In this document: positions 1-64,000 of the stretch, in pieces
How the letters are laid out: each line of letters opens with the position of its first letter
How positions within the stretch are numbered: position 1 is the first letter of the stretch
Assembly: GCF_026013565.1 (NCBI RefSeq)
Contig: NZ_JAPDOB010000001.1
Coordinates: forward strand, 310,001 to 374,000
Direction: 5' to 3'
From: Sphingomonas arvum
GTDB taxonomy: Bacteria > Pseudomonadota > Alphaproteobacteria > Sphingomonadales > Sphingomonadaceae
Length of the DNA: 64,000 nucleotides
The notes under the pieces: generated by a model
The model's database searches: none
Told to the model about the DNA's origin: nothing
What the model saw: only the letters and a program-made list of their open reading frames with translations
Program-made: the position numbers and the translations under genes

Positions 1-86
1 TCGCGGACCTTTCTACCACCCTCGGCTGACTGATCTTGCTGGCGCTCCGGCTCCGGTGTCAGCCAACCGGAGCGCCAGGGCAAGAG

Positions 87-480
87 TTAGAACTGGAAGC
101 CAACGCCCGCGTTGGTCCAACCCGCTCGTTGGAGTCGTACGTCACACCTACGCGGAAGATGCTACGGCCGTCGTCCGAAGCATGGCTTGCGTCAATCGCC
201 ACTGCGGAACGACCACCGTAAGTCCCCACTCTGGCAGTGATCATCGTCCGGCCACCCTCCATTGGCCAGCGCGGCTGCTGCCTGGGCCGCTGCCGCAGCC
301 ACCTGCGCGTTGGCAATGGCCTCATTGGTCGGTGCGAGCTGACCACCATCACGGCATCGGTCGAGCCTGCCGCGACTGCGTCGTCAGCGACGTTCTGCGT
401 GGCAAAGGCTCCCGCAACTCATCCAACCAGCGTGACATCATTGCTCTCGGAATTCCGCCGTTCGGCGTCGTCGGCTAGGC
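87..480 (-). pseudogene. Decayed C-terminal anchor of a YadA-like trimeric autotransporter adhesin
   Basis: Read on the minus strand, three pieces in different frames match the end of YadA/Hia-type adhesins. The first piece (about 350-250) reads GGQLAPTNEAIANAQ followed by an Ala-rich stretch, like the stalk motif DAVNGSQL..TN..IA. The second (about 255-110) contains RTMITARVGTYGGRSAVAID and FRVGVTYDSN, the hallmark of the YadA beta-barrel anchor. The third reads TNAGVGFQF and then TAA at 89-87, the usual 'AGVGFQF' end with a terminal Phe. At least two frameshifts separate the pieces, so no functional protein is made unless the sequence has errors. An intact adhesin would sit in the outer membrane. 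Its upstream limit is not visible; nothing recognisable continues beyond about 480. Confidence 0.72.
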
Positions 481-994
481 TGGGTCACTATACTTCTTTC
501 GGTAAGAGTTCTCACTTACATCGGGCTTAGCCCGCTCGGGGGTCAGGGTCCTGGGTCGAGCAAGCTTGTGCCAAGCGCTCCCCAGGCATCCGTTTCCAAT
601 TGGCTGAGGCGAGCCGTCGACCTGCCCAGATGACCCGTCCGAGCACATCGATGCTATCCCGCTTACAGTCAGGCTAGGTCGGGTAGGCTGGGCCACCACT
701 TGAATTGGTCACACTACGCCCCGCTCGGGTGCGCGGGTATACGCTTGACAACGAGCGTGTCATCCCGCCGCAGTACGAAGATCCTGTCGCTCAACGATCG
801 ACCGGGGTCTGAGCCGTCCGTAGTCTGCTTTCCACCTATTGCAGACGAGTGAGTGCGAAGATCCAACGAGCACCATACCGCTGTCCGACTGGCAACAGGC
901 AGAGCGCGGGCCTCGGCAGAGCTTTCGGAAGGAAATGGTCCACTCTGGACCCTTAGGTAAGCTGCCAGCGACATCATTGCTCTAGCGCTCTGAT
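481..994. other. Gene-free stretch
   Basis: No convincing gene is seen here. The open frames are short and have no family resemblance. One of them carries the peptide AIGGKQTTDGS, which is only the translation of the hairpin repeat at 823-846. The stretch may hold more of the decayed adhesin and the promoter of the diguanylate cyclase that starts at 995. Confidence 0.5.
823..846. repeat. Hairpin repeat, GTCTGC-loop-GCAGAC variant
   Basis: A 6-bp inverted repeat flanks a 12-nt centre (TTTCCACCTATT). It is a variant of the copies at 8811-8834 and 8262-8289. Both arms have changed together (C to T in one, G to A in the other), so pairing is kept. Confidence 0.7.
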
Positions 995-2113
995 ATGCCC
1001 AGCCGCTCTGTAGATGTTGAAGACGTGTCGAGGTCTACGCGCGTCGAGTTGGTTCGAAGCTTGTTCGACAATTCCGTGCCTATGCTCATCATGAGTGTAT
1101 TATTCATTCTTGCAGCCGTGCTCTGTTCAAGCAATCACCCAAATTTAATCATGCGATACCTAGGCGCGCTCGGCGTCGTGCTATCACTTGCGCGTCCAAC
1201 GACATTCTATCTACTTCGCCGAAGGCTCAATAGAGCAACGCTCGTTTATAGTAGTGCGAAGCGCATCGAGATCAGATTCGGGTATCTGTATCTTGCCTTT
1301 GCTTCAGTTCTTGGCCTGTTCGCAGCCGCCGGTATGTGGGAATGCCAACCTGCAGAGCAACCGCTCTTTGTAACGCTGATTGTTGGTTATGCGGCGGGGG
1401 CGGCCGCTAGCGTCTCACTGCGGCCCTGGATCGCTTACCCCTCTCAACTGGCTGCCGTTTGCCCTTCAGTGCTAGTGGCGCTAGCAATCGGGGATGCTCC
1501 TCGCCTGCTGCTGGCCGGTATGCTCTTGGCGCTACTCCTCGGCAGTTTCACTAGCGTTCTGTCGCGCTACAGAGGGGCAGTTGACGCAATCGAAATCAGA
1601 TACACGCTTTCAGCGATGGCGAGAACTGACCCATTGACGGGCTTGGCCAACCGCGTTGCGCTCCAGGACGCTTATCAGAGAGAAATCGAACTCGGGCGTG
1701 AACGGAACGTGGCAATCCACTGCCTCGATCTGGACGGCTTCAAGCCTATCAATGATGCCTACGGCCACCTCGTTGGCGACATGCTTCTCGCCCAAGTTGC
1801 AGCACGACTTAGGGGCATGGCTCAGCAACGAGAGATTGCGGTCCGGTTAGGCGGAGACGAGTTCGTCTTTTTCCAACCGGATGTTGAGCATCGGGACGAA
1901 GTTGATCTCATGGCGAGGAGATTGAAGAAGGTAGTGTCCGAACCTTACGACCTGGGCAGCCAGCGAGTAGTCGTTGGTGTAAGTGCTGGATTCTCTACGA
2001 CTGAGGGCGACGGTCTAGGACTTTATCGGCTGCTCGAGATAGCAGACGAAGCGCTTTACATCGACAAGGCCCTTCATAGCTCTTCTACAGCAACGATGAG
2101 AGTGTCTGCCTAA
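995..2113 (+). CDS. Membrane-bound GGDEF diguanylate cyclase
   Basis: Predicted to make cyclic di-GMP from two GTP at the inner membrane. The first half (about residues 25-200) has several hydrophobic segments consistent with five or six membrane helices. The second half begins with DPLTGLANR, the standard entry to a GGDEF domain, and carries an intact GGDEF signature at residues 286-290 (RLGGDEFVFF). The usual inhibitory I-site RxxD just before it is replaced by REIA, so product feedback at that site is probably absent. No sensory domain beyond the membrane part is recognised. It precedes a tandem PilZ gene by about 100 bases, which suggests a local cyclic di-GMP circuit, though the two need not share a transcript. 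The start at 995 lies after a gene-free stretch and has no strong Shine-Dalgarno sequence; a later start is possible. Confidence 0.88.
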   Translation: MPSRSVDVEDVSRSTRVELVRSLFDNSVPMLIMSVLFILAAVLCSSNHPNLIMRYLGALGVVLSLARPTTFYLLRRRLNRATLVYSSAKRIEIRFGYLYLAFASVLGLFAAAGMWECQPAEQPLFVTLIVGYAAGAAASVSLRPWIAYPSQLAAVCPSVLVALAIGDAPRLLLAGMLLALLLGSFTSVLSRYRGAVDAIEIRYTLSAMARTDPLTGLANRVALQDAYQREIELGRERNVAIHCLDLDGFKPINDAYGHLVGDMLLAQVAARLRGMAQQREIAVRLGGDEFVFFQPDVEHRDEVDLMARRLKKVVSEPYDLGSQRVVVGVSAGFSTTEGDGLGLYRLLEIADEALYIDKALHSSSTATMRVSA

Positions 2114-2220
2114 CAGCGATGCAGCTGTGCTCGTACTAGCCAAATACCCCATTCTGGATTGAAAGGTAAATTCTCCTAAACGTAGCCCACGTATGAGAAG
2201 CCACAGGAAGGAGGCTTCTC

Positions 2221-2829
2221 ATGCAAGTTAATCAAGCTGCTGAGCCCTTAAAAGATGTAATACGTGATCGCAGGGGAGTTAAACGTCACTCGCTAGTTCT
2301 TCAGTTAGGGCTGATAGAGTCTGCGAGGAGCGCTCAACTGGGGCTCATTGTGAATCTCGGCGCAGGTGGCCTTAACGTCCGTATGTTCGGCGAAGCACCG
2401 GCATCAAGAGAACTTACGATCAAGTTGCGTGGCGGTCATACTTATAGCGGTAGGGTAGCGTGGCAGAAGGGCCACGAAACCGGCATCCAGTTTTATTCTC
2501 CCCTCTCTCAAAGCGAACTCGAGGCAGTTCTTTGCGCACCGGTGAACGGTGCCAGGGCACCTCGTCTGAGCACCAGCACCAAGGTTCTTGTGAGGAGCGG
2601 AGCCTCTGTTTCAGCTGGTACCATGGTCAACGTCTCGCCGCGGGGAGCCGGACTGACGTTGGCGGACCCGGAGTTTCTCCAACCATCGATAAAGCTCGGA
2701 ATACCTGGCCTAGGCACGTTGGGTGCCCAAATCCGCTGGCAGAAGGGCAATCAGGCAGGAGTGTCGTTCAACGAAGTTGTTCTTCTGAAGGACTTGGCGA
2801 GGTGCATCCAAGCTAGCGCCATTGGCTGA
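2221..2829 (+). CDS. Tandem PilZ-domain protein
   Basis: A 202-residue soluble protein made of two PilZ-like halves. The first half has the RxxxR element (RGVKR) near the N terminus and NLGAGG where the NxSxxG element should be. The second half (from about residue 115) has a cleaner NVSPRG element. PilZ domains bind cyclic di-GMP, and RxxxR plus D/NxSxxG are the binding residues, so the first half may bind and the second, which lacks a clear RxxxR, may be structural. Both halves contain a WQKG beta-strand motif, supporting an internal duplication. The start is well supported by AGGAAGGAGG a few bases upstream. Its neighbour upstream is the diguanylate cyclase. The output partner is unknown. 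Confidence 0.82.
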   Translation: MQVNQAAEPLKDVIRDRRGVKRHSLVLQLGLIESARSAQLGLIVNLGAGGLNVRMFGEAPASRELTIKLRGGHTYSGRVAWQKGHETGIQFYSPLSQSELEAVLCAPVNGARAPRLSTSTKVLVRSGASVSAGTMVNVSPRGAGLTLADPEFLQPSIKLGIPGLGTLGAQIRWQKGNQAGVSFNEVVLLKDLARCIQASAIG

Positions 2830-2862
2830 TGGCTCGCCGCGGGTTCGAGTGGGGACTTTGAC

Positions 2863-3171
2863 ATGCCGCAAAATCTATATGCGACAGCCGTCGCGGGAGC
2901 AGTGATGGCGATCTGTCCATCGCAAGCGCCTGCACAACTGGCTGGCAACGGCAAATCGCAAGCTGCAATCTCGATACGAATAAGTGTCGCGCCGCGTATA
3001 TGGATCCGCGAAACAGGTGAGATTTGCGCGACTCTGCCGAAGGGGAGGTTCCGAGTGCAGGAAGGCAAGCGCTGGTTGAAACCGGCTTCAGGCGTCAGTT
3101 GCCGAAATTCGGGGACGATCTTCCGCTACGTTCCCGAAGGCAGTTCTATGATTTTGATCGTGCCAGATTGA
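2863..3171 (+). CDS. Small probably exported protein of unknown function
   Basis: A 102-residue protein with a weak signal-peptide-like N terminus (ATAVAGAVMAICPSQAPAQLA, without a strong basic start) and two cysteines (CATL and CRNS) in the mature part. I do not recognise the family. The C-terminal half, with GTIFRYVPEGSSMILIVPD, looks like real beta-rich protein. It starts 33 bases after the tandem PilZ gene and may share its transcript. GGGGA sits upstream of the ATG. Confidence 0.5.
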   Translation: MPQNLYATAVAGAVMAICPSQAPAQLAGNGKSQAAISIRISVAPRIWIRETGEICATLPKGRFRVQEGKRWLKPASGVSCRNSGTIFRYVPEGSSMILIVPD

Positions 3172-3429
3172 TCACGCTAGCGGTCAAGCGTGGACTGCAT
3201 ATCTATTGCAGCAGAGTGCGAGTTGCTCCGCGTATTGAGGCGGCCGCACGAGCAATCTCGTTCAGAATAAGGCTAGGCTCGCAACCCGGTTGCCCCGCGC
3301 AAAGGCGGCCTCGCGTCAGTTGGCCGAATAGCTGTATGGAGAGCGCCACGTCCGGGGAAAATGACGCCCTCCTGTTCGACACGCCGAACAAGTGAGAAGT
3401 GGCAAAGGTAACCTCTAAACTCAAGCGCT

Positions 3430-3675
3430 TTAATCATTGCGCGTATGACCTGAGCTCAACGAGCTGGAAAACGGTCGCGAAGCTTCCATCGACTGCTGAA
3501 GACGCTCAACGCAATCGCTGAGTTTCGCCCCGAGAACGCCATCGGCGAGATAATCGTCAACAATGCAGAGCGCCTGCTGCAGCAATTGCAGGGCGAGATG
3601 TGCCTTGTCGTCGCTCGCCTCGGACGTGTCCGTCATCACCTCTGCAGGGCCGTTCATAGCCAACCCGGAGGGCAA
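3430..3675 (-). CDS. Small hypothetical protein
   Basis: An 81-residue acidic, mostly helical protein (ALQLLQQALCIVDDYLADG in the middle). It has no signal peptide or membrane segment. The composition and amphipathic pattern look like a real small protein rather than a chance frame. An internal Met (residue 7, AMNGPAE) could be the true start. No function can be assigned. It faces away from the winged-helix gene that starts at 3851. Confidence 0.5.
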   Translation of the reverse strand: MPSGLAMNGPAEVMTDTSEASDDKAHLALQLLQQALCIVDDYLADGVLGAKLSDCVERLQQSMEASRPFSSSLSSGHTRND

Positions 3676-3850
3676 TCTGGCGAACCTGAAATAATTTCGT
3701 GAAATGTCTTCATCTGTGACCTGTTAGGGTTAGTCGCTTCGGCTTCAATTGCCTCCACTATGGATGAAATACCTTCATTAAGGCGTTCCAGGGAGCAATG
3801 TTGTAGACTAGCAAAGGCGGGCTCGGTGCTTGTAATTGAACGGGTCGTTG

Positions 3851-4375
3851 ATGAGTATGCACCAACCTCTTGATCTCGCTCGTCTTCTGTCATCCGGTGC
3901 AAGTGCCGCTGAGGGCACCCCACAAGACTGCAAGTGCTGCTTCTGCCGCGCTGTAACTCGAAACGCGGCTGACTCTGACCCCAGAAGTTTCGACCGTGCC
4001 GGTCTGGGACGCGATGGTTTTATACCCGATGCTAGCGTTGATCTACTTCGGAAAGCTAAGAGCGTAATGAGGCTTCGTAGACTGCGGATAGAAGCGCTGG
4101 GAGAGGATCTCTTTTTCGATCCAGCTTGGGATATGATGCTAGACATTTTCGTCTGCGATCTCGTCCAGCAGCGGAACCCGACTTCTGTTGTTGGTCGCAG
4201 CGCAGGCATCCCGCATTCCACGGCCCTTCGCTGGTTAGCGGCCCTCGAACGCCGAAGGCTTATCAAGCGAGAACCGGATCGGACAGACGCTCGTCGAGTG
4301 TACGTCACGCTCACAAATGAGGGTTTCACGAAAATGCGTTTGTGGATGGAGTCTGAGCTGCTGCAAGGCTTGTGA
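3851..4375 (+). CDS. MarR-like winged-helix transcriptional regulator
   Basis: The C-terminal two thirds form a MarR-like winged helix: a recognition-helix region around SVVGRSAGIPHSTALRWL and a wing with LIKREPDRTDARRVYVTLT, where the DxR pattern is typical of MarR wings. The N-terminal 60 residues are unusual and carry CKCCFC, a cysteine cluster that could bind metal or sense redox state (inference). A weaker TTG start exists at 3836; ATG at 3851 or 3857 is more likely. It is a clear relative of the protein at 5060-5542. Its target is unknown. Confidence 0.75.
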   Translation: MSMHQPLDLARLLSSGASAAEGTPQDCKCCFCRAVTRNAADSDPRSFDRAGLGRDGFIPDASVDLLRKAKSVMRLRRLRIEALGEDLFFDPAWDMMLDIFVCDLVQQRNPTSVVGRSAGIPHSTALRWLAALERRRLIKREPDRTDARRVYVTLTNEGFTKMRLWMESELLQGL

Positions 4376-4747
4376 AACCTCGTGGCAGCGTTCAACAGAT
4401 TCACAGTAAGCCCATCATGGATCATCTAGCAGGCTCTGAGACGTAGCAACGTCTATGCAGCAGCTGTGGCTAGCGCTCACGAAGAGCGAAAGGCGATCGG
4501 CTGCATCGCTCCATCTCGCTTTTGAGAACTGAGCACCCATCGCAACTGCAAGCAATTGGTGCCCTCCAGAGATCGCTCCTTTGCGCCGCACACGAGCGCA
4601 TCGAACATATACAAGGTAATCCACGCAAGAAGCAGAGTGGTCCGAAGCAGATCAGTGCTGGCTTATTCGGTTCACATCGACGCGGCCGGTAGCACTCAAA
4701 AAAGTGGTCCCAGACAGACGCCCTCAATTGAAGAGGAGCTAACATAT
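4376..4747. other. Intergenic stretch without a recognisable gene
   Basis: Only short antisense-type frames are seen. The 3' end carries GAAGAGGAG (from about 4730), a good ribosome-binding site for the broken small gene that follows. Confidence 0.5.
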
Positions 4748-4930
4748 GTGAAGAAATCTCGCCTGCTTTGAGCTGCCGCTTTGTCCTTGGTGGCCACCGT
4801 TCCCGTCACGCCAGCACATGCAAGCTTCTGGGACGGCAAAGGACCGGAAAGACGCATGCTTGAGCGCACCCTCGGCCACGATAATCCATTCCGCAACTTC
4901 ATGCCGTGCTTCATACCGGTTTTTGGCTGA
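4748..4930 (+). pseudogene. Small exported-protein gene interrupted by an in-frame TGA
   Basis: From GTG at 4748 the frame reads VKKSRLL, then TGA (4769-4771), and then continues without interruption as AAALSLVATVPVTPAHA and a mature part starting SFWDGKGPERRMLERTL and ending PCFIPVFG before TGA at 4928-4930. Without the TGA this is a textbook signal peptide (basic start, hydrophobic core, AHA cleavage site) followed by a mature domain of about 36 residues. GAGGAG lies upstream at a sensible distance. An ATG at 4746 is two bases off the frame, so the start may also be damaged. The simplest reading is a recent pseudogene. Restart at TTG 4781 or sequence error are alternatives. Confidence 0.55.
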
Positions 4931-5059
4931 GATCAGCGGATTGTATAGCGATCCGCAGGGTGGTCTTCCGCCAACCTGTTAGGATCTGCAGACTTCATCA
5001 GCAGGATACGTCAGTGACGCTCACTAGACTAACAGATCGCCTAAAACACGGAGGTTCTG

Positions 5060-5542
5060 CTAATCCCTTAGGATGGCCTGCAGGGCGTGTTCAACGTATC
5101 CCCGGCCTGCAAACGTTAACTTGAAGAAACTCGCTCGACGGTCTGTCCTGGTCGGGTGGACAGCCCGTTCGAGCAAGCCTTCACGTTCCAGCACCGATAT
5201 CCAGCGGAAAGCTGTTGCATCTGCTAAGTTGGATGATGCGCGAAGTTCTTTGGTTTGGATTACCTCGTTTGGGGAGGTGTACGCTACCAACAAGATATCC
5301 CAAACAGCCTCGTCGATAAGCCGTGGAGGCATTGCACTTTCTCGTCGGCGGCGCATGCGAAGGATTTCGGCAGCTGCTAACTGCAGATCTTCCTTAGACC
5401 CCATCTGTCGTGGCGGCACTGATCGACCGCATCCCCCTGAATATCCTTGTTGAAGTGGAGCCACAATAAGCGCTCGGACTTGGCCGAGCTTTTGTCCATC
5501 AGCTGGTTGCGTGGTCGCTCCGCTTGGGAGGCGGTTAATCAT
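5060..5542 (-). CDS. MarR-like winged-helix regulator, relative of the 3851-4375 protein
   Basis: The C-terminal 110 residues form a winged helix: IDEAVWDILLVAYTS, recognition helix around LADATAFRWISVLEREG, and wing HPTRTDRRASFFKLT. The pattern RMRRRRE..(D)..WD.(L)L matches RLRRLRIE..DPAWDMMLD in the 3851-4375 protein, so the two are paralogues. The N-terminal part differs and holds a single Cys region (GGCGRS). The ATG at 5542 overlaps the stop of the RadC-like gene by a few bases, which suggests it is the last gene of the operon that begins at 7395. A longer start at 5626 would run deeper into the upstream gene. Confidence 0.68.
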   Translation of the reverse strand: MINRLPSGATTQPADGQKLGQVRALIVAPLQQGYSGGCGRSVPPRQMGSKEDLQLAAAEILRMRRRRESAMPPRLIDEAVWDILLVAYTSPNEVIQTKELRASSNLADATAFRWISVLEREGLLERAVHPTRTDRRASFFKLTFAGRGYVEHALQAILRD

Positions 5543-5999
5543 TCTGGAATCGATCCGCGTCTCGAACGGCGAAGAGGCCCTTCTCGCCTGATCCGTCGAT
5601 AACGATGTAATCAAGGAGGAATACATTTACGCTTTCTGAAAGAGCGCGCAATGATTTCGCCATGTCGATCTCGCGCATCGGCAGGCGCGCGGTTGGGCTT
5701 TTAAGACCTCTCACTAAGATGAATGCCGAAGCACCAATAAGATAAGCGTCTTCAAGTACCTTGCGGCCGTCAATTGCAAGCACCCCGTGATCGCTGCTTG
5801 CCAGCAAAGCGCTATCAATGAGGCCACAATCGCCATCTACGAACAGAACCCGTAAGTAACTTCCCGTCACTGGAAAGTTGCGAACGAAGTCGGCGACCTT
5901 CTTTCTAGAATTTAGGACAGCCCGATAGTTCAGGACCTCCGCAGGGGAACGTGCGGTGCTTCGGTCTGACCGGCGAACATGATGATCCTCGGCTTCCAT
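5535..5999 (-). CDS. RadC-like JAB-domain protein without metal ligands
   Basis: The region after about residue 25 aligns by eye with the JAB/MPN domain of RadC: VLNYRAVLNSRKKVADF, then LRVLFVDGDCGLIDSALLAS, then VLEDAYLIGASAFILVRG, then VNVFLLDYIVID. In RadC the segment after 'AFILVR' is HNHPSG..PS..D and binds zinc. Here it is GLKSPTARLPMREID, so both histidines are gone and metalloprotease activity is unlikely. The upstream gene overlaps by about 70 bases, and the ATG at 5999 lacks a clear ribosome-binding site, so the start is uncertain. RadC's own role is poorly understood; a binding or scaffolding role is an inference. Confidence 0.62.
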   Translation of the reverse strand: MEAEDHHVRRSDRSTARSPAEVLNYRAVLNSRKKVADFVRNFPVTGSYLRVLFVDGDCGLIDSALLASSDHGVLAIDGRKVLEDAYLIGASAFILVRGLKSPTARLPMREIDMAKSLRALSESVNVFLLDYIVIDGSGEKGLFAVRDADRFQND

Positions 6000-6451
6000 T
6001 CTGGCTGCGACACGCCACGAAGTACTCGGCTCCGATGGTTCAGCGTTCCTGCCATCGTGCACACCAGCATCGGCCAGCCCCAGAACTGCAGGAAGAGGGC
6101 GTAAGCAAGTGGCGGAAGTTGCGGGTACAGAGCCTTCGCTACGTGAGCGAAAATCGCGGCTAGCTGAAGGCCAGCCAGCACCATGGTCCAAATTCTGTTC
6201 GCCCGCAGAGCAAGTGCGATCAGCATGAAGATGAGCAGGGTGTCCGCCACGAGCCAGCCCCAAACCAAGAAAGAAAAAGTTACGGAGCCGCGTAAGAGTT
6301 CGGTCGATAATGTGATGATCAGAGCAAAACCCTGAGCCGTGATCGCGGCACGCTCCGGCTGCCCGCCCACTTTGTATGCGTAAGTCGCGCATAGGAAAAA
6401 GGCAGCCAGGAAGAGGCCGAGGCGAATCATTGTGGGTGACCCGACCGGCAC
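5930..6451 (-). CDS. Multi-pass membrane protein of unknown function
   Basis: About 170 residues with roughly five hydrophobic segments (starting IRLGLFLAAFFLCATYAY and later LVWGWLVADTLLIFMLIALA). The GTG at 6451 is preceded by AGGCAAGA; an ATG at 6430 is the alternative. No family motif is recognised. The C-terminal tail after the last helix is basic and probably cytoplasmic. It lies 18 bases after the 6470-6832 gene on the same strand and overlaps the RadC-like gene, so it belongs to the operon headed by the LuxR-type regulator. Confidence 0.65.
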   Translation of the reverse strand: MPVGSPTMIRLGLFLAAFFLCATYAYKVGGQPERAAITAQGFALIITLSTELLRGSVTFSFLVWGWLVADTLLIFMLIALALRANRIWTMVLAGLQLAAIFAHVAKALYPQLPPLAYALFLQFWGWPMLVCTMAGTLNHRSRVLRGVSQPEWKPRIIMFAGQTEAPHVPLRRS

Positions 6452-6469
6452 TCTTGCCTGACTAATCCT

Positions 6470-6832
6470 TCAAGCCGCTTCGACGATTTTGAGTTCGCCC
6501 TTAGCGGGCGGACATTCGCCCATGTCTCCGTACGAGAAGGCATCAAGTCCAATCTCGGATTGAGTTTGACGGAAAGCCACATGTGCCTCCGCGAGCAAGC
6601 CACGGGCATGAACCAGGCTGGCCGCTGCTTGCGTGACAAGCTCAAGTCCTTCCTGACCAGTGGTAAGCGGCACTTTAAGGGTCCTGCGACCTTCAACCAC
6701 GGCGATCGCCAAGCGCGAGCTGCGCAGGATGGCTTCGTCAACATCCCTCTCTGCGGGGAGCAGTTCATTGGCAACTGTCTGAGCGAGTTTGTGGCGAGCG
6801 TTGAGCACTGGGTAGTCTCCTGTGGTGCGCAC
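6470..6832 (-). CDS. Hypothetical protein in the LuxR-type regulator operon
   Basis: A 120-residue, mainly helical, soluble protein (VANELLPAERDVDEAILRSS in the first half). The start is GTG at 6832 with AAGGGG just upstream. There is no signal peptide, membrane segment or recognised motif. It starts 18 bases after the stop of the LuxR-type gene, on the same strand, so co-transcription is likely. Confidence 0.6.
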   Translation of the reverse strand: MRTTGDYPVLNARHKLAQTVANELLPAERDVDEAILRSSRLAIAVVEGRRTLKVPLTTGQEGLELVTQAAASLVHARGLLAEAHVAFRQTQSEIGLDAFSYGDMGECPPAKGELKIVEAA

Positions 6833-6849
6833 GCACCCCTTGACGGAGG

Positions 6850-7395
6850 CTAGAAACCCATGGCGCTCCCAAGCTGAACGATCCCCTGGCCGGCTGTAAT
6901 CAACAGGGCCACAGCGCCGATCGAAACGATGGCAACTGCCAGGACTATCGCCAGGGTCGCCACGGCACCGAACCGATTGATCGGGGCCTGCTCGCTAGCC
7001 ACCCCCCAGAACGTGTGCGCTGTTGGGGTGGGGCCCAGCTGAAGCGGATCGTCGTGAGCCGGTATCCCCGTTGGGTCGTAATACGGTCTGACCGTTACCT
7101 GTTCGTGGTCGCCGAACACCATGCGGGCAGCATCAATAGAAGTCGCGGTACCGAGGCGTTGCCGGCACCTTTTGAGGTGAATCTCTACGGTCTCGTGTGA
7201 AATGCCGAGCTCGAGCGCGATCTCCTTGGCGTTCTTACGCTGCCAGAAGCGCTCAAGGCATTCCATCTGCCTGGAAGTCAGCGGCCAGCCTTCACGGGCA
7301 ATCTCAGGTTCTGCCACCTTCAGTCCTTTTTTTGGCTTGTCTCTATGACGCTCCGGGTTCGAGCGAAACAGGACGTTGGTGAGGAACGCACGCAT
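6850..7395 (-). CDS. LuxR-type HTH regulator with a C-terminal membrane anchor
   Basis: The central part holds a LuxR/GerE-type DNA-binding domain: PLTSRQMECLERFWQ, KEIALELGISHETVEIHLK and RCRQRLG, with the usual spacing. After a linker the last 45 residues form one strong hydrophobic helix (VATLAIVLAVAIVSIGAVAL), so the protein is predicted to be tail-anchored in the inner membrane with its DNA-binding domain in the cytoplasm. There is no receiver or ligand-binding domain. The ATG at 7395 has AGGTG at a suitable distance; a longer frame from 7455 lacks such support. It heads an operon with a hypothetical, a membrane protein and the RadC-like protein. What signal acts on it is unknown. Confidence 0.78.
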   Translation of the reverse strand: MRAFLTNVLFRSNPERHRDKPKKGLKVAEPEIAREGWPLTSRQMECLERFWQRKNAKEIALELGISHETVEIHLKRCRQRLGTATSIDAARMVFGDHEQVTVRPYYDPTGIPAHDDPLQLGPTPTAHTFWGVASEQAPINRFGAVATLAIVLAVAIVSIGAVALLITAGQGIVQLGSAMGF

Positions 7396-7608
7396 AACCG
7401 TCACCTGGTGGTGCGAGGCCTGCCTTTCAGCCGAAGCTGGTACGCAGCCAAGCACCTAATCTCTTCGCTGCTGATAGCATGACTGTTTCACCTTTTCAGT
7501 TCTGCGTAAGCGTTCGACCGCTCAGCAACCCTGTCGCCGGTTGCTGGCAGGGACATCGAAGGCTCCCGACTGCGCACATCCGCCGGGGATATCGCTGGTG
7601 TTCTTGCT

Positions 7609-8247
7609 TTGTTCGAATGCATATGGCGACCCATGGTAGGGCATCCGAAGTATCTGTCCGATCTCAAGAAGATTGAAGCTGATGTGCGCTTCACGTGCCG
7701 CCGGTGCGGGTTCGAGGACGACTGGGCTCCAGACGACCTAGCAAAGTATCTTCTGGAGATTGGCGGCAGTCAGGTGTGGTCCGAGATTACGCGCTACTTG
7801 CACTGCCGGCGCGTGGGCTGTGGCTCACCGGACTTGCGCATCCTCCCTGTTCCTTATGCTCGCCGCCCGGCTAATCTGCCGAGGCGCGTGGGTAAGCTCG
7901 ACAGTCAGCTTCTCGGAACTGCCCTCCAGATACTGGAGGCTGCTGTCGCCCGTTCTCCGGGCCGATCAGTCGCCGGGGTGGAGGTGAGGCTCGCGCTGCT
8001 AGTGGTGCATCGGTACGCCCGTGATCGTCAGCTGGTGCGAGCTTATTGGGAGTGCGCAGGCGATGCCGCTCGGAACGTCAGCGAAGGGCTGTCTGAACCG
8101 TACAGCAGGCTGCGGAAGCGACTTGAGCAGCTCGGGTGGGTGGCGCCTCTGGTAAACTTGGAGCGGGTCCCGACTTGGCCCTGGAGCTCGCCTGCACCCC
8201 CTGGCTGGCTCGCTCCGCCCGGTTATCAGCGACGAGAAGCCGAATGA
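7609..8247 (+). CDS. Hypothetical protein with a CxxC zinc-binding-like motif
   Basis: A 212-residue protein. Near the N terminus CRRCGFEDDW resembles half of a zinc ribbon, and HCRRVGCG about 35 residues later could supply the second pair of ligands. The rest is mainly helical with a Pro/Trp-rich tail. An ATG at 7633 (MVGHPKYLSD) is an equally good start. No enzyme motif is recognised. The hairpin repeat at 8262-8289 follows the stop codon. Confidence 0.6.
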   Translation: MFECIWRPMVGHPKYLSDLKKIEADVRFTCRRCGFEDDWAPDDLAKYLLEIGGSQVWSEITRYLHCRRVGCGSPDLRILPVPYARRPANLPRRVGKLDSQLLGTALQILEAAVARSPGRSVAGVEVRLALLVVHRYARDRQLVRAYWECAGDAARNVSEGLSEPYSRLRKRLEQLGWVAPLVNLERVPTWPWSSPAPPGWLAPPGYQRREAE

Positions 8248-8261
8248 ACTGAACTGCTCCG

Positions 8262-8289
8262 ATGTCCGCTTTCGACCCATAGCGGACAT
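8262..8289. repeat. Hairpin repeat with 9-bp arms
   Basis: ATGTCCGCT (8262-8270) and AGCGGACAT (8281-8289) are perfect inverted repeats around TTCGACCCAT. It lies between two convergent genes. Translated, it gives the SAMGRKRT / NVRYGSKADI peptides seen in spurious frames. It belongs to the same family as 823-846, 8811-8834 and 33056-33081. Confidence 0.8.
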
Positions 8290-8299
8290 TAAGCATGGT

Positions 8300-8746
8300 T
8301 CACTTCGTCGGAGACCGGTCGATGAGCTTGAACCCCGTTGACGCATCCGACACGCTAACCCGATTGAGCGCGCGTCCGCTGAAACCGAGGTGCATTTGCG
8401 AAGCTGATGGTGTGTATCTCAGTAGGATCAACTCGAAGCCGGTGTTGGTGCAGACCGCGAAATCAGCTTGGAAAGGTCCGCTCGCGGCGATCTCTTCGGT
8501 GACGCTCTGCGCATCAGCATGGGAAAGGTTCTTGTCGTTGACGAGAACCTCGAATTTCCGTTTCGTGGAAGCGGAGTAGTTCCAGCTTTCCTTGAACGTC
8601 AGCACGTCCGAGTGGCATGTGTAGGAGCTTACCTTCGACCCCTTTTGAGCAGGAGGGTAAGGCGGGACTGCCAAGGCCGAACTGCTGAACCCGACCAAAA
8701 CGACAGCAAGAGCAACAAGACGCTTCAAATCTCGACAGGCGTTCAT
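8300..8746 (-). CDS. Small secreted protein of unknown function
   Basis: A 148-residue protein with a classic signal peptide (MNACRDLKRLVALAVVLVG, cleavage after SSALA). The mature part has two cysteines (SYTCHSD and FAVCTNTG) that could form a disulphide in the periplasm. The ATG at 8746 has GGAG upstream. A longer frame up to 8836 begins MSAMGGKRT, which is only the translated hairpin repeat and is not part of the gene. I do not recognise the family. Confidence 0.68.
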   Translation of the reverse strand: MNACRDLKRLVALAVVLVGFSSSALAVPPYPPAQKGSKVSSYTCHSDVLTFKESWNYSASTKRKFEVLVNDKNLSHADAQSVTEEIAASGPFQADFAVCTNTGFELILLRYTPSASQMHLGFSGRALNRVSVSDASTGFKLIDRSPTK

Positions 8747-8810
8747 CTGTTGTTGCTCCGATTCAGCAGTCAGGCGGAGGTTTCGCTGAGCCAAGGCTAA
8801 ACTCGGCCAC

Positions 8811-8834
8811 GTCCGCTTTCCACCCATTGCGGAC
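8811..8834. repeat. Hairpin repeat, GTCCGC-loop-GCGGAC
   Basis: A 6-bp inverted repeat (8811-8816 and 8829-8834) around TTTCCACCCATT. It sits between the divergent secreted-protein and GIY-YIG genes. It is nearly identical to the copy at 823-846 except for one paired change in the arms. Confidence 0.78.
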
Positions 8835-8863
8835 ATAGCGGGCTAGGTCGATAACCCCGTCAG

Positions 8864-9223
8864 ATGACTAACCCGGATTGGATGCCTGCAGCCCTGCGGG
8901 CGGCCCGTATGCTCCGGGCAAGCACGGCCAATAGCCCCGGCGCCAGGCATTCAGTGTACGTGATCTTGCTACACGATCCCCGACGTCATCAGCGGTGGGG
9001 TTTGTACGTGGGGCAGACCTCGCGCGATCCCGACTGGCGCTTCGATCAGCATAAGGCCGGGTACAAATCGAGCGGTCCTGTAAGGCGCTTCGGCATGCGC
9101 TTGCTGCCCGAGTTTGTTGAGCATCTAAACCCGCTCCAGCAATGGGAATCGCTCGACCTCGAGGAAGGTCTCGCAAGGGTCCTGCGAAGCGCAGGCGTGC
9201 CATGGGTCGAAGGCGGGCATTGA
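8864..9223 (+). CDS. GIY-YIG superfamily protein
   Basis: A 119-residue protein with the N-terminal core of a GIY-YIG nuclease: VYVILL, ten residues, then WGLYVGQT, followed by a basic stretch WRFDQHKAGYKSSGPVRRFG that matches the R..QH..G element. A Glu in the LEEGLARVLR helix is in the right place for the metal-binding Glu. Single-domain members may be nucleases acting in repair or recombination, but many have no known function. No partner domain is attached. The start region is close to the hairpin repeat and is not strongly supported. Confidence 0.68.
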   Translation: MTNPDWMPAALRAARMLRASTANSPGARHSVYVILLHDPRRHQRWGLYVGQTSRDPDWRFDQHKAGYKSSGPVRRFGMRLLPEFVEHLNPLQQWESLDLEEGLARVLRSAGVPWVEGGH

Positions 9224-9525
9224 AGATTACGGAGACGACAGATTGTATGTCCGCCGGTGGTGGTAAGTGGAACGGCTGCTTTCGGGTCAGCTGAGGGAGA
9301 TAGTTGACGCTCGAATATCACAGATGAGCGGCTTAGCCTTTATCAGAGCACCAGGGCTCCGCAGCCCGCAGCCGCTGTTTGGCCCGTTCATCGACTAAAT
9401 GCCCAGCGTCCCGAGCCTTAAGACTTGCAAGTCCACCTTGCTTTCGCACCGCCGCCTTCTATCGCCGGAAATGGCGCGCTTGTCGGATGTCGCGACGCCG
9501 ACGGGAGCTGGTTGAGTTTGGTCCC
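9224..9525. other. Intergenic stretch with a repeat copy
   Basis: No gene is seen. Positions 9262-9286 (GGTAAGTGGAACGGCTGCTT..) match 12347-12371 at 22 of 25 positions. Because the two copies bracket the PAS histidine kinase gene, they may be a repeat pair that moved with it or a common genomic repeat. Confidence 0.55.
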
Positions 9526-12342
9526 ATGCAGTCTGACAAAGCGCCAATAGCCACCAGCAGCCTAGCTGGTGCAGAGGAACTTACGCGGCTCAACAGATCC
9601 GCTCTGCCCGCCGATGCCTATCGCACCCTGCTGGACAACATGTCCGAAGGTGTGAGCTTGTCTGACGAGGGGGGCATCATTGTCTACACCAACCCGGCCG
9701 AGAACCGCATGTTCGGCTATCGGCCGGGAGAGCTGCTCGGCCAGCACGTCTCGGTTCAGAATGCCTATCCGCCTGACGAGAATGAACGGATTGTCGCCAC
9801 GGTCATTGCCGAGCTGAAGGCGTCAGGTTTTTGGCGCGGCGAATGGCGCAACCGCCGTAAAGATGGAGAGGTCTTCACTACCACTTCACGCATCAGCGCA
9901 GTTGATATTGAGGGACGTCTCCACTGGCTGTGCGTCCAGGAGGACATCACCGAGCAGACCCGCGCCGCGGACGAACTGCGGACCAGCGAAGCGCGTCTGG
10001 CGCTTGCGACGCACGCAGCCTCGCTCGGTATTTGGGATTGGGAAATCGCAACCGGCCGGATGGCCTATTCTCCTCTGGCAAAGGAGATCTGCGGCTTCGC
10101 CCCCGAACAGGAGGTCACCTACGAAAACGCTAAGGCCGTTACCCATCCCGACGATTATCCGCGCACCTCGGCGATGGCACGTCGGGCGCTCGATCCGGAG
10201 CTGCGCGAGGTACAGCCCTACGAATATCGGATTGTGCGTCCGGACGGATCCATACGCTGGGTGATCGCCCATGGCGAAGCGGTGTTCGACGACGTTGGCG
10301 GGCAACCGAGAGCTGTCCGTTACGTCGGCACCCTGCAGGACATTACCGATCGCAAGCAGACCGAGCAGGAACTTCGGGAGCAATTCGCGATCTTGGCGCA
10401 GCTGGCGGAAGGAGTGATCGTCGCCGATGCGAACGGACGGCTGACTTTCGTCAACGACTCGGCTGCTCGCCTGCATGGTGTGGGGGCGCTCGGGGTGGAG
10501 CCCGGACACTACAGCGACACCTACCACCTCTTTACGGAAGACGGCAGACCGTATCCGCCGCTCGAGCTGCCCCTGTCGCGTGCCTTGCGAGGTGAGACCG
10601 TCGAGGACGCCCGTTGGTTAGTGCAGAGGCCCGACGGCACCTCAATTCTTGCAATTGGCGGCGCGCGCCCAATCCGCGATCAGGCAGGAGATCAGATTGG
10701 CGCGGTGCTGACCCTCCGCGACGACACGGCGCGAGACGCCGCCCAGCGTGCGCTGCGCGAGAACGAGGCCCGCCTCCGCGCGATCACCGATAATCTTCCG
10801 GGAGGCATGGTCTACCAGGTCCGGGTCGATGCAGATGGCGAGGGCCGAAGCTTCCAGTTCCTGTCGCAAAGTTTTGAGAAGCTCACCGGCTACAGTCTCG
10901 ATCAGGTCGCGGCCGAACCGCTGTTGCCCTATAGGACCATTCTGCCGGAGGATGCCGGCTCCCTCGCTCTTGCCGAGGAAGAAGCAATCCGATCGCTCAG
11001 CCCCTTTGATCATGAGGTCCGCTTCAGGCGCGCCGATGGTGAGGTCAGGTGGGCTAGGATCATCTCCGCTCCGCGGCAGCAGACTGATGGGTCGACCATC
11101 TGGGACGGCATTAAGATCGACGTCACCGACCAGAAGCGACTGGAGACAGAACTCAACGCCCTGAACGAGAGCCTTGAACGGCGTGTCCGAGACCGAACGG
11201 TTGAACTGGAGCGCGTTCACGAGCAGCTGCGCCAGTCACAGAAGTTGGAGGCCATGGGGCAACTCACCGGCGGCGTGGCCCACGACTTCAACAATCTTTT
11301 GACCCCGATTCTCGGTAGCCTCGATCTGGTCGTGCAGAAGCCAGGCCTGGGCGAACGTGAGCAGCGTCTCCTTCGGGCAGCGCTGGAAAGTGCCGAACGG
11401 GCCAAGACGCTGGTTCAACGCCTCCTCGCCTTTGCGCGACGTCAGCCCCTCCAGCTTGGACCCGTCGATGTTTCCGCGACTATCGGCGGGATGATTGACT
11501 TGGTTGCAAGCACCTCAGGTCCGCGTGTGCGAGTTTCGACCGACGTCCAAGACGGTCTGCCGGCAGCACTAGCGGAGCGCAACCAGCTCGAGATGGCGCT
11601 GCTGAACCTCTGTGTGAACGCCCGTGATGCCATGCCTGAGGGCGGGGAGCTGTCGATCGCGGCGAGGAGAGTTGCGTTCACGACGGGCCCATCGGGCGAG
11701 TTGGAGCCGGGCAAATATGTTTCTATTGCTGTTTCCGACACCGGTCTTGGGATGACACCGGAGGTTGCAGCGAAGGCAATCGAACCGTTCTTCTCAACCA
11801 AGGGGATTGGCAGAGGCACTGGCCTCGGCCTGTCGATGGTGCACGGACTAGCTTCTCAACTTGGCGGCAGAATGGTCATCAAGTCGAAATTGGGCTTGGG
11901 CACAACGATCGAGCTTATACTCCCGGTCGCCGAAGGAGTTCAGACGCTGCCAGAAACCGTTCTCGATGCGACAATTCGACCCGAGAAGGCCAAGGGCACA
12001 GTCCTGCTGGTGGACGACGAGGAGTCGGTCCGTATTTCGACAGCCGAGATGCTTCTGGAGATGGGCTATACGGTACGCCAAGCTGCGAGCGGCGCAGAGG
12101 CCCTGCGCGTCCTCGAGTCGTGGCGGGCCCAGTTCCTCCTCACCGATCACCTTATGCCTGGGATGACCGGAACAGAACTGGCCGAGCAAGTGAAGCGGTC
12201 GCATCCGACTACACGCGTCCTCGTGATTTCTGGCTATGCTGACATCGATGGCCTGCCCACCAAATTTCCGCGTTTAACTAAGCCATTCCGCAAGCACGAA
12301 TTAGCTTCAGCGCTGGACGGCCTGATCGCGAAGGGCCGCTGA
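9526..12342 (+). CDS. Multi-PAS hybrid sensor histidine kinase with receiver domain
   Basis: About 938 residues, predicted soluble. Order: four PAS/PAC modules (roughly residues 25-150, 155-285, 290-410 and 415-545), a short coiled coil, a HisKA domain with the phospho-acceptor His at about 586 ([13 protein letters not shown]), a HATPase domain (NARDAMPEGG, DTGLGM, GRGTGLGLSMVHG) and a C-terminal receiver with acceptor Asp at about 874 (LLTDHLMPGMTG). 'AHDFNN' places it in the HWE-free, NtrB-like hybrid family common in alphaproteobacteria. The PAS modules suggest sensing of a cytoplasmic cue (light, redox or ligand), but no flavin-binding NCRFLQ motif is seen. The frame is open further upstream to 9379; ATG 9526 is chosen because family similarity begins soon after it. 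There is no response-regulator partner next to it. Confidence 0.9.
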   Translation: MQSDKAPIATSSLAGAEELTRLNRSALPADAYRTLLDNMSEGVSLSDEGGIIVYTNPAENRMFGYRPGELLGQHVSVQNAYPPDENERIVATVIAELKASGFWRGEWRNRRKDGEVFTTTSRISAVDIEGRLHWLCVQEDITEQTRAADELRTSEARLALATHAASLGIWDWEIATGRMAYSPLAKEICGFAPEQEVTYENAKAVTHPDDYPRTSAMARRALDPELREVQPYEYRIVRPDGSIRWVIAHGEAVFDDVGGQPRAVRYVGTLQDITDRKQTEQELREQFAILAQLAEGVIVADANGRLTFVNDSAARLHGVGALGVEPGHYSDTYHLFTEDGRPYPPLELPLSRALRGETVEDARWLVQRPDGTSILAIGGARPIRDQAGDQIGAVLTLRDDTARDAAQRALRENEARLRAITDNLPGGMVYQVRVDADGEGRSFQFLSQSFEKLTGYSLDQVAAEPLLPYRTILPEDAGSLALAEEEAIRSLSPFDHEVRFRRADGEVRWARIISAPRQQTDGSTIWDGIKIDVTDQKRLETELNALNESLERRVRDRTVELERVHEQLRQSQKLEAMGQLTGGVAHDFNNLLTPILGSLDLVVQKPGLGEREQRLLRAALESAERAKTLVQRLLAFARRQPLQLGPVDVSATIGGMIDLVASTSGPRVRVSTDVQDGLPAALAERNQLEMALLNLCVNARDAMPEGGELSIAARRVAFTTGPSGELEPGKYVSIAVSDTGLGMTPEVAAKAIEPFFSTKGIGRGTGLGLSMVHGLASQLGGRMVIKSKLGLGTTIELILPVAEGVQTLPETVLDATIRPEKAKGTVLLVDDEESVRISTAEMLLEMGYTVRQAASGAEALRVLESWRAQFLLTDHLMPGMTGTELAEQVKRSHPTTRVLVISGYADIDGLPTKFPRLTKPFRKHELASALDGLIAKGR

Positions 12343-12346
12343 TGCT

Positions 12347-12371
12347 GGTAAGCGGACCGACTGCTTTCGGG
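12347..12371 (+). repeat. Second copy of the 25-bp repeat at 9262-9286
   Basis: GGTAAGCGGACCGACTGCTT followed by TCGGG, with three mismatches to the earlier copy. It lies four bases after the histidine kinase stop codon. Confidence 0.6.
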
Positions 12372-12502
12372 CGGCAATCGGCAAAACCGGACATCCCCTA
12401 AGACAAAAATCGAGACACGCGATTTCGCCGCATGCGGCCGTTCATAGTGCACCACTAAGCACTCGTAAGCGGCCTCCAACGTTGGCTGGCACCCTCGCCT
12501 GA

Positions 12503-13045
12503 TCAGTTGAACCCGAAGAATACCCCGAAGAACATCGGCGCCAGCAACGCCAGTGCAAACAGCAGGAGCGCAAGGACGAGCAGCCTTCCGAGGCAACATC
12601 CTCCGCGCGGTCGCCCCCCTACTGGATCTTCATGGTCGAGACGATCCGCCCGTGCCGACCTTGCGCGAGCTGCGGACATCATGGCACCCAGAAGGATGCG
12701 GAAAGGGTCCGGACCAGTCCGGCCAAGGCGACCCGGATCCATTCGGGTCGGCACTTCAGTTTCCCAGAGTTCCGGTTCATCCGCTTCTGTCGACCGGCTG
12801 ATCGGTGGAACTCCGACCTCGAGCGGAGCAGCTCTTGGCAGTGCGGGCGGCGGCCGACTCGGCACGAGATCGCCGAAGCGGGCGCCGCACTGAGGACAGG
12901 CACTCCCCTCCAGCCACAATCCGGGCATGTGGTTGGTGCAGAAGAAGCGGACCGCCGCCTCGTGACAGGCGTCGCACTCGCCCTCGACCGGCTGAACGGT
13001 ACCGCAGTTGGGGCAGCGCAGGACAATGCCGCTCAAGCGTCGCAC
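12503..13045 (-). CDS. Zinc-ribbon protein with a C-terminal membrane helix
   Basis: A 180-residue protein. The N-terminal 55 residues hold three Cys pairs or near pairs: CPNC, CDAC and CPQC, plus FFCTNH, as in double zinc ribbons. A Pro/Arg-rich linker follows, and the last 30 residues are a hydrophobic helix (LLVLALLLFALALLAPMFFG) that should anchor it in the membrane. It overlaps the 3' end of the phosphatase gene by 13 bases and is the last gene of the four-gene vWA/kinase/phosphatase operon. In known vWA-kinase-phosphatase systems a zinc ribbon is often fused to the vWA protein; here it is a separate membrane-tethered protein (inference that it plays the same part). Confidence 0.75.
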   Translation of the reverse strand: MRRLSGIVLRCPNCGTVQPVEGECDACHEAAVRFFCTNHMPGLWLEGSACPQCGARFGDLVPSRPPPALPRAAPLEVGVPPISRSTEADEPELWETEVPTRMDPGRLGRTGPDPFRILLGAMMSAARARSARADRLDHEDPVGGRPRGGCCLGRLLVLALLLFALALLAPMFFGVFFGFN

Positions 13046-14295
13046 TCCGCGACTGGAGCGGTTGCGCTGCCTTCAGGCGGCGGAAAGATCGAAGCGACCA
13101 GTTCTGGGGGCACATGGAGCCGGTGGACCTGCGGCAGCACGCCGGGAACGTAGCGGGCGAGCGTCGGCACCCGCTCGAACGGGCCGAAGGCCTCGCGCGG
13201 CAGGCGGCGCGACAGGGCCACTGTCGTTAGTATCGGATGCGCCTTGTAAGCCGGGTAGGTGATGAAGCGCTCCTCACCATGATCGTGGCCGCGAACCATG
13301 TGCGTCACCGGACGGCCCATCCGGGTGCTGAGTTCGCAGAAGGCGTCGAAATCCTCCCGCCCGAACTGGCTTCCACGACTGAAGCGATTGGGCATCTTCC
13401 GCCGCGCGCTCGGATGCGCTCGGGTCCAGGTGAAGTCGGACAGGCAGGCCGGATCGTTCCAGTCGCCCGTTTCCTCAAGCTTGGCGTGGAGGTCGCTGAG
13501 CGGAAAGCCGGCGTGAGCAATGAGCAGCCCGTCCGGCAGGAAGAGGGCGTGCGGCGCCTGGGCGAAGAAGCGCACGGCGAGCTTGCCTGCGCGCTCGATC
13601 CATTCGTGCGCGAGGTTGGCGTTGAGGAAGTCGGCAAAGTCGCCCGGCGACACGCTCGAAGCGAAGTGGACGCCATTGTAGGACATAGCTTCGTCATGAT
13701 TGCCGACCAAGACGCAGATCCGTTGCGATGCCGCGATCACCAGCTCAAACACGCGCAGGAGCAGTTCGAGGCCGAAGCCCTCGTCATCGAACAGGTCGCC
13801 GAGCAAGACGATGCGGGGCGGGGGTGATTGGGTGTCGGCAGCGTCCTTGTCGATTAGGGCAAGGGCGGCTTCGAGCGCCAGCAAGTCGCCGTGCAGGTCG
13901 CCGATGATCCACAAGGGTGCGGCGGCGTCGAACTCTCCCACTTTGATGGCTTGGTCTCCCGGCATGGCGCGATCCCCATCGAACATCAGGCTCGGGCCGC
14001 CGGCGCGGTCGAGCAGGGCTTCGAAGGCTTCCACCGTTTGGCGAATCCGGGACCGCTCCCTGGCCCGGGCGACGGCGTCGTGGACGGCCGGCCAGTCAAG
14101 GTCGTGAACGTCGATGATCGCCGGCAGGGCGTCGGGCGCGGGCTTAGCGGGAGGGGCTTCGGCCGGTGCGGTCGGGGAGGCGGCGGCTTCTTCCGCGCCC
14201 GGGTTCGTTGCTGCCAGCTCAGGCTGTTGGGAGCCGGAGACCGGCGCCGTTTCCCCGGCGCGCGTCACCGAAGCTTCGGGTTCACCCTTGCTCAT
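13033..14295 (-). CDS. PPP-family (calcineurin-like) metallophosphatase
   Basis: A 420-residue protein. The first 60 residues are a low-complexity Ala/Pro/Glu tail. The catalytic core has the complete PPP signature: GDLHG (132-136), GDLFDD (166-171), GNHDE (198-202), a His in LLIAHAGFP and GHDHG near the C terminus. These residues coordinate two metals in Ser/Thr protein phosphatases. Its start overlaps the kinase stop by four bases (ATGA), so kinase and phosphatase are translationally coupled and probably act on the same substrates in opposite directions. Most bacterial kinase partners are PP2C enzymes, so a PPP enzyme is a notable variant. The substrate is unknown; the vWA and zinc-ribbon proteins of the operon are candidates. 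Confidence 0.85.
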   Translation of the reverse strand: MSKGEPEASVTRAGETAPVSGSQQPELAATNPGAEEAAASPTAPAEAPPAKPAPDALPAIIDVHDLDWPAVHDAVARARERSRIRQTVEAFEALLDRAGGPSLMFDGDRAMPGDQAIKVGEFDAAAPLWIIGDLHGDLLALEAALALIDKDAADTQSPPPRIVLLGDLFDDEGFGLELLLRVFELVIAASQRICVLVGNHDEAMSYNGVHFASSVSPGDFADFLNANLAHEWIERAGKLAVRFFAQAPHALFLPDGLLIAHAGFPLSDLHAKLEETGDWNDPACLSDFTWTRAHPSARRKMPNRFSRGSQFGREDFDAFCELSTRMGRPVTHMVRGHDHGEERFITYPAYKAHPILTTVALSRRLPREAFGPFERVPTLARYVPGVLPQVHRLHVPPELVASIFPPPEGSATAPVAECDA

Positions 14296-15638
14296 GCCGG
14301 AAGGACAGTCAGCGGGAGCTTGGCAATGTTCTTTACTTCATTGCCGACCGCGATCTGGTCGCCAGCCCGCAAGGGCCGGGGAGTGGTCAGAGCGCGGCCG
14401 TTGAGAAGCGTCTGATTGGTCGCCGCTGCACCCGGCCGCACGAACCATTGCCCGCCCGCACCCCGCTCCAGCACGCATTGTCCTTCGTCCCAAAAGTCTC
14501 CGTCCGCACCGAACTGCCGCACCAGCCGCTTGCCGAGTTCGGTTCGGATCCGAAGCTGCAGCGTCGCCCCATCCGCACCGCGCAGCTGCACCGCTTCGGA
14601 AGTGATCGGCGGGCGGGCGGTAGGGACGGCAGCTGCAGGAGCAGCCGCCGGTGCCGCCGGCCGGGGCAGCGGAGCCGAAGGCTTCGGCGCCGGAGCAGTC
14701 GGAGCCGCCGCTGCCGGCTTGCGGTTACGGCCGCTCAGGATGGCACGCAGCTCGGCGGCGGTCGGCCGCTTGGCCGGATCCGGATTGAGGCAACGGTGAA
14801 GCGCCGCGCTGACGTCGCCGTTGCTGGCTGGCCATGGCATCTCGCCAAGGAGGGCGGGCGGCTCGGCCGTGTAGCCATGTACCAGCCGCGCATAGTCCGA
14901 CTGGTCTTCCGACCAGTAAGGGTGGCGGCCGGCGAGCAGTTCGTACAGGATCAGGCCGCAGGTGAAGATGTCGGAAGCAAGGCCAGGCACCCCACCCTTG
15001 GTCAGATGCTCCGGCGAGCGGTAATTGTCGGTTCCGACATACCCCTGATGGCCGTGCCACGGCGGGCGGCGATCGGCGAGGAGCGAGAAGTCCATGTCGA
15101 TCAGCTTGAGCTGGAACTCCGCGGCGATGGTCGGATCTTCGATCAGATAGGCATTCGCGGGCTTGAGGTCCGCGTGGACGATCTTGACGTCGTGCAGCGC
15201 GCCGACACCGGCCACCAGCACCTTCGCCCAGGTCGCATGGCGGGCCCAGATGACCGGATTGCTGGTCGGGGCCTTGCCGATGGCGCGGTGGCTTTCCCGC
15301 TCCTTGTCGAGGACCTGCTGGAGGTCGGCGCCGTTCTCGACGAACTGGAAGGCCTGGAAGTAGCAGCGGCCACCCCAGACTTCCTCGAACGAATCCACGT
15401 GGCCGACCGCGAAATTGTCGGCCTTGCCCCGGACGACCCGGGCGGCGAGCTCCTTTTGGTAGGCGACGAAGTCGCGGTACCAGACCACCGTGGGTGCCGG
15501 TGACTTGTACTGCTTGAAGAACACCTTGCGGCCGTCGGGCGCCTGCGCGGCATAGGAGATGGCCATCATCCCCGGCCCGAATACCTTAAGTATCCGGTAG
15601 CCGCGGATGGTGTCGCCGACCTTGAGCTTCTTCGCCAT
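14292..15638 (-). CDS. Ser/Thr protein kinase with a C-terminal FHA-like domain
   Basis: A 448-residue protein. Kinase domain (about 12-305): a Gly-loop-like GPGMMAISYA, Lys42 in VFFKQYK, catalytic loop HADLKPAN (155-162, a non-RD type because Arg is replaced by Ala), DFS in place of DFG at 183-185, SPE in the activation segment and DIFTCGLILYELLAG. A Pro/Ala linker follows. Residues about 345-448 resemble an FHA phosphothreonine-binding domain (NQTLLNGRALTTPRPLRAGD is the typical 'N..NG..L..GD' end). There is no membrane helix. The FHA domain could bind the kinase's own phosphorylated sites or a partner. It is the second gene of the operon, 29 bases after the vWA gene. Confidence 0.87.
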   Translation of the reverse strand: MAKKLKVGDTIRGYRILKVFGPGMMAISYAAQAPDGRKVFFKQYKSPAPTVVWYRDFVAYQKELAARVVRGKADNFAVGHVDSFEEVWGGRCYFQAFQFVENGADLQQVLDKERESHRAIGKAPTSNPVIWARHATWAKVLVAGVGALHDVKIVHADLKPANAYLIEDPTIAAEFQLKLIDMDFSLLADRRPPWHGHQGYVGTDNYRSPEHLTKGGVPGLASDIFTCGLILYELLAGRHPYWSEDQSDYARLVHGYTAEPPALLGEMPWPASNGDVSAALHRCLNPDPAKRPTAAELRAILSGRNRKPAAAAPTAPAPKPSAPLPRPAAPAAAPAAAVPTARPPITSEAVQLRGADGATLQLRIRTELGKRLVRQFGADGDFWDEGQCVLERGAGGQWFVRPGAAATNQTLLNGRALTTPRPLRAGDQIAVGNEVKNIAKLPLTVLPA

Positions 15639-15667
15639 GGGCCGCTCCTACGGCCGACGCCACTGTG

Positions 15668-16600
15668 TCAAAGCGCGACCGTTTCGGCCGACCTCGATAC
15701 GCTCGCCGCGAGCTGCTTCAGCGTATTGCGAAAGTTGACGGGATCGGACGTGAACTTCTGCAGGGCTTCCTGCGCATTGAGGCCCTCGAACTCGACGACC
15801 TCCCACTCCGACTTGTCGATCTGGCTGAGCCGGTCGTAACCCTCGAAGTTGGGCGCAAACACGCTCAGGATGATCCGATTGGCCATAACCACATTTGCCA
15901 CGTCCTGGAGCGAACCGCCCTTGGCTTCCGGGATGCTCATCGTCTCCTTGAAGGAAGCGTCCGTAAAAACAACGACCACGCGCGCCGCGTCGCTGCGATA
16001 ACGCCACTTGCCGGCCTCGACCGTCTGCGCACCCTTGGCCGTCGCTTCCATGGTTGCGACCTTGTACAGGGTGTCGAGCAGCGATTCCGGCTCGTCGCCG
16101 CCTCCGTTCGCGTGCAGGGCTGCAAGCTGCGCCTTCAGCTCCGCAGGGTCGCGCACGAACTGGTTGTCCACGAGCCAAGGCAAGCCGTCGCTCTCGGCCG
16201 CTTCGATGTCGCGATAGCCGACGACCTTCGCCCGCCAGTCCTTCACCGGGGCGGCATTGTTGGCATCCCCGCTGCTGAGGCTGCCGACGAAGGTCTCGAT
16301 GTTCTGGCGCAGCGCATCGATGCACGGGGCCATGCTGCCGCTGATGTCGACCACGAAGACGATGTCGGCCACGCCCTTGGTCTTTTCACGGCTCTGCGGA
16401 GCCTGCGGACTGGCGGCGACTTCGGCGACGCCGGGCGTTGCGGGAGGCGGATCGGACGGAAGCGGCTCCAGCAGCGAACCGGACGCGCTCGCATCGGGCG
16501 AGGTGGCGGCTGTCGCGGCCGCGTCCGGGGCGAGCAGATCGGTTGAGAGGCCAGTCGCGGCGTCCTCGGAGGCGGGCGCGGTCGGATCGGTGCTGCTCAT
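15668..16600 (-). CDS. vWA-domain protein with an intact MIDAS motif
   Basis: A 310-residue protein. A disordered Ala/Pro/Ser N terminus (about 1-75) leads into a von Willebrand factor A domain starting ADIVFVVDISGSM, which carries the DxSxS metal site (D85, S87, S89). Further parts fit the fold: VVGYRDIE, GGGDEPESLLDTLY and ARVVVVFTDASF (TD element). It resembles the TerY/Mg-chelatase-like vWA proteins that bring partners together through Mg. No signal peptide is present, so it is cytoplasmic. ATG 16600 is chosen because GGAG lies seven bases upstream; a longer frame exists to 16714. It is the first gene of the operon and stands behind a perfect EcfG-type promoter. Confidence 0.85.
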   Translation of the reverse strand: MSSTDPTAPASEDAATGLSTDLLAPDAAATAATSPDASASGSLLEPLPSDPPPATPGVAEVAASPQAPQSREKTKGVADIVFVVDISGSMAPCIDALRQNIETFVGSLSSGDANNAAPVKDWRAKVVGYRDIEAAESDGLPWLVDNQFVRDPAELKAQLAALHANGGGDEPESLLDTLYKVATMEATAKGAQTVEAGKWRYRSDAARVVVVFTDASFKETMSIPEAKGGSLQDVANVVMANRIILSVFAPNFEGYDRLSQIDKSEWEVVEFEGLNAQEALQKFTSDPVNFRNTLKQLAASVSRSAETVAL

Positions 16601-16651
16601 GTGAAATCTCCGTGAATCGTGGTCGCGTAGAAGCGACGCAATCAAGGAGCG

Positions 16652-16676
16652 AACGAGGCGTCGAAATGAACGTTCC
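16652..16676 (-). promoter_or_regulatory. EcfG-type general stress promoter for the vWA operon
   Basis: On the minus strand GGAAC (16676-16672), a 16-base spacer and CGTT (16655-16652) match the alphaproteobacterial EcfG consensus GGAAC-N16/17-CGTT exactly. Transcription would begin about 40 bases before the vWA start codon, a normal distance. Confidence 0.75.
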
Positions 16677-17017
16677 GACCAAGGCCGTTGCGGCGCCTGC
16701 TGCTGATTCTGCAACAGCCACGTCGCGCCTGACTGATTGGGCTTGTAGAACTGTGCAGCAATGGTCGAAAACGCGGCCGCTCGGTAGTGAAGGGCTGCAC
16801 CTTATTGGTAACCGAGCGCCGCAACAAGTTTCGCTGAGGTAACTCTTGCGTCTGGACTGCCGTCGCCGAGCACATGATGAGCTGCTGCTTACCCACTCTT
16901 AGGTCAGGCCCACGAACTCAAGCCGGGTGAGAAGCGCGTGCCTTCTAAGTTCCGCTGCGATTAAGCACCAACGCGCGAGCTAATGATCGCTTCGCAGCCT
17001 TGGGCGACGGTGCCGTT
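16677..17017. other. Intergenic stretch between the two minus-strand operons
   Basis: No gene is recognised. Small frames on both strands show no family resemblance. No clear terminator for the vWA operon's upstream neighbour is needed here, since the histidine kinase gene at 17018 ends facing this space. Confidence 0.45.
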
Positions 17018-18760
17018 TCACCGCAGCGCATTGCCTATAGCATCTTGCAGGGTCGCCAGCCGGTAGGGTTTCAAGATGATTGGGCGGCCCTTGGGGCCGC
17101 TTTCCACAACTTCCTGGCTGTAGCCGGTCGCCAGCACGACTGGCAGTTCGGGACGTTGCTCTTCAAGGATCTCGGCAAGCCGAAGACCGCCCATGCCGGG
17201 CATCACGACATCGCTGAAGACTAAGTCAAACGGCTCCGACACGATCAACTGCAACGCCTGCTCGGCTGACGTGGCGAGCACCACCTGGTGTCCCTGCTCG
17301 CTCAGCATTGTCTCGACATAGGAACCGACTTCCACGTTGTCTTCGACGACAAGGATGCGCCCGAGCACCATGCCATCAGGCTCTTCCGCCGACTTCCCCG
17401 GGGCGGCAGCCGCATGCGCTGGGCAAATGGGCAGTAGGATGGTGACCGTTGTTCCCTTACCAACCTCGCTCTGCACGCTCACGTTTCCGCCTGACTGAGT
17501 AGCAAAACCATAGACTTGGCTAAGCCCCAAGCCGGTGCCCTTGCCCGTGGCCTTGGTTGTGAAGAACGGTTCGAAGATCTGGTCGAGCACTTCAGGAGGA
17601 ATGCCGGGGCCGGTATCGCTGATGTCGAGGCTCATCATCAAGCGACCATCGTCCTCCGGAACGCTCCGGGTCCGAATGCATAGCCGTCCGTCACCCGCCA
17701 TCGCATCACGAGCATTAGAAGCGATGTTGAGGATCGCGGATTGCAACTGGGCGCGATCCACTTCGACGGCCAGCTCATGTTCTACAAGCTCGGTGCGCAC
17801 GACGATCCGCTCGCCCAAGGTGCGGTCAAGAAGGTCACGCATGGACCCAATCAGGTCGTTCACGTCGATGTGCTCGGGCTTTAGCGGCTGACGCCTGGCA
17901 AACGCCAGCAATTGCGAGGTAAGCGCCGCCGCATTGGCGGAGGCCTGCACGATCGCCTGGGCGAACCGCACGCGCTTGGCATCGGGCAGGGTCTCACGAG
18001 CAAGCATATCGGCGGAGCCTTGGATCACCGTCAGCAGATTGTTGAAGTCGTGAGCAATACCGCCGGTAAGCTGTCCGAGTGCCTGCATCTTCTGCGATTG
18101 GCGTAGCTGCTCCTCGGCACGCGCCCGAACTTCCATCTGCTCGGCCAGCAAGACGTTCGCTGCCGCCAGCGCCTCCGCTCGATCCTCGAGTTGGCGATTG
18201 GCACGGCGGAGCCGCGCCTGTGCAAGGCCGAGCACGGCCGTGACCAGCCCAGCCAGGATGATCAGCGCGGCAAGAGTGAAGTAACGGCTGAGTTTGCGGG
18301 TGAGGCTTTCCCGATCCAACTCCAGGCCGACTTGGCCGACCTGCTGCCCCGAGGACTCCACCGGAACGATCACGCGGATACCGGAGCCCCCATCCGGGAG
18401 GTCGGCGATGCCAGCCGGCAACCTGATGCCGGTCCGACTATATCCGGCGGCCAATCTTCCGTCGCGGTCGAAGGCACCGACCCAGCGCACCTGCTTGTTG
18501 ACCCGGAAAGCCGAAACCGTCTCGTTCATGGCTTGCGTGTCGCCGAAGTCCAGGGCGGCGGTCAGCGAGGCTCCAAGGACTTCTGCCTGACTCCTCGTTT
18601 CGGCTTCGCGCAACGCATCGTAGCTCCGATTATTGTAGATGAGGGTGCCAATGCCCGCAAGAACGATGAAGACTGCAAGAGCCAGGATCAGAATTGGTCC
18701 GGAACGCCAGCTTGCTTGATCCATCTGAACCTTTGAGACGGAGGGAGAACTATGCAACAT
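17018..18760 (-). CDS. CHASE8-like hybrid sensor histidine kinase with receiver
   Basis: A 580-residue inner-membrane protein. Two membrane helices (about 22-42 and 160-180) flank a periplasmic domain of about 115 residues. That domain reads like CHASE8, the sensor domain of Yfi[35 protein letters not shown] and [17 protein letters not shown]-like linker and coiled coil are followed by HisKA with His237 (GGIAHDFNN), HATPase ([29 protein letters not shown]) and a receiver with Asp517 ([11 protein letters not shown]). In YfiN the CHASE8 domain is held inactive by YfiR; here the YfiR-like gene is directly upstream with a TGATG overlap, so the same periplasmic control probably acts on a kinase output instead of a cyclase (inference). 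It is the last gene of the three-gene operon. Confidence 0.87.
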
Positions 18761-19302
18761 CAGCGTGTCCTCACGGCTACTGCCAGTCCGAGAAGCCGCG
18801 AGCTGATCGTCAAGCGTCGCTCGGCGGCGGCCGCCTCATCGATAAAGAAGCGCACTCGGCCACTCACTATCGCGAAGTGGACGATGCCCCGTTGAGAGGC
18901 GTTCGTGGAATCCGTTACGGTCAGGATCGGGAGTCGACCAATGGCGGCAAGTAACTGTCCCGCCGGCTGATCCGGGCTACCGCCAACGAAGGCAACATGA
19001 CACCCTCGGACGCCCGTTGCGGATGAGAGCCGGCGAACGATAATCCTGCGACCATCAACTTCTTGCCCGGAGGCGGATTGTTCAAGGAGTCCGCCGAACG
19101 GATCTCGACCTACGGTGCAGAGCACAAGGGCTGCTGACGAGCTCGCCTGCACGCCCGAAGGCCAGGTGACGTAGCGTGCAAAGCGCGGCAGGAAAGCGGC
19201 TTTAACGGCCATCTCGCTTGAGGCAGCGAGCGCCTGCGACGCCATTCCGGCAAGAACCGCCGGGCAGACCAGTCGCAAAACAAAGCGCCTGACGCGCGTC
19301 AT
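18760..19302 (-). CDS. YfiR/HmsC-like periplasmic protein (DUF4154)
   Basis: A 180-residue protein with a signal peptide (basic start, then LVCPAVLAGMASQALA). The mature part follows the YfiR pattern: AVKAAFLPRFARYVTWP, LCTVGRDPFGGLL, GRRIIVRRLSS, CHVAFVGGS, PILTVTDS, GIVHFAIVSGRVRFFID and LTISSRLLGLA. In YfiBNR, YfiR sits in the periplasm and represses YfiN until sequestered by an outer-membrane partner. Here its neighbours are an outer-membrane TonB-dependent receptor before it and a CHASE8-like kinase after it, each with a one-base TGATG overlap, which fits a role as the relay between the two membranes. Two cysteines (LCTV, GCHV) match those common in the family. Confidence 0.85.
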   Translation of the reverse strand: MTRVRRFVLRLVCPAVLAGMASQALAASSEMAVKAAFLPRFARYVTWPSGVQASSSAALVLCTVGRDPFGGLLEQSASGQEVDGRRIIVRRLSSATGVRGCHVAFVGGSPDQPAGQLLAAIGRLPILTVTDSTNASQRGIVHFAIVSGRVRFFIDEAAAAERRLTISSRLLGLAVAVRTR

Positions 19303-21191
19303 CAGAAGCGCAAGCGGCTTCCCGCAACGATACTTCGCTGCGGGCGCTGGCCTTGATTGAGATCATTGCTCTCCAGGTGCGTCGCATGAAGCAGGTTGCG
19401 GCCCTGTACGAATAGTTCAACCGCATCGGTGACCGTCCATCCAATCCGACCTGACGCCTCGACGTAAGAGGGGATGCGCGGGGCTGTTTCAATGGCGCCG
19501 CTCCAGCGGCCATCTACCGAAAGCTGTACCTTCCTGCCCAGGTCAAGGTCCGTGCCGGCCTTAAGCTGCCACTTTGGATCGTCGCCAATCGCCGCGAGGT
19601 TGGCGAGGTCGGTGCGGCCTTTCCTTACCGAGAAGTCTTTCCACAGGCGGGTGCCGCCAACAGTGAGCCGCCAATTGCTTGCGAGCTGAACAGTGCTCCA
19701 TCCCTCGATGCCCCAGCTGCGCCCCTTGATCCCGTTGCTGAGCTGGATGGGGAGGACACCGCCTAGCGATGATTCTGTCGTTCGAATGTCTTCGTACCAG
19801 TTATGAAAGGCCGTGACCGACAAAGTAGCGAACGCCGTTGGCTGCCCGCGATATCCGGCTTCCAGCGCCACGAGCTTTTCGGTCTTGAAGTTGGTTGCAG
19901 GCGTCAGAAGGGGCGGCGCCGACAAGCCCCTGTCGATACGTGACGGAGTTCGGATGGCGCGGGAGATCGCGCTCCACCAGAGGTCGCGGTTGCTGGCTTG
20001 CCACGCCAACCGAACGCTCGGCAGAGCTTGCCAGCCCGTAAAGGTGGACCGTTCCACCTTGATGCCGGGGATGACCGAGATGCCGCGGCCAAGGTCGATG
20101 CGGTCCTGCACGAACGCGTTCCCGATCCATAGGCGCTTGGAAGTAGGGTCCAGCTGGAAAATGTTGAGGTTGTTGATGAATTTGTCACGGGTTGTGCGGA
20201 GCCCTGCACCAGCCACGAGATTGTGAATGCCCTTGGTGACATTCATCTGTGCTTCCACGTCGATCGTTTCGAGTGAATCTCGCACCAGGATGAAGTCACG
20301 GCGGAACTTATCATAGTAGGCCTGCAGCTCGACCGAGGTGTCTGTGGACAGGGTGTGCTGCCACCGGCCAAGCAAGTTGAAGCCCCTGTTGCCATCGCCG
20401 GTCACGGATTCCGCCTTATTGCGAAACCAATCCCCTTGCAGGGTCAGGTGATCGGACTCGGACACCACGTCGCCGCGGAAGCCAACCTGCCAGCCACGAA
20501 AGGCGTCGTCCCCAGCAAACCCCGTCCCGGTCGGCAGCGCTTCGCGGTCGTGATAATCACCATAGACCCTGATTGCGCCAAGACTACCAAGCGCCGTTCC
20601 ATAGCGCGCCCCGGCAGTCCGCTCGTAAGCTCCTCCAGTACCACGCACCAGCGTTCCGAGCGTATCATGCGCGTCGCGGCTCGTAATGTTCACTACCCCG
20701 TTCACCGCATTCGGTCCGTAGAGCGTACCGCCTGGCCCGCTGATCACCTCGATCTGCTGGAGATCTTGAACGAGCGGGGAATGGAGGTTCCAGAACACCT
20801 GGCTCTGGAGCGGCGTGTAGATGCTGCGCCCATCCATAAGGACCAGAAGCTTGTTGGCAGTCTCGGTGCCGTTGAAGCCTCTCGCAGTGATAGCGTATTG
20901 GCTCGCATCAACTTGCTGGACGTCCAGGTTAGGCGCGAGCCGCAGCAACTCCGGTAGCGACGTAGCACCTGAATTGAGCACATCTTCGCCAGTGATCACA
21001 TAAAGCGATGTCGGCGCGGTACTGAGCGGCTCGTCCCTCTTGGAAGCCGAGCGCACCGGAACTTGCGCCAATTCTTCAATAGAGAGGGCTTGAAGATTTG
21101 GGGTTTCCGTTGCTCCGGCTACCATGGGCATAGCAGCGGCAATCAGCGGCACGTGCGCGACGGCCACCAGGAGGTTCCTCAATCTATGCAC
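19302..21191 (-). CDS. TonB-dependent outer-membrane receptor
   Basis: A 629-residue protein with an N-terminal signal region (hydrophobic stretch, cleavage near MVAGA). The plug domain starts after ALSIEELAQVPVRSASKRDE and includes the family signatures YVITGEDVLNSGA, ITARGFNG, KLLVLMDGRSIY and IEVISGPGGTLYGPNAVNGV. A 22-strand barrel follows, ending in a terminal Phe (GSRLRF). The TonB box is not obvious; the LSIEELAQV stretch may serve, and there is no long N-terminal signalling domain of the FecA type. The receptor resembles those often found with YfiR-like proteins in proteobacteria. Its ligand is unknown. It is the first gene of the operon, so the order is outer membrane, periplasm, inner membrane. 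Confidence 0.88.
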   Translation of the reverse strand: MHRLRNLLVAVAHVPLIAAAMPMVAGATETPNLQALSIEELAQVPVRSASKRDEPLSTAPTSLYVITGEDVLNSGATSLPELLRLAPNLDVQQVDASQYAITARGFNGTETANKLLVLMDGRSIYTPLQSQVFWNLHSPLVQDLQQIEVISGPGGTLYGPNAVNGVVNITSRDAHDTLGTLVRGTGGAYERTAGARYGTALGSLGAIRVYGDYHDREALPTGTGFAGDDAFRGWQVGFRGDVVSESDHLTLQGDWFRNKAESVTGDGNRGFNLLGRWQHTLSTDTSVELQAYYDKFRRDFILVRDSLETIDVEAQMNVTKGIHNLVAGAGLRTTRDKFINNLNIFQLDPTSKRLWIGNAFVQDRIDLGRGISVIPGIKVERSTFTGWQALPSVRLAWQASNRDLWWSAISRAIRTPSRIDRGLSAPPLLTPATNFKTEKLVALEAGYRGQPTAFATLSVTAFHNWYEDIRTTESSLGGVLPIQLSNGIKGRSWGIEGWSTVQLASNWRLTVGGTRLWKDFSVRKGRTDLANLAAIGDDPKWQLKAGTDLDLGRKVQLSVDGRWSGAIETAPRIPSYVEASGRIGWTVTDAVELFVQGRNLLHATHLESNDLNQGQRPQRSIVAGSRLRF

Positions 21192-21537
21192 TTGCGCCCC
21201 TCACCCGTCCCCCAGTTCCTGTGGGTAGGATGGTTCCTTCGTCAAGTGTCACTACCGAACTGTCGTTAAGATAGGGCTACTCTGCCGATCTCCGCCGGGC
21301 AGAAAATGACGGCGGGCCTGAGCTCATCAACTACTTACTCGTTAGCGCCGGCCTCCGAACTCTAGCGTAGTCTGAACTTCTAAGTCCCTTCGGACCAGCA
21401 ACTTTGCTGATCCGGCCGCGCAGACCGGAGTTTCTCCTGACGGCTAAGGCGGACACTTCGCCTGCCCCCCACCGGGGCTGTCTTGTCGTATCAGCGGCTT
21501 GGACCTTCGTAGTCAAAGAGCGGAGCATGCGATTAGT
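21192..21537. other. Upstream region of the receptor operon
   Basis: No gene is seen. This stretch should hold the promoter of the receptor/YfiR/kinase operon. I find no perfect EcfG-type site in it. Confidence 0.45.
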
Positions 21538-21816
21538 TCATTTCTGCCGTGCTCGTTGAACAAGGCCCTCATAACGCTGAGCCATAAGCAGGTGCGCTAA
21601 GCGAGCGCGTGGATGTTGGGCCTTCACGGCTGCGGATACCTCCTGTGCCGCACGTGCCGCATAGTAGGCGGGATCATCCTCATACCGGACTGTCTCGGCA
21701 AGCCGATCGAACTCTCCGGCGATGCGGTGGAGGAACGCCTTGTCAGCTGCGCACTCCACCTCATCTGCAAACCTGCGGCAATCGTCGGCTTCGTCGGAAA
21801 AGGTACGCTGCACCAT
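21538..21816 (-). CDS. Small helical hypothetical protein
   Basis: A 92-residue soluble protein rich in helices and charged residues (CRRFADEVECAADKAFLHRI; later YYAARAAQEVSAAVKAQHP). The composition, with regular Ala/Glu/Arg heptads, argues for a real gene. No family name is offered. It ends at TGA just after the receptor operon's upstream region and is followed upstream by another small gene on the same strand. Confidence 0.6.
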   Translation of the reverse strand: MVQRTFSDEADDCRRFADEVECAADKAFLHRIAGEFDRLAETVRYEDDPAYYAARAAQEVSAAVKAQHPRARLAHLLMAQRYEGLVQRARQK

Positions 21817-21923
21817 CGTGCGTTTCCAAGCATGTTGCTGAATATGCTCGGATTATCTCAGGACTTCTAAACTCTGGACTTCTCAACGTAGTTGTCGGGG
21901 CCTTAACCAAGCTTGCCGAACTG

Positions 21924-22118
21924 CTAGGCTCGTTCCCCGTCGTCGTAACTCGCCAGCCACTGGCTAAGCTTCTCCGCGACCTTCTCGGCAGGCCCAAGTT
22001 TTTGGCACCAGTTATCGCGCCGTCCACCTGGCGAGCAGGCCCACACACAGCCGTCCTCGTCGGGGCCTTCGATGTCGAACCGGGCTCCCTGCTCAGGTTC
22101 GTGGTTCTCGTTGGTCAT
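21924..22118 (-). CDS. Small acidic hypothetical protein
   Basis: A 64-residue protein with a plausible folded core (GCVWACSPGGRRDNW, then a helix KVAEKLSQWLASYDDGE). It has two Cys in the first half. There is no signal peptide. It lies upstream of the 21538-21816 gene on the same strand, about 107 bases apart. Confidence 0.5.
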   Translation of the reverse strand: MTNENHEPEQGARFDIEGPDEDGCVWACSPGGRRDNWCQKLGPAEKVAEKLSQWLASYDDGERA

Positions 22119-22450
22119 GGTCGCTTTATGAGGGCTGGCGCTTACGCTTCAACATAGATAGCTGTATTCTTGCTCGGCTTCTCGAACATTCGAGACCATT
22201 ATTCGCAAGTACCGGCTGATCTGCGTTAATCCGCAGACGGGTCTAACCGACCCAGTCGAGCACGTGGAAGCATAATTGGGCATTGCTCCTGGCAGAACCA
22301 TTGGTTCGTGGCAGGCAAGCAGAGCTGTGGACCGGCTGCTGTCGCGTTGTGAAGCGCTGGTCGCCGTAGCCCCGCCTTCTAATTACCTCTGAGCCAGCAA
22401 TTTTAGATTAGCACATTAGGCTTATGGAAGCCTCCGGGAGGTCCTGTGCT
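22119..22450. other. Intergenic stretch without a recognisable gene
   Basis: It separates a minus-strand small gene from the PilZ gene at 22451, so promoters for both should lie here. No motif stands out. An upstream frame extension of the PilZ gene to 22424 is possible but less likely. Confidence 0.4.
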
Positions 22451-22825
22451 ATGACTTTCGGTAAGAAGATCGGTGGCGGGCGTCGGGCCGGATCAAGAGC
22501 AACAATCCTGCTTGCGGCTTCCGTGATGGGTAAAGGCATCGGTCATCGCGTTGCAGTGATGGACCTCTCAGCGACCGGAGCGAAGCTGCGCGACGCCGAT
22601 GCTCCTCAAGCGGGCACCGAGTTGTGGATCCGGATCGCCAATGTGGAACGGTTATCAACCGTTCAGTGGGCGCGAGGCGGCTTCATGGGTGTTCTGTTCG
22701 ACAAGCCGCTTATTCCACGTGAGCTTTACGAATTGCATCGGCAGAACTCTATCTCGATTGCTACCAAATTGAAGCCGGAAGAGCGTCTTGCGGTTGATGA
22801 CTGGAACATCGGCTTGGCACGCTAG
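22451..22825 (+). CDS. Single-domain PilZ protein
   Basis: A protein of about 124 residues consisting almost wholly of one PilZ domain. RxxxR is present as RAGSR, and the second element as DLSATG, with the beta-strand pattern VQWARGGFMGVLFDKPL after it. Both cyclic di-GMP-binding elements are intact, so binding is likely. It could act as a stand-alone receptor for the diguanylate cyclase at 995 or for cyclases elsewhere. The start at 22451 (MTFGKKIGGGRR) is the usual distance before RxxxR. Confidence 0.8.
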   Translation: MTFGKKIGGGRRAGSRATILLAASVMGKGIGHRVAVMDLSATGAKLRDADAPQAGTELWIRIANVERLSTVQWARGGFMGVLFDKPLIPRELYELHRQNSISIATKLKPEERLAVDDWNIGLAR

Positions 22826-22936
22826 TCGCGCAACGCAGCTGCGCGTCCAAACTTTCCAAACCTTGCGGACAAATGCCGCGCTGGACTGCAGTAACAACGA
22901 AGTATCAACTCACTGCCTCTAAAAGATGCGGCTACA

Positions 22937-23368
22937 ATGCATTCGAGGTGCCTGATGCTCCGTTCCAGCCTGCTCCTTATCATTCCGATTGCCTTACTTA
23001 GCGGCTGCAGCAGTGGCGTTCCCGTGACCGCGACCGTGACGACCATTGATCGGGTCTGCACTATTATCGAAACCCGCCCGAGTGATGATCCCGAGATCAG
23101 CAAACTTACCAAGGGCCGTCCGGTCCAGACTAGCCGCCAGGGCGACTGCAACGAGGTCGACGAGTGGGCAGAGGTCAAGCGTAAGCGGAGCAAGTCGGTT
23201 GAAGGTAAGGCCGATATCCACTTCCTTTACCAGGGGCCGGATGGTCGTGAGCACAGCGGCACTCTGAGCTACACCGGCCGGGATGATGAATTCTACGAGG
23301 TCAAAGCAGGCGATAATCTGCTGATCCGAGTGGCTGAAGACGATCCCAACAGGGTGTTGCGAGGCTAA
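22937..23368 (+). CDS. Putative lipoprotein
   Basis: A 143-residue protein with a lipoprotein signal: hydrophobic core LLLIIPIALLSGC, where LLSGC is a lipobox and the Cys would be lipidated. The next residue after Cys is Ser, so sorting to the outer membrane is expected. The mature part is mixed alpha/beta with no recognised family (DIHFLYQGPDGREHSGTLSY reads like two beta strands). A second Met at 22955 is an alternative start. Confidence 0.65.
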   Translation: MHSRCLMLRSSLLLIIPIALLSGCSSGVPVTATVTTIDRVCTIIETRPSDDPEISKLTKGRPVQTSRQGDCNEVDEWAEVKRKRSKSVEGKADIHFLYQGPDGREHSGTLSYTGRDDEFYEVKAGDNLLIRVAEDDPNRVLRG

Positions 23369-23723
23369 CGCCTGGCGAGTAGGTGGAGTGCCCGGCCGAG
23401 CTAACCCGGCCGAGCCCACGCAACGCTTACTGATACTCTGGGAAGGTGACATCCATAGCCAGTCTCCCACGTCGCTCTCGCCCGGAGGTGGACGAGACCA
23501 CGGCAACGCTCATGCAGGCAGTAGGCTTCGCACCCTGAACCGCCTGTCTCAAAGCGGATCAACTTGACCCGGCATGTTGCATCTGTGTTGCATGGACTCG
23601 CCGGAACTTCAGCGGAAACGGCGGAAATCTGGGGAAAGCCGCGCAACCATGTTGCCAGCTATCACAGGCTCTCAGGCGCGGTCCTGAGCGCTGCTAAAGT
23701 ATTAATACGGCTGAGAAAAGCGG
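23369..23723. other. Gene-free stretch beside tRNA-Gln
   Basis: No gene is recognised. It contains a short repeat of GTTGCAT (about 23575 and 23587) and lies next to the 3' end of tRNA-Gln, the place where integrated elements usually attach. No integrase is present. To the left the sequence is visibly more AT-rich than to the right. Confidence 0.4.
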
Positions 23724-23797
23724 TGGATGCCCGACGTGGATTCGAACCACGATTGACGGAGTCAGAGTCCGTAGTCTTACCATTAGACGATCGGGCA
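23724..23797 (-). tRNA. tRNA-Gln (anticodon CTG)
   Basis: The minus strand folds as a complete cloverleaf: acceptor TGCCCGA/TCGGGCA, D arm with GTCTAATGGTAAGAC, anticodon arm ACGGA-CTCTGAC-TCCGT with anticodon CTG, T arm GTGGTTCGAATCCAC, and an encoded CCA. U1-A72 at the top of the acceptor stem is typical of glutamine tRNAs. Confidence 0.95.
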
Positions 23798-23935
23798 ACG
23801 ATCGCGTGACGGCGGCCCAACTAGGTCCGGTGCCCGAACCTGTCAACTTGCGGCCTCCATCAACTTCGGCTTAAAACGGCGGCAAGTCAGCCGGTTGGCG
23901 ATCCGTCGCCGGCGAAGAGAAGAATTGGGCAAATC

Positions 23936-24985
23936 ATGGCGACGACTCCGTCCGCCAGCGCTCCGCACCCGGGTCGTCCGGGCGGAGCCGACGCGAAGTC
24001 CCCACCTCCGGGTGCGAGCCGGCACACCTACGCGGCGATTGACCTCGGCACCAACAACTGCCGCCTGCTGATCGCGCGTCCGACCGACGGCGGCTTCACA
24101 GTGGTGGACGCGTTTTCCCGCATCGTGCGACTGGGCGAGGGGCTCGCTACCAGCGGCCGCCTCAGCGATGCGGCCATGGACCGGGCAGTGGACGCGCTCG
24201 GGGTCTGCGCCGACAAATTGAAGCGCCGGCGGGTCAGCCTCGCCCGCTCGGTCGCGACCGAGGCCTGCCGCCGCGCCGCCAATGGCCGCAAGTTCATCGA
24301 CCGGGTCAAGGACGAGACCGGAATCGCACTGGAGATCATTCCCCCGCAGGAAGAAGCGCGCCTGGCCGTGCTCGGCTGCCACAAGTTGCTGGAGCCCGGT
24401 GATGGGCCTGCGCTGATCTTCGACATCGGCGGGGGATCGACCGAGCTGGTGCTGGTCGATCCTGGCGATGAAGGCGACGTGCCGCGGATCAAGGCCTGGT
24501 GGAGCGCGCCGTGGGGCGTTGTCAGCCTCACGGAGAGCGAGGGTAAGGCGTCGATCGAAGGACCCGATCGCGTGGCCGCCTACGGCCGCATGCGCGAACG
24601 GGTGCGGCATAGTTTCGCTCGCTTCAACGAGCTGCTGCCGGCCGACAAGGACAACATCCGCCTGCTCGGCACCAGCGGCACGGTGACAACGCTCGCCTCC
24701 GTCCATCTTGCCCTGCCCAGCTACGACCGCCGCGCCGTCGATGGCCTGCACGTGCCCATCGAGGCAATGCGGGAAATCAGCGACATGATCGCCCAGATGG
24801 ACGGCACGGAGCGAGCAGCGCTGCCCTGCATCGGGGCGGAGCGGGCGGACTTGGTCGTTGCCGGCTGCGCTATTCTGGAAGCCATTCTCGACATCTGGCC
24901 CGCGGCCCAGCTCGGCGTCGCCGACCGCGGCATACGCGAGGGCATCCTGCGCGCGCTCATGGCCCGTGATGGACACGTGCTGTGA
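23936..24985 (+). CDS. ppx: Exopolyphosphatase / guanosine pentaphosphate phosphatase family
   Basis: A 349-residue Ppx/GppA protein that releases phosphate from polyphosphate and may act on pppGpp. The ASKHA-fold phosphate motifs are clear: AAIDLGTNNCRLLIA (phosphate 1), the ATEACRRAANG region, EIIPPQEEARLAVLG with the catalytic Glu, and FDIGGGSTELVLV (phosphate 2). It is a short form without the C-terminal helical domains of E. coli Ppx, as is usual in alphaproteobacteria. About 30 N-terminal residues (Pro/Ala-rich) precede the domain. It overlaps rlmE by four bases (GTGA). Confidence 0.9.
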   Translation: MATTPSASAPHPGRPGGADAKSPPPGASRHTYAAIDLGTNNCRLLIARPTDGGFTVVDAFSRIVRLGEGLATSGRLSDAAMDRAVDALGVCADKLKRRRVSLARSVATEACRRAANGRKFIDRVKDETGIALEIIPPQEEARLAVLGCHKLLEPGDGPALIFDIGGGSTELVLVDPGDEGDVPRIKAWWSAPWGVVSLTESEGKASIEGPDRVAAYGRMRERVRHSFARFNELLPADKDNIRLLGTSGTVTTLASVHLALPSYDRRAVDGLHVPIEAMREISDMIAQMDGTERAALPCIGAERADLVVAGCAILEAILDIWPAAQLGVADRGIREGILRALMARDGHVL

Positions 24986-25629
24986 CGACCCGCCTCCGCA
25001 CCGCCAAGGGCCGCAAGGTCGGCTCGACCAAGTGGCTGCAGCGGCAGCTCAACGACCCTTACGTCAAGAAGGCCAAGGCGGAGGGTTATCGCAGCCGCGC
25101 CGCCTACAAGCTGCTGGAGCTCGACGAGAAGTTCGCGCTGCTCAAGGGCGTGCGCGCAGTGGTGGACCTCGGCATTGCGCCGGGCGGCTGGAGTCAGGTG
25201 GTGCGCAAGAAGGCGCCAGCGGCCGCGGTGGTCGGGATCGACTTTCTCCCCACCGACCCGCTGCCCGGCGTCACCATCCTGCAGATGGACTTCACGACCG
25301 AGGGCGCCGACGAGCAACTAAAGGCCGCCCTGGGCGGCGAGGCCGACCTCGTCCTGTCGGACATGGCGGCCAACACGGTCGGGCATCCCCAGACCGACCA
25401 CCTGCGCACCATGGGTCTGGTTGAACTGGGGCTGGAGTTTGCGAAGGACGTGCTGAAGCCGGGCGGCGCTTATGTGGCCAAGGTCCTGGCCGGCGGCACC
25501 GACAACCAGCTCTTGGCCGAGCTCAAGCAGCACTTCCGCACCGTAAAGCACGCCAAGCCGCCCGCTAGCCGCAAGGACTCCAGCGAATGGTACGTGGTCG
25601 CGCAGGGGTTCAAGGGACGCTCCGACTAA
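24982..25629 (+). CDS. rlmE: 23S rRNA uridine-2'-O-methyltransferase RlmE
   Basis: A 215-residue FtsJ/RrmJ-type enzyme that methylates U2552 in the A loop of 23S rRNA using S-adenosylmethionine. Motifs: SRAAYKLLELDEKF with the catalytic Lys, VVDLGIAPGGWSQ (SAM binding), DLVLSDMAANTVGH with the catalytic Asp, and VAKVLAGG with the second Lys. The start is GTG at 24982, overlapping the ppx stop, so the two are co-translated. The ppx-rlmE pairing is common in alphaproteobacteria. Confidence 0.93.
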   Translation: MTTRLRTAKGRKVGSTKWLQRQLNDPYVKKAKAEGYRSRAAYKLLELDEKFALLKGVRAVVDLGIAPGGWSQVVRKKAPAAAVVGIDFLPTDPLPGVTILQMDFTTEGADEQLKAALGGEADLVLSDMAANTVGHPQTDHLRTMGLVELGLEFAKDVLKPGGAYVAKVLAGGTDNQLLAELKQHFRTVKHAKPPASRKDSSEWYVVAQGFKGRSD

Positions 25630-25946
25630 GATCCGCGGTTGCTTTGGCTCCGTGCCCTTGCTCTCCGGCCTGCTCTCCGCTAAGGGCGCGGCGTTCGGCG
25701 GGCGATGTTCCCGTGGGCGCTTGCACATCCTTCCCGCTCTACCCCGCACTGGGGTCCCGCGTCCGCTAAGAGGCCGGTGAGCGGTCTCGGTCCGGGCTCC
25801 CCACGCACATCGGTTCGCCCGGATGTTCCGCCCGGCACGGGGTCTGGCGGAGCCTTGGACCCAAGCTTGCCAGGTCCGCCAGATGGAAAGCCGTTCCGCC
25901 CACTGGAACGGCTGGCGGCATACCGACCGAGCCTGAACAGGATTGC
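25630..25946 (+). promoter_or_regulatory. Leader region of rpsA
   Basis: A 317-base gap before rpsA. It contains the 9-bp inverted repeat TCTGGCGGA (25843-25851) and TCCGCCAGA (25875-25883), followed by AGGA just before the rpsA start. In E. coli the structured rpsA leader lets S1 repress its own translation; a similar role here is an inference. Confidence 0.45.
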
Positions 25947-27671
25947 ATGAACTCTATGGCCACTGCGGCAACCAGCTTCCCCTCCCGCGATGATTTCGCG
26001 GCTCTCCTCAACCAGTCGCTCGGCGGCGAGAACGAGGCTTTCGAAGGCCGTGTCGTCGTCGGCACCGTTACCGGTATCGAGAACGACCTCGCGGTGATCG
26101 ACGTCGGCCTCAAGAGCGAGGGGCGGGTTCCGCTGCGCGAGTTCGCCGCGCCGGGCCAGAAGGCCGAGCTCAAGGTCGGCGACCAGGTGGAAGTGTTCGT
26201 CGACCGCGTGGAGAACAGCGCCGGCGAAGCGATGCTCAGCCGCGACCGCGCCCGTCGTGAGGCTGCTTGGGACAAGCTGGAAAAGGAATTCGAGGCTGGC
26301 AACCGCGTCGACGGCGTGATCTTCGGCCGCGTGAAGGGTGGCTTCACCGTCGACCTCGGTGGCGCCGTGGCCTTCCTGCCCGGTAGCCAGGTCGACATCC
26401 GCCCGGTTCGCGACGTGCAGCCGCTGATGGACCTGCCGCAGCCCTTCCAGGTACTCAAGATGGACCGCCGCCGCGGCAACATCGTGGTGTCGCGCCGCGC
26501 TATCCTCGAGGAAACCCGCGCCGAGCAGCGTTCGGGCCTGATCCAGAGCCTCGCGGAGGGCCAGGTGATCGAGGGCGTGGTGAAGAACATCACCGACTAC
26601 GGCGCCTTCGTCGACCTGGGCGGAATCGACGGCCTGCTGCACGTTACCGACATCAGCTACAAGCGGGTCAACCACCCCTCGGAGGTGCTGAACATCGGTG
26701 ACACCGTGCGGGTGCAGATCATCCGCATCAACCGCGAGACCCAGCGCATCAGCCTCGGGATGAAGCAGCTCGAGAGCGATCCGTGGGAGGGCGCGTCGGC
26801 CAAGTATCCGATCGACGGCGTGTTCCGCGGCCGGGTCACCAACATCACCGAATATGGTGCCTTCGTGGAACTGGAGCCGGGCATCGAGGGCCTGGTCCAC
26901 GTGTCCGAGATGAGCTGGACCAAGAAGAACGTCCACCCGGGCAAGATCGTCAGCACCTCGCAGGAGGTCGACGTCAAGGTGCTCGAGGTCGACGGTGAGA
27001 AGCGCCGCATCTCGCTGGGCCTTAAGCAGGCGCAGTCGAACCCTTGGGCCGACTTCGCCGACAAGCACCCGGTTGGTTCAACCGTGGAAGGCGAAGTCAA
27101 GAACGCCACCGAATTCGGCCTCTTCATCGGCCTCGACGGCGACGTCGACGGCATGGTCCACATGTCGGACATCGCCTGGGGCGTGTCGGGCGAGGAAGCG
27201 TTGCAGTTGCACCGCAAGGGCGAACGCGTCGAGGCGCAGGTGCTGGACGTCGACGTCGAGAAGGAGCGCATCTCGCTCGGCATGAAGCAGCTTGAGCGCG
27301 GCGGCGTTGCGGCCGGCGGCGGTACCGGTGCCAACAAGGGCGAGACGGTCACCGTTACGGTGCTCGAAGTTCGCGACGGTGGTCTCGAGGTGCAGATCGG
27401 CGATGACGGCGCGACCGGCTTCATCAAGCGCATCGACCTCGGCCGCGATCGCGACGAGCAGCGGCCGGAGCGGTTCCAGGTCGGGCAGAAGTTCGACGCC
27501 TTGGTGACCGGCTTCGACCGTTCCAAGAAGCCGACCTTCTCGATCAAGGCGCTGCAGATTGCCGAAGAGAAGCAGGCAGTGGCGCAGTACGGCTCCAGCG
27601 ACAGCGGTGCCAGCCTGGGCGACATTCTGGGTGCGGCGTTGAAGGATGCTCAGTCCAAGACGAAGAAGTGA
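25947..27671 (+). CDS. rpsA: 30S ribosomal protein S1
   Basis: A 574-residue protein with six S1 RNA-binding repeats; repeated signatures such as ITDYGAFVDLGGIDGLLHVTD, ITEYGAFVELEPGIEGLVHVS and FGLFIGLDGDVDGMVHMSD are easily seen. It recruits mRNA to the small ribosomal subunit. The usual length in the family is 550-570. ATG 25947 has AGGA at a short distance; ATG 25956 gives the more common N terminus (MATAA). ihfB follows on the same strand as in many alphaproteobacteria, but the gene usually found upstream, cmk, is absent here and rlmE takes its place. Confidence 0.97.
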   Translation: MNSMATAATSFPSRDDFAALLNQSLGGENEAFEGRVVVGTVTGIENDLAVIDVGLKSEGRVPLREFAAPGQKAELKVGDQVEVFVDRVENSAGEAMLSRDRARREAAWDKLEKEFEAGNRVDGVIFGRVKGGFTVDLGGAVAFLPGSQVDIRPVRDVQPLMDLPQPFQVLKMDRRRGNIVVSRRAILEETRAEQRSGLIQSLAEGQVIEGVVKNITDYGAFVDLGGIDGLLHVTDISYKRVNHPSEVLNIGDTVRVQIIRINRETQRISLGMKQLESDPWEGASAKYPIDGVFRGRVTNITEYGAFVELEPGIEGLVHVSEMSWTKKNVHPGKIVSTSQEVDVKVLEVDGEKRRISLGLKQAQSNPWADFADKHPVGSTVEGEVKNATEFGLFIGLDGDVDGMVHMSDIAWGVSGEEALQLHRKGERVEAQVLDVDVEKERISLGMKQLERGGVAAGGGTGANKGETVTVTVLEVRDGGLEVQIGDDGATGFIKRIDLGRDRDEQRPERFQVGQKFDALVTGFDRSKKPTFSIKALQIAEEKQAVAQYGSSDSGASLGDILGAALKDAQSKTKK

Positions 27672-27677
27672 CTGTCG

Positions 27678-27704
27678 CGGGTGCGGTGCCATGCGCCGCA
27701 CCCG
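27678..27704 (+). terminator. Hairpin after rpsA
   Basis: CGGGTGCGG (27678-27686) and CCGCACCCG (27696-27704) form a perfect 9-bp stem with a 9-base loop, seven bases after the rpsA stop. There is no T-run, so it may stabilise the mRNA or cause partial termination. Confidence 0.5.
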
Positions 27705-27809
27705 TGCCATCACGGGACGGCTCCCTTGCGTGGTCCTGCTTTCTCTGACAGCGTGAGCATCGGGGTAAGCGTTTCTTTTCTGACGCAAAGAAGCGAAGAC
27801 GAGGGCAGG

Positions 27810-28115
27810 ATGATCCGGTCGGAACTGGTGCAGAAGCTGTGCGGCGACTTTCCGGACCTCACTCAGCGTGAGGTCGAGGGTGTGGTTGCTGCCTTGTTCG
27901 ATTCCATCACCGAGCAATTGGCGGTGGGTGGCCGGGTGGAACTGCGCGGCTTCGGTGCCTTTTCGACGCGCCGCCGTGATGCGCGGGTCGGGCGCAATCC
28001 GCGAACAGGGGCGAGCGTGGACGTGGATGCCAAGCGCGTGCCCTATTTCAAGCCGGGCAAGGAAATGCGCGAGCGGCTGAACTTGTCCGAAGTCGTGGCC
28101 GACGCCGCCGAATAG
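27810..28115 (+). CDS. ihfB: Integration host factor subunit beta
   Basis: A 101-residue HU/IHF-family DNA-bending protein. It starts [10 protein letters not shown] and has the family segments [34 protein letters not shown], the beta-arm [12 protein letters not shown] with the intercalating Pro, and [15 protein letters not shown]. The ATG at 27810 has GGGCAGG directly upstream; the frame is open further back but without similarity. It partners with IHF alpha encoded elsewhere. Confidence 0.95.
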
Positions 28116-28183
28116 CCGGGTCAATGCGGGTGGCGATTGCGCCACCGTGCGGGCTGGTTCAACCAGGCGGCTGATCACAACGT

Positions 28184-28269
28184 GCGGGCGTGGCGGAACC
28201 GGTAGACGCTGGAGACTTAAAATCTTCTGCCCCTTGGGCGTGCGGGTTCGAGTCCCGCCGCCCGCACCA
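28184..28269 (+). tRNA. tRNA-Leu (anticodon TAA)
   Basis: A class II tRNA of 86 nt with encoded CCA: acceptor GCGGGCG/CGCCCGC, anticodon loop CTTAAAA with anticodon TAA, a variable arm (TGCCCCTTGGGCG) and T arm GCGGGTTCGAGTCCCGC. Confidence 0.96.
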
Positions 28270-28289
28270 TGTGACCTGGCTAGCAAGCG

Positions 28290-29297
28290 CTAGCCCGTCG
28301 TCAGGACCTCTGAGACCGGCTGCTCGACCGCCTCGCGTAGCAAGCGGTAGGAGCGGATGCGGGCTCCCGGATCATGGATCTGGGCGGTAATCATCAGTTC
28401 GTCCGCGCCGGTCCGCTCCACGAACTCGTTCAATTTCGTGCGCACCGTCGCTACGCTGCCGATGGCAGAGCAGGACAATAATTGATCCAGCAAGGCGCGA
28501 GCCGAGCCTGGCAGGCTGTCGAGATAGCCCGGGCGCGGCGCGGGGAGCTTGGAGGGACTGCCCGAACGAAGGTTCACGAACGCCTGCTGCACGGAGGTGG
28601 CGAGCAGCTGCGCTTCTTCATCGGTATCAGCCACGATGCAGTTGAACCCGAGCATGACGTACGGCTTCGCCAGCCGCTCGGACGGTTGGAAGCGGTCGCG
28701 ATAGAGCTGGATTGCTTGGTCGAGCTGCTGCGGGGCAAAGTGCGAGGCGAATGCGTAGGGCAGGCCGAGCATGGCCGCGAGCTGGGCGCCGAACAGGCTG
28801 GAGCCGAGTATCCATACCGGGATGGACAGGCCCTCACCGGGGACGGCGCGGACGCGGCCAGCGGGGCCGTCGAAGTAGGCCATCAGCTCGACAACATCGC
28901 GGGGGAACTGGTTGTCGTCGGAGGCCAGGTTGCGGCGCAGCGCGTAGGCGGCCGCCTGGTCGGTGCCCGGGGCGCGACCGAGGCCGAGATCGACGCGGCC
29001 CGGGTAAAGTGATTCCAACGTCCCGAACTGTTCGGCGACCGTCAGCGGGGCGTGGTTGGGCAGCATGATGCCGCCAGCGCCGATCCGGATGGTCGAGGTC
29101 CGCGCGCCGACAAAGGCGAGGGCGACGGCGGTGGCGGCGCTGGCGATACCCGGCATGCTGTGATGCTCGGCCATCCAGTAGCGGTGGTAGCCGAGCTGCT
29201 CAGCGGCCTGGGCAAGGTCGGCTGAGGCGCGCAGGGCGATGCCGGCGTCGGCGCCTTCGGGGATCGGGGCCAGGTCGAGGACGGACAGGGGGATCAT
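28290..29297 (-). CDS. Luciferase-like FMN-dependent oxidoreductase (LLM class)
   Basis: A 335-residue TIM-barrel enzyme of the bacterial-luciferase superfamily. The start [14 protein letters not shown] and the segments [35 protein letters not shown] and [12 protein letters not shown] are typical of the MsnO8-like subgroup. Such enzymes use reduced FMN and oxygen on an organic substrate; which one cannot be read here. It lies directly after tRNA-Leu on the opposite strand. Confidence 0.88.
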
Positions 29298-29425
29298 GGC
29301 GACAAGCTGGGGTGCGGGCCGGATTGTTCAACGCCGGGTCGCCCTGTGCCGCCACGGGACAGCGGGATAGCGGCCAGCCATCGGGCGTTTGCGGAAAAGG
29401 TAAACAACGGGTTAAGGATGTTCCC

Positions 29426-29587
29426 ATGCACCGTCCGGCCGGTTCCCTCTCACCGCTCCGCTTCGGCCGCCGCCTGCCTTTCACCCGGACGGTGGCGCTA
29501 GCGCCCGTTACGCTGCCCGACGACCTTCGCCTGTTCCTCCTGACCTATGCCGCGGGCTTCCTGGCGGTGAGCTTCTTTATCGCCTGA
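29426..29587 (+). CDS. Small membrane protein
   Basis: 53 residues: a basic N-terminal half and a C-terminal hydrophobic helix (LRLFLLTYAAGFLAVSFFIA) that ends the protein, so a tail anchor is likely. AAGGA stands seven bases before the ATG, a good ribosome-binding site. Its last 90 bases overlap the 3' end of the MFS gene on the other strand, whose own tail is unusual there; one of the two ends may be wrong. Confidence 0.5.
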   Translation: MHRPAGSLSPLRFGRRLPFTRTVALAPVTLPDDLRLFLLTYAAGFLAVSFFIA

Positions 29588-30916
29588 ACAGCCGGGAAGC
29601 GGGTGATCGCAGGCCGCGTGGAGCTTCCACCCGAGCCAAGCCGAGAAGATGCTGCCGACCGACACCAAGAGCAGGGTGCCCGCGACCGACACCCCGAGCT
29701 GGACCAGGCCGGTGAGCAGCACCGTCGCCCCAACCATCGCGCCCGAGTTCACGATATTGTTGGCCGCCACCGTACGTGCGGTCTCCGACTTGGGCACGGT
29801 GGTGGTGAGAAAGGCGTAGAGCGGCACCACGAACATGCCGCCGGCGATGGCGACGCCCAGGAGGGTCCAGACTACCAGCCAGGCACGGCGGTCGGCGACA
29901 AAAGCGGTGACATCGATCAGCGCCCCCGTCGGAGCGGGCCAGCTGCGGGCGAGCAGGAACAGCAGCATGACAAAGAGGCCCATGACCAGCGCCGACGCGG
30001 GGGCGTAGCGGGCCGACACCTGGCCTTTCAGCAGGCGATTGATGGCCATGGAGCCGATCGCGACACCGACCGAAAAGATCGCCAGGAACAGCGTGGCAAC
30101 GCTCTGGTCGCCGGAGAAGACGTTCTTGACCAGCGGCGGGAACTGAGCGGCGAGAACGGCGCCCATGGCCCAGAAGAAGCTGATCGCCATAATCGCCAGG
30201 AACAGGCGGGGGATGTGCATGGTCGCCTTGATCAGGCGAACGGAGGCGCGGAGCACGTGCCAGTCCAGGCCGCGGGCGGGAAATTCCGGGTCCTCCGGCT
30301 CGTCCACCGGTGGCGCGGGCGGCACGAACTGACCGGCGATGCGGCCGAGCACCGCCACCACCAAGACGCCCAACGCCGCCCATTCGGCATGGTAGCTGCC
30401 GTCGGGCCGCTGCAGAACCAACAGGCCGCCCAGGATCGTGCCGCCGAGAATGGCGATGTAGGTGCCCGCCTCGACTAGGCCGGTGCCGGCCAGCACCTCG
30501 TCGTCGCGCAGGTGTTGCGGCAGGATCGCGTATTTGATCGGGCCGAAGAAGGTCGAATGGACGCCCATCGCCGCCAGCGCCACCAGCATCAGAGGCACGT
30601 TGTGGAGCAGCAGCCCGGCCGCGCCGAATGCCATGATCCCGATCTCCGCGGTCTTCACCAGCCTGATGATGCGGCTCTTGTCGATTGCGTCGGCCAGCTG
30701 TCCGGAGAGTGCCGACAGGAGGAAGAAGGGCAGGATGAAGAGCCCGCCGGCCACCGCGCTGAACGTCGCCTCCTGCTCCGCCGAGCGATAGATGCCGTAG
30801 ATCACCAGCATCACCATGGCGGTGCGATAAAGGTTGTCGTTGAAGGCGTTGCAGAACTGCGTGACGAACAGCGGCAGGAAGCGGCGGCGACGCACGAGGT
30901 ACAGGCTGGTCTGCAT
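29498..30916 (-). CDS. MFS transporter, LplT-like
   Basis: About 472 residues with 12 predicted membrane helices. The N terminus, RRFLPLFVTQFCNAFNDNLY, and the motif GIHSTFFGPIKYAILPQHL-like VHSTFFGPIKYAILPQHL are typical of lysophospholipid transporters (LplT) and the fused Aas proteins. It probably moves lysophospholipid or a related lipid across the inner membrane. ATG 30916 is preferred over 30952. The last 35 residues (CSGDKEAHRQEARG..) are hydrophilic and are antisense to the small gene at 29426-29587. It is divergent from pgsA, which makes a phospholipid precursor, so a link to membrane lipid metabolism is plausible. Confidence 0.82.
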   Translation of the reverse strand: MQTSLYLVRRRRFLPLFVTQFCNAFNDNLYRTAMVMLVIYGIYRSAEQEATFSAVAGGLFILPFFLLSALSGQLADAIDKSRIIRLVKTAEIGIMAFGAAGLLLHNVPLMLVALAAMGVHSTFFGPIKYAILPQHLRDDEVLAGTGLVEAGTYIAILGGTILGGLLVLQRPDGSYHAEWAALGVLVVAVLGRIAGQFVPPAPPVDEPEDPEFPARGLDWHVLRASVRLIKATMHIPRLFLAIMAISFFWAMGAVLAAQFPPLVKNVFSGDQSVATLFLAIFSVGVAIGSMAINRLLKGQVSARYAPASALVMGLFVMLLFLLARSWPAPTGALIDVTAFVADRRAWLVVWTLLGVAIAGGMFVVPLYAFLTTTVPKSETARTVAANNIVNSGAMVGATVLLTGLVQLGVSVAGTLLLVSVGSIFSAWLGWKLHAACDHPLPGCSGDKEAHRQEARGIGQEEQAKVVGQRNGR

Positions 30917-30990
30917 GAGCGCACGTGTTTGGCGGCGGATGCGGTCCGGCACAAGCGCGTGTCGTCACTTCGCAATTCACCCGGGCTGGG

Positions 30991-32478
30991 CTAGAACCTC
31001 CGCGAATGCTGTCGCTGCCCAACCTCCTGACCCTGTCGCGCATCCTGGCGGTGCCGATCCTGGTGTTCCTGCTGTGGCGGCCAAGCCCGGTCGACTACCT
31101 GGTGACCTTCGTCCTCTACTGCATTGTCGGAATTACCGATTATTTCGACGGCTACTTGGCACGAGCGCAGGGGCGGATCAGCCGGCTGGGGCAGTTCCTG
31201 GACCCGATCGCCGACAAGATCATGGTCGCGGGCGTTATCGTGATGCTGGTCAGCACGCGGCACCCCACCGAATTGCCGATCATCGCCGGCTTGCACATCC
31301 TGCCGGCGCTCACCATCCTGCTGCGCGAGATCATCGTCAGCGGCCTGCGCGAGTTCCTGGCCCCGCTGCACGTGTCCATGCCGGTCAGTCGGCTGGCCAA
31401 GTGGAAGACCACCTTCCAGCTGGTCTCGCTGGGTGCGCTGATCCTGGCGGGCGCCGTGCCCAACGCCGAGTGGGTCCACCTGGTCGGGCTTGCTAGCTTG
31501 TGGGCGGCGGCGCTGCTGACCCTGGTCACAGGATGGGACTACCTGCGGGTCGGCCTGCCGCACATGGACTGACGGGCGTGGCTGGCTGAGGTCAGCCAGC
31601 TGGGCGAAGAAGCGGTCGCGTTCGGCGCGTTCGCCGGCCAGTTGCGCGTCGACCCACTGGTCGAGCAGCCGGCTTTCCCTGGCGGTGCAGGGGCGCTGGT
31701 AGTCACGGTCGCCCACGCGGGGGCGGAAGAGATCTGCGAGATCGTCGGCCTCGGCCTCGTGCCGGTCGGCACCATCCGGGGGCGGGAAGCTGGTCGTCCA
31801 GCCGCCGCAATCGCGGCCGACCTGCGGGTGGGGTGCGGCGAGGGTGGGCGAAAATGGGGGAGTGTCCACTTCGTCCACTTCGTCGAGGAAGGGGTGCGGA
31901 TCCTCGGCATTGACCCGGGCGAGCGCGGCGCAGAGGTCGTCCTCCCTGCCGGTCCGGAGCGCCTTTAAGGACAGGTCGAAGGTCTGCTGCTTGGCGCGCT
32001 CGGCCTGCCTGGCGCCGGCGGCGGTGGCGGCGTTGGCGGAGGCGGCGACCTCGGCCGCGCGGCGATCGAGGCGCTTCAGCAGCGCCAAGCCGAGGCGGGT
32101 GTCGACGAAGCGCTTTTCCGAGACCAGCTCGCCGTCGCGATAGAAGCGCTCCACCGCGCCGTTGAAGGCGTGGCCGAGCAGTGCGTCGGCCAGCCGATGG
32201 CGGGCGCCGTCGAGCAGTGCTTCTTCCCAGGCGAGATGGAACAAGGGGTTGCGGCGGCGCGCCTCGTACAGGCCGCTGCGGGCCATGCCGACGTGGGCGC
32301 AGGCCTGCTCCACCACGCCGCACTCCGCCAGCGCGGCGCAGAAGGCCGCCATGCGCTCGGCGGTCCAGCCGTCGTGGCGGGTGGTGCCGTCCTCCGCCGT
32401 GGCGAGGCGGTCGGCGAGGGTGGTATCGCGCGTGGCGGTCGCGCGGGGTCGCTGCGGTTCGTGATGTTGATTTTCCAT
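30991..32478 (-). CDS. Hypothetical protein with an HTH-like N-terminal half; C-terminal part doubtful
   Basis: The first 300 residues (32478 to about 31580) look like real protein: RMAAFCAALAECGVVEQACAHVGMARSGLYEARRRNPLFHLAWEEAL is a helix-turn-helix pattern like that of phage terminase small subunits, followed by RFVDTRLGLALLKRLDRRAAE. Beyond 31572 the frame runs antisense through all of pgsA and becomes a Gln/Asp/Arg-rich string with no structure. In such GC-rich DNA this frame stays open by chance, so the native protein may end near 31540 after a frameshift (a stop exists there in another frame). Role unknown. Confidence 0.45.
   Translation of the reverse strand: MENQHHEPQRPRATATRDTTLADRLATAEDGTTRHDGWTAERMAAFCAALAECGVVEQACAHVGMARSGLYEARRRNPLFHLAWEEALLDGARHRLADALLGHAFNGAVERFYRDGELVSEKRFVDTRLGLALLKRLDRRAAEVAASANAATAAGARQAERAKQQTFDLSLKALRTGREDDLCAALARVNAEDPHPFLDEVDEVDTPPFSPTLAAPHPQVGRDCGGWTTSFPPPDGADRHEAEADDLADLFRPRVGDRDYQRPCTARESRLLDQWVDAQLAGERAERDRFFAQLADLSQPRPSVHVRQADPQVVPSCDQGQQRRRPQASKPDQVDPLGVGHGARQDQRTQRDQLEGGLPLGQPTDRHGHVQRGQELAQAADDDLAQQDGERRQDVQAGDDRQFGGVPRADQHHDNARDHDLVGDRVQELPQPADPPLRSCQVAVEIIGNSDNAVEDEGHQVVDRAWPPQQEHQDRHRQDARQGQEVGQRQHSRRF
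31006..31572 (+). CDS. pgsA: CDP-diacylglycerol-glycerol-3-phosphate 3-phosphatidyltransferase
   Basis: A 188-residue integral membrane enzyme that makes phosphatidylglycerol phosphate, the committed step to phosphatidylglycerol and cardiolipin. The CDP-alcohol phosphotransferase motif DG..AR........G...D...D is complete (FDGYLARAQGRISRLGQFLD, then PIADK). It starts MLSLPNLLTLSRILAVPIL, the usual N terminus, at 31006. The whole gene lies antisense inside an open frame of the minus-strand gene 30991-32478. Confidence 0.94.
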   Translation: MLSLPNLLTLSRILAVPILVFLLWRPSPVDYLVTFVLYCIVGITDYFDGYLARAQGRISRLGQFLDPIADKIMVAGVIVMLVSTRHPTELPIIAGLHILPALTILLREIIVSGLREFLAPLHVSMPVSRLAKWKTTFQLVSLGALILAGAVPNAEWVHLVGLASLWAAALLTLVTGWDYLRVGLPHMD

Positions 32479-32611
32479 GAACCGTGTTGGAACACAGCTG
32501 GGAGTGTGTAGGACAGGATTTTTCCGGGACTGCGCGGCGGGAGTGTGAGCGCTTAAGCTCCTGATAGGAGCCGGCGGCCTATGCGGCGGGCGGCACCCGA
32601 GGGGGGGTAGT

Positions 32612-33040
32612 GTGGCGAATTATCGGTCGATCCAGTTGTTCTGCGTCCTGTTCACGGCGAGCCTGCTGCTGTCGGCGGTGCTGGCGACCGAGGTCACCAG
32701 CGCCATGACCTTTTCGGTGCGGCTGACGCCGGAGGCGGCGGCGACGCTGGCGGAGCGCATCCGGCTGATCCGGGCGGTCGGGCTGGCGCTGGCATTCGGG
32801 CTGATGCTGCTGGTCGCCTTCGCCGCTTCGCGCGCATCGCGCGGGGCGCTGGCGGCGCGCTGGTTGCTGGGGGTGGCGACCAGTGCGGCATTCCTGCGCG
32901 GGTGCGGGCTGGTGCAGCCGCTGGGGGAGCATGACGGGCTGATCATCGCCGTGTCGGCGTTCCAGGTGGTGCTGGAGGGCGTCGCCATCCTGCTGCTGTA
33001 CGGCGAGGATGCGGAAGAATGGTTCGTGTGGCGGCGGTGA
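32612..33040 (+). CDS. Four-helix membrane protein of unknown function
   Basis: 142 residues with about four membrane helices (IQLFCVLFTASLLLSAVLA, AVGLALAFGLMLLVAFAAS, LLGVATSAAFLRG and LIIAVSAFQVVLEGVAILLL) and an acidic C terminus. The start is GTG at 32612 with a G-rich GAGGGGGG upstream. No known family. Confidence 0.62.
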   Translation: MANYRSIQLFCVLFTASLLLSAVLATEVTSAMTFSVRLTPEAAATLAERIRLIRAVGLALAFGLMLLVAFAASRASRGALAARWLLGVATSAAFLRGCGLVQPLGEHDGLIIAVSAFQVVLEGVAILLLYGEDAEEWFVWRR

Positions 33041-33055
33041 GGCTGGGCTGGAGGG

Positions 33056-33081
33056 GTCTGCTTTTTGGGTCGAAAGCGGAC
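33056..33081. repeat. Hairpin repeat, variant copy
   Basis: GTCTGC (33056-33061) and GCGGAC (33076-33081) around a 14-base centre. In RNA the arms pair with one G-U wobble. The reverse complement carries GTCCGCTTTCGACCCA, matching 8265-8279. It separates two convergent genes. Confidence 0.7.
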
Positions 33082-33098
33082 GTTAGGGCCACGCCTCT

Positions 33099-33431
33099 CT
33101 AGCCGGCATTGTTAAACTTCCTGACCTCGATGGCGCTTTCATCGAAACCGTCGAGCAGGCGGGCATTGATGCCCATCTTCCCGAAGTCTTCGCCAAGAGT
33201 TTGCCAGTGTGTGCCGCAACCGCAAACTGGACAATGATGAATGCCAATCATTCGATCGCCCCAGACGTAGGCGGTCGTCTCGCCGGAAACGCGCACCTGG
33301 TCTGGTGGAAAATAAGCCACACGCCATGCAAGCCGGCGGCAGAGGGAGCAGTTACAATCGGCGACCCATTCGGGCCTGCTCGCCAGCTCGATTTGCACGT
33401 TGCCGCAGTGACAGCTTCCCTGAACATTCAT
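33099..33431 (-). CDS. GFA-family (CENP-V-like) zinc protein
   Basis: A 110-residue protein of the glutathione-dependent formaldehyde-activating (GFA) family. The zinc-binding Cys pattern is complete: CHCGNVQIE, then CNCSLCRR, and CPVCGCGTHW near the C terminus. Family members are mostly annotated by similarity; only a few have proven activity with S-hydroxymethylglutathione. The start at 33431 (MNVQGSCHC) is the usual distance from the first Cys; a longer frame to 33482 exists. Confidence 0.85.
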   Translation of the reverse strand: MNVQGSCHCGNVQIELASRPEWVADCNCSLCRRLAWRVAYFPPDQVRVSGETTAYVWGDRMIGIHHCPVCGCGTHWQTLGEDFGKMGINARLLDGFDESAIEVRKFNNAG

Positions 33432-33532
33432 GCGAACTTGTAATCGCGGGTCGGGATTGTCCGCAATGGGTCGTGCGGGCATTGCCGGCGCGCTCCTTCA
33501 ATCGCTTTTGTCGCTCACCCTGGCGAAGATGA

Positions 33533-35842
<2,310 letters not shown>

Positions 35843-35910
35843 GCCGGACCCGAGCCGGCCGCAGCGACGTTGAAGTCCTGGCGGCCGGAGCGGCTGCATA
35901 AGGAGGCGCG

Positions 35911-36198
35911 ATGCACGGCGACGGCCTCGTTGACCTGGATTGCCGCCGCGCCTGGTGGGCGCCGGCGGTAATCGCTCCCGAGCGCAACTGGAGCGGGGCA
36001 CCCGGCTGCCGACGCGGGGCGCGCTTTCTGCTCGATCCAGCGACCTGCCGGGTTAGCTCGCAGCAGCAGCGGCCCTTCGAGAGCCGGGGCGAGTGCCTGC
36101 AGTGGATCATGGCCCATCGGCGCCAGCTGCGCGAAGGGCTGCCCGGTGCCGAGGTGCGGCCGGTCAACCTGGCGCGGTGGCTGCTCGGGCTGGAGTGA
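35911..36198 (+). CDS. Hypothetical protein downstream of katG
   Basis: A 95-residue protein of unknown family, with two Cys in the middle (GCRRGARF and TCRVS) and a Trp-rich start (RRAWWAPAVIAPERNW). AAGGAGG four bases before the ATG is one of the best ribosome-binding sites in the window, which argues for a real gene. It follows katG by 68 bases on the same strand and may be co-transcribed. Its end overlaps the oxyR end (convergent) by 35 bases. Confidence 0.6.
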   Translation: MHGDGLVDLDCRRAWWAPAVIAPERNWSGAPGCRRGARFLLDPATCRVSSQQQRPFESRGECLQWIMAHRRQLREGLPGAEVRPVNLARWLLGLE

Positions 36199-37096
36199 AA
36201 TCCTCTCGGTGACGGCGGAAGGCGTCGGCGAGCAGCTGGAACTCCGCGGTACGGGCCGAGCCGCGGCGCCAGACCAAGGCGATCTGGCGGCTGGCATGGT
36301 CGGCATCAAGCGGGCGGACAGTGACGCCAGTGTTGTCGAGCAGGCCGGAGTCGACCGCCATGCGCGGGACCAGAGTTACGCCCAAGCCATTGTCGACCAT
36401 CTGCACCAGCGTGTGCAGCGAGGTGCCGAGCATCATCGCCGACGCACGCAGGTCCGGCCGATTGCAGGCGGAGAGGACATGGTCCTTGAGGCAATGGCCG
36501 TCTTCCAGCAGCAGCAGGCGGCCGGCGGCGATGTCGTCGGGCTGCACGGCGTCGGGCGCGGGCTCGTTGGCGGGAAAGGCGACCATCAGCTCGTCGGCGA
36601 ACAACTCCGCCTCCTCCACGTCGCCGCACGCATAGGGCATGGCGAGCAGCACGCAGTCGAGCTGACCGCGATGGAGGCCGTCGCAGGCCGCCTGGCTGGT
36701 TTCTTCCCTCAGGTAGAGCCGAAGCCCGGGGAACTCGGCCCGGAGGCGGGGCAGGATGGCGGGCAGGAGGAAGGGGGCGATGGTCGGGATGACGCCCATG
36801 CGCAAGTCGCCGGTCAGCGGGGTGCGCTCGGCCTGGGCAATGTCGGCCAACTCCTCCGCCTCGCGCAGGACACGGCGAGCCTTGTCGACGATGCGCAGGC
36901 CCAGTGGAGTAAAGCGGATCACGCGGCGGGTGCGCTCCACCAGCATGTGGCCGAGCAGCGTCTCGAGCTCCCGCAGGGACGCCGACAGCGTCGATTGGGT
37001 GATGAAGCAGGCGTCGGCCGCGCGGCCGAAATGGCCATGGTCGTGGAGGGCGACCAGATATTGCAGCTGACGCAGGGTGGGGAGGTAGGCGCTCAT
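36164..37096 (-). CDS. oxyR: Hydrogen-peroxide-sensing LysR-type regulator OxyR
   Basis: About 310 residues: N-terminal LysR helix-turn-helix (LPTLRQLQYLVALHDHGHFG, ITQSTLSASLRELETLLG) and a C-terminal sensor domain. The two redox cysteines that form the activating disulphide in OxyR are present nine residues apart in EDGHCLKDHVLSAC (about C202 and C211). It is divergent from ahpC, with a 120-base shared promoter region. ATG 37096 is chosen; a TTG at 37108 is possible. Confidence 0.94.
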   Translation of the reverse strand: MSAYLPTLRQLQYLVALHDHGHFGRAADACFITQSTLSASLRELETLLGHMLVERTRRVIRFTPLGLRIVDKARRVLREAEELADIAQAERTPLTGDLRMGVIPTIAPFLLPAILPRLRAEFPGLRLYLREETSQAACDGLHRGQLDCVLLAMPYACGDVEEAELFADELMVAFPANEPAPDAVQPDDIAAGRLLLLEDGHCLKDHVLSACNRPDLRASAMMLGTSLHTLVQMVDNGLGVTLVPRMAVDSGLLDNTGVTVRPLDADHASRQIALVWRRGSARTAEFQLLADAFRRHREDFTPARAATAPG

Positions 37097-37108
37097 CGGT
37101 TTCGCCAA

Positions 37109-37217
37109 TCACTTTGATCGAACTTAGCGCCTTGTGCAATCACTCCGAAACCTTACATGCGGCAGTGCAACACGACACGTTCTCGCAAATGCGAGATCAA
37201 CACACCAGGAGACCTGA
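37109..37217. promoter_or_regulatory. Divergent promoter region of oxyR and ahpC
   Basis: It contains CAATCACT twice (about 37107 and 37137) and the AT-rich core GATCGAACTTAGCG. OxyR normally binds such a region to control both genes; the exact site cannot be set by eye. AGGAGA precedes the ahpC start. Confidence 0.5.
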
Positions 37218-37760
37218 ATGCTTACCGTTGGTGACACTATTCCGAGCCTTGTCCTGCCCGTCCAGCAGGGGACGTCGGCCCTTCCCAACGGCGAGACCAT
37301 CGACCTTGGCCAGACCAACGGCCGCTGGAAGGTGCTGTTCTACTGGCCCAAGGACTTCACCTTCGTCTGCCCGACCGAGATTGTCGGCTATGGCGAGCTG
37401 AAGGGTGAGTTCGCCGACCGCGACGCCGACCTGATCGGCGCCTCGACCGACACCGCGCACGTCCACTTCGCATGGCGCAAGTCGGACGAGCAGCTGGCGC
37501 AGGCCGACTTCCCGTGGATCGCGGACAACGGCAAGCAGCTGGCCGAGGCGCTGGGCATCCTTGATCGGGCCGAGCATGTCGCCTACCGCGCGACCTTCAT
37601 CATCGATCCGGACAACGTCATCCAGCACGTCACGGTGAACGGCCTCAACGTCGGCCGCAACCCGCAGGAAACGTTGCGGGTGCTGGACGCGCTGCAGACC
37701 GACGAGCTGTGCCCGTGCAACTGGACGGAAGGCCAGCAGACGCTGAAGCCGGCCGCCTAA
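37218..37760 (+). CDS. ahpC: Alkyl hydroperoxide reductase AhpC, three-cysteine type
   Basis: A 180-residue peroxiredoxin that reduces hydrogen and organic peroxides. The peroxidatic Cys51 is in DFTFVCPTE. The C terminus has DELCPCNW with two cysteines (165 and 167), the arrangement of mycobacterial AhpC, which is recycled by AhpD rather than by AhpF. ahpD is the next gene, and no ahpF is present, so the same pairing is expected. It is divergent from oxyR. Confidence 0.93.
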   Translation: MLTVGDTIPSLVLPVQQGTSALPNGETIDLGQTNGRWKVLFYWPKDFTFVCPTEIVGYGELKGEFADRDADLIGASTDTAHVHFAWRKSDEQLAQADFPWIADNGKQLAEALGILDRAEHVAYRATFIIDPDNVIQHVTVNGLNVGRNPQETLRVLDALQTDELCPCNWTEGQQTLKPAA

Positions 37761-37776
37761 GCCACCTTAACGGACT

Positions 37777-37803
37777 TCCCGCCCGTACCCTGTTTGGGCG
37801 GGA
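37777..37803 (+). terminator. Hairpin after ahpC
   Basis: TCCCGCCC (37777-37784) and GGGCGGGA (37796-37803) form an 8-bp stem with an 11-base loop, 17 bases after the ahpC stop. There is no T-run. Confidence 0.5.
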
Positions 37804-37865
37804 GGCTGCGTGCCACCCGGCAGCCACGGGATACCCCCTGTCCCATGCCGGTTTCGCTGGCTGCA

Positions 37866-37896
37866 CTCCCCGGCGCCGTCCCCCGGCGCCGGGGAG
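37866..37896 (+). terminator. Strong hairpin before ahpD
   Basis: CTCCCCGGCGCC (37866-37877) and GGCGCCGGGGAG (37885-37896) form a perfect 12-bp GC stem with a 7-base loop. It ends 29 bases before the ahpD start, so it could attenuate ahpD relative to ahpC or protect the mRNA. Confidence 0.55.
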
Positions 37897-37924
37897 CTTG
37901 CCATTCCAATGCAGGATGATCCCC

Positions 37925-38443
37925 ATGTCTCTCAAGCAATTCGCCGACGCGCTGCCCGACTACGCCAAGGACCTGCGGCTAAACCTCGGGTCGCTGCTGA
38001 ACGACCAGCTGCTGGGCGACCAGCGCAAGTATGGCCTGCTGCTCGCCTGTGCGCACGGCACGGGGTACAAGCCGATCGTCGAAGCAGCCGAGGCCGAGGT
38101 CGCCGGCAAGCTGTCCGACGAGGCCGCCAATGCGGCGCGTTCGGCGGCGGCGGTGATGGCGATGAACAACGTTTACTACCGCTTCGTCCACCTCGCCTCC
38201 AACCCGGTCTACGGCACGCTGCGGGCGGGCCTGCGGATGAACGCAATTGGCAATCCGGGCATCGACAAGGCCGACTTTGAACTGTTCAGCCTGGCGGTGA
38301 GCGCGATGAACGGCTGCGGCATGTGCATCGACAGCCATGAGAAGGTGCTGGGCGAGCATGGGGTCAAGCCGGAGGTGATCCAGGCCGCGGCGCGGGTAGC
38401 GGCGGTGGTGAAGGCGGTCGCGACGGTCCACGCCACCCTTTAG
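37925..38443 (+). CDS. ahpD: Alkylhydroperoxidase AhpD
   Basis: A 172-residue all-helical protein. The catalytic CxxC with its His is in NGCGMCIDSHEKVLGEHG, as in mycobacterial AhpD. It carries electrons to AhpC and has weak peroxidase activity itself. AGGA lies upstream of the ATG at 37925. It is separated from ahpC by 164 bases with two hairpins. Confidence 0.93.
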   Translation: MSLKQFADALPDYAKDLRLNLGSLLNDQLLGDQRKYGLLLACAHGTGYKPIVEAAEAEVAGKLSDEAANAARSAAAVMAMNNVYYRFVHLASNPVYGTLRAGLRMNAIGNPGIDKADFELFSLAVSAMNGCGMCIDSHEKVLGEHGVKPEVIQAAARVAAVVKAVATVHATL

Positions 38444-38447
38444 GTTC

Positions 38448-39041
38448 TCAGTCGCGCAAGGCCTCGCCGGCCAGCGCCTCGACCTGGCGGACGGCGACTT
38501 CGCGGACGGTTTCGCGATTCAAGCCGCAGGCACGGGCGATTTCCTCGCCCGCCAGGCTGTCGCCGATCGCGAGCAGGGTAAGGCCGAGCGTCATGCGGTC
38601 GACGGGGCGCGGGTCGCCCGCGGCCCGCATGATGCGGATGATCCGCTCGATAGTGGTGACGATCGGCTCCAGCGCCTCGCGCTGGCGGGTCAGCGCGATC
38701 CAGCCGATCAGTTCGCCCGCGCCTTCGCGACGGAAGGCATCGAACATGGCGTCGATCACTTGCCGCTCGCTGCCTTCACCGCGGCGACGTTGCTCGATCG
38801 CGCCTTCGATCGAGGCCGAGACCGTGCGGGCGATGTCCTCGGCCAGCGCGCGCTGCAGGCCGGCGGCCGACCCGAAGTGATGCAGCAGGTTGGCGTGGGT
38901 GCGGCCGACATTCTTTGCCACCGCCTGCAGCGTCACGGCGGCGGCGCCGTCCCGGATCAACAGGGCGCGCGCGGCGGCCAGCGCCGCGGCGCGGCTTTCT
39001 TCCGGTGAAACCCTTTTCCGCCCGAGCGGTTTGATTGACAT
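38448..39041 (-). CDS. TetR-family transcriptional regulator
   Basis: About 197 residues. The N-terminal helix-turn-helix is typical (AARALLIRDGAAAVTLQAVAKNVGRTHANLLHHFG), followed by a helical ligand-binding domain (EGAGELIGWIALTRQREAL). It is convergent with ahpD and divergent from the PF10118 gene at 39092, with only 50 bases between the starts, so it probably represses that gene and itself. Confidence 0.88.
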   Translation of the reverse strand: MSIKPLGRKRVSPEESRAAALAAARALLIRDGAAAVTLQAVAKNVGRTHANLLHHFGSAAGLQRALAEDIARTVSASIEGAIEQRRRGEGSERQVIDAMFDAFRREGAGELIGWIALTRQREALEPIVTTIERIIRIMRAAGDPRPVDRMTLGLTLLAIGDSLAGEEIARACGLNRETVREVAVRQVEALAGEALRD

Positions 39042-39091
39042 ATTTGTAAGCAATGATCAGATATCCGTGGCGTGAGGCTTGGAGGACGGAC

Positions 39092-39985
39092 ATGAACGTT
39101 GCAACCCTGAAGCGGACCACGCCGACGCCAGCGGACCTGACGATCACGCCGCGCGACCTGCGCTTCGGGCGGGACGAGCAGACCGCGCGCTGGTGGCTGA
39201 ACGGCGATCCGTACCAGACCGCCATCTACAATGCGCTGTCGGCGACCTTCCCCAAGGGAGAGGCCAATTTCATCGAATCGGTGCGGGCGTTCCGCGACCA
39301 CGCCGACGAGCGGCTGGCCGGCGAGATCCGGGCCTTCACCACGCAGGAGGTGATCCACAGCCGCGAGCACCTGGCGTTCAACAAGCGGGCGACGGACGCC
39401 GGCTACGACCTGTCGCCGCTGGAGCAGACGGTCGACGAGAGCCTGGAGCAGCTGCACGAGAAGCCGCCGATCGCGTGGCTGATGTCGACCATGTGCCTGG
39501 AGCATTTCACCGCCATCATCGCGCACGAGCTGCTGGCCAACCCGCGGCACCTGGCCGGGGCCGACCAGGCGACCGCCGACATGTGGCGCTGGCATGCGGT
39601 CGAGGAGGTCGAGCACAAGGGCGTCGCCTATGACACCTGGCTGGCGGTGACCAAGGGCTGGCCGCGGTTCAAGCGGTGGAAGCTCAAGTCCATGATGATG
39701 CTGCTGGTCACGAAGAACTTCGTCGAGCACCGGACCGCGGGAGCGATGGAGCTGCTGCGGCAGGACGGGCTGACGGGCCGCAAGGTCAAGCTGAAGCTGC
39801 TGTGGGCGCTGTGGGGCAAGCCCGGTATCTTCCGCAAGGTTGGCGCGGCGTGGCTTAAATTCTTCCTGCCCGGTTTCCACCCGTGGAACGAGGACGACCG
39901 CGAGCTGATCAAGGGGTGGGAGCAGACCTACCCGTACCTGCAGGTGCCGCCCAAGAAGCGGGTGCGGAGCGCCACCCCGGCCTGA
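39092..39985 (+). CDS. Predicted metal-dependent hydrolase (PF10118)
   Basis: A 297-residue protein. It has the pattern of the COG3687/PF10118 family: TARWWLNGDPYQTAIYNALS, FPKGEANFIESVRAF, FTTQEVIHSREHLAFN, CLEHFTAIIAHELL and WRWHAVEEVEHKGVAYD. The repeated E..H pairs within helices suggest a ferritin-like di-metal site. The substrate is unknown; relatives are often next to TetR regulators, as here. GGAGG stands six bases before the ATG at 39092. Confidence 0.85.
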   Translation: MNVATLKRTTPTPADLTITPRDLRFGRDEQTARWWLNGDPYQTAIYNALSATFPKGEANFIESVRAFRDHADERLAGEIRAFTTQEVIHSREHLAFNKRATDAGYDLSPLEQTVDESLEQLHEKPPIAWLMSTMCLEHFTAIIAHELLANPRHLAGADQATADMWRWHAVEEVEHKGVAYDTWLAVTKGWPRFKRWKLKSMMMLLVTKNFVEHRTAGAMELLRQDGLTGRKVKLKLLWALWGKPGIFRKVGAAWLKFFLPGFHPWNEDDRELIKGWEQTYPYLQVPPKKRVRSATPA

Positions 39986-40000
39986 GCCGGGGTGACCTGA

Positions 40001-40537
40001 TCACGCCGCCATCCGTCCTTCCGGCTCCGCCAGCCGCAGGGTCATGAGCCGGCTGGTCGCCTCGCCGCCGCGGGCACAGCTGTGGCGAGGCGCGGTGAGA
40101 CCGGTCGGGGTGAATCCGAGTTTCTCCAGCACGCGGCCGCTGGCCGGATTGTCGAGGAAGTGGGCGGCCTCGAGCTGCGGCAGACCGAGGGTGCGGGCGA
40201 TCTCCAGCAGCTGGCGGCCGGCTTCCGTCGCATAGCCCTGGCCCCAGTGGGCGCGGGCGATCCAGTAGCCGAGCTCGACATTGCCGGACGGGCGGCGACC
40301 GAAGCCGCAGCCGCCAACCAGCTGCGGCGCGCCATCCGTGCGACGGAACAGCAGGAAGGTCGGGAGCACCGGATCCTTGGGCGCGCCGAGAAAGGCCTGC
40401 GCCTCGGCCAGGCCATACGGCCAGGGCGCGGTGGCAAGATTGCGGACGATCTGCTCGTCGGCGATTGCCTTGGCGAGGGCGGGCGCGTCCTCGGCCCAGC
40501 CGGGTCTCAACAGCAGTCGGTCGGTCCGTGCGAACAT
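40001..40537 (-). CDS. GNAT N-acetyltransferase, RimJ/RimL-like
   Basis: 178 residues. It starts MFARTDRLLLRPGW, the usual opening of the RimJ/RimL group, and has the acetyl-CoA loop region ARAHWGQGYATEAGRQLLEIA and the late LDNPASGRVLEKLGF motif. Such enzymes acetylate protein N termini or small amines; the target is not evident. A longer frame to 40702 has no similarity. It is downstream of rplU-rpmA but behind a terminator. Confidence 0.88.
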   Translation of the reverse strand: MFARTDRLLLRPGWAEDAPALAKAIADEQIVRNLATAPWPYGLAEAQAFLGAPKDPVLPTFLLFRRTDGAPQLVGGCGFGRRPSGNVELGYWIARAHWGQGYATEAGRQLLEIARTLGLPQLEAAHFLDNPASGRVLEKLGFTPTGLTAPRHSCARGGEATSRLMTLRLAEPEGRMAA

Positions 40538-40605
40538 TGGTCGTCTCCCCACTCGCGGCCCCGCTAGCGGGGTCGCATGACAGTTTCGGGAGAAGAAAAA
40601 GAACA

Positions 40606-40634
40606 GGGAGAAGAGGGGCCTTCCCTCTTCTCCC
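40606..40634 (-). terminator. Rho-independent terminator of rplU-rpmA
   Basis: On the minus strand GGGAGAAGAGGG (40634-40623), a 5-base loop and CCCTCTTCTCCC (40617-40606) form a 12-bp stem, followed by TGTTCTTTTTCTT. It is a classic terminator located 70 bases after rpmA. Confidence 0.85.
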
Positions 40635-40705
40635 TTTCCTAATCCGGTATTCGGATGTCGGGTCGGGCCGGCCCCTCTGGAGGGTGGCCCGTCAGCGACC
40701 AACCC

Positions 40706-40984
40706 TTATTCGGCTGCTTCCGCCGCCGGCATAAATTGCGCGACGTGCACGTACTTGCGGCCAAGTCGGCCGTCGCGGAACTCGACCTTGCCGTCACAGA
40801 GCGCAAACAGGGTGTGATCCTTGCCCAGGCCGACGTTGTCGCCCGGGTACCACTTGGTGCCGCGCTGACGCACGATGATGTTGCCGCCGCGAACGGATTC
40901 GCCGCCGAACTTCTTGACGCCGAGGCGCTTGCTTTCCGAGTCGCGGCCGTTGCGCGAGGAACCGCCAGCCTTCTTATGTGCCAT
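40706..40984 (-). CDS. rpmA: 50S ribosomal protein L27
   Basis: 92 residues: [20 protein letters not shown] is the conserved N terminus that reaches the peptidyl-transferase centre; [20 protein letters not shown] and LGRKYVHV follow. It lies 26 bases after rplU on the same strand. Confidence 0.98.
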
Positions 40985-41010
40985 GACGAAAAACTCTTCT
41001 TGCGATTAGG

Positions 41011-41553
41011 TTAGGCCTGCTGGCCTTCGGACGAATTGTTAGCAGGTGCGGCATCCGAAGTCGAGACTTCGTGAGTTGCCTCCGTGCCGGCGTCGGCCGG
41101 AGCCACGCCCTCGGCGCTGACCGCATCCTCGGGAGCGGGCGATGGCGACTTGGCCTTGCGCGGCGCCTTGGCCTTGGGAGCGGCGCCGTCGGTGGCCGAG
41201 GCGTCGGCCTGCGCCGGAGCGGCGCTGGCAGTCGAGGACGACTGCTGCGCGGTCTGGCCGCCGACCGACACGATCCTGAGGATCGTGTGCTGCTGGCGAT
41301 GGCCCTTCTTGCGGCGGTAGTTGTGGCGGCGGCGCTTCTTGAAAATCACCACCTTGTCGGCCTTGGCCTGGGCGACGATCTCGGCCGCGACGGTCAGGCC
41401 GCCGGTGTCCTTGAGGTCGGAGCCGTCGCCCGCCAGCAGCACGTCGGAGAGGGTGATGCTGTCGCCGGCGTTGCCGTCCAGCTTTTCGACGACGATCTTG
41501 TCTCCGGGGGCAACGCGATACTGCTTGCCGCCCGTGCGCACGATTGCGAACAT
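41011..41553 (-). CDS. rplU: 50S ribosomal protein L21 with a long Ala/Ser-rich tail
   Basis: 180 residues. The first 100 are L21 ([38 protein letters not shown]). The remaining 80 are an Ala/Ser/Pro-rich extension without fold; typical L21 is about 103 residues. Similar tails occur in other sphingomonads; their role is not known. It is followed by rpmA. Confidence 0.97.
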
Positions 41554-41604
41554 TGGCTCTTCTCTTTTCTGGCTCGAAACTCGGCTTCCGCACGCCGCAA
41601 GGCC

Positions 41605-41620
41605 CGGGGGCGCACCCCCG
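41605..41620 (-). promoter_or_regulatory. Hairpin in the rplU leader
   Basis: CGGGGG and CCCCCG pair around a 4-base loop about 50 bases before the rplU start. It could regulate the operon or end an upstream transcript. Confidence 0.35.
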
Positions 41621-41686
41621 CGCGGAAGGGCTGCCGCCTAGGGGAGGGGGGCGCGGGTGTCAACCGCGCCCCGCCCCCCGCGCGCC

Positions 41687-44497
41687 TTAGAAATCGACGG
41701 AAGCGCGGGCGTAGACGAAGCGGCCGTTGAACCCGAACGGCGAGAAGATGGAGTAGGGGATATACTCCTGGTTGGCCGGGAAGGAGTTGGCGGCCGTCGT
41801 CGAGCCCGGGCGCAGGCCGAATGGCGAGCGGTCCGGATAGACGTCGAACACGTTGTTGGCGCCCAGCGCGAACTCGGTCCCGCCGCCCGGCTTCCAGCGC
41901 AGCTCGGCGTCGCTGATCCACTTGCGGCCGAGGAAAATATCGTCCGGGCCGTAGGCGGTCAGGCTGGTCTGGTTAGGCGCCAGCGGCGGTTCCGAGCCGG
42001 GCGAGACCACCTTGCCGTAGCGGGTGGTGCGGGCCGTGAAGCCGATCTGGCCGAAGTCGCCATCGGCGCTTAGCACGATCTTGTCACGCGGTTGGCCGTC
42101 GGTAAAGCGGATGCCTTCCACTCGGCCGAACAGGACGATGTTGGGGATTTGCGCCAGCGCGCCGGGAGCCGCCAAGCGCTTGTCGATCTTGGTCTTGTTG
42201 CGATTGTAGGCGGCGGTCAGCGTCCACTTGCCCAAGCTGCCCGTGCGCAGGTTGTACGCCGCCACCAGGTCAATGCCACGGGTGGTCGTGTCCACCCCGT
42301 TGACGAAGAAGCGGGCGGCCGAGACCTGCGGGAAGCCGGCCGCCAGCAGCAGGCTGGTGACCTGCGCCTGCACGGTGGCGATGTTGCCGGTGCCGCCCGT
42401 TCCGAGCGTTTCGGTGAGGACGATGCGGTCCTTGATCTTGATGTTGTAGAGGTCGGCGGTGAGGGTCAGGCCGCGCAGCGGGTTCGCGGTGGCGCCCAGG
42501 CTCACGTTCACCGACTTCTCAGGCTTCAGCGGCTTGGCGCCGAGGGCGACGGCCGCCGGTGCAGTGACCGACAGGGTGGCGATGTCGACGGGCACGCCGC
42601 CGATGAAGTTGGTTGAGAAAGTGGTGAAATATTGCTGCTGCAATGACGGCGCACGGAAGCCGTTGGAGATGGCGCCGCGGACCGCATAGCCCGGCAGGAA
42701 CTCCCAGCGGGCGGCGAACTTGCCGTTCACGGTGGTACCAAAGTCCGAATAGCGCTCGATCCGGCCAGCCAGCGTCGTGGTGACGTTCGCCACCGGATCG
42801 GTGTCGAGTTCCGCGTAGGCGGCCCAGCTGTGCCGCGCCTGGTTGGTCTGGGCCGAGGCGGGAATGCCTGGGAAGCCTTGCGCGCCGGCCGGAGCGGCGC
42901 GACCCGGGAAGGAGCAGATGCCAGTGGCCGGGTCGAACCGGCCGCTAAGGGTGGTGATGCAGTTGGCGGCGGTGGTGGTGATCGGCGCAATCGCCAGCGG
43001 ACCGGCGGCGTAGGACTCTACCTGGCCAGGGCGAATCTTGAAGCGCTCGCGCCGGTGCTCGAAGCCAACTGCGACGGTTAATGGCTTGGCGGCGCCGATG
43101 TTGTACTCATTCGAGAAGTCGGCGTTCGCCACCCATTGGGCGTAGCGCAGGCCGCCGGCGTCAAAGTCGGTCGGGCTGGCGGTACCGTAGGAGGTATTAA
43201 GCGTGTCGCTTACTTGATAATCGAAGCTGTTGTAGCCGCGGCCAACGGAGAAGTCGGCCTTCCACCCGGCGACCGCGCCGCGGGTGCCAACGAACGCCGA
43301 ATAATCATCGAGGTCGGTGCCGATCAGCGGCAGGAAGCCGATGTCCGTCAGTGGCACGAAGTTCGCGGTGTTCGGCGCCTGGTTGGGCGCGAGTACGGCG
43401 TAGTTGCGGTTGGCCGCCGCGGCCTGCTGGCGCCAGTTGGCGGCGCTGGTCGCATCACGGTGGCCGTAGGAGCCGAAGCTGTAGAGTTCCCAGTCGGGCG
43501 TGATGTCGTAGCCGGCGTTGACGAAGACCGTGTAATCCTTCGAGTCCGGGTCGCCGAAGCGGAACTGGAGCCGGTTGAAGTTCACCTCGCGCGGGTCGAA
43601 CGCGGCGGTCGGGCGATTGAAGTTCGGGCGAAGGTCATAGCCCGCGCGGTTGGTCCGGTCGCGGCTACGATATTCGGCCGAGACGTTGACGAAGCCGCGG
43701 TCGCCGAGCGGCAGGCCGAGGTTGGCAGCGGCGGTCACCTGCGTGCCGTCGTTGGCCTTCCGCTCCCCGTCGGTGTTGGCCAGGAGATAGCGCGGATCGT
43801 TGGTCGGCACGGTGCCAAGCACCGGCTGACCGTCCGGGCCGAGTTGCAGGCCGGTGACGGCGGCCACGTCCGACAGGGTGGTGTGGTATTCGCCATAGGT
43901 CAGGCTGGCGCGGCCGCTGTGTGCTGAGTTCTTGAGCTGGATGTTGATCACGCCGGCGATCGCGTCCGAGCCGTACTGGGCGGCGGCGCCGTCACGCAGC
44001 ACCTCCACCCGGCTGATGGCGATGCCGGGGATGAGGTTCAGGTCCACGGCCGAACTGCCGCGACCGATCGTGCCGTTGATGTTGAGCAGCGAGGCGACGT
44101 GGCGGCGCTTGCCGTTGACCAGCACCAGCGTCTGGTCGGGGCTGAGGCCGCGCAGGGTGGCCGGTCGGAGCGTGTCGGAGCCGTCGGCGATCGACGGCTG
44201 CGGGAAGTTAAAGGACGGGACCAGCTGGTTGAGGATCCGGTTGGTCTCGGTCTGGCCGGTGTGGACGATCGCGTCGGAGCCGATCACGTCCACCGGCACG
44301 GGGCTGTCGGCGACAGTCCGGTTGGAACTGCGGGTTCCGGTGACGATGATGGTCTGGTCGCCGGCCGGACGCTCGTCCTGCGCCTGGGTGGAGGCGGTGG
44401 CGTCCTGGGCGGGCGGAACATCCTGCGCGGCGGCGGCGGAGGCGAAGGAGAACAGGCTAAGCGACGCGAGTAACGAGGCGCGGACGGTAAGGGTCAT
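41687..44497 (-). CDS. TonB-dependent outer-membrane receptor
   Basis: A 936-residue receptor with a signal peptide (MTLTVRASLLASLSLFSFAS..AAAAQ). The TonB box region is IIVTGTRSSN, the plug has VDVIGSDAIVHTGQ, LRGLSPDQTLVLVNGKRRH and VEVLRDGAAAQYGSDAIAGV, and the large barrel ends with a terminal Phe (RASVDF). The size and sequence style fit the big family of substrate-uptake receptors in sphingomonads; the ligand is unknown. The ATG at 44497 has AGGAG upstream; a frame to 44794 is antisense to hspQ. Confidence 0.92.
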   Translation of the reverse strand: MTLTVRASLLASLSLFSFASAAAAQDVPPAQDATASTQAQDERPAGDQTIIVTGTRSSNRTVADSPVPVDVIGSDAIVHTGQTETNRILNQLVPSFNFPQPSIADGSDTLRPATLRGLSPDQTLVLVNGKRRHVASLLNINGTIGRGSSAVDLNLIPGIAISRVEVLRDGAAAQYGSDAIAGVINIQLKNSAHSGRASLTYGEYHTTLSDVAAVTGLQLGPDGQPVLGTVPTNDPRYLLANTDGERKANDGTQVTAAANLGLPLGDRGFVNVSAEYRSRDRTNRAGYDLRPNFNRPTAAFDPREVNFNRLQFRFGDPDSKDYTVFVNAGYDITPDWELYSFGSYGHRDATSAANWRQQAAAANRNYAVLAPNQAPNTANFVPLTDIGFLPLIGTDLDDYSAFVGTRGAVAGWKADFSVGRGYNSFDYQVSDTLNTSYGTASPTDFDAGGLRYAQWVANADFSNEYNIGAAKPLTVAVGFEHRRERFKIRPGQVESYAAGPLAIAPITTTAANCITTLSGRFDPATGICSFPGRAAPAGAQGFPGIPASAQTNQARHSWAAYAELDTDPVANVTTTLAGRIERYSDFGTTVNGKFAARWEFLPGYAVRGAISNGFRAPSLQQQYFTTFSTNFIGGVPVDIATLSVTAPAAVALGAKPLKPEKSVNVSLGATANPLRGLTLTADLYNIKIKDRIVLTETLGTGGTGNIATVQAQVTSLLLAAGFPQVSAARFFVNGVDTTTRGIDLVAAYNLRTGSLGKWTLTAAYNRNKTKIDKRLAAPGALAQIPNIVLFGRVEGIRFTDGQPRDKIVLSADGDFGQIGFTARTTRYGKVVSPGSEPPLAPNQTSLTAYGPDDIFLGRKWISDAELRWKPGGGTEFALGANNVFDVYPDRSPFGLRPGSTTAANSFPANQEYIPYSIFSPFGFNGRFVYARASVDF

Positions 44498-44645
44498 CGA
44501 TCTAAGCTCCTGCAGCAACGAGACGCGAGGCTGGCGGCAGGAGGGAGGAGATGCGAATTCGCGCGCACCGGCAAGCGGCCGCGGGAGCTGATGTCGATTC
44601 AGTGACGCACCTGTTGCTGCGCCGCAACAAGGTGGCGGCCGGAGC

Positions 44646-45023
44646 TTAGTGCCGGTGCTCCGGGCGAAGCTTGTAACGGCCCGGTTCGAAGCCGTCGAAA
44701 AGCCCATCAATCGCCGGATGGTCGATCGGTTCGTCCTCTTCGTCGGGCAGCAGGTTCTGCTGGCTGACATAGGCGACGTAGCTCGACTCCGCATTCTCGG
44801 CGAGCAGGTGGTAGAAGGGCTGGTCCTTGCGCGGGCGAATCTCCGCGGGAATCGCTTCGTACCATTCGTCCGAGTTCGCGAAGACCGGGTCCACGTCGAA
44901 GATCACGCCGCGGAAATCGAGCAAGCGGTGCCTGACCACTTCGCCGATGCCGAAGCGAGCCCTGGACACCGGCGGAGCGGCGGGATCACGGTCCATTCCA
45001 TCTGAACGTTGCACGAGCGACAT
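44646..45023 (-). CDS. hspQ: Heat shock protein HspQ
   Basis: A 125-residue YccV-like protein: RFGIGEVVRHRLLDFRGVIFDVDPVFANSDEWYEAIP and QPFYHLLAENAESSYVAYVSQQNLLPD are the family core. HspQ binds hemimethylated DNA and modulates Lon protease. An internal Met at 44996 would give a length closer to the family norm of about 105. Confidence 0.9.
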   Translation of the reverse strand: MSLVQRSDGMDRDPAAPPVSRARFGIGEVVRHRLLDFRGVIFDVDPVFANSDEWYEAIPAEIRPRKDQPFYHLLAENAESSYVAYVSQQNLLPDEEDEPIDHPAIDGLFDGFEPGRYKLRPEHRH

Positions 45024-45061
45024 GGCTGCAACTTAATGCGCCGCGGATACAGCACAAGCGG

Positions 45062-45730
45062 TCAGAACGGAACGCGGGTGCCGGCCCAGTCGAAGCAGGA
45101 GCCGCTGTCGGCGGCGGTGAGCGCGTCAAGGACGGCCAGCAGGCGCTCGGCCGCAAAGACGGGGGTGAACAGCTTGTCAGGGGCGACGCCGCGCTGGAAC
45201 GGGCGGCTCATGGCCGTGTCCACGGTGCCCGGATGAAGGGTGACGCAGACCGCTTCACGGCGCGTGCGGGCGAGCTCAATGGCGGCGGTCCGGACGAGCT
45301 GGTTGAGCGCAGCTTTGGCGGCGCGGTAGCCGTACCAGCCGCCGAGGCGATTGTCCGAGATGCTGCCGACCCGGGCGGACAGGGCGGCGAACCGGCCATC
45401 AGGCGCGAGCAGCGGAAGGAAGTGGCGCAGGCACAGGACCGGTCCAATGGCGTTGATGGCGAAGCTGCGCTGCAGGTGCTCGGCGGAAAGGTCGCGTAGG
45501 CTGCGTTCCGGGTCCTGGCGGTCGTCGTGGAGCAAGCCGGTCGCGACGATGATGCGGGCGAAGGGCGCTTGGCCGGCAAGGCGGGCGGCGGCGGCGGCGA
45601 TACTGCTTTCATCGAGGAGGTCCAGGTCGCCGGCCGAGCGGGACAGGCGGACAACAGGTCCGCGCTGCGAAAGGAGGTCGGCGAGGGCGCTGCCGATCCC
45701 GCCCGAAGCGCCGATGACGATGGCTGACAT
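45062..45730 (-). CDS. Short-chain dehydrogenase (C-factor-like SDR)
   Basis: 222 residues. Nucleotide motif VIGASGGIGSALAD at the N terminus, and catalytic YGYRAAK (YxxxK) with the Ser before it in the ALSARVGSISD strand. HPGTVDTAMSRPF matches the end of C-factor/CsgA-like SDRs. The substrate is unknown. Confidence 0.87.
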   Translation of the reverse strand: MSAIVIGASGGIGSALADLLSQRGPVVRLSRSAGDLDLLDESSIAAAAARLAGQAPFARIIVATGLLHDDRQDPERSLRDLSAEHLQRSFAINAIGPVLCLRHFLPLLAPDGRFAALSARVGSISDNRLGGWYGYRAAKAALNQLVRTAAIELARTRREAVCVTLHPGTVDTAMSRPFQRGVAPDKLFTPVFAAERLLAVLDALTAADSGSCFDWAGTRVPF

Positions 45731-45845
45731 GGGCGAAGTGTCGGGGTCGGCGGGCCGTGCGCCAAGCTGACCATCGGGCTAGGCAAGAACCACGGGCGCT
45801 GCTAGAGGGCCGCCCGCGACCCGCCGGGCAGCGCCCTTATCATGC

Positions 45846-45936
<91 letters not shown>

Positions 45937-45957
45937 CTGCCTTTCCCATCCCTGCGC

Positions 45958-47175
45958 TCAGGCGCGCTCGCCCTTGCGTGGGGCGAACAGGACCGGCGCA
46001 TAGCGCAGCAGAAAAAGGAAAAAGGCGGCGCCCCAGAGCAGCGCGCCCGTGCGCATCAGCCCGGTGTAGTGATGGACCAGCAGCGGAGCGGCGACACGGG
46101 CGAGGGCGCCGCCAGTGACCAGCAGATAGAGCAGGCAGGTGGCGCCGTCAGCACGCAGCTCGCGCGCCGTGTGGCCGAGACTGGCGCGGGTCATCACCGC
46201 CAGGATCATGGATCCCATGGCGCCGGCGGTGAGCGCGTGGACGGCGGCCGATTGCGGCACGACGTCCGTCCGGAGAATGCTGGCGCCGAGCAGCAGCAGT
46301 CCGGCAGGGAGCCAGGCAAAGGCGACATGCAGCATGAACACCAACGGGTCGGCCACCGTCCGCACGCCCCGCCAACGCAACAGCCGAAGCAGCTGCAGCG
46401 CGCCCGCGAGCGCCAGCAGGAGGCCGGTAAGGCGGGCATTGGGTAGCGCCGTCCACAATAGCAGGGCGGCGGCGGTGGCGGTGATCGCGGCGAGGTCGAA
46501 GCGGCCGGGCTGGGTGGGCAGGCCGACGGTGACTTTGCGCTTCACCAGCCAGTTGCGGGTGAAACTGGGAATGATGCGGCCGCCGACCAGGGCGATCAGC
46601 ACGGAAATCACACCGATCGCAAGGCGCACGCCGGCCAGCGGGTCGGCGACCAGCCCGGCCATCGCCGCATGATCGAGCGCGTTGGCGCCAGCCAGCAGCA
46701 GCACTGCCGCCACCACCGGCAGGTTGCGATTCTTGGCGGCGATCACCTCCTGCGCGCCGACGGCCGCAATGACCAGGGGAAAGGCGACATCAAACGCGGC
46801 GGCGGTCGCTTGGCCGAGCAGGCCCGAGAACAGGAGGGCGATTCGGCCGGCAAGCCACAAGCCGAACAGCGCGGCCAGCGGCGCGCCCGCGATCGGGAGA
46901 CGACCGGTCCAGTTCGGAATGGCGGTCAGCAGGAAACCGGCAACGACCGCGCCGACGAAGCCGAACAGCATCTCGTGCCGGTGCCAGGCGAGCGGGTCGA
47001 TCGCGACAAGCAGGGTAACAACGCCAGCGAGGCTGCACAGCCACCAGGCGAGCGCCAGGAGCGCCCAGGCCGCACCGCCGAAGAAGAACGGACGAAAGCC
47101 GCCGCGCAGGAAGGCGGGGGACTGGGCCATGCGCCGGCGGCGAAGCGCCAGCATTTGTTCGCCGCGGGTGATCAT
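45958..47175 (-). CDS. NnrS family membrane protein
   Basis: A 405-residue protein with about 12 membrane helices. The start FLRGGFRPFFFGGAAWALL and the segments DPLAWHRHEMLFGFVGAVVAGFLLTAIPNWTG are NnrS signatures, with conserved His in WHRHEM that may bind haem. NnrS proteins protect against nitric-oxide-derived stress. No denitrification genes are nearby. Confidence 0.9.
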   Translation of the reverse strand: MITRGEQMLALRRRRMAQSPAFLRGGFRPFFFGGAAWALLALAWWLCSLAGVVTLLVAIDPLAWHRHEMLFGFVGAVVAGFLLTAIPNWTGRLPIAGAPLAALFGLWLAGRIALLFSGLLGQATAAAFDVAFPLVIAAVGAQEVIAAKNRNLPVVAAVLLLAGANALDHAAMAGLVADPLAGVRLAIGVISVLIALVGGRIIPSFTRNWLVKRKVTVGLPTQPGRFDLAAITATAAALLLWTALPNARLTGLLLALAGALQLLRLLRWRGVRTVADPLVFMLHVAFAWLPAGLLLLGASILRTDVVPQSAAVHALTAGAMGSMILAVMTRASLGHTARELRADGATCLLYLLVTGGALARVAAPLLVHHYTGLMRTGALLWGAAFFLFLLRYAPVLFAPRKGERA

Positions 47176-47329
47176 GGTCGTTCACTGGGGCAAGCAGGGC
47201 CGGCCTCCCATGCGCAAAACTACTTACCGGCGGCGAGCCTGGCAGCGTCATGGCGACCAGCCTACCCGATGCCATCGCCGAGACAGGCGCGAGTCCCGGA
47301 ACGGCACGGTTGCGATTTGGTCCGGAGGT

Positions 47330-47355
47330 GGAACTATCGTAAGACACGCGGCGTT
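47330..47355 (+). promoter_or_regulatory. EcfG-type general stress promoter before the exopolysaccharide cluster
   Basis: GGAAC (47330-47334), a 17-base spacer and CGTT (47352-47355) match the EcfG consensus exactly. Transcription would begin about 50 bases before the AAA ATPase start. Confidence 0.72.
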
Positions 47356-47414
47356 CAAGTTTGCCGGTGTTTAGGCCGGTTTAACGTCCAAAACCGGTGG
47401 CAATGGGATAGTCG

Positions 47415-48743
47415 ATGAGTTGGTACTCTAACGTCGCGCAATTGGCTGAGCAGCTTGCCGGGCGCGACCGGCCGCCGGCGGCGCCGCACGATGGGGTCAA
47501 TGGAGATCCGGTCCTGCTGCACGATGGCGCGGACGGCGCCGAGCCCGAATACCGATCGTTCAACGCGCTGGCCCCGGCGCCAGCGCTGGCCTCGCGCCTG
47601 TCCACGGCGGCAGTGGACCGGGTCTATACCGCATTCGACGTGTCGCAGCCGGTCGGCCAGCCTGACGACCTGCGCGGCCGGGACCGGGAAGTCGCCACCC
47701 TGCTGAGCGGCGTGCTGCACCGGCGCAACCATGGCATCGTGTCGGGCCCGCGCGGGTCGGGCAAGACGTCGCTGGTGCGGGTGTTCGGGCAATTCGCCGA
47801 TCGCGATGGCGTGGTGGTGCTGTATTCCGCCTGCGACGACGGCACGACCTTCGGCGAACTGCTGCGCAGCTACCTGGAGCAGATCCCGCCGTCGATGGTG
47901 GACGCCGGCTCGATCGAGATGTTCGAGCAGCGCGTACTGGTTTTCGGCGCGGACAGCAGTCCGTACCAGGCGACCGGCGTGCTCGCCATGCTGAAATACT
48001 CGCAGCTGGTGGTGGTGCTGGACGAGTTCGACCGGATCACCGACCGCGACCTCCACGACAAGATCAGCTCCCTGCTGAAGCTGGTGTCGGACGCGCGGCT
48101 GCCGGTGCGGTTCGTGCTGGTGGGCGGCAATTCCGCCTTTGCTGACATCGTCCGGGCGCACCCGTCGCTGATGCGGCACGTCACGCGCGTGTCTACGGCC
48201 CCGCTGCCAAACGAGGCGGTGCTGGAAACGCTCGACCGTTGCGCCGAGCGGTGCGGGATGGTGTTTGCGGACGGGGCCAAGCGGCTGATCGAGGAGATCA
48301 GCTGCGGATCGCCCTATCACGCGCGGCTGTTCGGCATGCACGGAGCGTTGAACGCGCTGTTCAGCCAGTCGCACGAGATCAACCTGGAACATGTGGAGAG
48401 CGGGCTGGAGGACGCATTCGAGGAGTGGGCCGAGCTCAATCCGGTCGACGCCCACGCGTTTCGTGACATCATGGCCGGCAAGCACGGGCCAGTCGGGCCG
48501 CTGGTCGAGTTCGCGCGCGATACCGCGCACCATGTCGCGGCCGACGACTTCGCGGCCCAGTGGAAGACGGTTCGGCGGCAGCCGCCCGTGGAGGCACCGG
48601 AAGGCCTGGCCGGCCTCGGCCACACGGTGCAGATGGTCAACGGCCATGCCTCGTTCAGGGATGCCACGGCACCACAGTTCCTCTTGGCGCTGAACCAGAT
48701 CTCACGGTTCCCGCAGCAGGTGAAGGGCGGCCAGCGTGCTTAG
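47415..48743 (+). CDS. AAA ATPase at the head of the exopolysaccharide operon
   Basis: A 442-residue cytoplasmic P-loop ATPase. Walker A GPRGSGKTS, Walker B VVVLDEFD and a sensor-1-like VLVGGNS are complete. The arrangement resembles ORC/MCM-like bacterial AAA proteins, and also ATPases found with PEP-CTERM/exosortase polysaccharide loci. A Pro-rich N-terminal 60 residues and a C-terminal helical region have no assigned role. It overlaps the Wzz-like gene by eight bases and so is co-translated with it. It may help assemble or regulate the polysaccharide export complex (inference). Confidence 0.78.
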   Translation: MSWYSNVAQLAEQLAGRDRPPAAPHDGVNGDPVLLHDGADGAEPEYRSFNALAPAPALASRLSTAAVDRVYTAFDVSQPVGQPDDLRGRDREVATLLSGVLHRRNHGIVSGPRGSGKTSLVRVFGQFADRDGVVVLYSACDDGTTFGELLRSYLEQIPPSMVDAGSIEMFEQRVLVFGADSSPYQATGVLAMLKYSQLVVVLDEFDRITDRDLHDKISSLLKLVSDARLPVRFVLVGGNSAFADIVRAHPSLMRHVTRVSTAPLPNEAVLETLDRCAERCGMVFADGAKRLIEEISCGSPYHARLFGMHGALNALFSQSHEINLEHVESGLEDAFEEWAELNPVDAHAFRDIMAGKHGPVGPLVEFARDTAHHVAADDFAAQWKTVRRQPPVEAPEGLAGLGHTVQMVNGHASFRDATAPQFLLALNQISRFPQQVKGGQRA

Positions 48744-50166
48744 TTTCTACGATTGGATTGATGCGATCCGCTATCGCTGGAAGCTCGTCGTGTTCACGAT
48801 GGGCGTACTGGCGCTGCTCGGCTTGCTGTATGTGGCGGTGACTCCGCGCGTCTACACGGCGACCTCAAGCCTTCTGCTGGACACGGGTGCGCCGGACCCG
48901 GTCGGCGACGAGAATGGCGGCGGTCGGCAGCAGGACAATCGCGCGGTGATCGCGACTCAGGCCGACCTGGTGCGCTCGCCCCACGTGTCGGGCAATGCGG
49001 CGGTGCTGTCGGGTATCGCCAAGGATCCGCGCTATATCGAGCAATGGCGCGAGGCGACGGGCGGCAAGGTGGCTTATGCTGACTGGCTGCGTGGCAAGAT
49101 GCGCGGCGCGCTTGAGGTCGAGCCGGGACGCGACACCAACGTGCTGTTGATCAAGGCCAACGCCAGCGATCCCAAGGAGGCGGCGCGGATCGCCAACGGC
49201 TATGCCCGCGCGTCCGTGGAGTCGCAGTACCGGCTGCGGACGGAGCCGGCCAAGGCCTATGCCACCTGGCTGGAGAACCGGCTGAAGGCAGCTCAGATCA
49301 ACGTGGACAAGTCGGGCAAACAGCTGTCCAGTTTCGCCAGGGCGACCGGCATCACCAACGATGGCGACCTGTCGTCCGAAGGCTCGCTGACGGCCGAGGT
49401 GTCGACCCAGCTGGCGGCGGCCGAAGCGCGCGCCGCGGCGGCGCGGCAGACGGGTGGCGAGGCGGCGCAGGCCCGCGGCGATGCCGAGAAGAGCGAAACG
49501 GTTCAGCGGCTGCGAGGCCAAGTGGCTGAGCGCAGCGGCAAGCTGGCCGAACTGCAGGCGGTGTTCGGACCCGATTACCCAGATGTGCAGCGAACCCGCG
49601 CCGAAGTCGCGACGCTGCAGTCGCAGCTGAACGCGCAGCTGGCTAACGCCAATAGTACCTTCAACTCGGCGCGCGCTGCCCAAACCGGTGCCGAGCGCGC
49701 CGCGGCCGCGGCGAGCGAGGCGCGGCTGCGCGGCCTGGCGGCTCAGCAGCGCAGCCGGATGCTCAGCATGGGTACCAACCTAGCGAAGTATCAGCAGCTG
49801 AAGAATGAGTTCCAGGCGGCGCAGACCACCTACAACGATCTCAACCAGCGGCTGACCAAGATGCGGCTGCAGAGCGCGGTGCCGCTGACGGAAGTGCAGG
49901 TGCTCGACACCGCCAGCACGCCGCTGGTGCCGAGTTCGCCCAACGTCGGGCTGACGCTCGCCCTGTCGCTGGTGCTGGGCGCGCTGCTGGGCGCTGGTGC
50001 CGCCATCTGGCTGGAGCTGCGCGATCCGCGGGTCCGCAGCCGGATCGGGCTGGAGCGCCGCCTCGGCGCTCCCGTCATCGGCACCATCGCCCTGCCGCGG
50101 TACCAGGGCGCGATCGGCGGACGCAACGACGATAATCCGCTGCTGCTTGAAGGAAGGGCGGCCTGA
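48736..50166 (+). CDS. Wzz/GumC-like chain-length and co-polymerase protein
   Basis: 476 residues. One membrane helix near each end (WKLVVFTMGVLALLGLLYVAV and VGLTLALSLVLGALLGAGAAIW) encloses a long periplasmic coiled-coil part rich in Ala, Gln and Arg, with ELQAVFGPDYPDVQRTRAEV, a typical GumC/Wzz segment. It sets polysaccharide chain length and connects to the outer-membrane exporter. The start is GTG 48736, overlapping the AAA gene. The usual kinase domain is not fused but encoded by the next gene, overlapping by one base. Confidence 0.9.
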   Translation: MLSFYDWIDAIRYRWKLVVFTMGVLALLGLLYVAVTPRVYTATSSLLLDTGAPDPVGDENGGGRQQDNRAVIATQADLVRSPHVSGNAAVLSGIAKDPRYIEQWREATGGKVAYADWLRGKMRGALEVEPGRDTNVLLIKANASDPKEAARIANGYARASVESQYRLRTEPAKAYATWLENRLKAAQINVDKSGKQLSSFARATGITNDGDLSSEGSLTAEVSTQLAAAEARAAAARQTGGEAAQARGDAEKSETVQRLRGQVAERSGKLAELQAVFGPDYPDVQRTRAEVATLQSQLNAQLANANSTFNSARAAQTGAERAAAAASEARLRGLAAQQRSRMLSMGTNLAKYQQLKNEFQAAQTTYNDLNQRLTKMRLQSAVPLTEVQVLDTASTPLVPSSPNVGLTLALSLVLGALLGAGAAIWLELRDPRVRSRIGLERRLGAPVIGTIALPRYQGAIGGRNDDNPLLLEGRAA

Positions 50167-50894
50167 TGCGGCTCAGCACCGACACACTGACCGGGACGGT
50201 CGACGAGCGCGGCAAGGAGCCGCACGGCCGACTGGTCCCGATCAACGACGCGGGCCGGGCGCCCACGCCGTTCGTTCCGGCCGCTGGCCGCGGCCGCGGT
50301 GCGGACGATGGGCCGCTCGGCAGCCAGCTTCGCGACTTGCTCACCTCGCTGAACCACGGTTCGGGGGTCCACCATACGCCCCGGCGGATCGTCATCGCCG
50401 GGGTGCACACGGGGGAGGAGGCCTCGTTCCTAGCGTCCAGCCTGGCGATGACCTGCGCCCGCAGCGGTTATCGCGCGCTGCTGGTCGATGCCAACATCCC
50501 ACACCCGATGGTGCACCGCAACCTGGGGCTGTCAAATAAGTTCGGCCTGTCGACGCTGCTCACCTCGTCCGACCCGCCCCATGCGCTGCCGCAGGCGACG
50601 GCGGTGCCGAACCTGGCGGCGATTACCATTGGGCCGGAATGCGCCAACATCACCAGCCTGCTGACGCGCGAGCAGCTGTTCCACCGGCTGCAGCCGCTGG
50701 CGGGCAGCTTCGACTATATCCTTGTCGACTGCGCTGACCTCACGCCGGACCTGATTGGCCGGGTCAGCGCTGGGGCGGACAATGTGGTGGTGACTGTCAA
50801 GCAGCACGTGTCTTCGGTGCGGGAGATCTCGAGCGTCGTGGAGAGCTTGCGTCACGAAGGCGTGAGCGAACCCGCGATCCTGATGGTCGAATAG
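50166..50894 (+). CDS. BY-kinase-like P-loop protein with a degenerate Walker A
   Basis: 242 residues. It has the fold of CpsD/GelE-type bacterial tyrosine kinases: IVIAGVHTGEEASFLASSLA at the Walker A position, YRALLVDANIPHPMVHRNLG at Walker A' and FDYILVDCADLTPD at Walker B. The Walker A lysine is missing (HTGEEAS instead of xxGKT/S), Walker A' keeps Asp but lacks the normal DADLRRP ending, and no Tyr cluster is found at the C terminus. It probably cannot act as a kinase and may serve as an allosteric partner of the Wzz-like protein encoded before it (inference). Confidence 0.82.
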   Translation: MRLSTDTLTGTVDERGKEPHGRLVPINDAGRAPTPFVPAAGRGRGADDGPLGSQLRDLLTSLNHGSGVHHTPRRIVIAGVHTGEEASFLASSLAMTCARSGYRALLVDANIPHPMVHRNLGLSNKFGLSTLLTSSDPPHALPQATAVPNLAAITIGPECANITSLLTREQLFHRLQPLAGSFDYILVDCADLTPDLIGRVSAGADNVVVTVKQHVSSVREISSVVESLRHEGVSEPAILMVE

Positions 50895-50916
50895 CCGGGA
50901 GGTCGATCTGATCCGG

Positions 50917-52299
50917 TTGACGAGTGGCGATCGGCTGGAGCCGGTTCACGGCGCACGCCTGCGGCCGGTCGGGGCGCAGGCCCGGGCGGCGGCCGTGCCG
51001 GTCAGCGCTCCGGCGGCGCTGGCAAGGCCGGACGGTGCAACGCTCCGCCGGATGGCGATCGCGCTGGTGCTGGCCGGTGTCTTGTACAATGCGGTACTGT
51101 CGTTCCTGAACGGGCACGCCATGTCGGTCAGCTATGCGCTGGTGGTCGTCACCGAGATCGCCGTCCTTGGCGTGGCAGCCTTAACGCTGCTGCGGACCGG
51201 CCTGCGTCCTACGGACAATCCGGCGCTTGCGCTGCTCGGCTTTTTCCTGGTCGACGCCTGCCTGGTGTCGCTGGCAAGCGGTGCACTGTTCGTCGACATG
51301 GCCCGTAACGCAAGCATCATCGCCATCTTCTCGATGATCGGCATGCGGACCGAGGAGCGGACGGTGCGGCGCATCGTCGCAATCCTCGCCGGGCTGATCT
51401 TCGCGTTCCTGCTGCTGGAATCGGTGTCGGTCCAGTCCTACGCCGACCTGCTCGCGCCCGGACTTTATTTCGAGCAAACGCGCGGGATCAGCCGGTTCGA
51501 GCTGGACGAGATCGGGCTGTTCGCGAACGCGGTGGGCTTCGCCGACCGTTTCTCTATCCTCAACATCGTCGGCCACCGCACCTCGTCGCTGTTCCTGGAG
51601 CAGGTGTCGCTGGCCAACTATGCCACTGTGCTGACGACTTTCCTGGTATGCATGTGGCAGGGCACGTCCAAGAAGGCTCGCGTGGCCTACATTTTTCTCA
51701 TCGTGTTCATCCTGGTGACCAACAACAGCCGCACGGCACTCGCGATCTCGCTGGCCGCGCCGCTGGTATACTGGGCTGCCCCGAAGCTACCGCGCTTCAT
51801 CAACCTCGCGCTGATGCCGACCGTGCTGGTCGCCGCCTTCATCGTCGCCGCAACCTCCCCGCCGACCAAGGAAGACAATCTGGTCGGCCGTCTGAGTCTG
51901 ACGGTGAAGACTCTAAAAGAGCTGGACGTCACCGCCCTGCTGGGCGGTAGTGCCACGGAGGCGGCGAAGTTCGCGGACAGCGGCTACACCTACCTCATCT
52001 ACGCGTCGTCAATCATCGGCCTGCTGGTGCTGTGGTTGTTCTTCTCGCTGGTGCTGGCGGGCGAGCGGGCGGACCAGAAGCGCGGTTCGATGATGATTTC
52101 GCTATACCTGTTCCTGAACCTGACGGTCAGCGGGACGTCCGTCTTCTCTATTAAAACGGCCGCGTTGCTGTGGCTGCTGGTCGGGTTTTTACGGCTCCGC
52201 TCGGCGCCGGAGACAGCGGAAACGACGGCCGAAGAGCCGATCGAGTTGAGGCCTGCCCCAGCAACGCCGCGGCCGCCGGCCTATCAGGGCCTGCGGTAG
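50917..52299 (+). CDS. Wzy-like polysaccharide polymerase
   Basis: A 460-residue protein with about 10 membrane helices and a long periplasmic loop in the middle (SYADLLAPGLYFEQTRGISRF), as in O-antigen polymerase/ligase proteins. FLVTNNSRTALAISLAAP resembles the conserved NNSRTA segment in many Wzy/EpsG-like proteins. It would link repeat units in the periplasm. The start is unclear: TTG at 50917 lacks a good ribosome-binding site. It ends overlapping the convergent GH5 gene by 16 bases. Confidence 0.8.
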   Translation: MTSGDRLEPVHGARLRPVGAQARAAAVPVSAPAALARPDGATLRRMAIALVLAGVLYNAVLSFLNGHAMSVSYALVVVTEIAVLGVAALTLLRTGLRPTDNPALALLGFFLVDACLVSLASGALFVDMARNASIIAIFSMIGMRTEERTVRRIVAILAGLIFAFLLLESVSVQSYADLLAPGLYFEQTRGISRFELDEIGLFANAVGFADRFSILNIVGHRTSSLFLEQVSLANYATVLTTFLVCMWQGTSKKARVAYIFLIVFILVTNNSRTALAISLAAPLVYWAAPKLPRFINLALMPTVLVAAFIVAATSPPTKEDNLVGRLSLTVKTLKELDVTALLGGSATEAAKFADSGYTYLIYASSIIGLLVLWLFFSLVLAGERADQKRGSMMISLYLFLNLTVSGTSVFSIKTAALLWLLVGFLRLRSAPETAETTAEEPIELRPAPATPRPPAYQGLR

Positions 52300-53312
52300 C
52301 TGGCGATCTGCCGGCGCAGCACGGCGGCCTGCGGCTTGTCCTTGCCGCCGCTCGGCTGAACCGAATAGCTGTAGTCGCCCCACCAGTCGCCGCCGGCCCA
52401 GTAGTTCCAGCCGATCCATACGTCTCCATTTTCGCGCAGGTAGCCGAGCAGGTCGTCGAGCGCGGCGAGGCAGGTAGCGCTCTGGTCGCCGCCGAACTCA
52501 CCGAGCACCGCCTTGGCGCCCTGCTGCCGGAGCCAGCGGGTGACACCCTCCAGGCGCGCGCGGCCGACCTTGGGGCCGGAGCAGGCGTGCTGGCCGGAGG
52601 AGTCATTGTCGAGATACTGGTGGATCTCGAATGCCATGTTGCGGCCAGGATCAACGAAGCCGGCGAGGGCGGCCGCGTTGCTGTCGCGCCCGCCGGCCTG
52701 CCAGCTGTGGCCGCCGGTCCAGCGGGTGCCGGGGACCAGCACCAGGTTGCGGGCGCCGGTCCGGCGGATGGCGGCGACGGTCGCTTCCGCGATGGCGCGC
52801 CACTCGCCGGCGCCGATGTCGTGCGGCTCGTTCATGATCCCGAAGGCGATCTCGGGTCGGTTCTTGTAACGGTCGGCCAGGCGGGTCCACAGGTCGACCA
52901 ACTCGCCGCCGTTCGCGCGGCTTAGCAGCTGGCCCCGGTAGCGAGCGTAGTTGTGGACATCGAGGATGACCTGCTGAAAGCCGGAGAGGGACGCCAGGCT
53001 GGCATCCAGGCGGGCCATCTCGGCCGCATCGAGCGGGGCGTTGGGGCGGGGTTGCAGCCGCTCCCATAGCACAGGAACGCGGACGCTGTTCATGCCCATG
53101 GCGCGGAAGGGCGCGGCGGTGGCCGCGCCGGGATAGACATAATCGCGGCCATGTTCGCCCGGCAGCTTCTCGGGGGCGAATTCGCCCGAGGCGAGGTTCA
53201 CGCCATAATAGCGAGGCGGAATCGCCTGGGCCTGGTTGGCCGTGCCGAGCGGCAGCAGCAGCGCGGCGCCGGCCAGCAACGGGGCGATTGCCCAAGTGGT
53301 CAGTCCCGCCAT
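52284..53312 (-). CDS. Secreted GH5-family glycanase
   Basis: 342 residues with a signal peptide (cleavage after ANQAQA). The GH5 catalytic residues are visible: acid/base Glu162 in GIMNEPHD and nucleophile Glu272 in VLGEFGG, with DVHNYARY and NYWAGGDWWG as further family markers. It would cut a beta-glucan-like polymer in the periplasm or outside; inside this cluster it probably trims or releases the organism's own polysaccharide. ATG 53312 is preferred over the longer frame to 53489. It is related to the GH5 domain at 61533. Confidence 0.88.
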   Translation of the reverse strand: MAGLTTWAIAPLLAGAALLLPLGTANQAQAIPPRYYGVNLASGEFAPEKLPGEHGRDYVYPGAATAAPFRAMGMNSVRVPVLWERLQPRPNAPLDAAEMARLDASLASLSGFQQVILDVHNYARYRGQLLSRANGGELVDLWTRLADRYKNRPEIAFGIMNEPHDIGAGEWRAIAEATVAAIRRTGARNLVLVPGTRWTGGHSWQAGGRDSNAAALAGFVDPGRNMAFEIHQYLDNDSSGQHACSGPKVGRARLEGVTRWLRQQGAKAVLGEFGGDQSATCLAALDDLLGYLRENGDVWIGWNYWAGGDWWGDYSYSVQPSGGKDKPQAAVLRRQIASYRRP

Positions 53313-53400
53313 CCGTCCTTGCCTCCAGCTTCGCGTCAATCGGTTCGGACCGACAATGACGCGCGGTGCTGGCGGGTTCCGCTTGAACCCTGCGTGAAGG

Positions 53401-54789
53401 TTAGAAGGCCTGCGGATGGACGAGCACCCGGGCAGTCCGGACGATGATCGAGATGTCGCGCAGCAGCGACCAGCCGGCGATATATTCAAGGTCGGCCTGC
53501 AGGCGCGAGGTCAGGTGCTCGCGGGTGTGGGTAGCGCCGCGGAAGCCGCGGACCTGGGCCAGGCCGGTGATCCCGGGCTTCAGCGCATGGCGGTGCCAGT
53601 AGCGCTCGTCCACATGCCAGAACAGCTGGTCGCCGGCGAGCGAGCCAAGCGCGTGGGGACGCGGACCGACCACGCTCATCGAGCCGAGCAACACGTTGAT
53701 GAGCTGCGGCAGTTCATCGATGCTGGTCCGGCGAAGAAACCGGCCGACGCGAGTTACGCGGTCGTCGTCGCGGCTGGCCGAGCGATTGCCGTTCAGGTCC
53801 ATCCGATCGATCCGCATGCTGCGGAACTTGTAGATGTCGAACAGCGTGTTGCCCTGGCCCACGCGCGGCTGCTTGAAGAAGACCGGTCCGCGGCTGTCGA
53901 GCTTGATCGCCAGCGCGACCAGCAGGAACACGGGGGTCAGCAGGAATACCGCCGGAACGGTAAGAGCGAGGTCGAGGCCACGCTTCAGGGCGCGCTGGCG
54001 CAGATTCAGCGGGCCAGCGGAGACCACGAGGGTGGTGCGGCCGCCCAGCTCGGCGATGCCGACCGGTGCGAGGTCGTCATAGTCCCGGGTCAGGATCTCG
54101 CCTTGGATGTCGCTGCCCTTGAGCATCTGCGCCCAGCGCACGGCGGCCCCGCGCGAGCAGGAGATCACGATCCGGTCGGCGCCGCGCAGCAGTTCGCTGA
54201 AGCGAATCAGCATGGCCGCGTCGCGCGGGTCAGGCGACAAGTTCATTTCCGCCGCATTGAGCGCAGTGACACCCGGCGGCACGGCCATGTGCGGCCCGTC
54301 GATCAGCAGGATGTCGTTGGTGAAGGTGTTCTCCTGCTGGCGGCGGATGGCGTCGCCGGCGAACTGGCGCACGACCACTAGCAGGAAGAAGCCAAAGGCA
54401 AAGGACGAGCCGGTCATCAGCCGCGAGAGCTGCTGCTCGACCTTGAGGAAGTAAGACAGCAGGAACAGCAATGCGAACGCCAGCATCAGCGAGCCGGTGG
54501 CGCGGGCAGTGCCGCGCATCGGATTGCGCAACACGTCGAGCGAATAAGCGCCCATGGCAATCGCGCCGAGCGTGTAGAGCGCCAGGATGGAAGCCGACAC
54601 GCCGAGCCAGCCGTCCGGCATCACCTGGCCGAAGCGGAGCAGGGCGCCGCTCAGAACAGCGGCCGCCACGCACACCAGGTCGAGGGCGAGCAGGGCGACG
54701 TAGAGCTTGATCCGCAACGGACGCTTGGGGGCCAGCGGCGCGACGCCGGGATCCTCCAATCGGGTCCAGGGATTATGCTCTAAATTCAT
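53401..54789 (-). CDS. Undecaprenyl-phosphate sugar-1-phosphate transferase (initiating transferase)
   Basis: 462 residues. Four or five N-terminal membrane helices, a cytoplasmic Rossmann-like middle region and a C-terminal sugar-transferase domain with [60 protein letters not shown] and SVVGPRP. It attaches the first sugar phosphate to the lipid carrier, starting the polysaccharide. GelB and WbaP belong to the same family. It lies 88 bases before the GH5 gene on the same strand. Confidence 0.92.
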
Positions 54790-54930
54790 GCCACCACCGC
54801 TTCACGCAACGACTGGCGCAGCGGGTGCGGCACCGTCTTGAGTGGCTTACAACACCTCTGCGGCCCCTTGGTTGCCATGTTGGTAAACTTTAGCTTTACC
54901 AGTTCGCAGGCGCAACAAAAAGTGTGGCTT

Positions 54931-55053
54931 TCAAGCCATGGTCGCGAGCACCGCAACCCAGAACAGGAGCCCGCCGATCAGACAGAGCGCCAGGCTGTGC
55001 ATGAATGCCGTCGACACCTGATCCGGAGCGACGACGAAATTCTCGTGCCTCAA
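54931..55053 (-). CDS. Small single-helix membrane protein
   Basis: A 40-residue protein starting TTG at 55053 (read as Met) with GGGGGAGGG four bases upstream. It consists of a short polar start (RHENFVVAPDQVSTAF) and one membrane helix (LALCLIGGLLFWVAVLATMA) ending the protein. It is too short for usual gene finders, but the ribosome-binding site is very strong. It lies between the initiating transferase and the sugar-pathway genes. Function unknown. Confidence 0.5.
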   Translation of the reverse strand: MRHENFVVAPDQVSTAFMHSLALCLIGGLLFWVAVLATMA

Positions 55054-55261
55054 TAGACCCTCCCCCGAACCAGCCAGGCATCCCGTTGCCCCCGGGAAGC
55101 TCGATTGGTCCGCTTCAGGAAGGCTACGTCGAAAGCTCTGGGCCTGCAAGGTTAATGACCCGTTAAAGGGCAGGTGGAGAGCGCTGCGGAACCGGCGGCT
55201 TCATCATGGGTTGCGCAGCCTTGATCGAAATCGTTGCGATCTCCTAACGAAACGAGGCTTT

Positions 55262-56305
55262 GTGCGGGTACTTATCGCGGGGAACATGGGCTATGTCGGG
55301 CCAGCAGTCGTCAAGCATTTGAGAACAGCGCATCCGGACTGGGAGCTTCACGGTTTCGATAGCGGACTATTCGCGCACTGCCTGCTGGACGAGGTACCGG
55401 TGCCCGAGCGGCTGCTCGACGACCAGCATTTCGGCGATGTCCGGCAGGTGCCTGAGGGCTTCCTCGACGGCTTCGACGCCGTGGTGCAACTGGCGGCCGT
55501 GTCGAACGACCCGATGGGGCACCAGTTCGAACGCGCCACCGCGTCCATCAACCGGGAGTCCTCGGCCGATCTCGCCTCTGCGGCAGCCAGGGCGGGCGTG
55601 CGCAACTTTGTTTTTGCGTCGAGCTGCAGCGTTTACGGCATCGCGCAGGGGCCGGCCCGGACCGAGCAGGACCAGGTGGCGCCCGAAACGGCCTATGCGG
55701 TGTCAAAGGTCGGCGCGGAAGAAGACCTGAAAGCGCTCGACACCGAGATGACGATCACCGCCCTGCGCTTCGCCACGGCCTGCGGTGCCTCGCCGCGGCT
55801 GCGGCTGGACCTGGTGCTGAACGACTTCGTCGCCGCGGCGCTCCGGGACAAGAAGATCGTGGTGTTGAGCGACGGGACGCCGTGGCGGCCACTGATCGAC
55901 GTTGCCGACATGGCGCGGGCGATCGATTGGGCGATTACCCGCACGGCGGACCAGGGCGGGCGGATGCTGGTGGTGAACACCGGCGCCAACGACCAGAATT
56001 ATCAAGTGCGTGAGCTGGCCGAGGCAGTGGCCGCGGCCGTGCCGGGCACAGAGGTGTCGATCAACGCCGACGCGCCGGTCGACAGCCGGTCGTACAAGGT
56101 CGACTTCAGCCTCTTCGAGCGGCTGGCGCCCGAGCATGTGCCGCAGGTCAAGCTGAAGCAGTCTATCAGCCAATTAGTCGACGCGCTGCAGACCTCCGAG
56201 GTTCCGCGGCAGTGGTCCAGCCCGCAGCGGCTGATCCGGTTGAAGGTGCTGCAGGGCCACATGGACCAGGGAAGGATCGACCAGGACCTGCGGTGGACCG
56301 CATGA
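55262..56305 (+). CDS. NAD-dependent epimerase/dehydratase (extended SDR)
   Basis: 347 residues. N-terminal VLIAGNMGYVGPAVVKHL is a dinucleotide-binding loop; FVFASSCSVYG and YAVSKVGAEEDL provide the Ser and YxxxK catalytic residues. It acts on a nucleotide sugar; the position before rfbF suggests a product of the CDP or dTDP sugar path. GTG 55262 is chosen because GAGG lies just upstream; an ATG-type frame to 55211 has no similarity. It overlaps rfbF by four bases (ATGA). Confidence 0.87.
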   Translation: MRVLIAGNMGYVGPAVVKHLRTAHPDWELHGFDSGLFAHCLLDEVPVPERLLDDQHFGDVRQVPEGFLDGFDAVVQLAAVSNDPMGHQFERATASINRESSADLASAAARAGVRNFVFASSCSVYGIAQGPARTEQDQVAPETAYAVSKVGAEEDLKALDTEMTITALRFATACGASPRLRLDLVLNDFVAAALRDKKIVVLSDGTPWRPLIDVADMARAIDWAITRTADQGGRMLVVNTGANDQNYQVRELAEAVAAAVPGTEVSINADAPVDSRSYKVDFSLFERLAPEHVPQVKLKQSISQLVDALQTSEVPRQWSSPQRLIRLKVLQGHMDQGRIDQDLRWTA

Positions 56306-57096
56306 GCGTGCTGAACCCGGCACCCAAGGTGGCAATCCTGGCTGGCGGCTTCGGCACGCGGTTGAGCGAGGAAACTGCGATCCGGCCCAAGCCGATGGTG
56401 GAAATCGGCGGCATGCCGATCCTGTGGCACATCATGAAGCTCTATGCCCATTACGGGTGCAAGGAATTCGTGGTGATCGGCGGCTACAAGGTCGAGTACA
56501 TCCGCGATTACTTCCTGAACTTTCGTGCGCGGAACAGCGACTTCACCATCGACCTGTGCTCGGGCGGGCTGCAGTTCCACTCGCCAACGCGAGAGGATTG
56601 GAAGGTGACGGTGCTGGACACCGGCAACGACACCATGACCGGCGGGCGGATCAAGCGCGCGCGGCCTTACCTGGAAGACGGAACCTTCTTCCTGACTTAT
56701 GGCGACGGCGTCAGCAACGTGGCGATGGACCGGCTGCTCACGGAGCACCGGGAGAATGGCGACTGGTGCACTCTGACAGCGGTGGTGCAGCCTGGCCGCT
56801 ACGGGTCGCTGCACCTGGACGATGCCGGGCGGCGGGTCGAGGGCTTTCGCGAAAAGGGGCGCACGGACGGCGGCCTGATCAATGGCGGTTTCTTCGCCTG
56901 CGAGCCGGAAATCTTCGACCTGATCGACGGTGACGACACAGTCTGGGAAGACGTGCCGATGGAGCGGCTGATCGAGCGCGGCAAGCTCGGCAGCTACCGC
57001 CACGAAGGCTATTGGCAGAGCATGGACTCGCTTCGCGACAAGCAGGTGCTCGAAGGCATCTGGGCCGACTCGCCGCCATGGAAGGTGTGGGCATGA
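56302..57096 (+). CDS. rfbF: Glucose-1-phosphate cytidylyltransferase
   Basis: 265 residues. ILAGGFGTRLSEETAIRPKPMVEIGG is the nucleotidyltransferase signature, and LTYGDGVSNV the metal-binding Asp segment, both as in RfbF/DdhA. It makes CDP-glucose from CTP and glucose-1-phosphate. CDP-glucose is usually converted by RfbG, a 4,6-dehydratase, which is not seen in this window; an adjacent SDR or a gene outside the window may take that role. It overlaps both neighbours by four bases. Confidence 0.93.
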   Translation: MSVLNPAPKVAILAGGFGTRLSEETAIRPKPMVEIGGMPILWHIMKLYAHYGCKEFVVIGGYKVEYIRDYFLNFRARNSDFTIDLCSGGLQFHSPTREDWKVTVLDTGNDTMTGGRIKRARPYLEDGTFFLTYGDGVSNVAMDRLLTEHRENGDWCTLTAVVQPGRYGSLHLDDAGRRVEGFREKGRTDGGLINGGFFACEPEIFDLIDGDDTVWEDVPMERLIERGKLGSYRHEGYWQSMDSLRDKQVLEGIWADSPPWKVWA

Positions 57097-58439
57097 TCCT
57101 GGTCGACAACGCGCTGGAGCGGCGCCGGGCGGAAGGAAGGCCGATCCGCGTCGGCATGATCGGCGCCGGCTTCCAGGGATCGGGCATCGCCCGGCAAATC
57201 CTGAACTCGACGCCCGGCATGCAGCTGTGCGCCATCGCCAACCGGACGCTCGACAAGGCCAGCGCCTGCTTCCTGCAGGCCGGGGTGCAGGCCAAGGCGG
57301 TGCACGACCGCGACGCGTTCGCGGCCGCGATGCGGGCAGGCGAGGCGGTGGTCACCGAGGACCAGTTGCTGGTGGCGGAAAGCCCCGACCTCGACGCGCT
57401 CATCGAGGTGACCGGCAGCATCGAGCCGGCGGCGCAAGCTATCCTGGCGGCGATCCGCAGCGGCAAGCATGTCGTCCACATGAATGCCGAGGTGGACGGC
57501 ACGGTCGGCCCGATCCTCAAGAAATATGCCGACGAGGCCGGCGTCATCTACAGCTTCTCCGACGGCGACCAGCCGGGCGTGCAGCAGAACCTGCTGCGCT
57601 TCGTCCGTGGCATCGGGGTCAAGCCGGTACTGGCGGGCAATATCAAGGGCCTGCACGATCCCTATCGCAACCCGCAGACCCAGCAGGCTTTCGCCGCCAA
57701 GTGGGGGCAGAACGCGGCGATGGTTGCGTCCTTCGCGGACGGGACCAAGATCTCGTTCGAACAGGCGATCGTCGCCAACGGTAACGGCTTCCGCGTGGCA
57801 CGGCGCGGCATGCTTGGGCCGGATTTTTCGGGCGGTGACCCGACAGCGCCGTTGACCCCGATCGAGGAGTGCTTGCCGAAGTTCGAGGATGTTCTGAACC
57901 AGGGCGGACCGGGGCTGGTCGACTATGTGGTCGGCGCTCGGCCCGGACCGGGCGTGTTCGTTATCGGCATCACCGACGACGAGCGGCAGCGGCACTATCT
58001 CAACCTCTACAAGATGGGGCCGGGACCCTATCACGTGTTCACCACGCCTTATCACCTGTGCCATTTCGAGGTGCCGACTTCGGTGGCGCGGGCGGTGCTG
58101 TTCCACGATGCGGTGCTGGCGCCGTCGGGCGGCCCGAGCGTAGGCGTGATCGCGGTTGCCAAGGTCGACCTGGAGCCGGGGACAATGATCGAGGAATTCG
58201 GCGGCTTCCAGGCCTATGGCGTGGCCGAGAACATGGATGCGATCCGCGACGAGCGGCTGCTGCCAATTGGGCTGGCGATCGGCTGCACCGTCGTCCGGCC
58301 GGTCGCCAAGGATCAGCCGCTGACTTTCGCCGACGTATCGTTCCCGGAAGGCCGCCTGGTCGACCGGCTCTATGCCGAGCAGGAAGCGGCGTTCGGCGGC
58401 ACGACCGTTGCCCTTGCCCCTGAGGAGTTCGCCGCTTGA
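57093..58439 (+). CDS. NAD(P)-dependent oxidoreductase with SAF domain
   Basis: 448 residues. N-terminal Rossmann fold (VGMIGAGFQGSGIARQI), homoserine-dehydrogenase-like middle part (HVVHMNAEVDGTVGPIL, YSFSDGDQPGVQQ) and a C-terminal SAF-like domain (VDLEPGTMIEEFGGF, ENMDAIRDERLLPIGLAIG). Proteins of this type are found in polysaccharide clusters next to rfbF and act on sugars or sugar-derived acids; the precise reaction is not known to me. It overlaps rfbF and the next gene by four bases each. Confidence 0.78.
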   Translation: MILVDNALERRRAEGRPIRVGMIGAGFQGSGIARQILNSTPGMQLCAIANRTLDKASACFLQAGVQAKAVHDRDAFAAAMRAGEAVVTEDQLLVAESPDLDALIEVTGSIEPAAQAILAAIRSGKHVVHMNAEVDGTVGPILKKYADEAGVIYSFSDGDQPGVQQNLLRFVRGIGVKPVLAGNIKGLHDPYRNPQTQQAFAAKWGQNAAMVASFADGTKISFEQAIVANGNGFRVARRGMLGPDFSGGDPTAPLTPIEECLPKFEDVLNQGGPGLVDYVVGARPGPGVFVIGITDDERQRHYLNLYKMGPGPYHVFTTPYHLCHFEVPTSVARAVLFHDAVLAPSGGPSVGVIAVAKVDLEPGTMIEEFGGFQAYGVAENMDAIRDERLLPIGLAIGCTVVRPVAKDQPLTFADVSFPEGRLVDRLYAEQEAAFGGTTVALAPEEFAA

Positions 58440-58993
58440 TCTTTCACCAGACGACGCTGACCGACGCCCTGCTCGTCGAGCCGGAGATCCGCGGCGACGA
58501 GCGCGGCTCGTTCGCCCGCACCATGTGCAAGTCCGAGTTCGAGCAGCACGGCATTCGCGGCGAGTTCGTCCAGCAGAACACGTCGGTGTCGGCGCACAAG
58601 GGCACGCTGCGCGGCCTGCACTTCCAGCTGGAACCGCACACCGAAGGCAAGTTCGTCCGCTGCATCCGCGGCGCCATCCTCGACGTGATCGTCGACATCC
58701 GGCAGGGCTCGCCGACCTTCATGAGGCATGAAGGATTCGAGCTCAGCGCGGAGAACCACCGGATGCTGTGGGTGCCGCCTGGTTTCGCACACTCCTTCCA
58801 GACGCTGGCCGACGACACGGAGGTGACCTACCTGGTCACGGCCGCCTACGCGCCGGATGCCGAGCGGGGCTTGCGCTACAGCGATCCGCTGGTCGGGGTG
58901 GAGTGGCCGCTGCCAGTCACCACCATCTCCGACAAGGATGCGAACTGGCCGCTGCTGGATGGCGAGCCGACGTTCTTCCGTTACGCCGGCTGA
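58436..58993 (+). CDS. dTDP-4-dehydrorhamnose 3,5-epimerase-like protein (RmlC/RfbC family)
   Basis: 185 residues, cupin fold. Family markers: RGSFARTMCKSEF, NTSVSAHKGTLRGLHFQ with the catalytic His, GAILDVIVDIRQGSPTF, WVPPGFAHSFQTL and YLVTAAYAPDAERGLRYSDP. It begins at TTG 58436, overlapping the previous gene by four bases. In this context it may epimerise a CDP-linked ketosugar rather than dTDP-rhamnose precursors. The FAD oxidase gene on the other strand ends inside its last 13 bases. Confidence 0.87.
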   Translation: MIFHQTTLTDALLVEPEIRGDERGSFARTMCKSEFEQHGIRGEFVQQNTSVSAHKGTLRGLHFQLEPHTEGKFVRCIRGAILDVIVDIRQGSPTFMRHEGFELSAENHRMLWVPPGFAHSFQTLADDTEVTYLVTAAYAPDAERGLRYSDPLVGVEWPLPVTTISDKDANWPLLDGEPTFFRYAG

Positions 58994-60108
58994 AGGTCGC
59001 CGCAGCGTTCCAGCCGCGCCGCCACCTCGTCCCCCAGCGCGAGGGAGGCGGTCAGGCCGGGAGACTCGATCCCGAACAGGTTGACCAGGCCAGCGAGGCC
59101 GTGGTCGTCCGGCGCCTGGACGATGAAGTCGGTGGCAATCGCGCCGTCAGCGGTGCGGACCTTGGGGCGGACGCCGGCATAGTCTGCGTGGAGCGCGTCA
59201 GGCTCGATGGCCGGCCAGATCTTGCGCGCGGCCTCCAGGAACTCGGCGTGGAGGTGCGGGGCGATGGTGTAGTCGACGTCGTCGATCCACTCGACGTTGG
59301 GGCCGAAGCGGGCGCGGCCCGCGAGGTCGAGGGTCAGGTGGGTGCCGAGGCCACCTTTCACCGGCACCGGATAGATGAGGTGGGTGAACGGCACGGGCCG
59401 ACCGTAGGAGAAATAGCAGCCGCGCGCATAGACCGGCCCCGGGACGAGCGCAGGCGGGAGGCCGTCGATCAGTGCGGCGGTTTGGGTGGCGTGCAGGCCG
59501 GCGGCGTTGACCAGCAGGCGCGCGCCCAGGACCGGCTCGTCCTCGCCAGCGATCCATAGCTGCCAGCGGCCGTCGACCCGCTCGGCGCGGGTCAGCCGTG
59601 TGTGGCAGACGACCGCGCCGCCGAGATCGTTGAGCTCGCCTTCCAGGGCCAGCATGTAGGCGTGAGAGTCGATAATGCCGGTGCGCGGCGAGAAAAGCGC
59701 GGCGGCGACGCCAAGCTCCGGCTCGATCCGACGGGCCTGCGCGGCGTCAAGCCGATCGAGGCTACCGGCGCCGGCCGAGTCGGCGCGAGCGGCGATGACG
59801 TCGAGCTCGGCAGTTTCTGCCTCGCTCGCGGCGAAGATCAGCTTGCCAACGCGCCGATGCGGAACCGAGCGTTCGGCGCAATAAGCATAAAGCCGGTCGC
59901 GCCCGTCGACGCACAACCGCGCCTTGAGCGAGCCGGGCGGGTAGTAGATGCCGGCATGAATGACCTCGCTATTGCGGCTGCTGGTCTCGCTGCCGGTCCG
60001 CTCGGCGCGCTCCAGCACCATGACCTGCAGGCCGCGGCGGGCGAGGGCGACTGCGCAAGCCAGACCGACCACGCCGCCGCCGATGACGGCTACGTCGATA
60101 TCGCTCAC
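58981..60108 (-). CDS. FAD-dependent oxidoreductase, L-2-hydroxyglutarate oxidase-like
   Basis: 375 residues. FAD-binding start VAVIGGGVVGLACAVALARRG, then SSRNSEVIHAGIYYPPGSLKA, the signature of LhgO-like enzymes, and late VKGGLGTHLTLDLAGRARFGPNVEW. The start is GTG 60108, overlapping the glycosyltransferase stop (GTGA), so the two are co-translated. Its presence in the sugar cluster may reflect oxidation of a hydroxy-acid modification, or it may be unrelated metabolism. Confidence 0.85.
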   Translation of the reverse strand: MSDIDVAVIGGGVVGLACAVALARRGLQVMVLERAERTGSETSSRNSEVIHAGIYYPPGSLKARLCVDGRDRLYAYCAERSVPHRRVGKLIFAASEAETAELDVIAARADSAGAGSLDRLDAAQARRIEPELGVAAALFSPRTGIIDSHAYMLALEGELNDLGGAVVCHTRLTRAERVDGRWQLWIAGEDEPVLGARLLVNAAGLHATQTAALIDGLPPALVPGPVYARGCYFSYGRPVPFTHLIYPVPVKGGLGTHLTLDLAGRARFGPNVEWIDDVDYTIAPHLHAEFLEAARKIWPAIEPDALHADYAGVRPKVRTADGAIATDFIVQAPDDHGLAGLVNLFGIESPGLTASLALGDEVAARLERCGDLQPA

Positions 60109-61244
60109 GGGCAGGTCAACTCCGCCAATCGGCGCATGGCTTCGAAGCGCTCGTGCAGCGCCGGGGTGTGCGGCAAACCAAGCTCGTCGAGGATTGCAGC
60201 CCAGCGATGGCTCCAGTCGTGCCGGCGGAGGCATTCGGCGACATTGCGGCGGCTTGCGGTGGCGAGCCGTTCAGGCTGGCGGTCCAGATCCGCAAGCAGT
60301 GCGCGGATATCACCATCCGGGTCCAGATGGATGAGCGCATCTTCCCAATCGAACGCCGCATCATACTCTTCGCAGCGGGGCGCCGTGCCGAGCAGGATCG
60401 CGCCGCCCGCCGCACCTTCGAAATAGCGGGTGGAGAGCGCCTGCTCGCCCTTGAAGCGGCCCTTACCGCCGCCGCCGATGTCGCCGGGATTGAAGGCGGT
60501 GAAGTAGCGGCTGCGCTTCATGAAATTGGAGATGAGCATGCGATGCTCGTCCCAGTCCACCACGCTGCCACCCCTGAGGCTGTCATAGACATAGTGGAAA
60601 TCGCCGCCCTCCCGCTCCAGCTGCATCAGCTGCTCGTGGATCGATTGAGAGCGCCGACCGAAGCTGTAGACGTCGATGGAGCGTGTCGGGCAACCTGGCT
60701 GGGGGGCGGCGAGGCGGCAGTCGACCGCAGGAGCAAGTGGAACCAGCGGCGCGCGCGTGTACCGCCGCAGCTCCGGGATGCTCTGGGCGTTGAGGACGAA
60801 GACGCGGTCGAAGTCATCCAACATCTTCAGGTTGGCCTTCACCTCCTGCAAGGAGGAGGACCAGGTCTCGAGGATGTAGCAAACCGCCAGCTTCGACCGC
60901 TTGCGCCAGCCGTGCATGCGCTTCAGCGCCGACAGCTCGTGTGGGAATTGGCAGACGAAGAAGAACAGGTCGTAGTTCTGCTCGATGCGGGTCGGCTCCA
61001 TGATCGACAGGCCCGCGCTGCCGGCAGCAATCCGGGCCTGCGACCACAGTCGGTAAAAGGTTTCATGCAGGAGGTAGCCGACCGACGGGCGGACGCCGTG
61101 CCCAACCAGGTAGGGCAGGCCTGGTGGAGCAAGCAGGTCCGCTTGCTCGACGCCGGCGACCACGCTGAGAAATGCGTGGGACTGGCCGTTGAACGGCTCG
61201 CGCCAGACATTGCAATTCGAGGCCAGCAGAACCGACCGGTTCAC
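60105..61244 (-). CDS. Probable glycosyltransferase
   Basis: 379 residues, with the look of a GT-B enzyme of the DUF3880/Glyco_trans_1_2 type. The C-terminal half has ISNFMKRSRYFTAFNPGDIG, STRYFEGAAGGAILLGTAPRCEEY and a final helix with RRNVAECLRRHDWSHRWAAIL, which is the typical 'R..HTW..R' end. It may add one sugar of the repeat unit. It is the only glycosyltransferase of the cluster visible in the window besides the initiating enzyme. Confidence 0.75.
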   Translation of the reverse strand: MNRSVLLASNCNVWREPFNGQSHAFLSVVAGVEQADLLAPPGLPYLVGHGVRPSVGYLLHETFYRLWSQARIAAGSAGLSIMEPTRIEQNYDLFFFVCQFPHELSALKRMHGWRKRSKLAVCYILETWSSSLQEVKANLKMLDDFDRVFVLNAQSIPELRRYTRAPLVPLAPAVDCRLAAPQPGCPTRSIDVYSFGRRSQSIHEQLMQLEREGGDFHYVYDSLRGGSVVDWDEHRMLISNFMKRSRYFTAFNPGDIGGGGKGRFKGEQALSTRYFEGAAGGAILLGTAPRCEEYDAAFDWEDALIHLDPDGDIRALLADLDRQPERLATASRRNVAECLRRHDWSHRWAAILDELGLPHTPALHERFEAMRRLAELTCP

Positions 61245-61532
61245 GCACTTACCTCGGCTGGTCGGATAAACGGCGGCCCTTCCATCATCGCCGCATCAGG
61301 CACAGCTGAACGCAAAAGAGAAGCCCCCCAGAGGACACGACCTGTCCGATTTAACGCGATGATAAGCCCCTGTGCACTACGCTCAGTTCACGCCATCGTT
61401 CCTCCGCTCGTCGCTAACGCGATAAAGTTCGGCGCTAACGGATCTTAATGTCGCCCAGTGTAGGAGACTATTAGGATTTGCCCACGGATAAAGCGCTTCT
61501 CGGATTCTCAAAGTTCCCGGGGGGGAGCCACA
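61245..61532. promoter_or_regulatory. Divergent promoter region of the glycosyltransferase and GH5-RTX genes
   Basis: More AT-rich than its surroundings. GCGCTAACG/GCTAACGCG elements occur at about 61411-61440. On the minus strand GGAAC (61402-61398), 16 bases and CGTA (61381-61378) come within one base of the EcfG consensus. GGGGGGAG precedes the ATG at 61533. Confidence 0.4.
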
Positions 61533-63725
61533 ATGATCGGCATTAACATCTCTGGCGCGGAGTTTGGTGGTACTGGGGGAACCCACAACTACCAATATCA
61601 TTATCCTACACTTTCTGAACTGCAATTTTACAAAGACCATGGTGTCGACTTGGTTCGACTACCGTTTGTCTGGGAACGCATGCAGGGAAGCCTGGGTGGG
61701 GCCTTGAACCCGACGGAATTGAACCTGCTGAAGGGCGTCCTTGCCAATGCCGCATCGCTGGGCATGGATGTCATCATCGACCTGCACAATTATGGCCGCT
61801 ACAACGGCGTCGCGATCGGTGCCACGGGCGGCCCAACCCCCGCGCAGTTCGCGGATTTCTGGGCCAAGCTGGCAACAGAAGTGAAGGGCTATACCTCGCT
61901 GGTCGGCTACGACCTGATGAACGAGCCACACGACATGCCTTACGCCGACGCCTGGAAGAACGCGGCGCAGGCGGCGGTAAATGCGATCCGCCTGGTCGAT
62001 ACCGACAACAAGATCTTCGTCGAAGGCAACAATTGGGCGACGGCGGCCAGTTGGCAGCAGGACAATGCCAACCTGATCATCAACGATCCGGCGGGCAAGC
62101 TCGTCTACGAAGCGCACCAGTACTTCGATCGATATAACCAGGGTTTCTATAGCGGGACTTACGACAGCGAGGGCGCATACCCGATGGTCGGCGTGGACCG
62201 GCTGAAGCCGTTCGTCGACTGGCTGGCGGCTAATAATCTGCAGGGCATGATCGGCGAGTTCGGCGTGCCCAGCAACGATGCGCGGTGGACAGCCGTGCTG
62301 AAGAACACGCTCGATTATATGGCCGCCAATCACCTGGACGGCACAGCCTGGGGCGGCGGTACCTGGTGGGGCACCGATTATCCCATGTACATGGGTGCGC
62401 CAGGGCGGACCGATTCAACCTATTTCGACACGCTGGAGACTTACTTCAGCCCGTATGTCGAGGGCACGACGACGACGACGACGACCACTACAACTCCGGC
62501 CTCGCCGCCTCCGCCTCCTCCTCCTCCTCCTCCTCCCCCTCCGCCGCCGACCACGACGACCCCGACCACCACCTCGAGCGAGAACCTGGTAATGGGCTCG
62601 AGCGCGAGCGAGCAGTTGAACGGCACTGGTGGCGTCGACCGGATGGATGGCCGCGAGGGTGACGACACGCTGATGGGCTCAGGCGGGAGCGACACGCTGA
62701 TCGGCGGTGCCGGCGTGGACACGGCCAGCTACAGCTGGGCCGGGGCGGCGGTGAACGTCGACCTGACCCGCGCCACACAACTCTATTCGGATGCGCATGG
62801 TGACACGCTCATCAGCATCGAGAACGTGACGGGCGGCGGGTACAACGACACCCTGTTCGGCGATGCCGGGGCCAACGTGCTGAGCGGCGGCGGCGGCGAC
62901 GATCTGCTGGCGGGTCGCGGCGGCGCCGACCGTCTCGACGGCGGGGCAGGCATCGATACCGCTACCTATGCGGAGAGCGGGGCGGGCGTGAACATCGACC
63001 TGACCCGCGCCAGCCAGACCGGCGGAGATGCCGAGGGCGACGTGCTGGTCAGTGTGGAGAACCTGACGGGCAGCCGATACGACGACGTCCTGCGCGGGTC
63101 GGCCGCAGCCAATATCCTGCGCGGCGGGGACGGCAACGACTCGCTAGACGGCGGCGCTGGTGCGGACGCCCTGTACGGCGACGCAGGCACCGACACGGTG
63201 ACCTACGCCACCTCCGCTGCGGGGGTGGACGTAGACCTCACCCGCGCCAGCCAGCTTGGCGGCGACGCTGCGGGCGACACCTTGTTCGGCATCGAGAACA
63301 TCATCGGCTCCAGCTACAACGACAGGCTGGTCGGCGATGCGCTGAGCAACTGGCTGACCGGCGGAAATGGCGACGACGTGCTCAACGGCGGCGGCGGTTC
63401 CGACTGGCTCGTCGGCGGCGGCGGCAAGGACCGCTTCGTATTCGACAGCGCGGCGAACGCCAACGGCGACAAGGTCACCGATTTCAACAAGAACCAGGAC
63501 AAGCTGGACGTCAGCGGCATCGACGCCAACGTCAACGCGGCAGGCGACCAGGCCTTCACCTTCCTCGCTACCCGGGCCTTCACGGGCCACGCCGGCGAGT
63601 TGCGGAGCTACCAGGCCGACGGCAACACCTATGTCGCTGGCGACACCAACGGCGACGGCGTAGCCGACTTCCTGATCACGCTGTCAGGCAGCGTGACGCT
63701 CAGTTCCAATCACTTCATTCTGTGA
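61533..63725 (+). CDS. GH5 glycanase with RTX repeats, probable type I secretion substrate
   Basis: 730 residues. Residues 1-305 are a GH5 domain without signal peptide: DLHNYGRY, acid/base Glu131 in DLMNEPHD, nucleophile Glu242 in IGEFGVP. A Thr/Pro linker with a run of Pro follows (about 310-350). Residues about 350-650 hold RTX-like calcium-binding repeats (GGXGXDXLX, for example GGAGVDTASYSW and GGNGDDVLNGGGGSDWLVGG) with three copies of a longer unit containing VDLTRA. The C terminus (VTLSSNHFIL) is an uncleaved type I secretion signal in style. It would act outside the cell on a beta-glucan-like polymer, probably the polysaccharide made by this cluster. Confidence 0.92.
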   Translation: MIGINISGAEFGGTGGTHNYQYHYPTLSELQFYKDHGVDLVRLPFVWERMQGSLGGALNPTELNLLKGVLANAASLGMDVIIDLHNYGRYNGVAIGATGGPTPAQFADFWAKLATEVKGYTSLVGYDLMNEPHDMPYADAWKNAAQAAVNAIRLVDTDNKIFVEGNNWATAASWQQDNANLIINDPAGKLVYEAHQYFDRYNQGFYSGTYDSEGAYPMVGVDRLKPFVDWLAANNLQGMIGEFGVPSNDARWTAVLKNTLDYMAANHLDGTAWGGGTWWGTDYPMYMGAPGRTDSTYFDTLETYFSPYVEGTTTTTTTTTTPASPPPPPPPPPPPPPPPTTTTPTTTSSENLVMGSSASEQLNGTGGVDRMDGREGDDTLMGSGGSDTLIGGAGVDTASYSWAGAAVNVDLTRATQLYSDAHGDTLISIENVTGGGYNDTLFGDAGANVLSGGGGDDLLAGRGGADRLDGGAGIDTATYAESGAGVNIDLTRASQTGGDAEGDVLVSVENLTGSRYDDVLRGSAAANILRGGDGNDSLDGGAGADALYGDAGTDTVTYATSAAGVDVDLTRASQLGGDAAGDTLFGIENIIGSSYNDRLVGDALSNWLTGGNGDDVLNGGGGSDWLVGGGGKDRFVFDSAANANGDKVTDFNKNQDKLDVSGIDANVNAAGDQAFTFLATRAFTGHAGELRSYQADGNTYVAGDTNGDGVADFLITLSGSVTLSSNHFIL

Positions 63726-64000
63726 TCGGGCGTGCTGGCGGTGCCTTCGGGTCCGCCGGCACCCGGCGCGAAGTCCGGATTGTAGGCGATCCTGGCCGAG
63801 GTGGCGGCGCGGTCCAGCAAGGTCCGCATCCGTTGCTCGGCCAGGCTTCGTTGCATGAGGGCGCTGGCGATCGCGGGCTGCTGGTCCGCCGAAACTGGCG
63901 CTGGCTGCACGGCGATGATCGTGCCGAGGATCGTGCCGCCGGGGCGGTCCAGGAGGAAGCGAGTCTCCGCCGCTGGCTTCACCTCGCCCGATCCCACCGG
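63710..64000 (-). CDS. C-terminal part of an EpsD-like peptidyl-prolyl isomerase (partial)
   Basis: The frame runs off the window edge; 96 residues are visible. TRFLLDRPGGTILGTIIAVQ, then APVSADQQPAIASALMQRS and AEQRMRTLLDRAATSARIAY match the C-terminal pattern of EpsD/PpiC proteins in exopolysaccharide loci. It ends convergent with the GH5-RTX gene, overlapping it by 16 bases. The catalytic domain lies outside the window. Confidence 0.5.
   Translation of the reverse strand, partial: PVGSGEVKPAAETRFLLDRPGGTILGTIIAVQPAPVSADQQPAIASALMQRSLAEQRMRTLLDRAATSARIAYNPDFAPGAGGPEGTASTPDHRMK

Follow-up and report, generated by a model that had tools for sequence, protein, structure and literature searches.

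A four-gene vWA, kinase-FHA, PPP phosphatase and zinc-ribbon operon under predicted general-stress control in Sphingomonas arvum

The window analyzed here, a stretch of 64,000 nucleotides from Sphingomonas arvum, carries four tightly linked genes on the minus strand. From 5' to 3' they encode a vWA protein of 310 residues (15668..16600), a Ser/Thr kinase-FHA protein of 448 residues (14292..15638), a PPP-family phosphatase of 420 residues (13033..14295) and a double zinc ribbon protein of 180 residues with a C-terminal hydrophobic segment (12503..13045). The spacings reported in the initial annotation (+29, -4 and -13 bases) are reproduced exactly. The last 4 bases of the kinase gene are shared with the start of the PPP gene, an overlap that is kept in 14 of 16 loci. 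An exact match to the EcfG-type promoter GGAAC-N16-CGTT lies ahead of the operon (16652..16676, minus strand), as had been claimed. A possible intrinsic terminator on the same strand (12415..12435, 8 pairs and a T-rich tail) is tentative, since such sites are not above the shuffled level in this region (4 found, mean 3.8). The four genes recur in the same order at all 24 loci compared, the window included, and the objection that the neighborhood is not conserved thus fails. One locus (L033) has disrupted reading frames for both kinase and PPP; the residue and motif counts below rest on 23 intact copies.

The vWA protein matches Pfam VWA (35.9 bits) and VWA_4 (30.8 bits), and it consists of a low-complexity Pro/Ala-rich N-terminus, a vWA domain with VWA_4 features and a strongly conserved C-terminal tail. 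A threonine loop is expected in the MIDAS of this family. The site had been described as intact, which holds for DxSxS (Ser or Thr at the third place) and for FTD, but GGGDEPE occupies the expected position of the threonine loop in all 23 copies. Six of the 17 invariant Ser/Thr residues (T284, T293, S300, S302, S304 and T307) fall within the last 27 residues, and the tail is perhaps the target of a switch. The tail is, however, no better conserved than the vWA core (11-22 invariant residues in every 25 between residues 76 and 300), and so its constancy may reflect a need for folding or binding.

The kinase matches Pkinase and, slightly above the cut-off, FHA (21.8 against 20.7 bits), with a Pro/Ala linker and a divergent FHA tail. 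Its reading as a non-RD kinase with DFS for DFG is borne out: HAD replaces HRD (motif HADLKPAN) and DFS is present in 23 of 23 copies, while K42, E63, D157, N162 and D183 are invariant. In the alignment, Q387 and D384 of the FHA tail stand at what we take to be the positions of the phosphopeptide-binding His and Ser, making a classical phosphothreonine reading doubtful. The AlphaFold model, built on an 8-sequence alignment, is poor (pLDDT 52.9, pTM 0.34), and Foldseek, which ranked Ser/Thr kinases first with this weak model, adds little.

The phosphatase matches Metallophos and, at the profile level, rdgC, PP5 and calcineurin. The PPP family is defined by the motifs GDxHG, GDxxDRG, GNH[DE] and GHxH. 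Calling the enzyme complete was justified for GDxHG, GNHD, H[AG]GF and GHDH, and its Asp, His and Asn metal-ligand residues are invariant in the intact copies; the claim does not extend to GDxxDRG, which reads GDxFDDxG in 23 of 23 copies, with D171 at the position of the DRG arginine in the alignment to rdgC. The predicted structure is again weak (pLDDT 55.9, pTM 0.61, 8-sequence alignment), and the Foldseek search that ranked PP5/PP1 first adds little. The fourth protein has no Pfam match above the cut-off. Its two ribbons keep C11, C14, C24, C27, C36, H39, C50 and C53 invariant, and the hydrophobic C-terminal segment, a predicted membrane tail, is found in 16 of 16 copies checked, in agreement with its description as a membrane zinc-ribbon protein.

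The four-gene set occurs sporadically, in sphingomonads, Microvirga, Rhizobium and one MAG labeled Polaromonas, and is present in two classes. It is also carried on plasmids: a search of 72,556 plasmid records gives an identical set of nine as top matches with each of the four proteins. The dN/dS values are low (0.06-0.38 in four pairs). The flanking CHASE8 kinase gene is itself accessory (6 of 61 genomes of the genus, its own included), which left no way to place an insertion boundary. The copy at locus L006 is not taken as closest to the sphingomonad copies: the tree is unrooted, and this copy lies between those of the sphingomonads and those of Microvirga and Rhizobium. Transfer between classes is thereby less well supported, with rarity as its one argument. 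A phage origin was also rejected: no match was found in 50,697 phage records, and none of the 96 stretches of viral contigs that matched a pattern encoded a relative. The PHROGs matches comprise a kinase, a NinI-like phosphatase and a weak RNA ligase.

At 17 loci compared, with flanks of about 0.4 to 9 kb, the cassette has no constant fifth member across lineages and no ter or restriction genes are common. Shared neighbors are limited to generic histidine kinases and regulators and a transposase-like open reading frame (L007, L031). The cassette at L008 is followed by a gene for an AbiEii-type toxin.

Two rival identities need to be weighed against this distribution. First, the cassette could be an anti-phage or other defense module that happens to be stress-controlled. 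The sporadic, plasmid-borne occurrence in two classes and the toxin gene at L008 fit this idea, as do the matches of the kinase to the PADLOC models mad6 and PD-T4-6; moreover, in PMC11090510, TerY-P-like modules with OB-fold kinases are reported to protect against phage. PADLOC returned kinase matches only, with the vWA, PPP and zinc-ribbon proteins unmatched at E 0.1, and we read the kinase matches as generic kinases. The 17 loci share no defense gene between lineages, and the cassette itself contains neither a toxin nor a nuclease. To our knowledge, EcfG control would also be unusual for a defense system. We regard a defense role as rather improbable. Second, the cassette could be a stray relative of the threonine-phosphorylation pathway of type VI secretion (PpkA kinase-vWA, PppA and Fha1). 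In that pathway (PMC3224232), a kinase bearing a vWA sensor domain works together with a phosphatase and an FHA protein, and the likeness to Pseudomonas aeruginosa PpkA/PppA/Fha1 is that all four elements act within one pathway. That pathway serves type VI secretion, whereas VipB (PF05943) has no match in the S. arvum genome; here the phosphatase is of the PPP family, the vWA domain is a separate protein, and no secretion gene is found among the shared neighbors at the 17 loci. For this genome the reading is largely refuted, and we give it hardly any weight.

The promoter-like site, GGAACGTTCATTTCGACGCCTCGTT, runs from 16676 to 16652 on the minus strand, 51 bases ahead of the ATG of the vWA gene. 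Such sites number 0.47 on average in shuffled windows, and 35 of 100 shuffles have one or more; across the S. arvum genome the motif shows no enrichment (19 matches, compared with 28 in the reversed control). A single site is thus not beyond chance by itself and becomes convincing only through comparison across loci. Several of the 18 other sites in the genome sit just ahead of possible start codons. Across loci, 23 of 24 (the window and 22 others) have GGAAC-N16-[C/T]GTT ahead of the vWA gene, and in a resampling control the site was present at 13 of 14 loci tested against 0.014 expected. The S. arvum genome encodes PhyR, NepR and an EcfG-like sigma factor adjoining NepR. NepR is matched in six of seven other host genomes tested (five over the cut-off), and the sole locus without the site belongs to the sole NepR-negative genome of the seven, a single MAG for which completeness is not given.

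It is possible that the motif is kept by another ECF sigma factor, or simply through relatedness of the loci, and that the operon lies outside the EcfG regulon. TGTT replaces CGTT at 19 of 24 loci, namely at all Microvirga and Rhizobium sites, upstream regions are related within genera, and the absence of genome-wide enrichment points in the same direction. On the other hand, the upstream DNA of sphingomonads, Microvirga and Rhizobium, judged by eye, is unlike except around the site, and the one copy lacking the site belongs to the genome lacking a NepR match. In addition, the motif given for Sphingomonas melonis EcfG in PMC6599016 is GGAAC-N17-20-GTT, with the best sites clustering within 100 bp of the start. 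We consider this alternative improbable, more so than a defense role. Control of the operon by the general-stress programme, as initially proposed, is well supported by the conserved predicted promoter, by the PhyR, NepR and EcfG-like proteins of S. arvum and by the NepR-negative exception, and EcfG would be the factor that transcribes it.

Taken together, we propose, with slightly more confidence than doubt, that this patchily occurring operon is transcribed by EcfG and encodes a self-contained, reversible Ser/Thr switch in which the vWA protein is phosphorylated, docked, held at the membrane and released from phosphorylation by the PPP enzyme. Under general stress, EcfG would transcribe the operon; the kinase would phosphorylate the vWA protein as its partner, with T284, T293, S300, S302, S304 and T307 of the tail as the likeliest sites; both the double zinc ribbon and the kinase, through its FHA tail, would dock with the vWA protein; the C-terminal segment of the zinc-ribbon protein would anchor the complex at the inner membrane; and the PPP enzyme would strip the phosphate. 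We infer the single complex, the vWA tail as substrate, the direction of signaling and the output; for the output, no candidate target emerged. Against this mechanism stand the missing arginine of the PPP motif, the doubtful phospho-reading by FHA and the poor predicted structures. If the mechanism is true, an EcfG-controlled kinase/PPP cassette would add reversible Ser/Thr signaling downstream of the sigma factor, in root-nodule Rhizobium and other bacteria. We met no description of the four-gene cassette in the titles and abstracts of the literature searched, in keeping with the suggestion that the module is not yet described. Overall, the initial annotation is partly confirmed in what it observed and partly supported in how it interpreted it.

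That interpretation had placed the cassette as a variant of TerY systems. TerY-P, as set out in PMC11090510, combines a TerY-like vWA protein, a PP2C phosphatase and a kinase with a C-terminal zinc ribbon; both there and here a vWA protein, a Ser/Thr kinase, a phosphatase and a zinc ribbon are encoded together, so the part list is the same by function. A true TerY-P triad that exchanged its PP2C for a PPP enzyme and whose zinc ribbon became detached from the kinase would explain this. Our comparison covered the Escherichia coli yegI-pphC-yegL proteins, with YegL as the only stand-in for TerY. In hhalign, the vWA protein aligns with YegL at 58.5% over 31 columns, which does not mark it as TerY-like, against 97.9% over 167 columns with a Calothrix VWA_4-type protein encoded beside a kinase, which shares GGGDEPE. 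YegL has a GDTP loop that is absent from our protein and no VWA_4 match, and the resemblance of its Ser-rich tail to the vWA tail was set aside as a sign of membership, being matched or exceeded in 408 of 1000 shuffles. PphC shows no relation to the PPP enzyme, nor YegI to the zinc-ribbon protein. The alignment of the kinase with YegI spans 153 columns (probability 36%, E 0.00038), which favors the triad but might be no more than any two such kinases would give. The phosphatase is Metallophos/PPP in place of PP2C, and FHA stands at the C-terminus of the kinase where TerY-P has the zinc ribbon, here a separate gene.

On the Calothrix plasmid NZ_CP011383, the related vWA gene adjoins a kinase and a protein whose PP2C_2 match is just below threshold (23.1 against 24 bits), making a replacement of the phosphatase plausible; on Herpetosiphon pHAU01, a VWA_4-matching vWA gene adjoins a kinase, with no recognized phosphatase. 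Both vWA proteins match VWA_4 and adjoin a kinase, as in the cassette, but identity is about 27-29% and the hosts belong to other phyla. A true TerY-P triad seems unlikely to us, though less so than a defense role. With its VWA_4-type vWA protein, PPP enzyme, FHA-tailed kinase, separate membrane zinc ribbon and stress promoter, the cassette is better not filed under TerY-P on the sequences compared, although the vWA/kinase/phosphatase logic is common to both.

By analogy, the cassette would work most like the archaeal ArnA/ArnB/ArnC/PP2A circuit. According to PMC6509490, PMC12852372 and PMC7472852, the Sulfolobus core consists of ArnB (vWA), ArnA (zinc finger and FHA), the kinase ArnC and PP2A (PPP); ArnC phosphorylates the ArnB tail, ArnA binds it and PP2A dephosphorylates it, within an archaellum network that responds to nutrient supply. 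The same five domain kinds (vWA, kinase, FHA, PPP and a zinc-binding ribbon) are present in the cassette, a likeness of domain kinds alone. The differences are that the cassette forms one operon behind an EcfG-type promoter, that FHA sits on the kinase instead of sharing a protein with the zinc finger, that the zinc ribbon is separate and carries a membrane segment, and that the vWA protein has no Pfam match to the four-helix ArnB_C domain up to E 0.1. It is conceivable, although we lean against it, that bacteria have in this cassette a self-contained counterpart of Arn, with the vWA tail as switch, kinase-FHA as writer, PPP as eraser and the membrane zinc ribbon as localizer, a mobile module often on megaplasmids that adds a post-translational layer to the EcfG response of its host. 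The operon offers a compact four-protein system for testing phosphorylation-driven assembly of vWA, FHA and zinc-ribbon proteins, a logic known from Sulfolobus.

The cassette comprises four minus-strand ORFs, encoding a vWA protein (310 aa, 16600-15668; Pfam VWA and VWA_4 above cut-off), a kinase with an FHA tail (448 aa, 15638-14292; Pkinase and FHA above cut-off), a PPP phosphatase (420 aa, 14295-13033; Metallophos above cut-off) and a zinc-ribbon membrane protein (180 aa, 13045-12503; Pfam matches only below cut-off). The intergenic distances, when recomputed, are the +29, -4 and -13 bases of the initial annotation, and none of the four proteins matches NCBIfam above a curated cut-off.

This four-gene set is conserved in other genomes. 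With the PPP protein as query, 7 loci were found among 84,980 species, in a search narrowed to 45 stretches by six exact peptide patterns and thereby limited in sensitivity, and 9 of 72,556 plasmid records matched; further genomes gave more loci. Removal of duplicates left 24 loci, the window counted and NZ_CP050104 left out: four from sphingomonads (the window, L025, L003 and L009), nine from Microvirga (L004, L005, L007, L028, L029, L057 and L059-L061), ten from Rhizobium (L008, L026, L027, L030-L033, L063, L065 and L066), and L006, a MAG contig labelled Polaromonas. For L057, L059-L061, L063, L065 and L066 the genus comes from searching within the genus of L004 or L008; L026 and L032, Rhizobium indicum plasmids with an identical 200-base core, are not independent. 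All four genes stand in the same order at 24/24 loci. At one of them (L033:6694-10574, R. leguminosarum plasmid CP050552) the reading frames of the kinase and the PPP enzyme are disrupted, through decay or sequencing error.

When each protein was searched separately on plasmids, the top matches were the same nine records; the vWA matches after these reached at most 32% identity, and the kinase gave generic kinase matches in 317 more records. Among ORFs of at least 70 aa at 17 loci, no further gene was common to different lineages, apart from histidine kinases and regulators of generic type and, at L007 and L031, a transposase-like ORF. Taken together, the shared nine records and the lack of any other cross-lineage gene at these loci mean that the conserved unit is exactly four genes. 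For four pairs, dN/dS across all four genes is 0.06-0.38; thus, the cassette genes are maintained.

The occurrence of the cassette is sporadic. It was found in 2/61 relatives (own genome counted), both of the own genus, in 2/397 family genomes (the second being that of L003), and in 1/387 class genomes and, by the vWA profile, 1/397 phylum genomes, each time the own genome. It was present in 8/48 genomes of the genus of L004, 5/148 of that of L008 and 1/299 of the family of the L006 host, namely the L006 genome itself. One genome searched as Microvirga, G1210, carries two diverged copies, L059 on contig C1 and another on C2, which by its coordinates corresponds to L028. Of the nine plasmid records, six are classed as conjugative, and the L006 flanks look chromosomal, judged from ORFs. 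In an unrooted concatenated tree L006 lies between the copies of sphingomonads and those of Microvirga and Rhizobium; it is the rarity, not this tree, that suggests transfer between classes.

Upstream of the cassette in the window, a TonB-dependent receptor, a YfiR/HmsC-like protein and a CHASE8 hybrid histidine kinase, the last rare in the genus (6/61 genomes, own counted), stand in a row on the minus strand (17018-21191). On the plus strand lie a large multi-PAS hybrid histidine kinase with a receiver, convergent to the cassette (9379-12342), and a GGDEF diguanylate cyclase followed by a PilZ protein (995-2829). DUF6088 and AbiEii genes form a toxin-antitoxin-like pair downstream of the Rhizobium cassette L008 (11051-12839), with transposase-like ORFs close by, as judged from ORFs. 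Ferritin-like genes lie downstream at L003:10389-11630 (sphingomonad) and L033:13981-14487 (Rhizobium), possibly by chance.

Of the MIDAS first described as intact, DxSxS and FTD are present, but GGGDEPE stands at the expected Thr loop; in five copies the third place of DxSxS is T. The DASAS of the window copy occurs by chance in its N-terminus and is not this motif. Six of the 17 invariant Ser/Thr of the vWA protein fall within its last 27 residues (T284, T293, S300, S302, S304 and T307), a tail whose conservation is roughly that of the core and no higher. Across the 23 intact copies the kinase retains K42, E63, H155-A-D157, K159, N162 and D183-F-S185; it is thus a non-RD enzyme with DFS, as first described, and since these catalytic residues are kept, it is probably active. 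Pfam FHA matches 6/6 kinase tails scanned, and the tail, by its sequence, is a genuine yet divergent FHA. Aligned to kinesin FHA domains, it has Q387 at the usual His and D384, three residues earlier, at the usual Ser. The phosphatase profile matches are rdgC, PP5 and calcineurin; GDLHG, GNHD, H[AG]GF and GHDH are kept, but "complete" goes too far, as GDxxDRG reads GDxFDDxG in 23/23. Eight Cys/His ligands, in two ribbons, are invariant in the zinc-ribbon protein, and 16/16 copies checked have a hydrophobic C-terminal segment.

The GGAAC-N16-CGTT site before the operon is an exact match, but alone it is ordinary, at least one such site occurring in 35/100 shuffled windows. Motif counting by itself says little in this genome, because it has 19 perfect EcfG motifs versus 28 for the reversed control. 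Comparison across loci changes this and lifts the putative EcfG-type site beyond single-site chance: GGAAC-N16-[C/T]GTT lies ahead of the vWA gene at 23/24 loci, ending in CGTT at the four sphingomonad loci and TGTT at the remaining nineteen, while the upstream DNA outside it differs strongly among the three groups (by eye). At 13/14 loci with a directly usable called start the site stands no more than 150 bases away, where resampling predicts 0.014 such loci; as the loci are not independent, this figure overstates the case. The reported EcfG motifs are GGAAC-N16-CGTT in Rhizobium etli (PMC3892343) and GGAAC-N17-20-GTT in Sphingomonas melonis, whose best sites cluster no more than 100 bp from the start (PMC6599016). 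NepR is encoded in the own genome, with PhyR and an EcfG-like sigma factor next to it, and NepR matches occur in 6/7 hosts of L003-L009 (five above cut-off, the L003 host just under). The L006 host genome gave no NepR match, and L006 is the sole locus without the site: a small natural control favouring EcfG control, limited to a single MAG of unstated completeness. The general-stress control proposed at the outset is well supported as a prediction.

We propose that the cassette is most likely a stress-induced reversible Ser/Thr switch, its expression, catalysis, substrate and output being inferred. The vWA tail would be the first substrate of the kinase, and the zinc-ribbon protein would serve as membrane anchor. 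No target gene of the cassette was found, and structure prediction was too weak to help. In literature searched at title/abstract level, with subscription papers thinly covered, no description of the four-gene operon was found.

The TerY-P triad, in which a TerY-like vWA and a PP2C accompany a kinase whose C-terminus carries a zinc ribbon, has been hypothesised to act as a phosphorylation switch that senses metal (PMC11090510). The cassette shares this vWA/kinase/phosphatase logic; however, as a TerY-type variant it fails in its vWA, phosphatase and zinc-ribbon features against E. coli YegL, PphC and YegI, which are stand-ins only. Its kinase gives a 153-column alignment with YegI at 36% probability. 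The best-aligning outside vWA among those compared, on a Calothrix plasmid, adjoins a kinase and a protein with a PP2C_2 match just under cut-off; thus, the broader vWA/kinase/phosphatase kind is already known, and the PPP swap is the variant. A Tolypothrix plasmid cluster (L038:4027-12235), annotated with three vWA, one FHA and one PP2C protein, is perhaps a cyanobacterial relative of the wider kind. The closest worked mechanism is the Sulfolobus Arn circuit. There the vWA protein ArnB is phosphorylated in its C-terminal domain by ArnC; ArnA binds it through its FHA and zinc-finger domains, and PP2A reverses this (PMC6509490, PMC12852372, PMC7472852). Both have the same five domain kinds. Considering that no sequence kinship is shown, that a Pfam scan found no ArnB_C domain in the cassette, and that the FHA and the zinc ribbon are divided among the proteins in another way, the cassette may be said to work like the Arn circuit, not to be a member of it.
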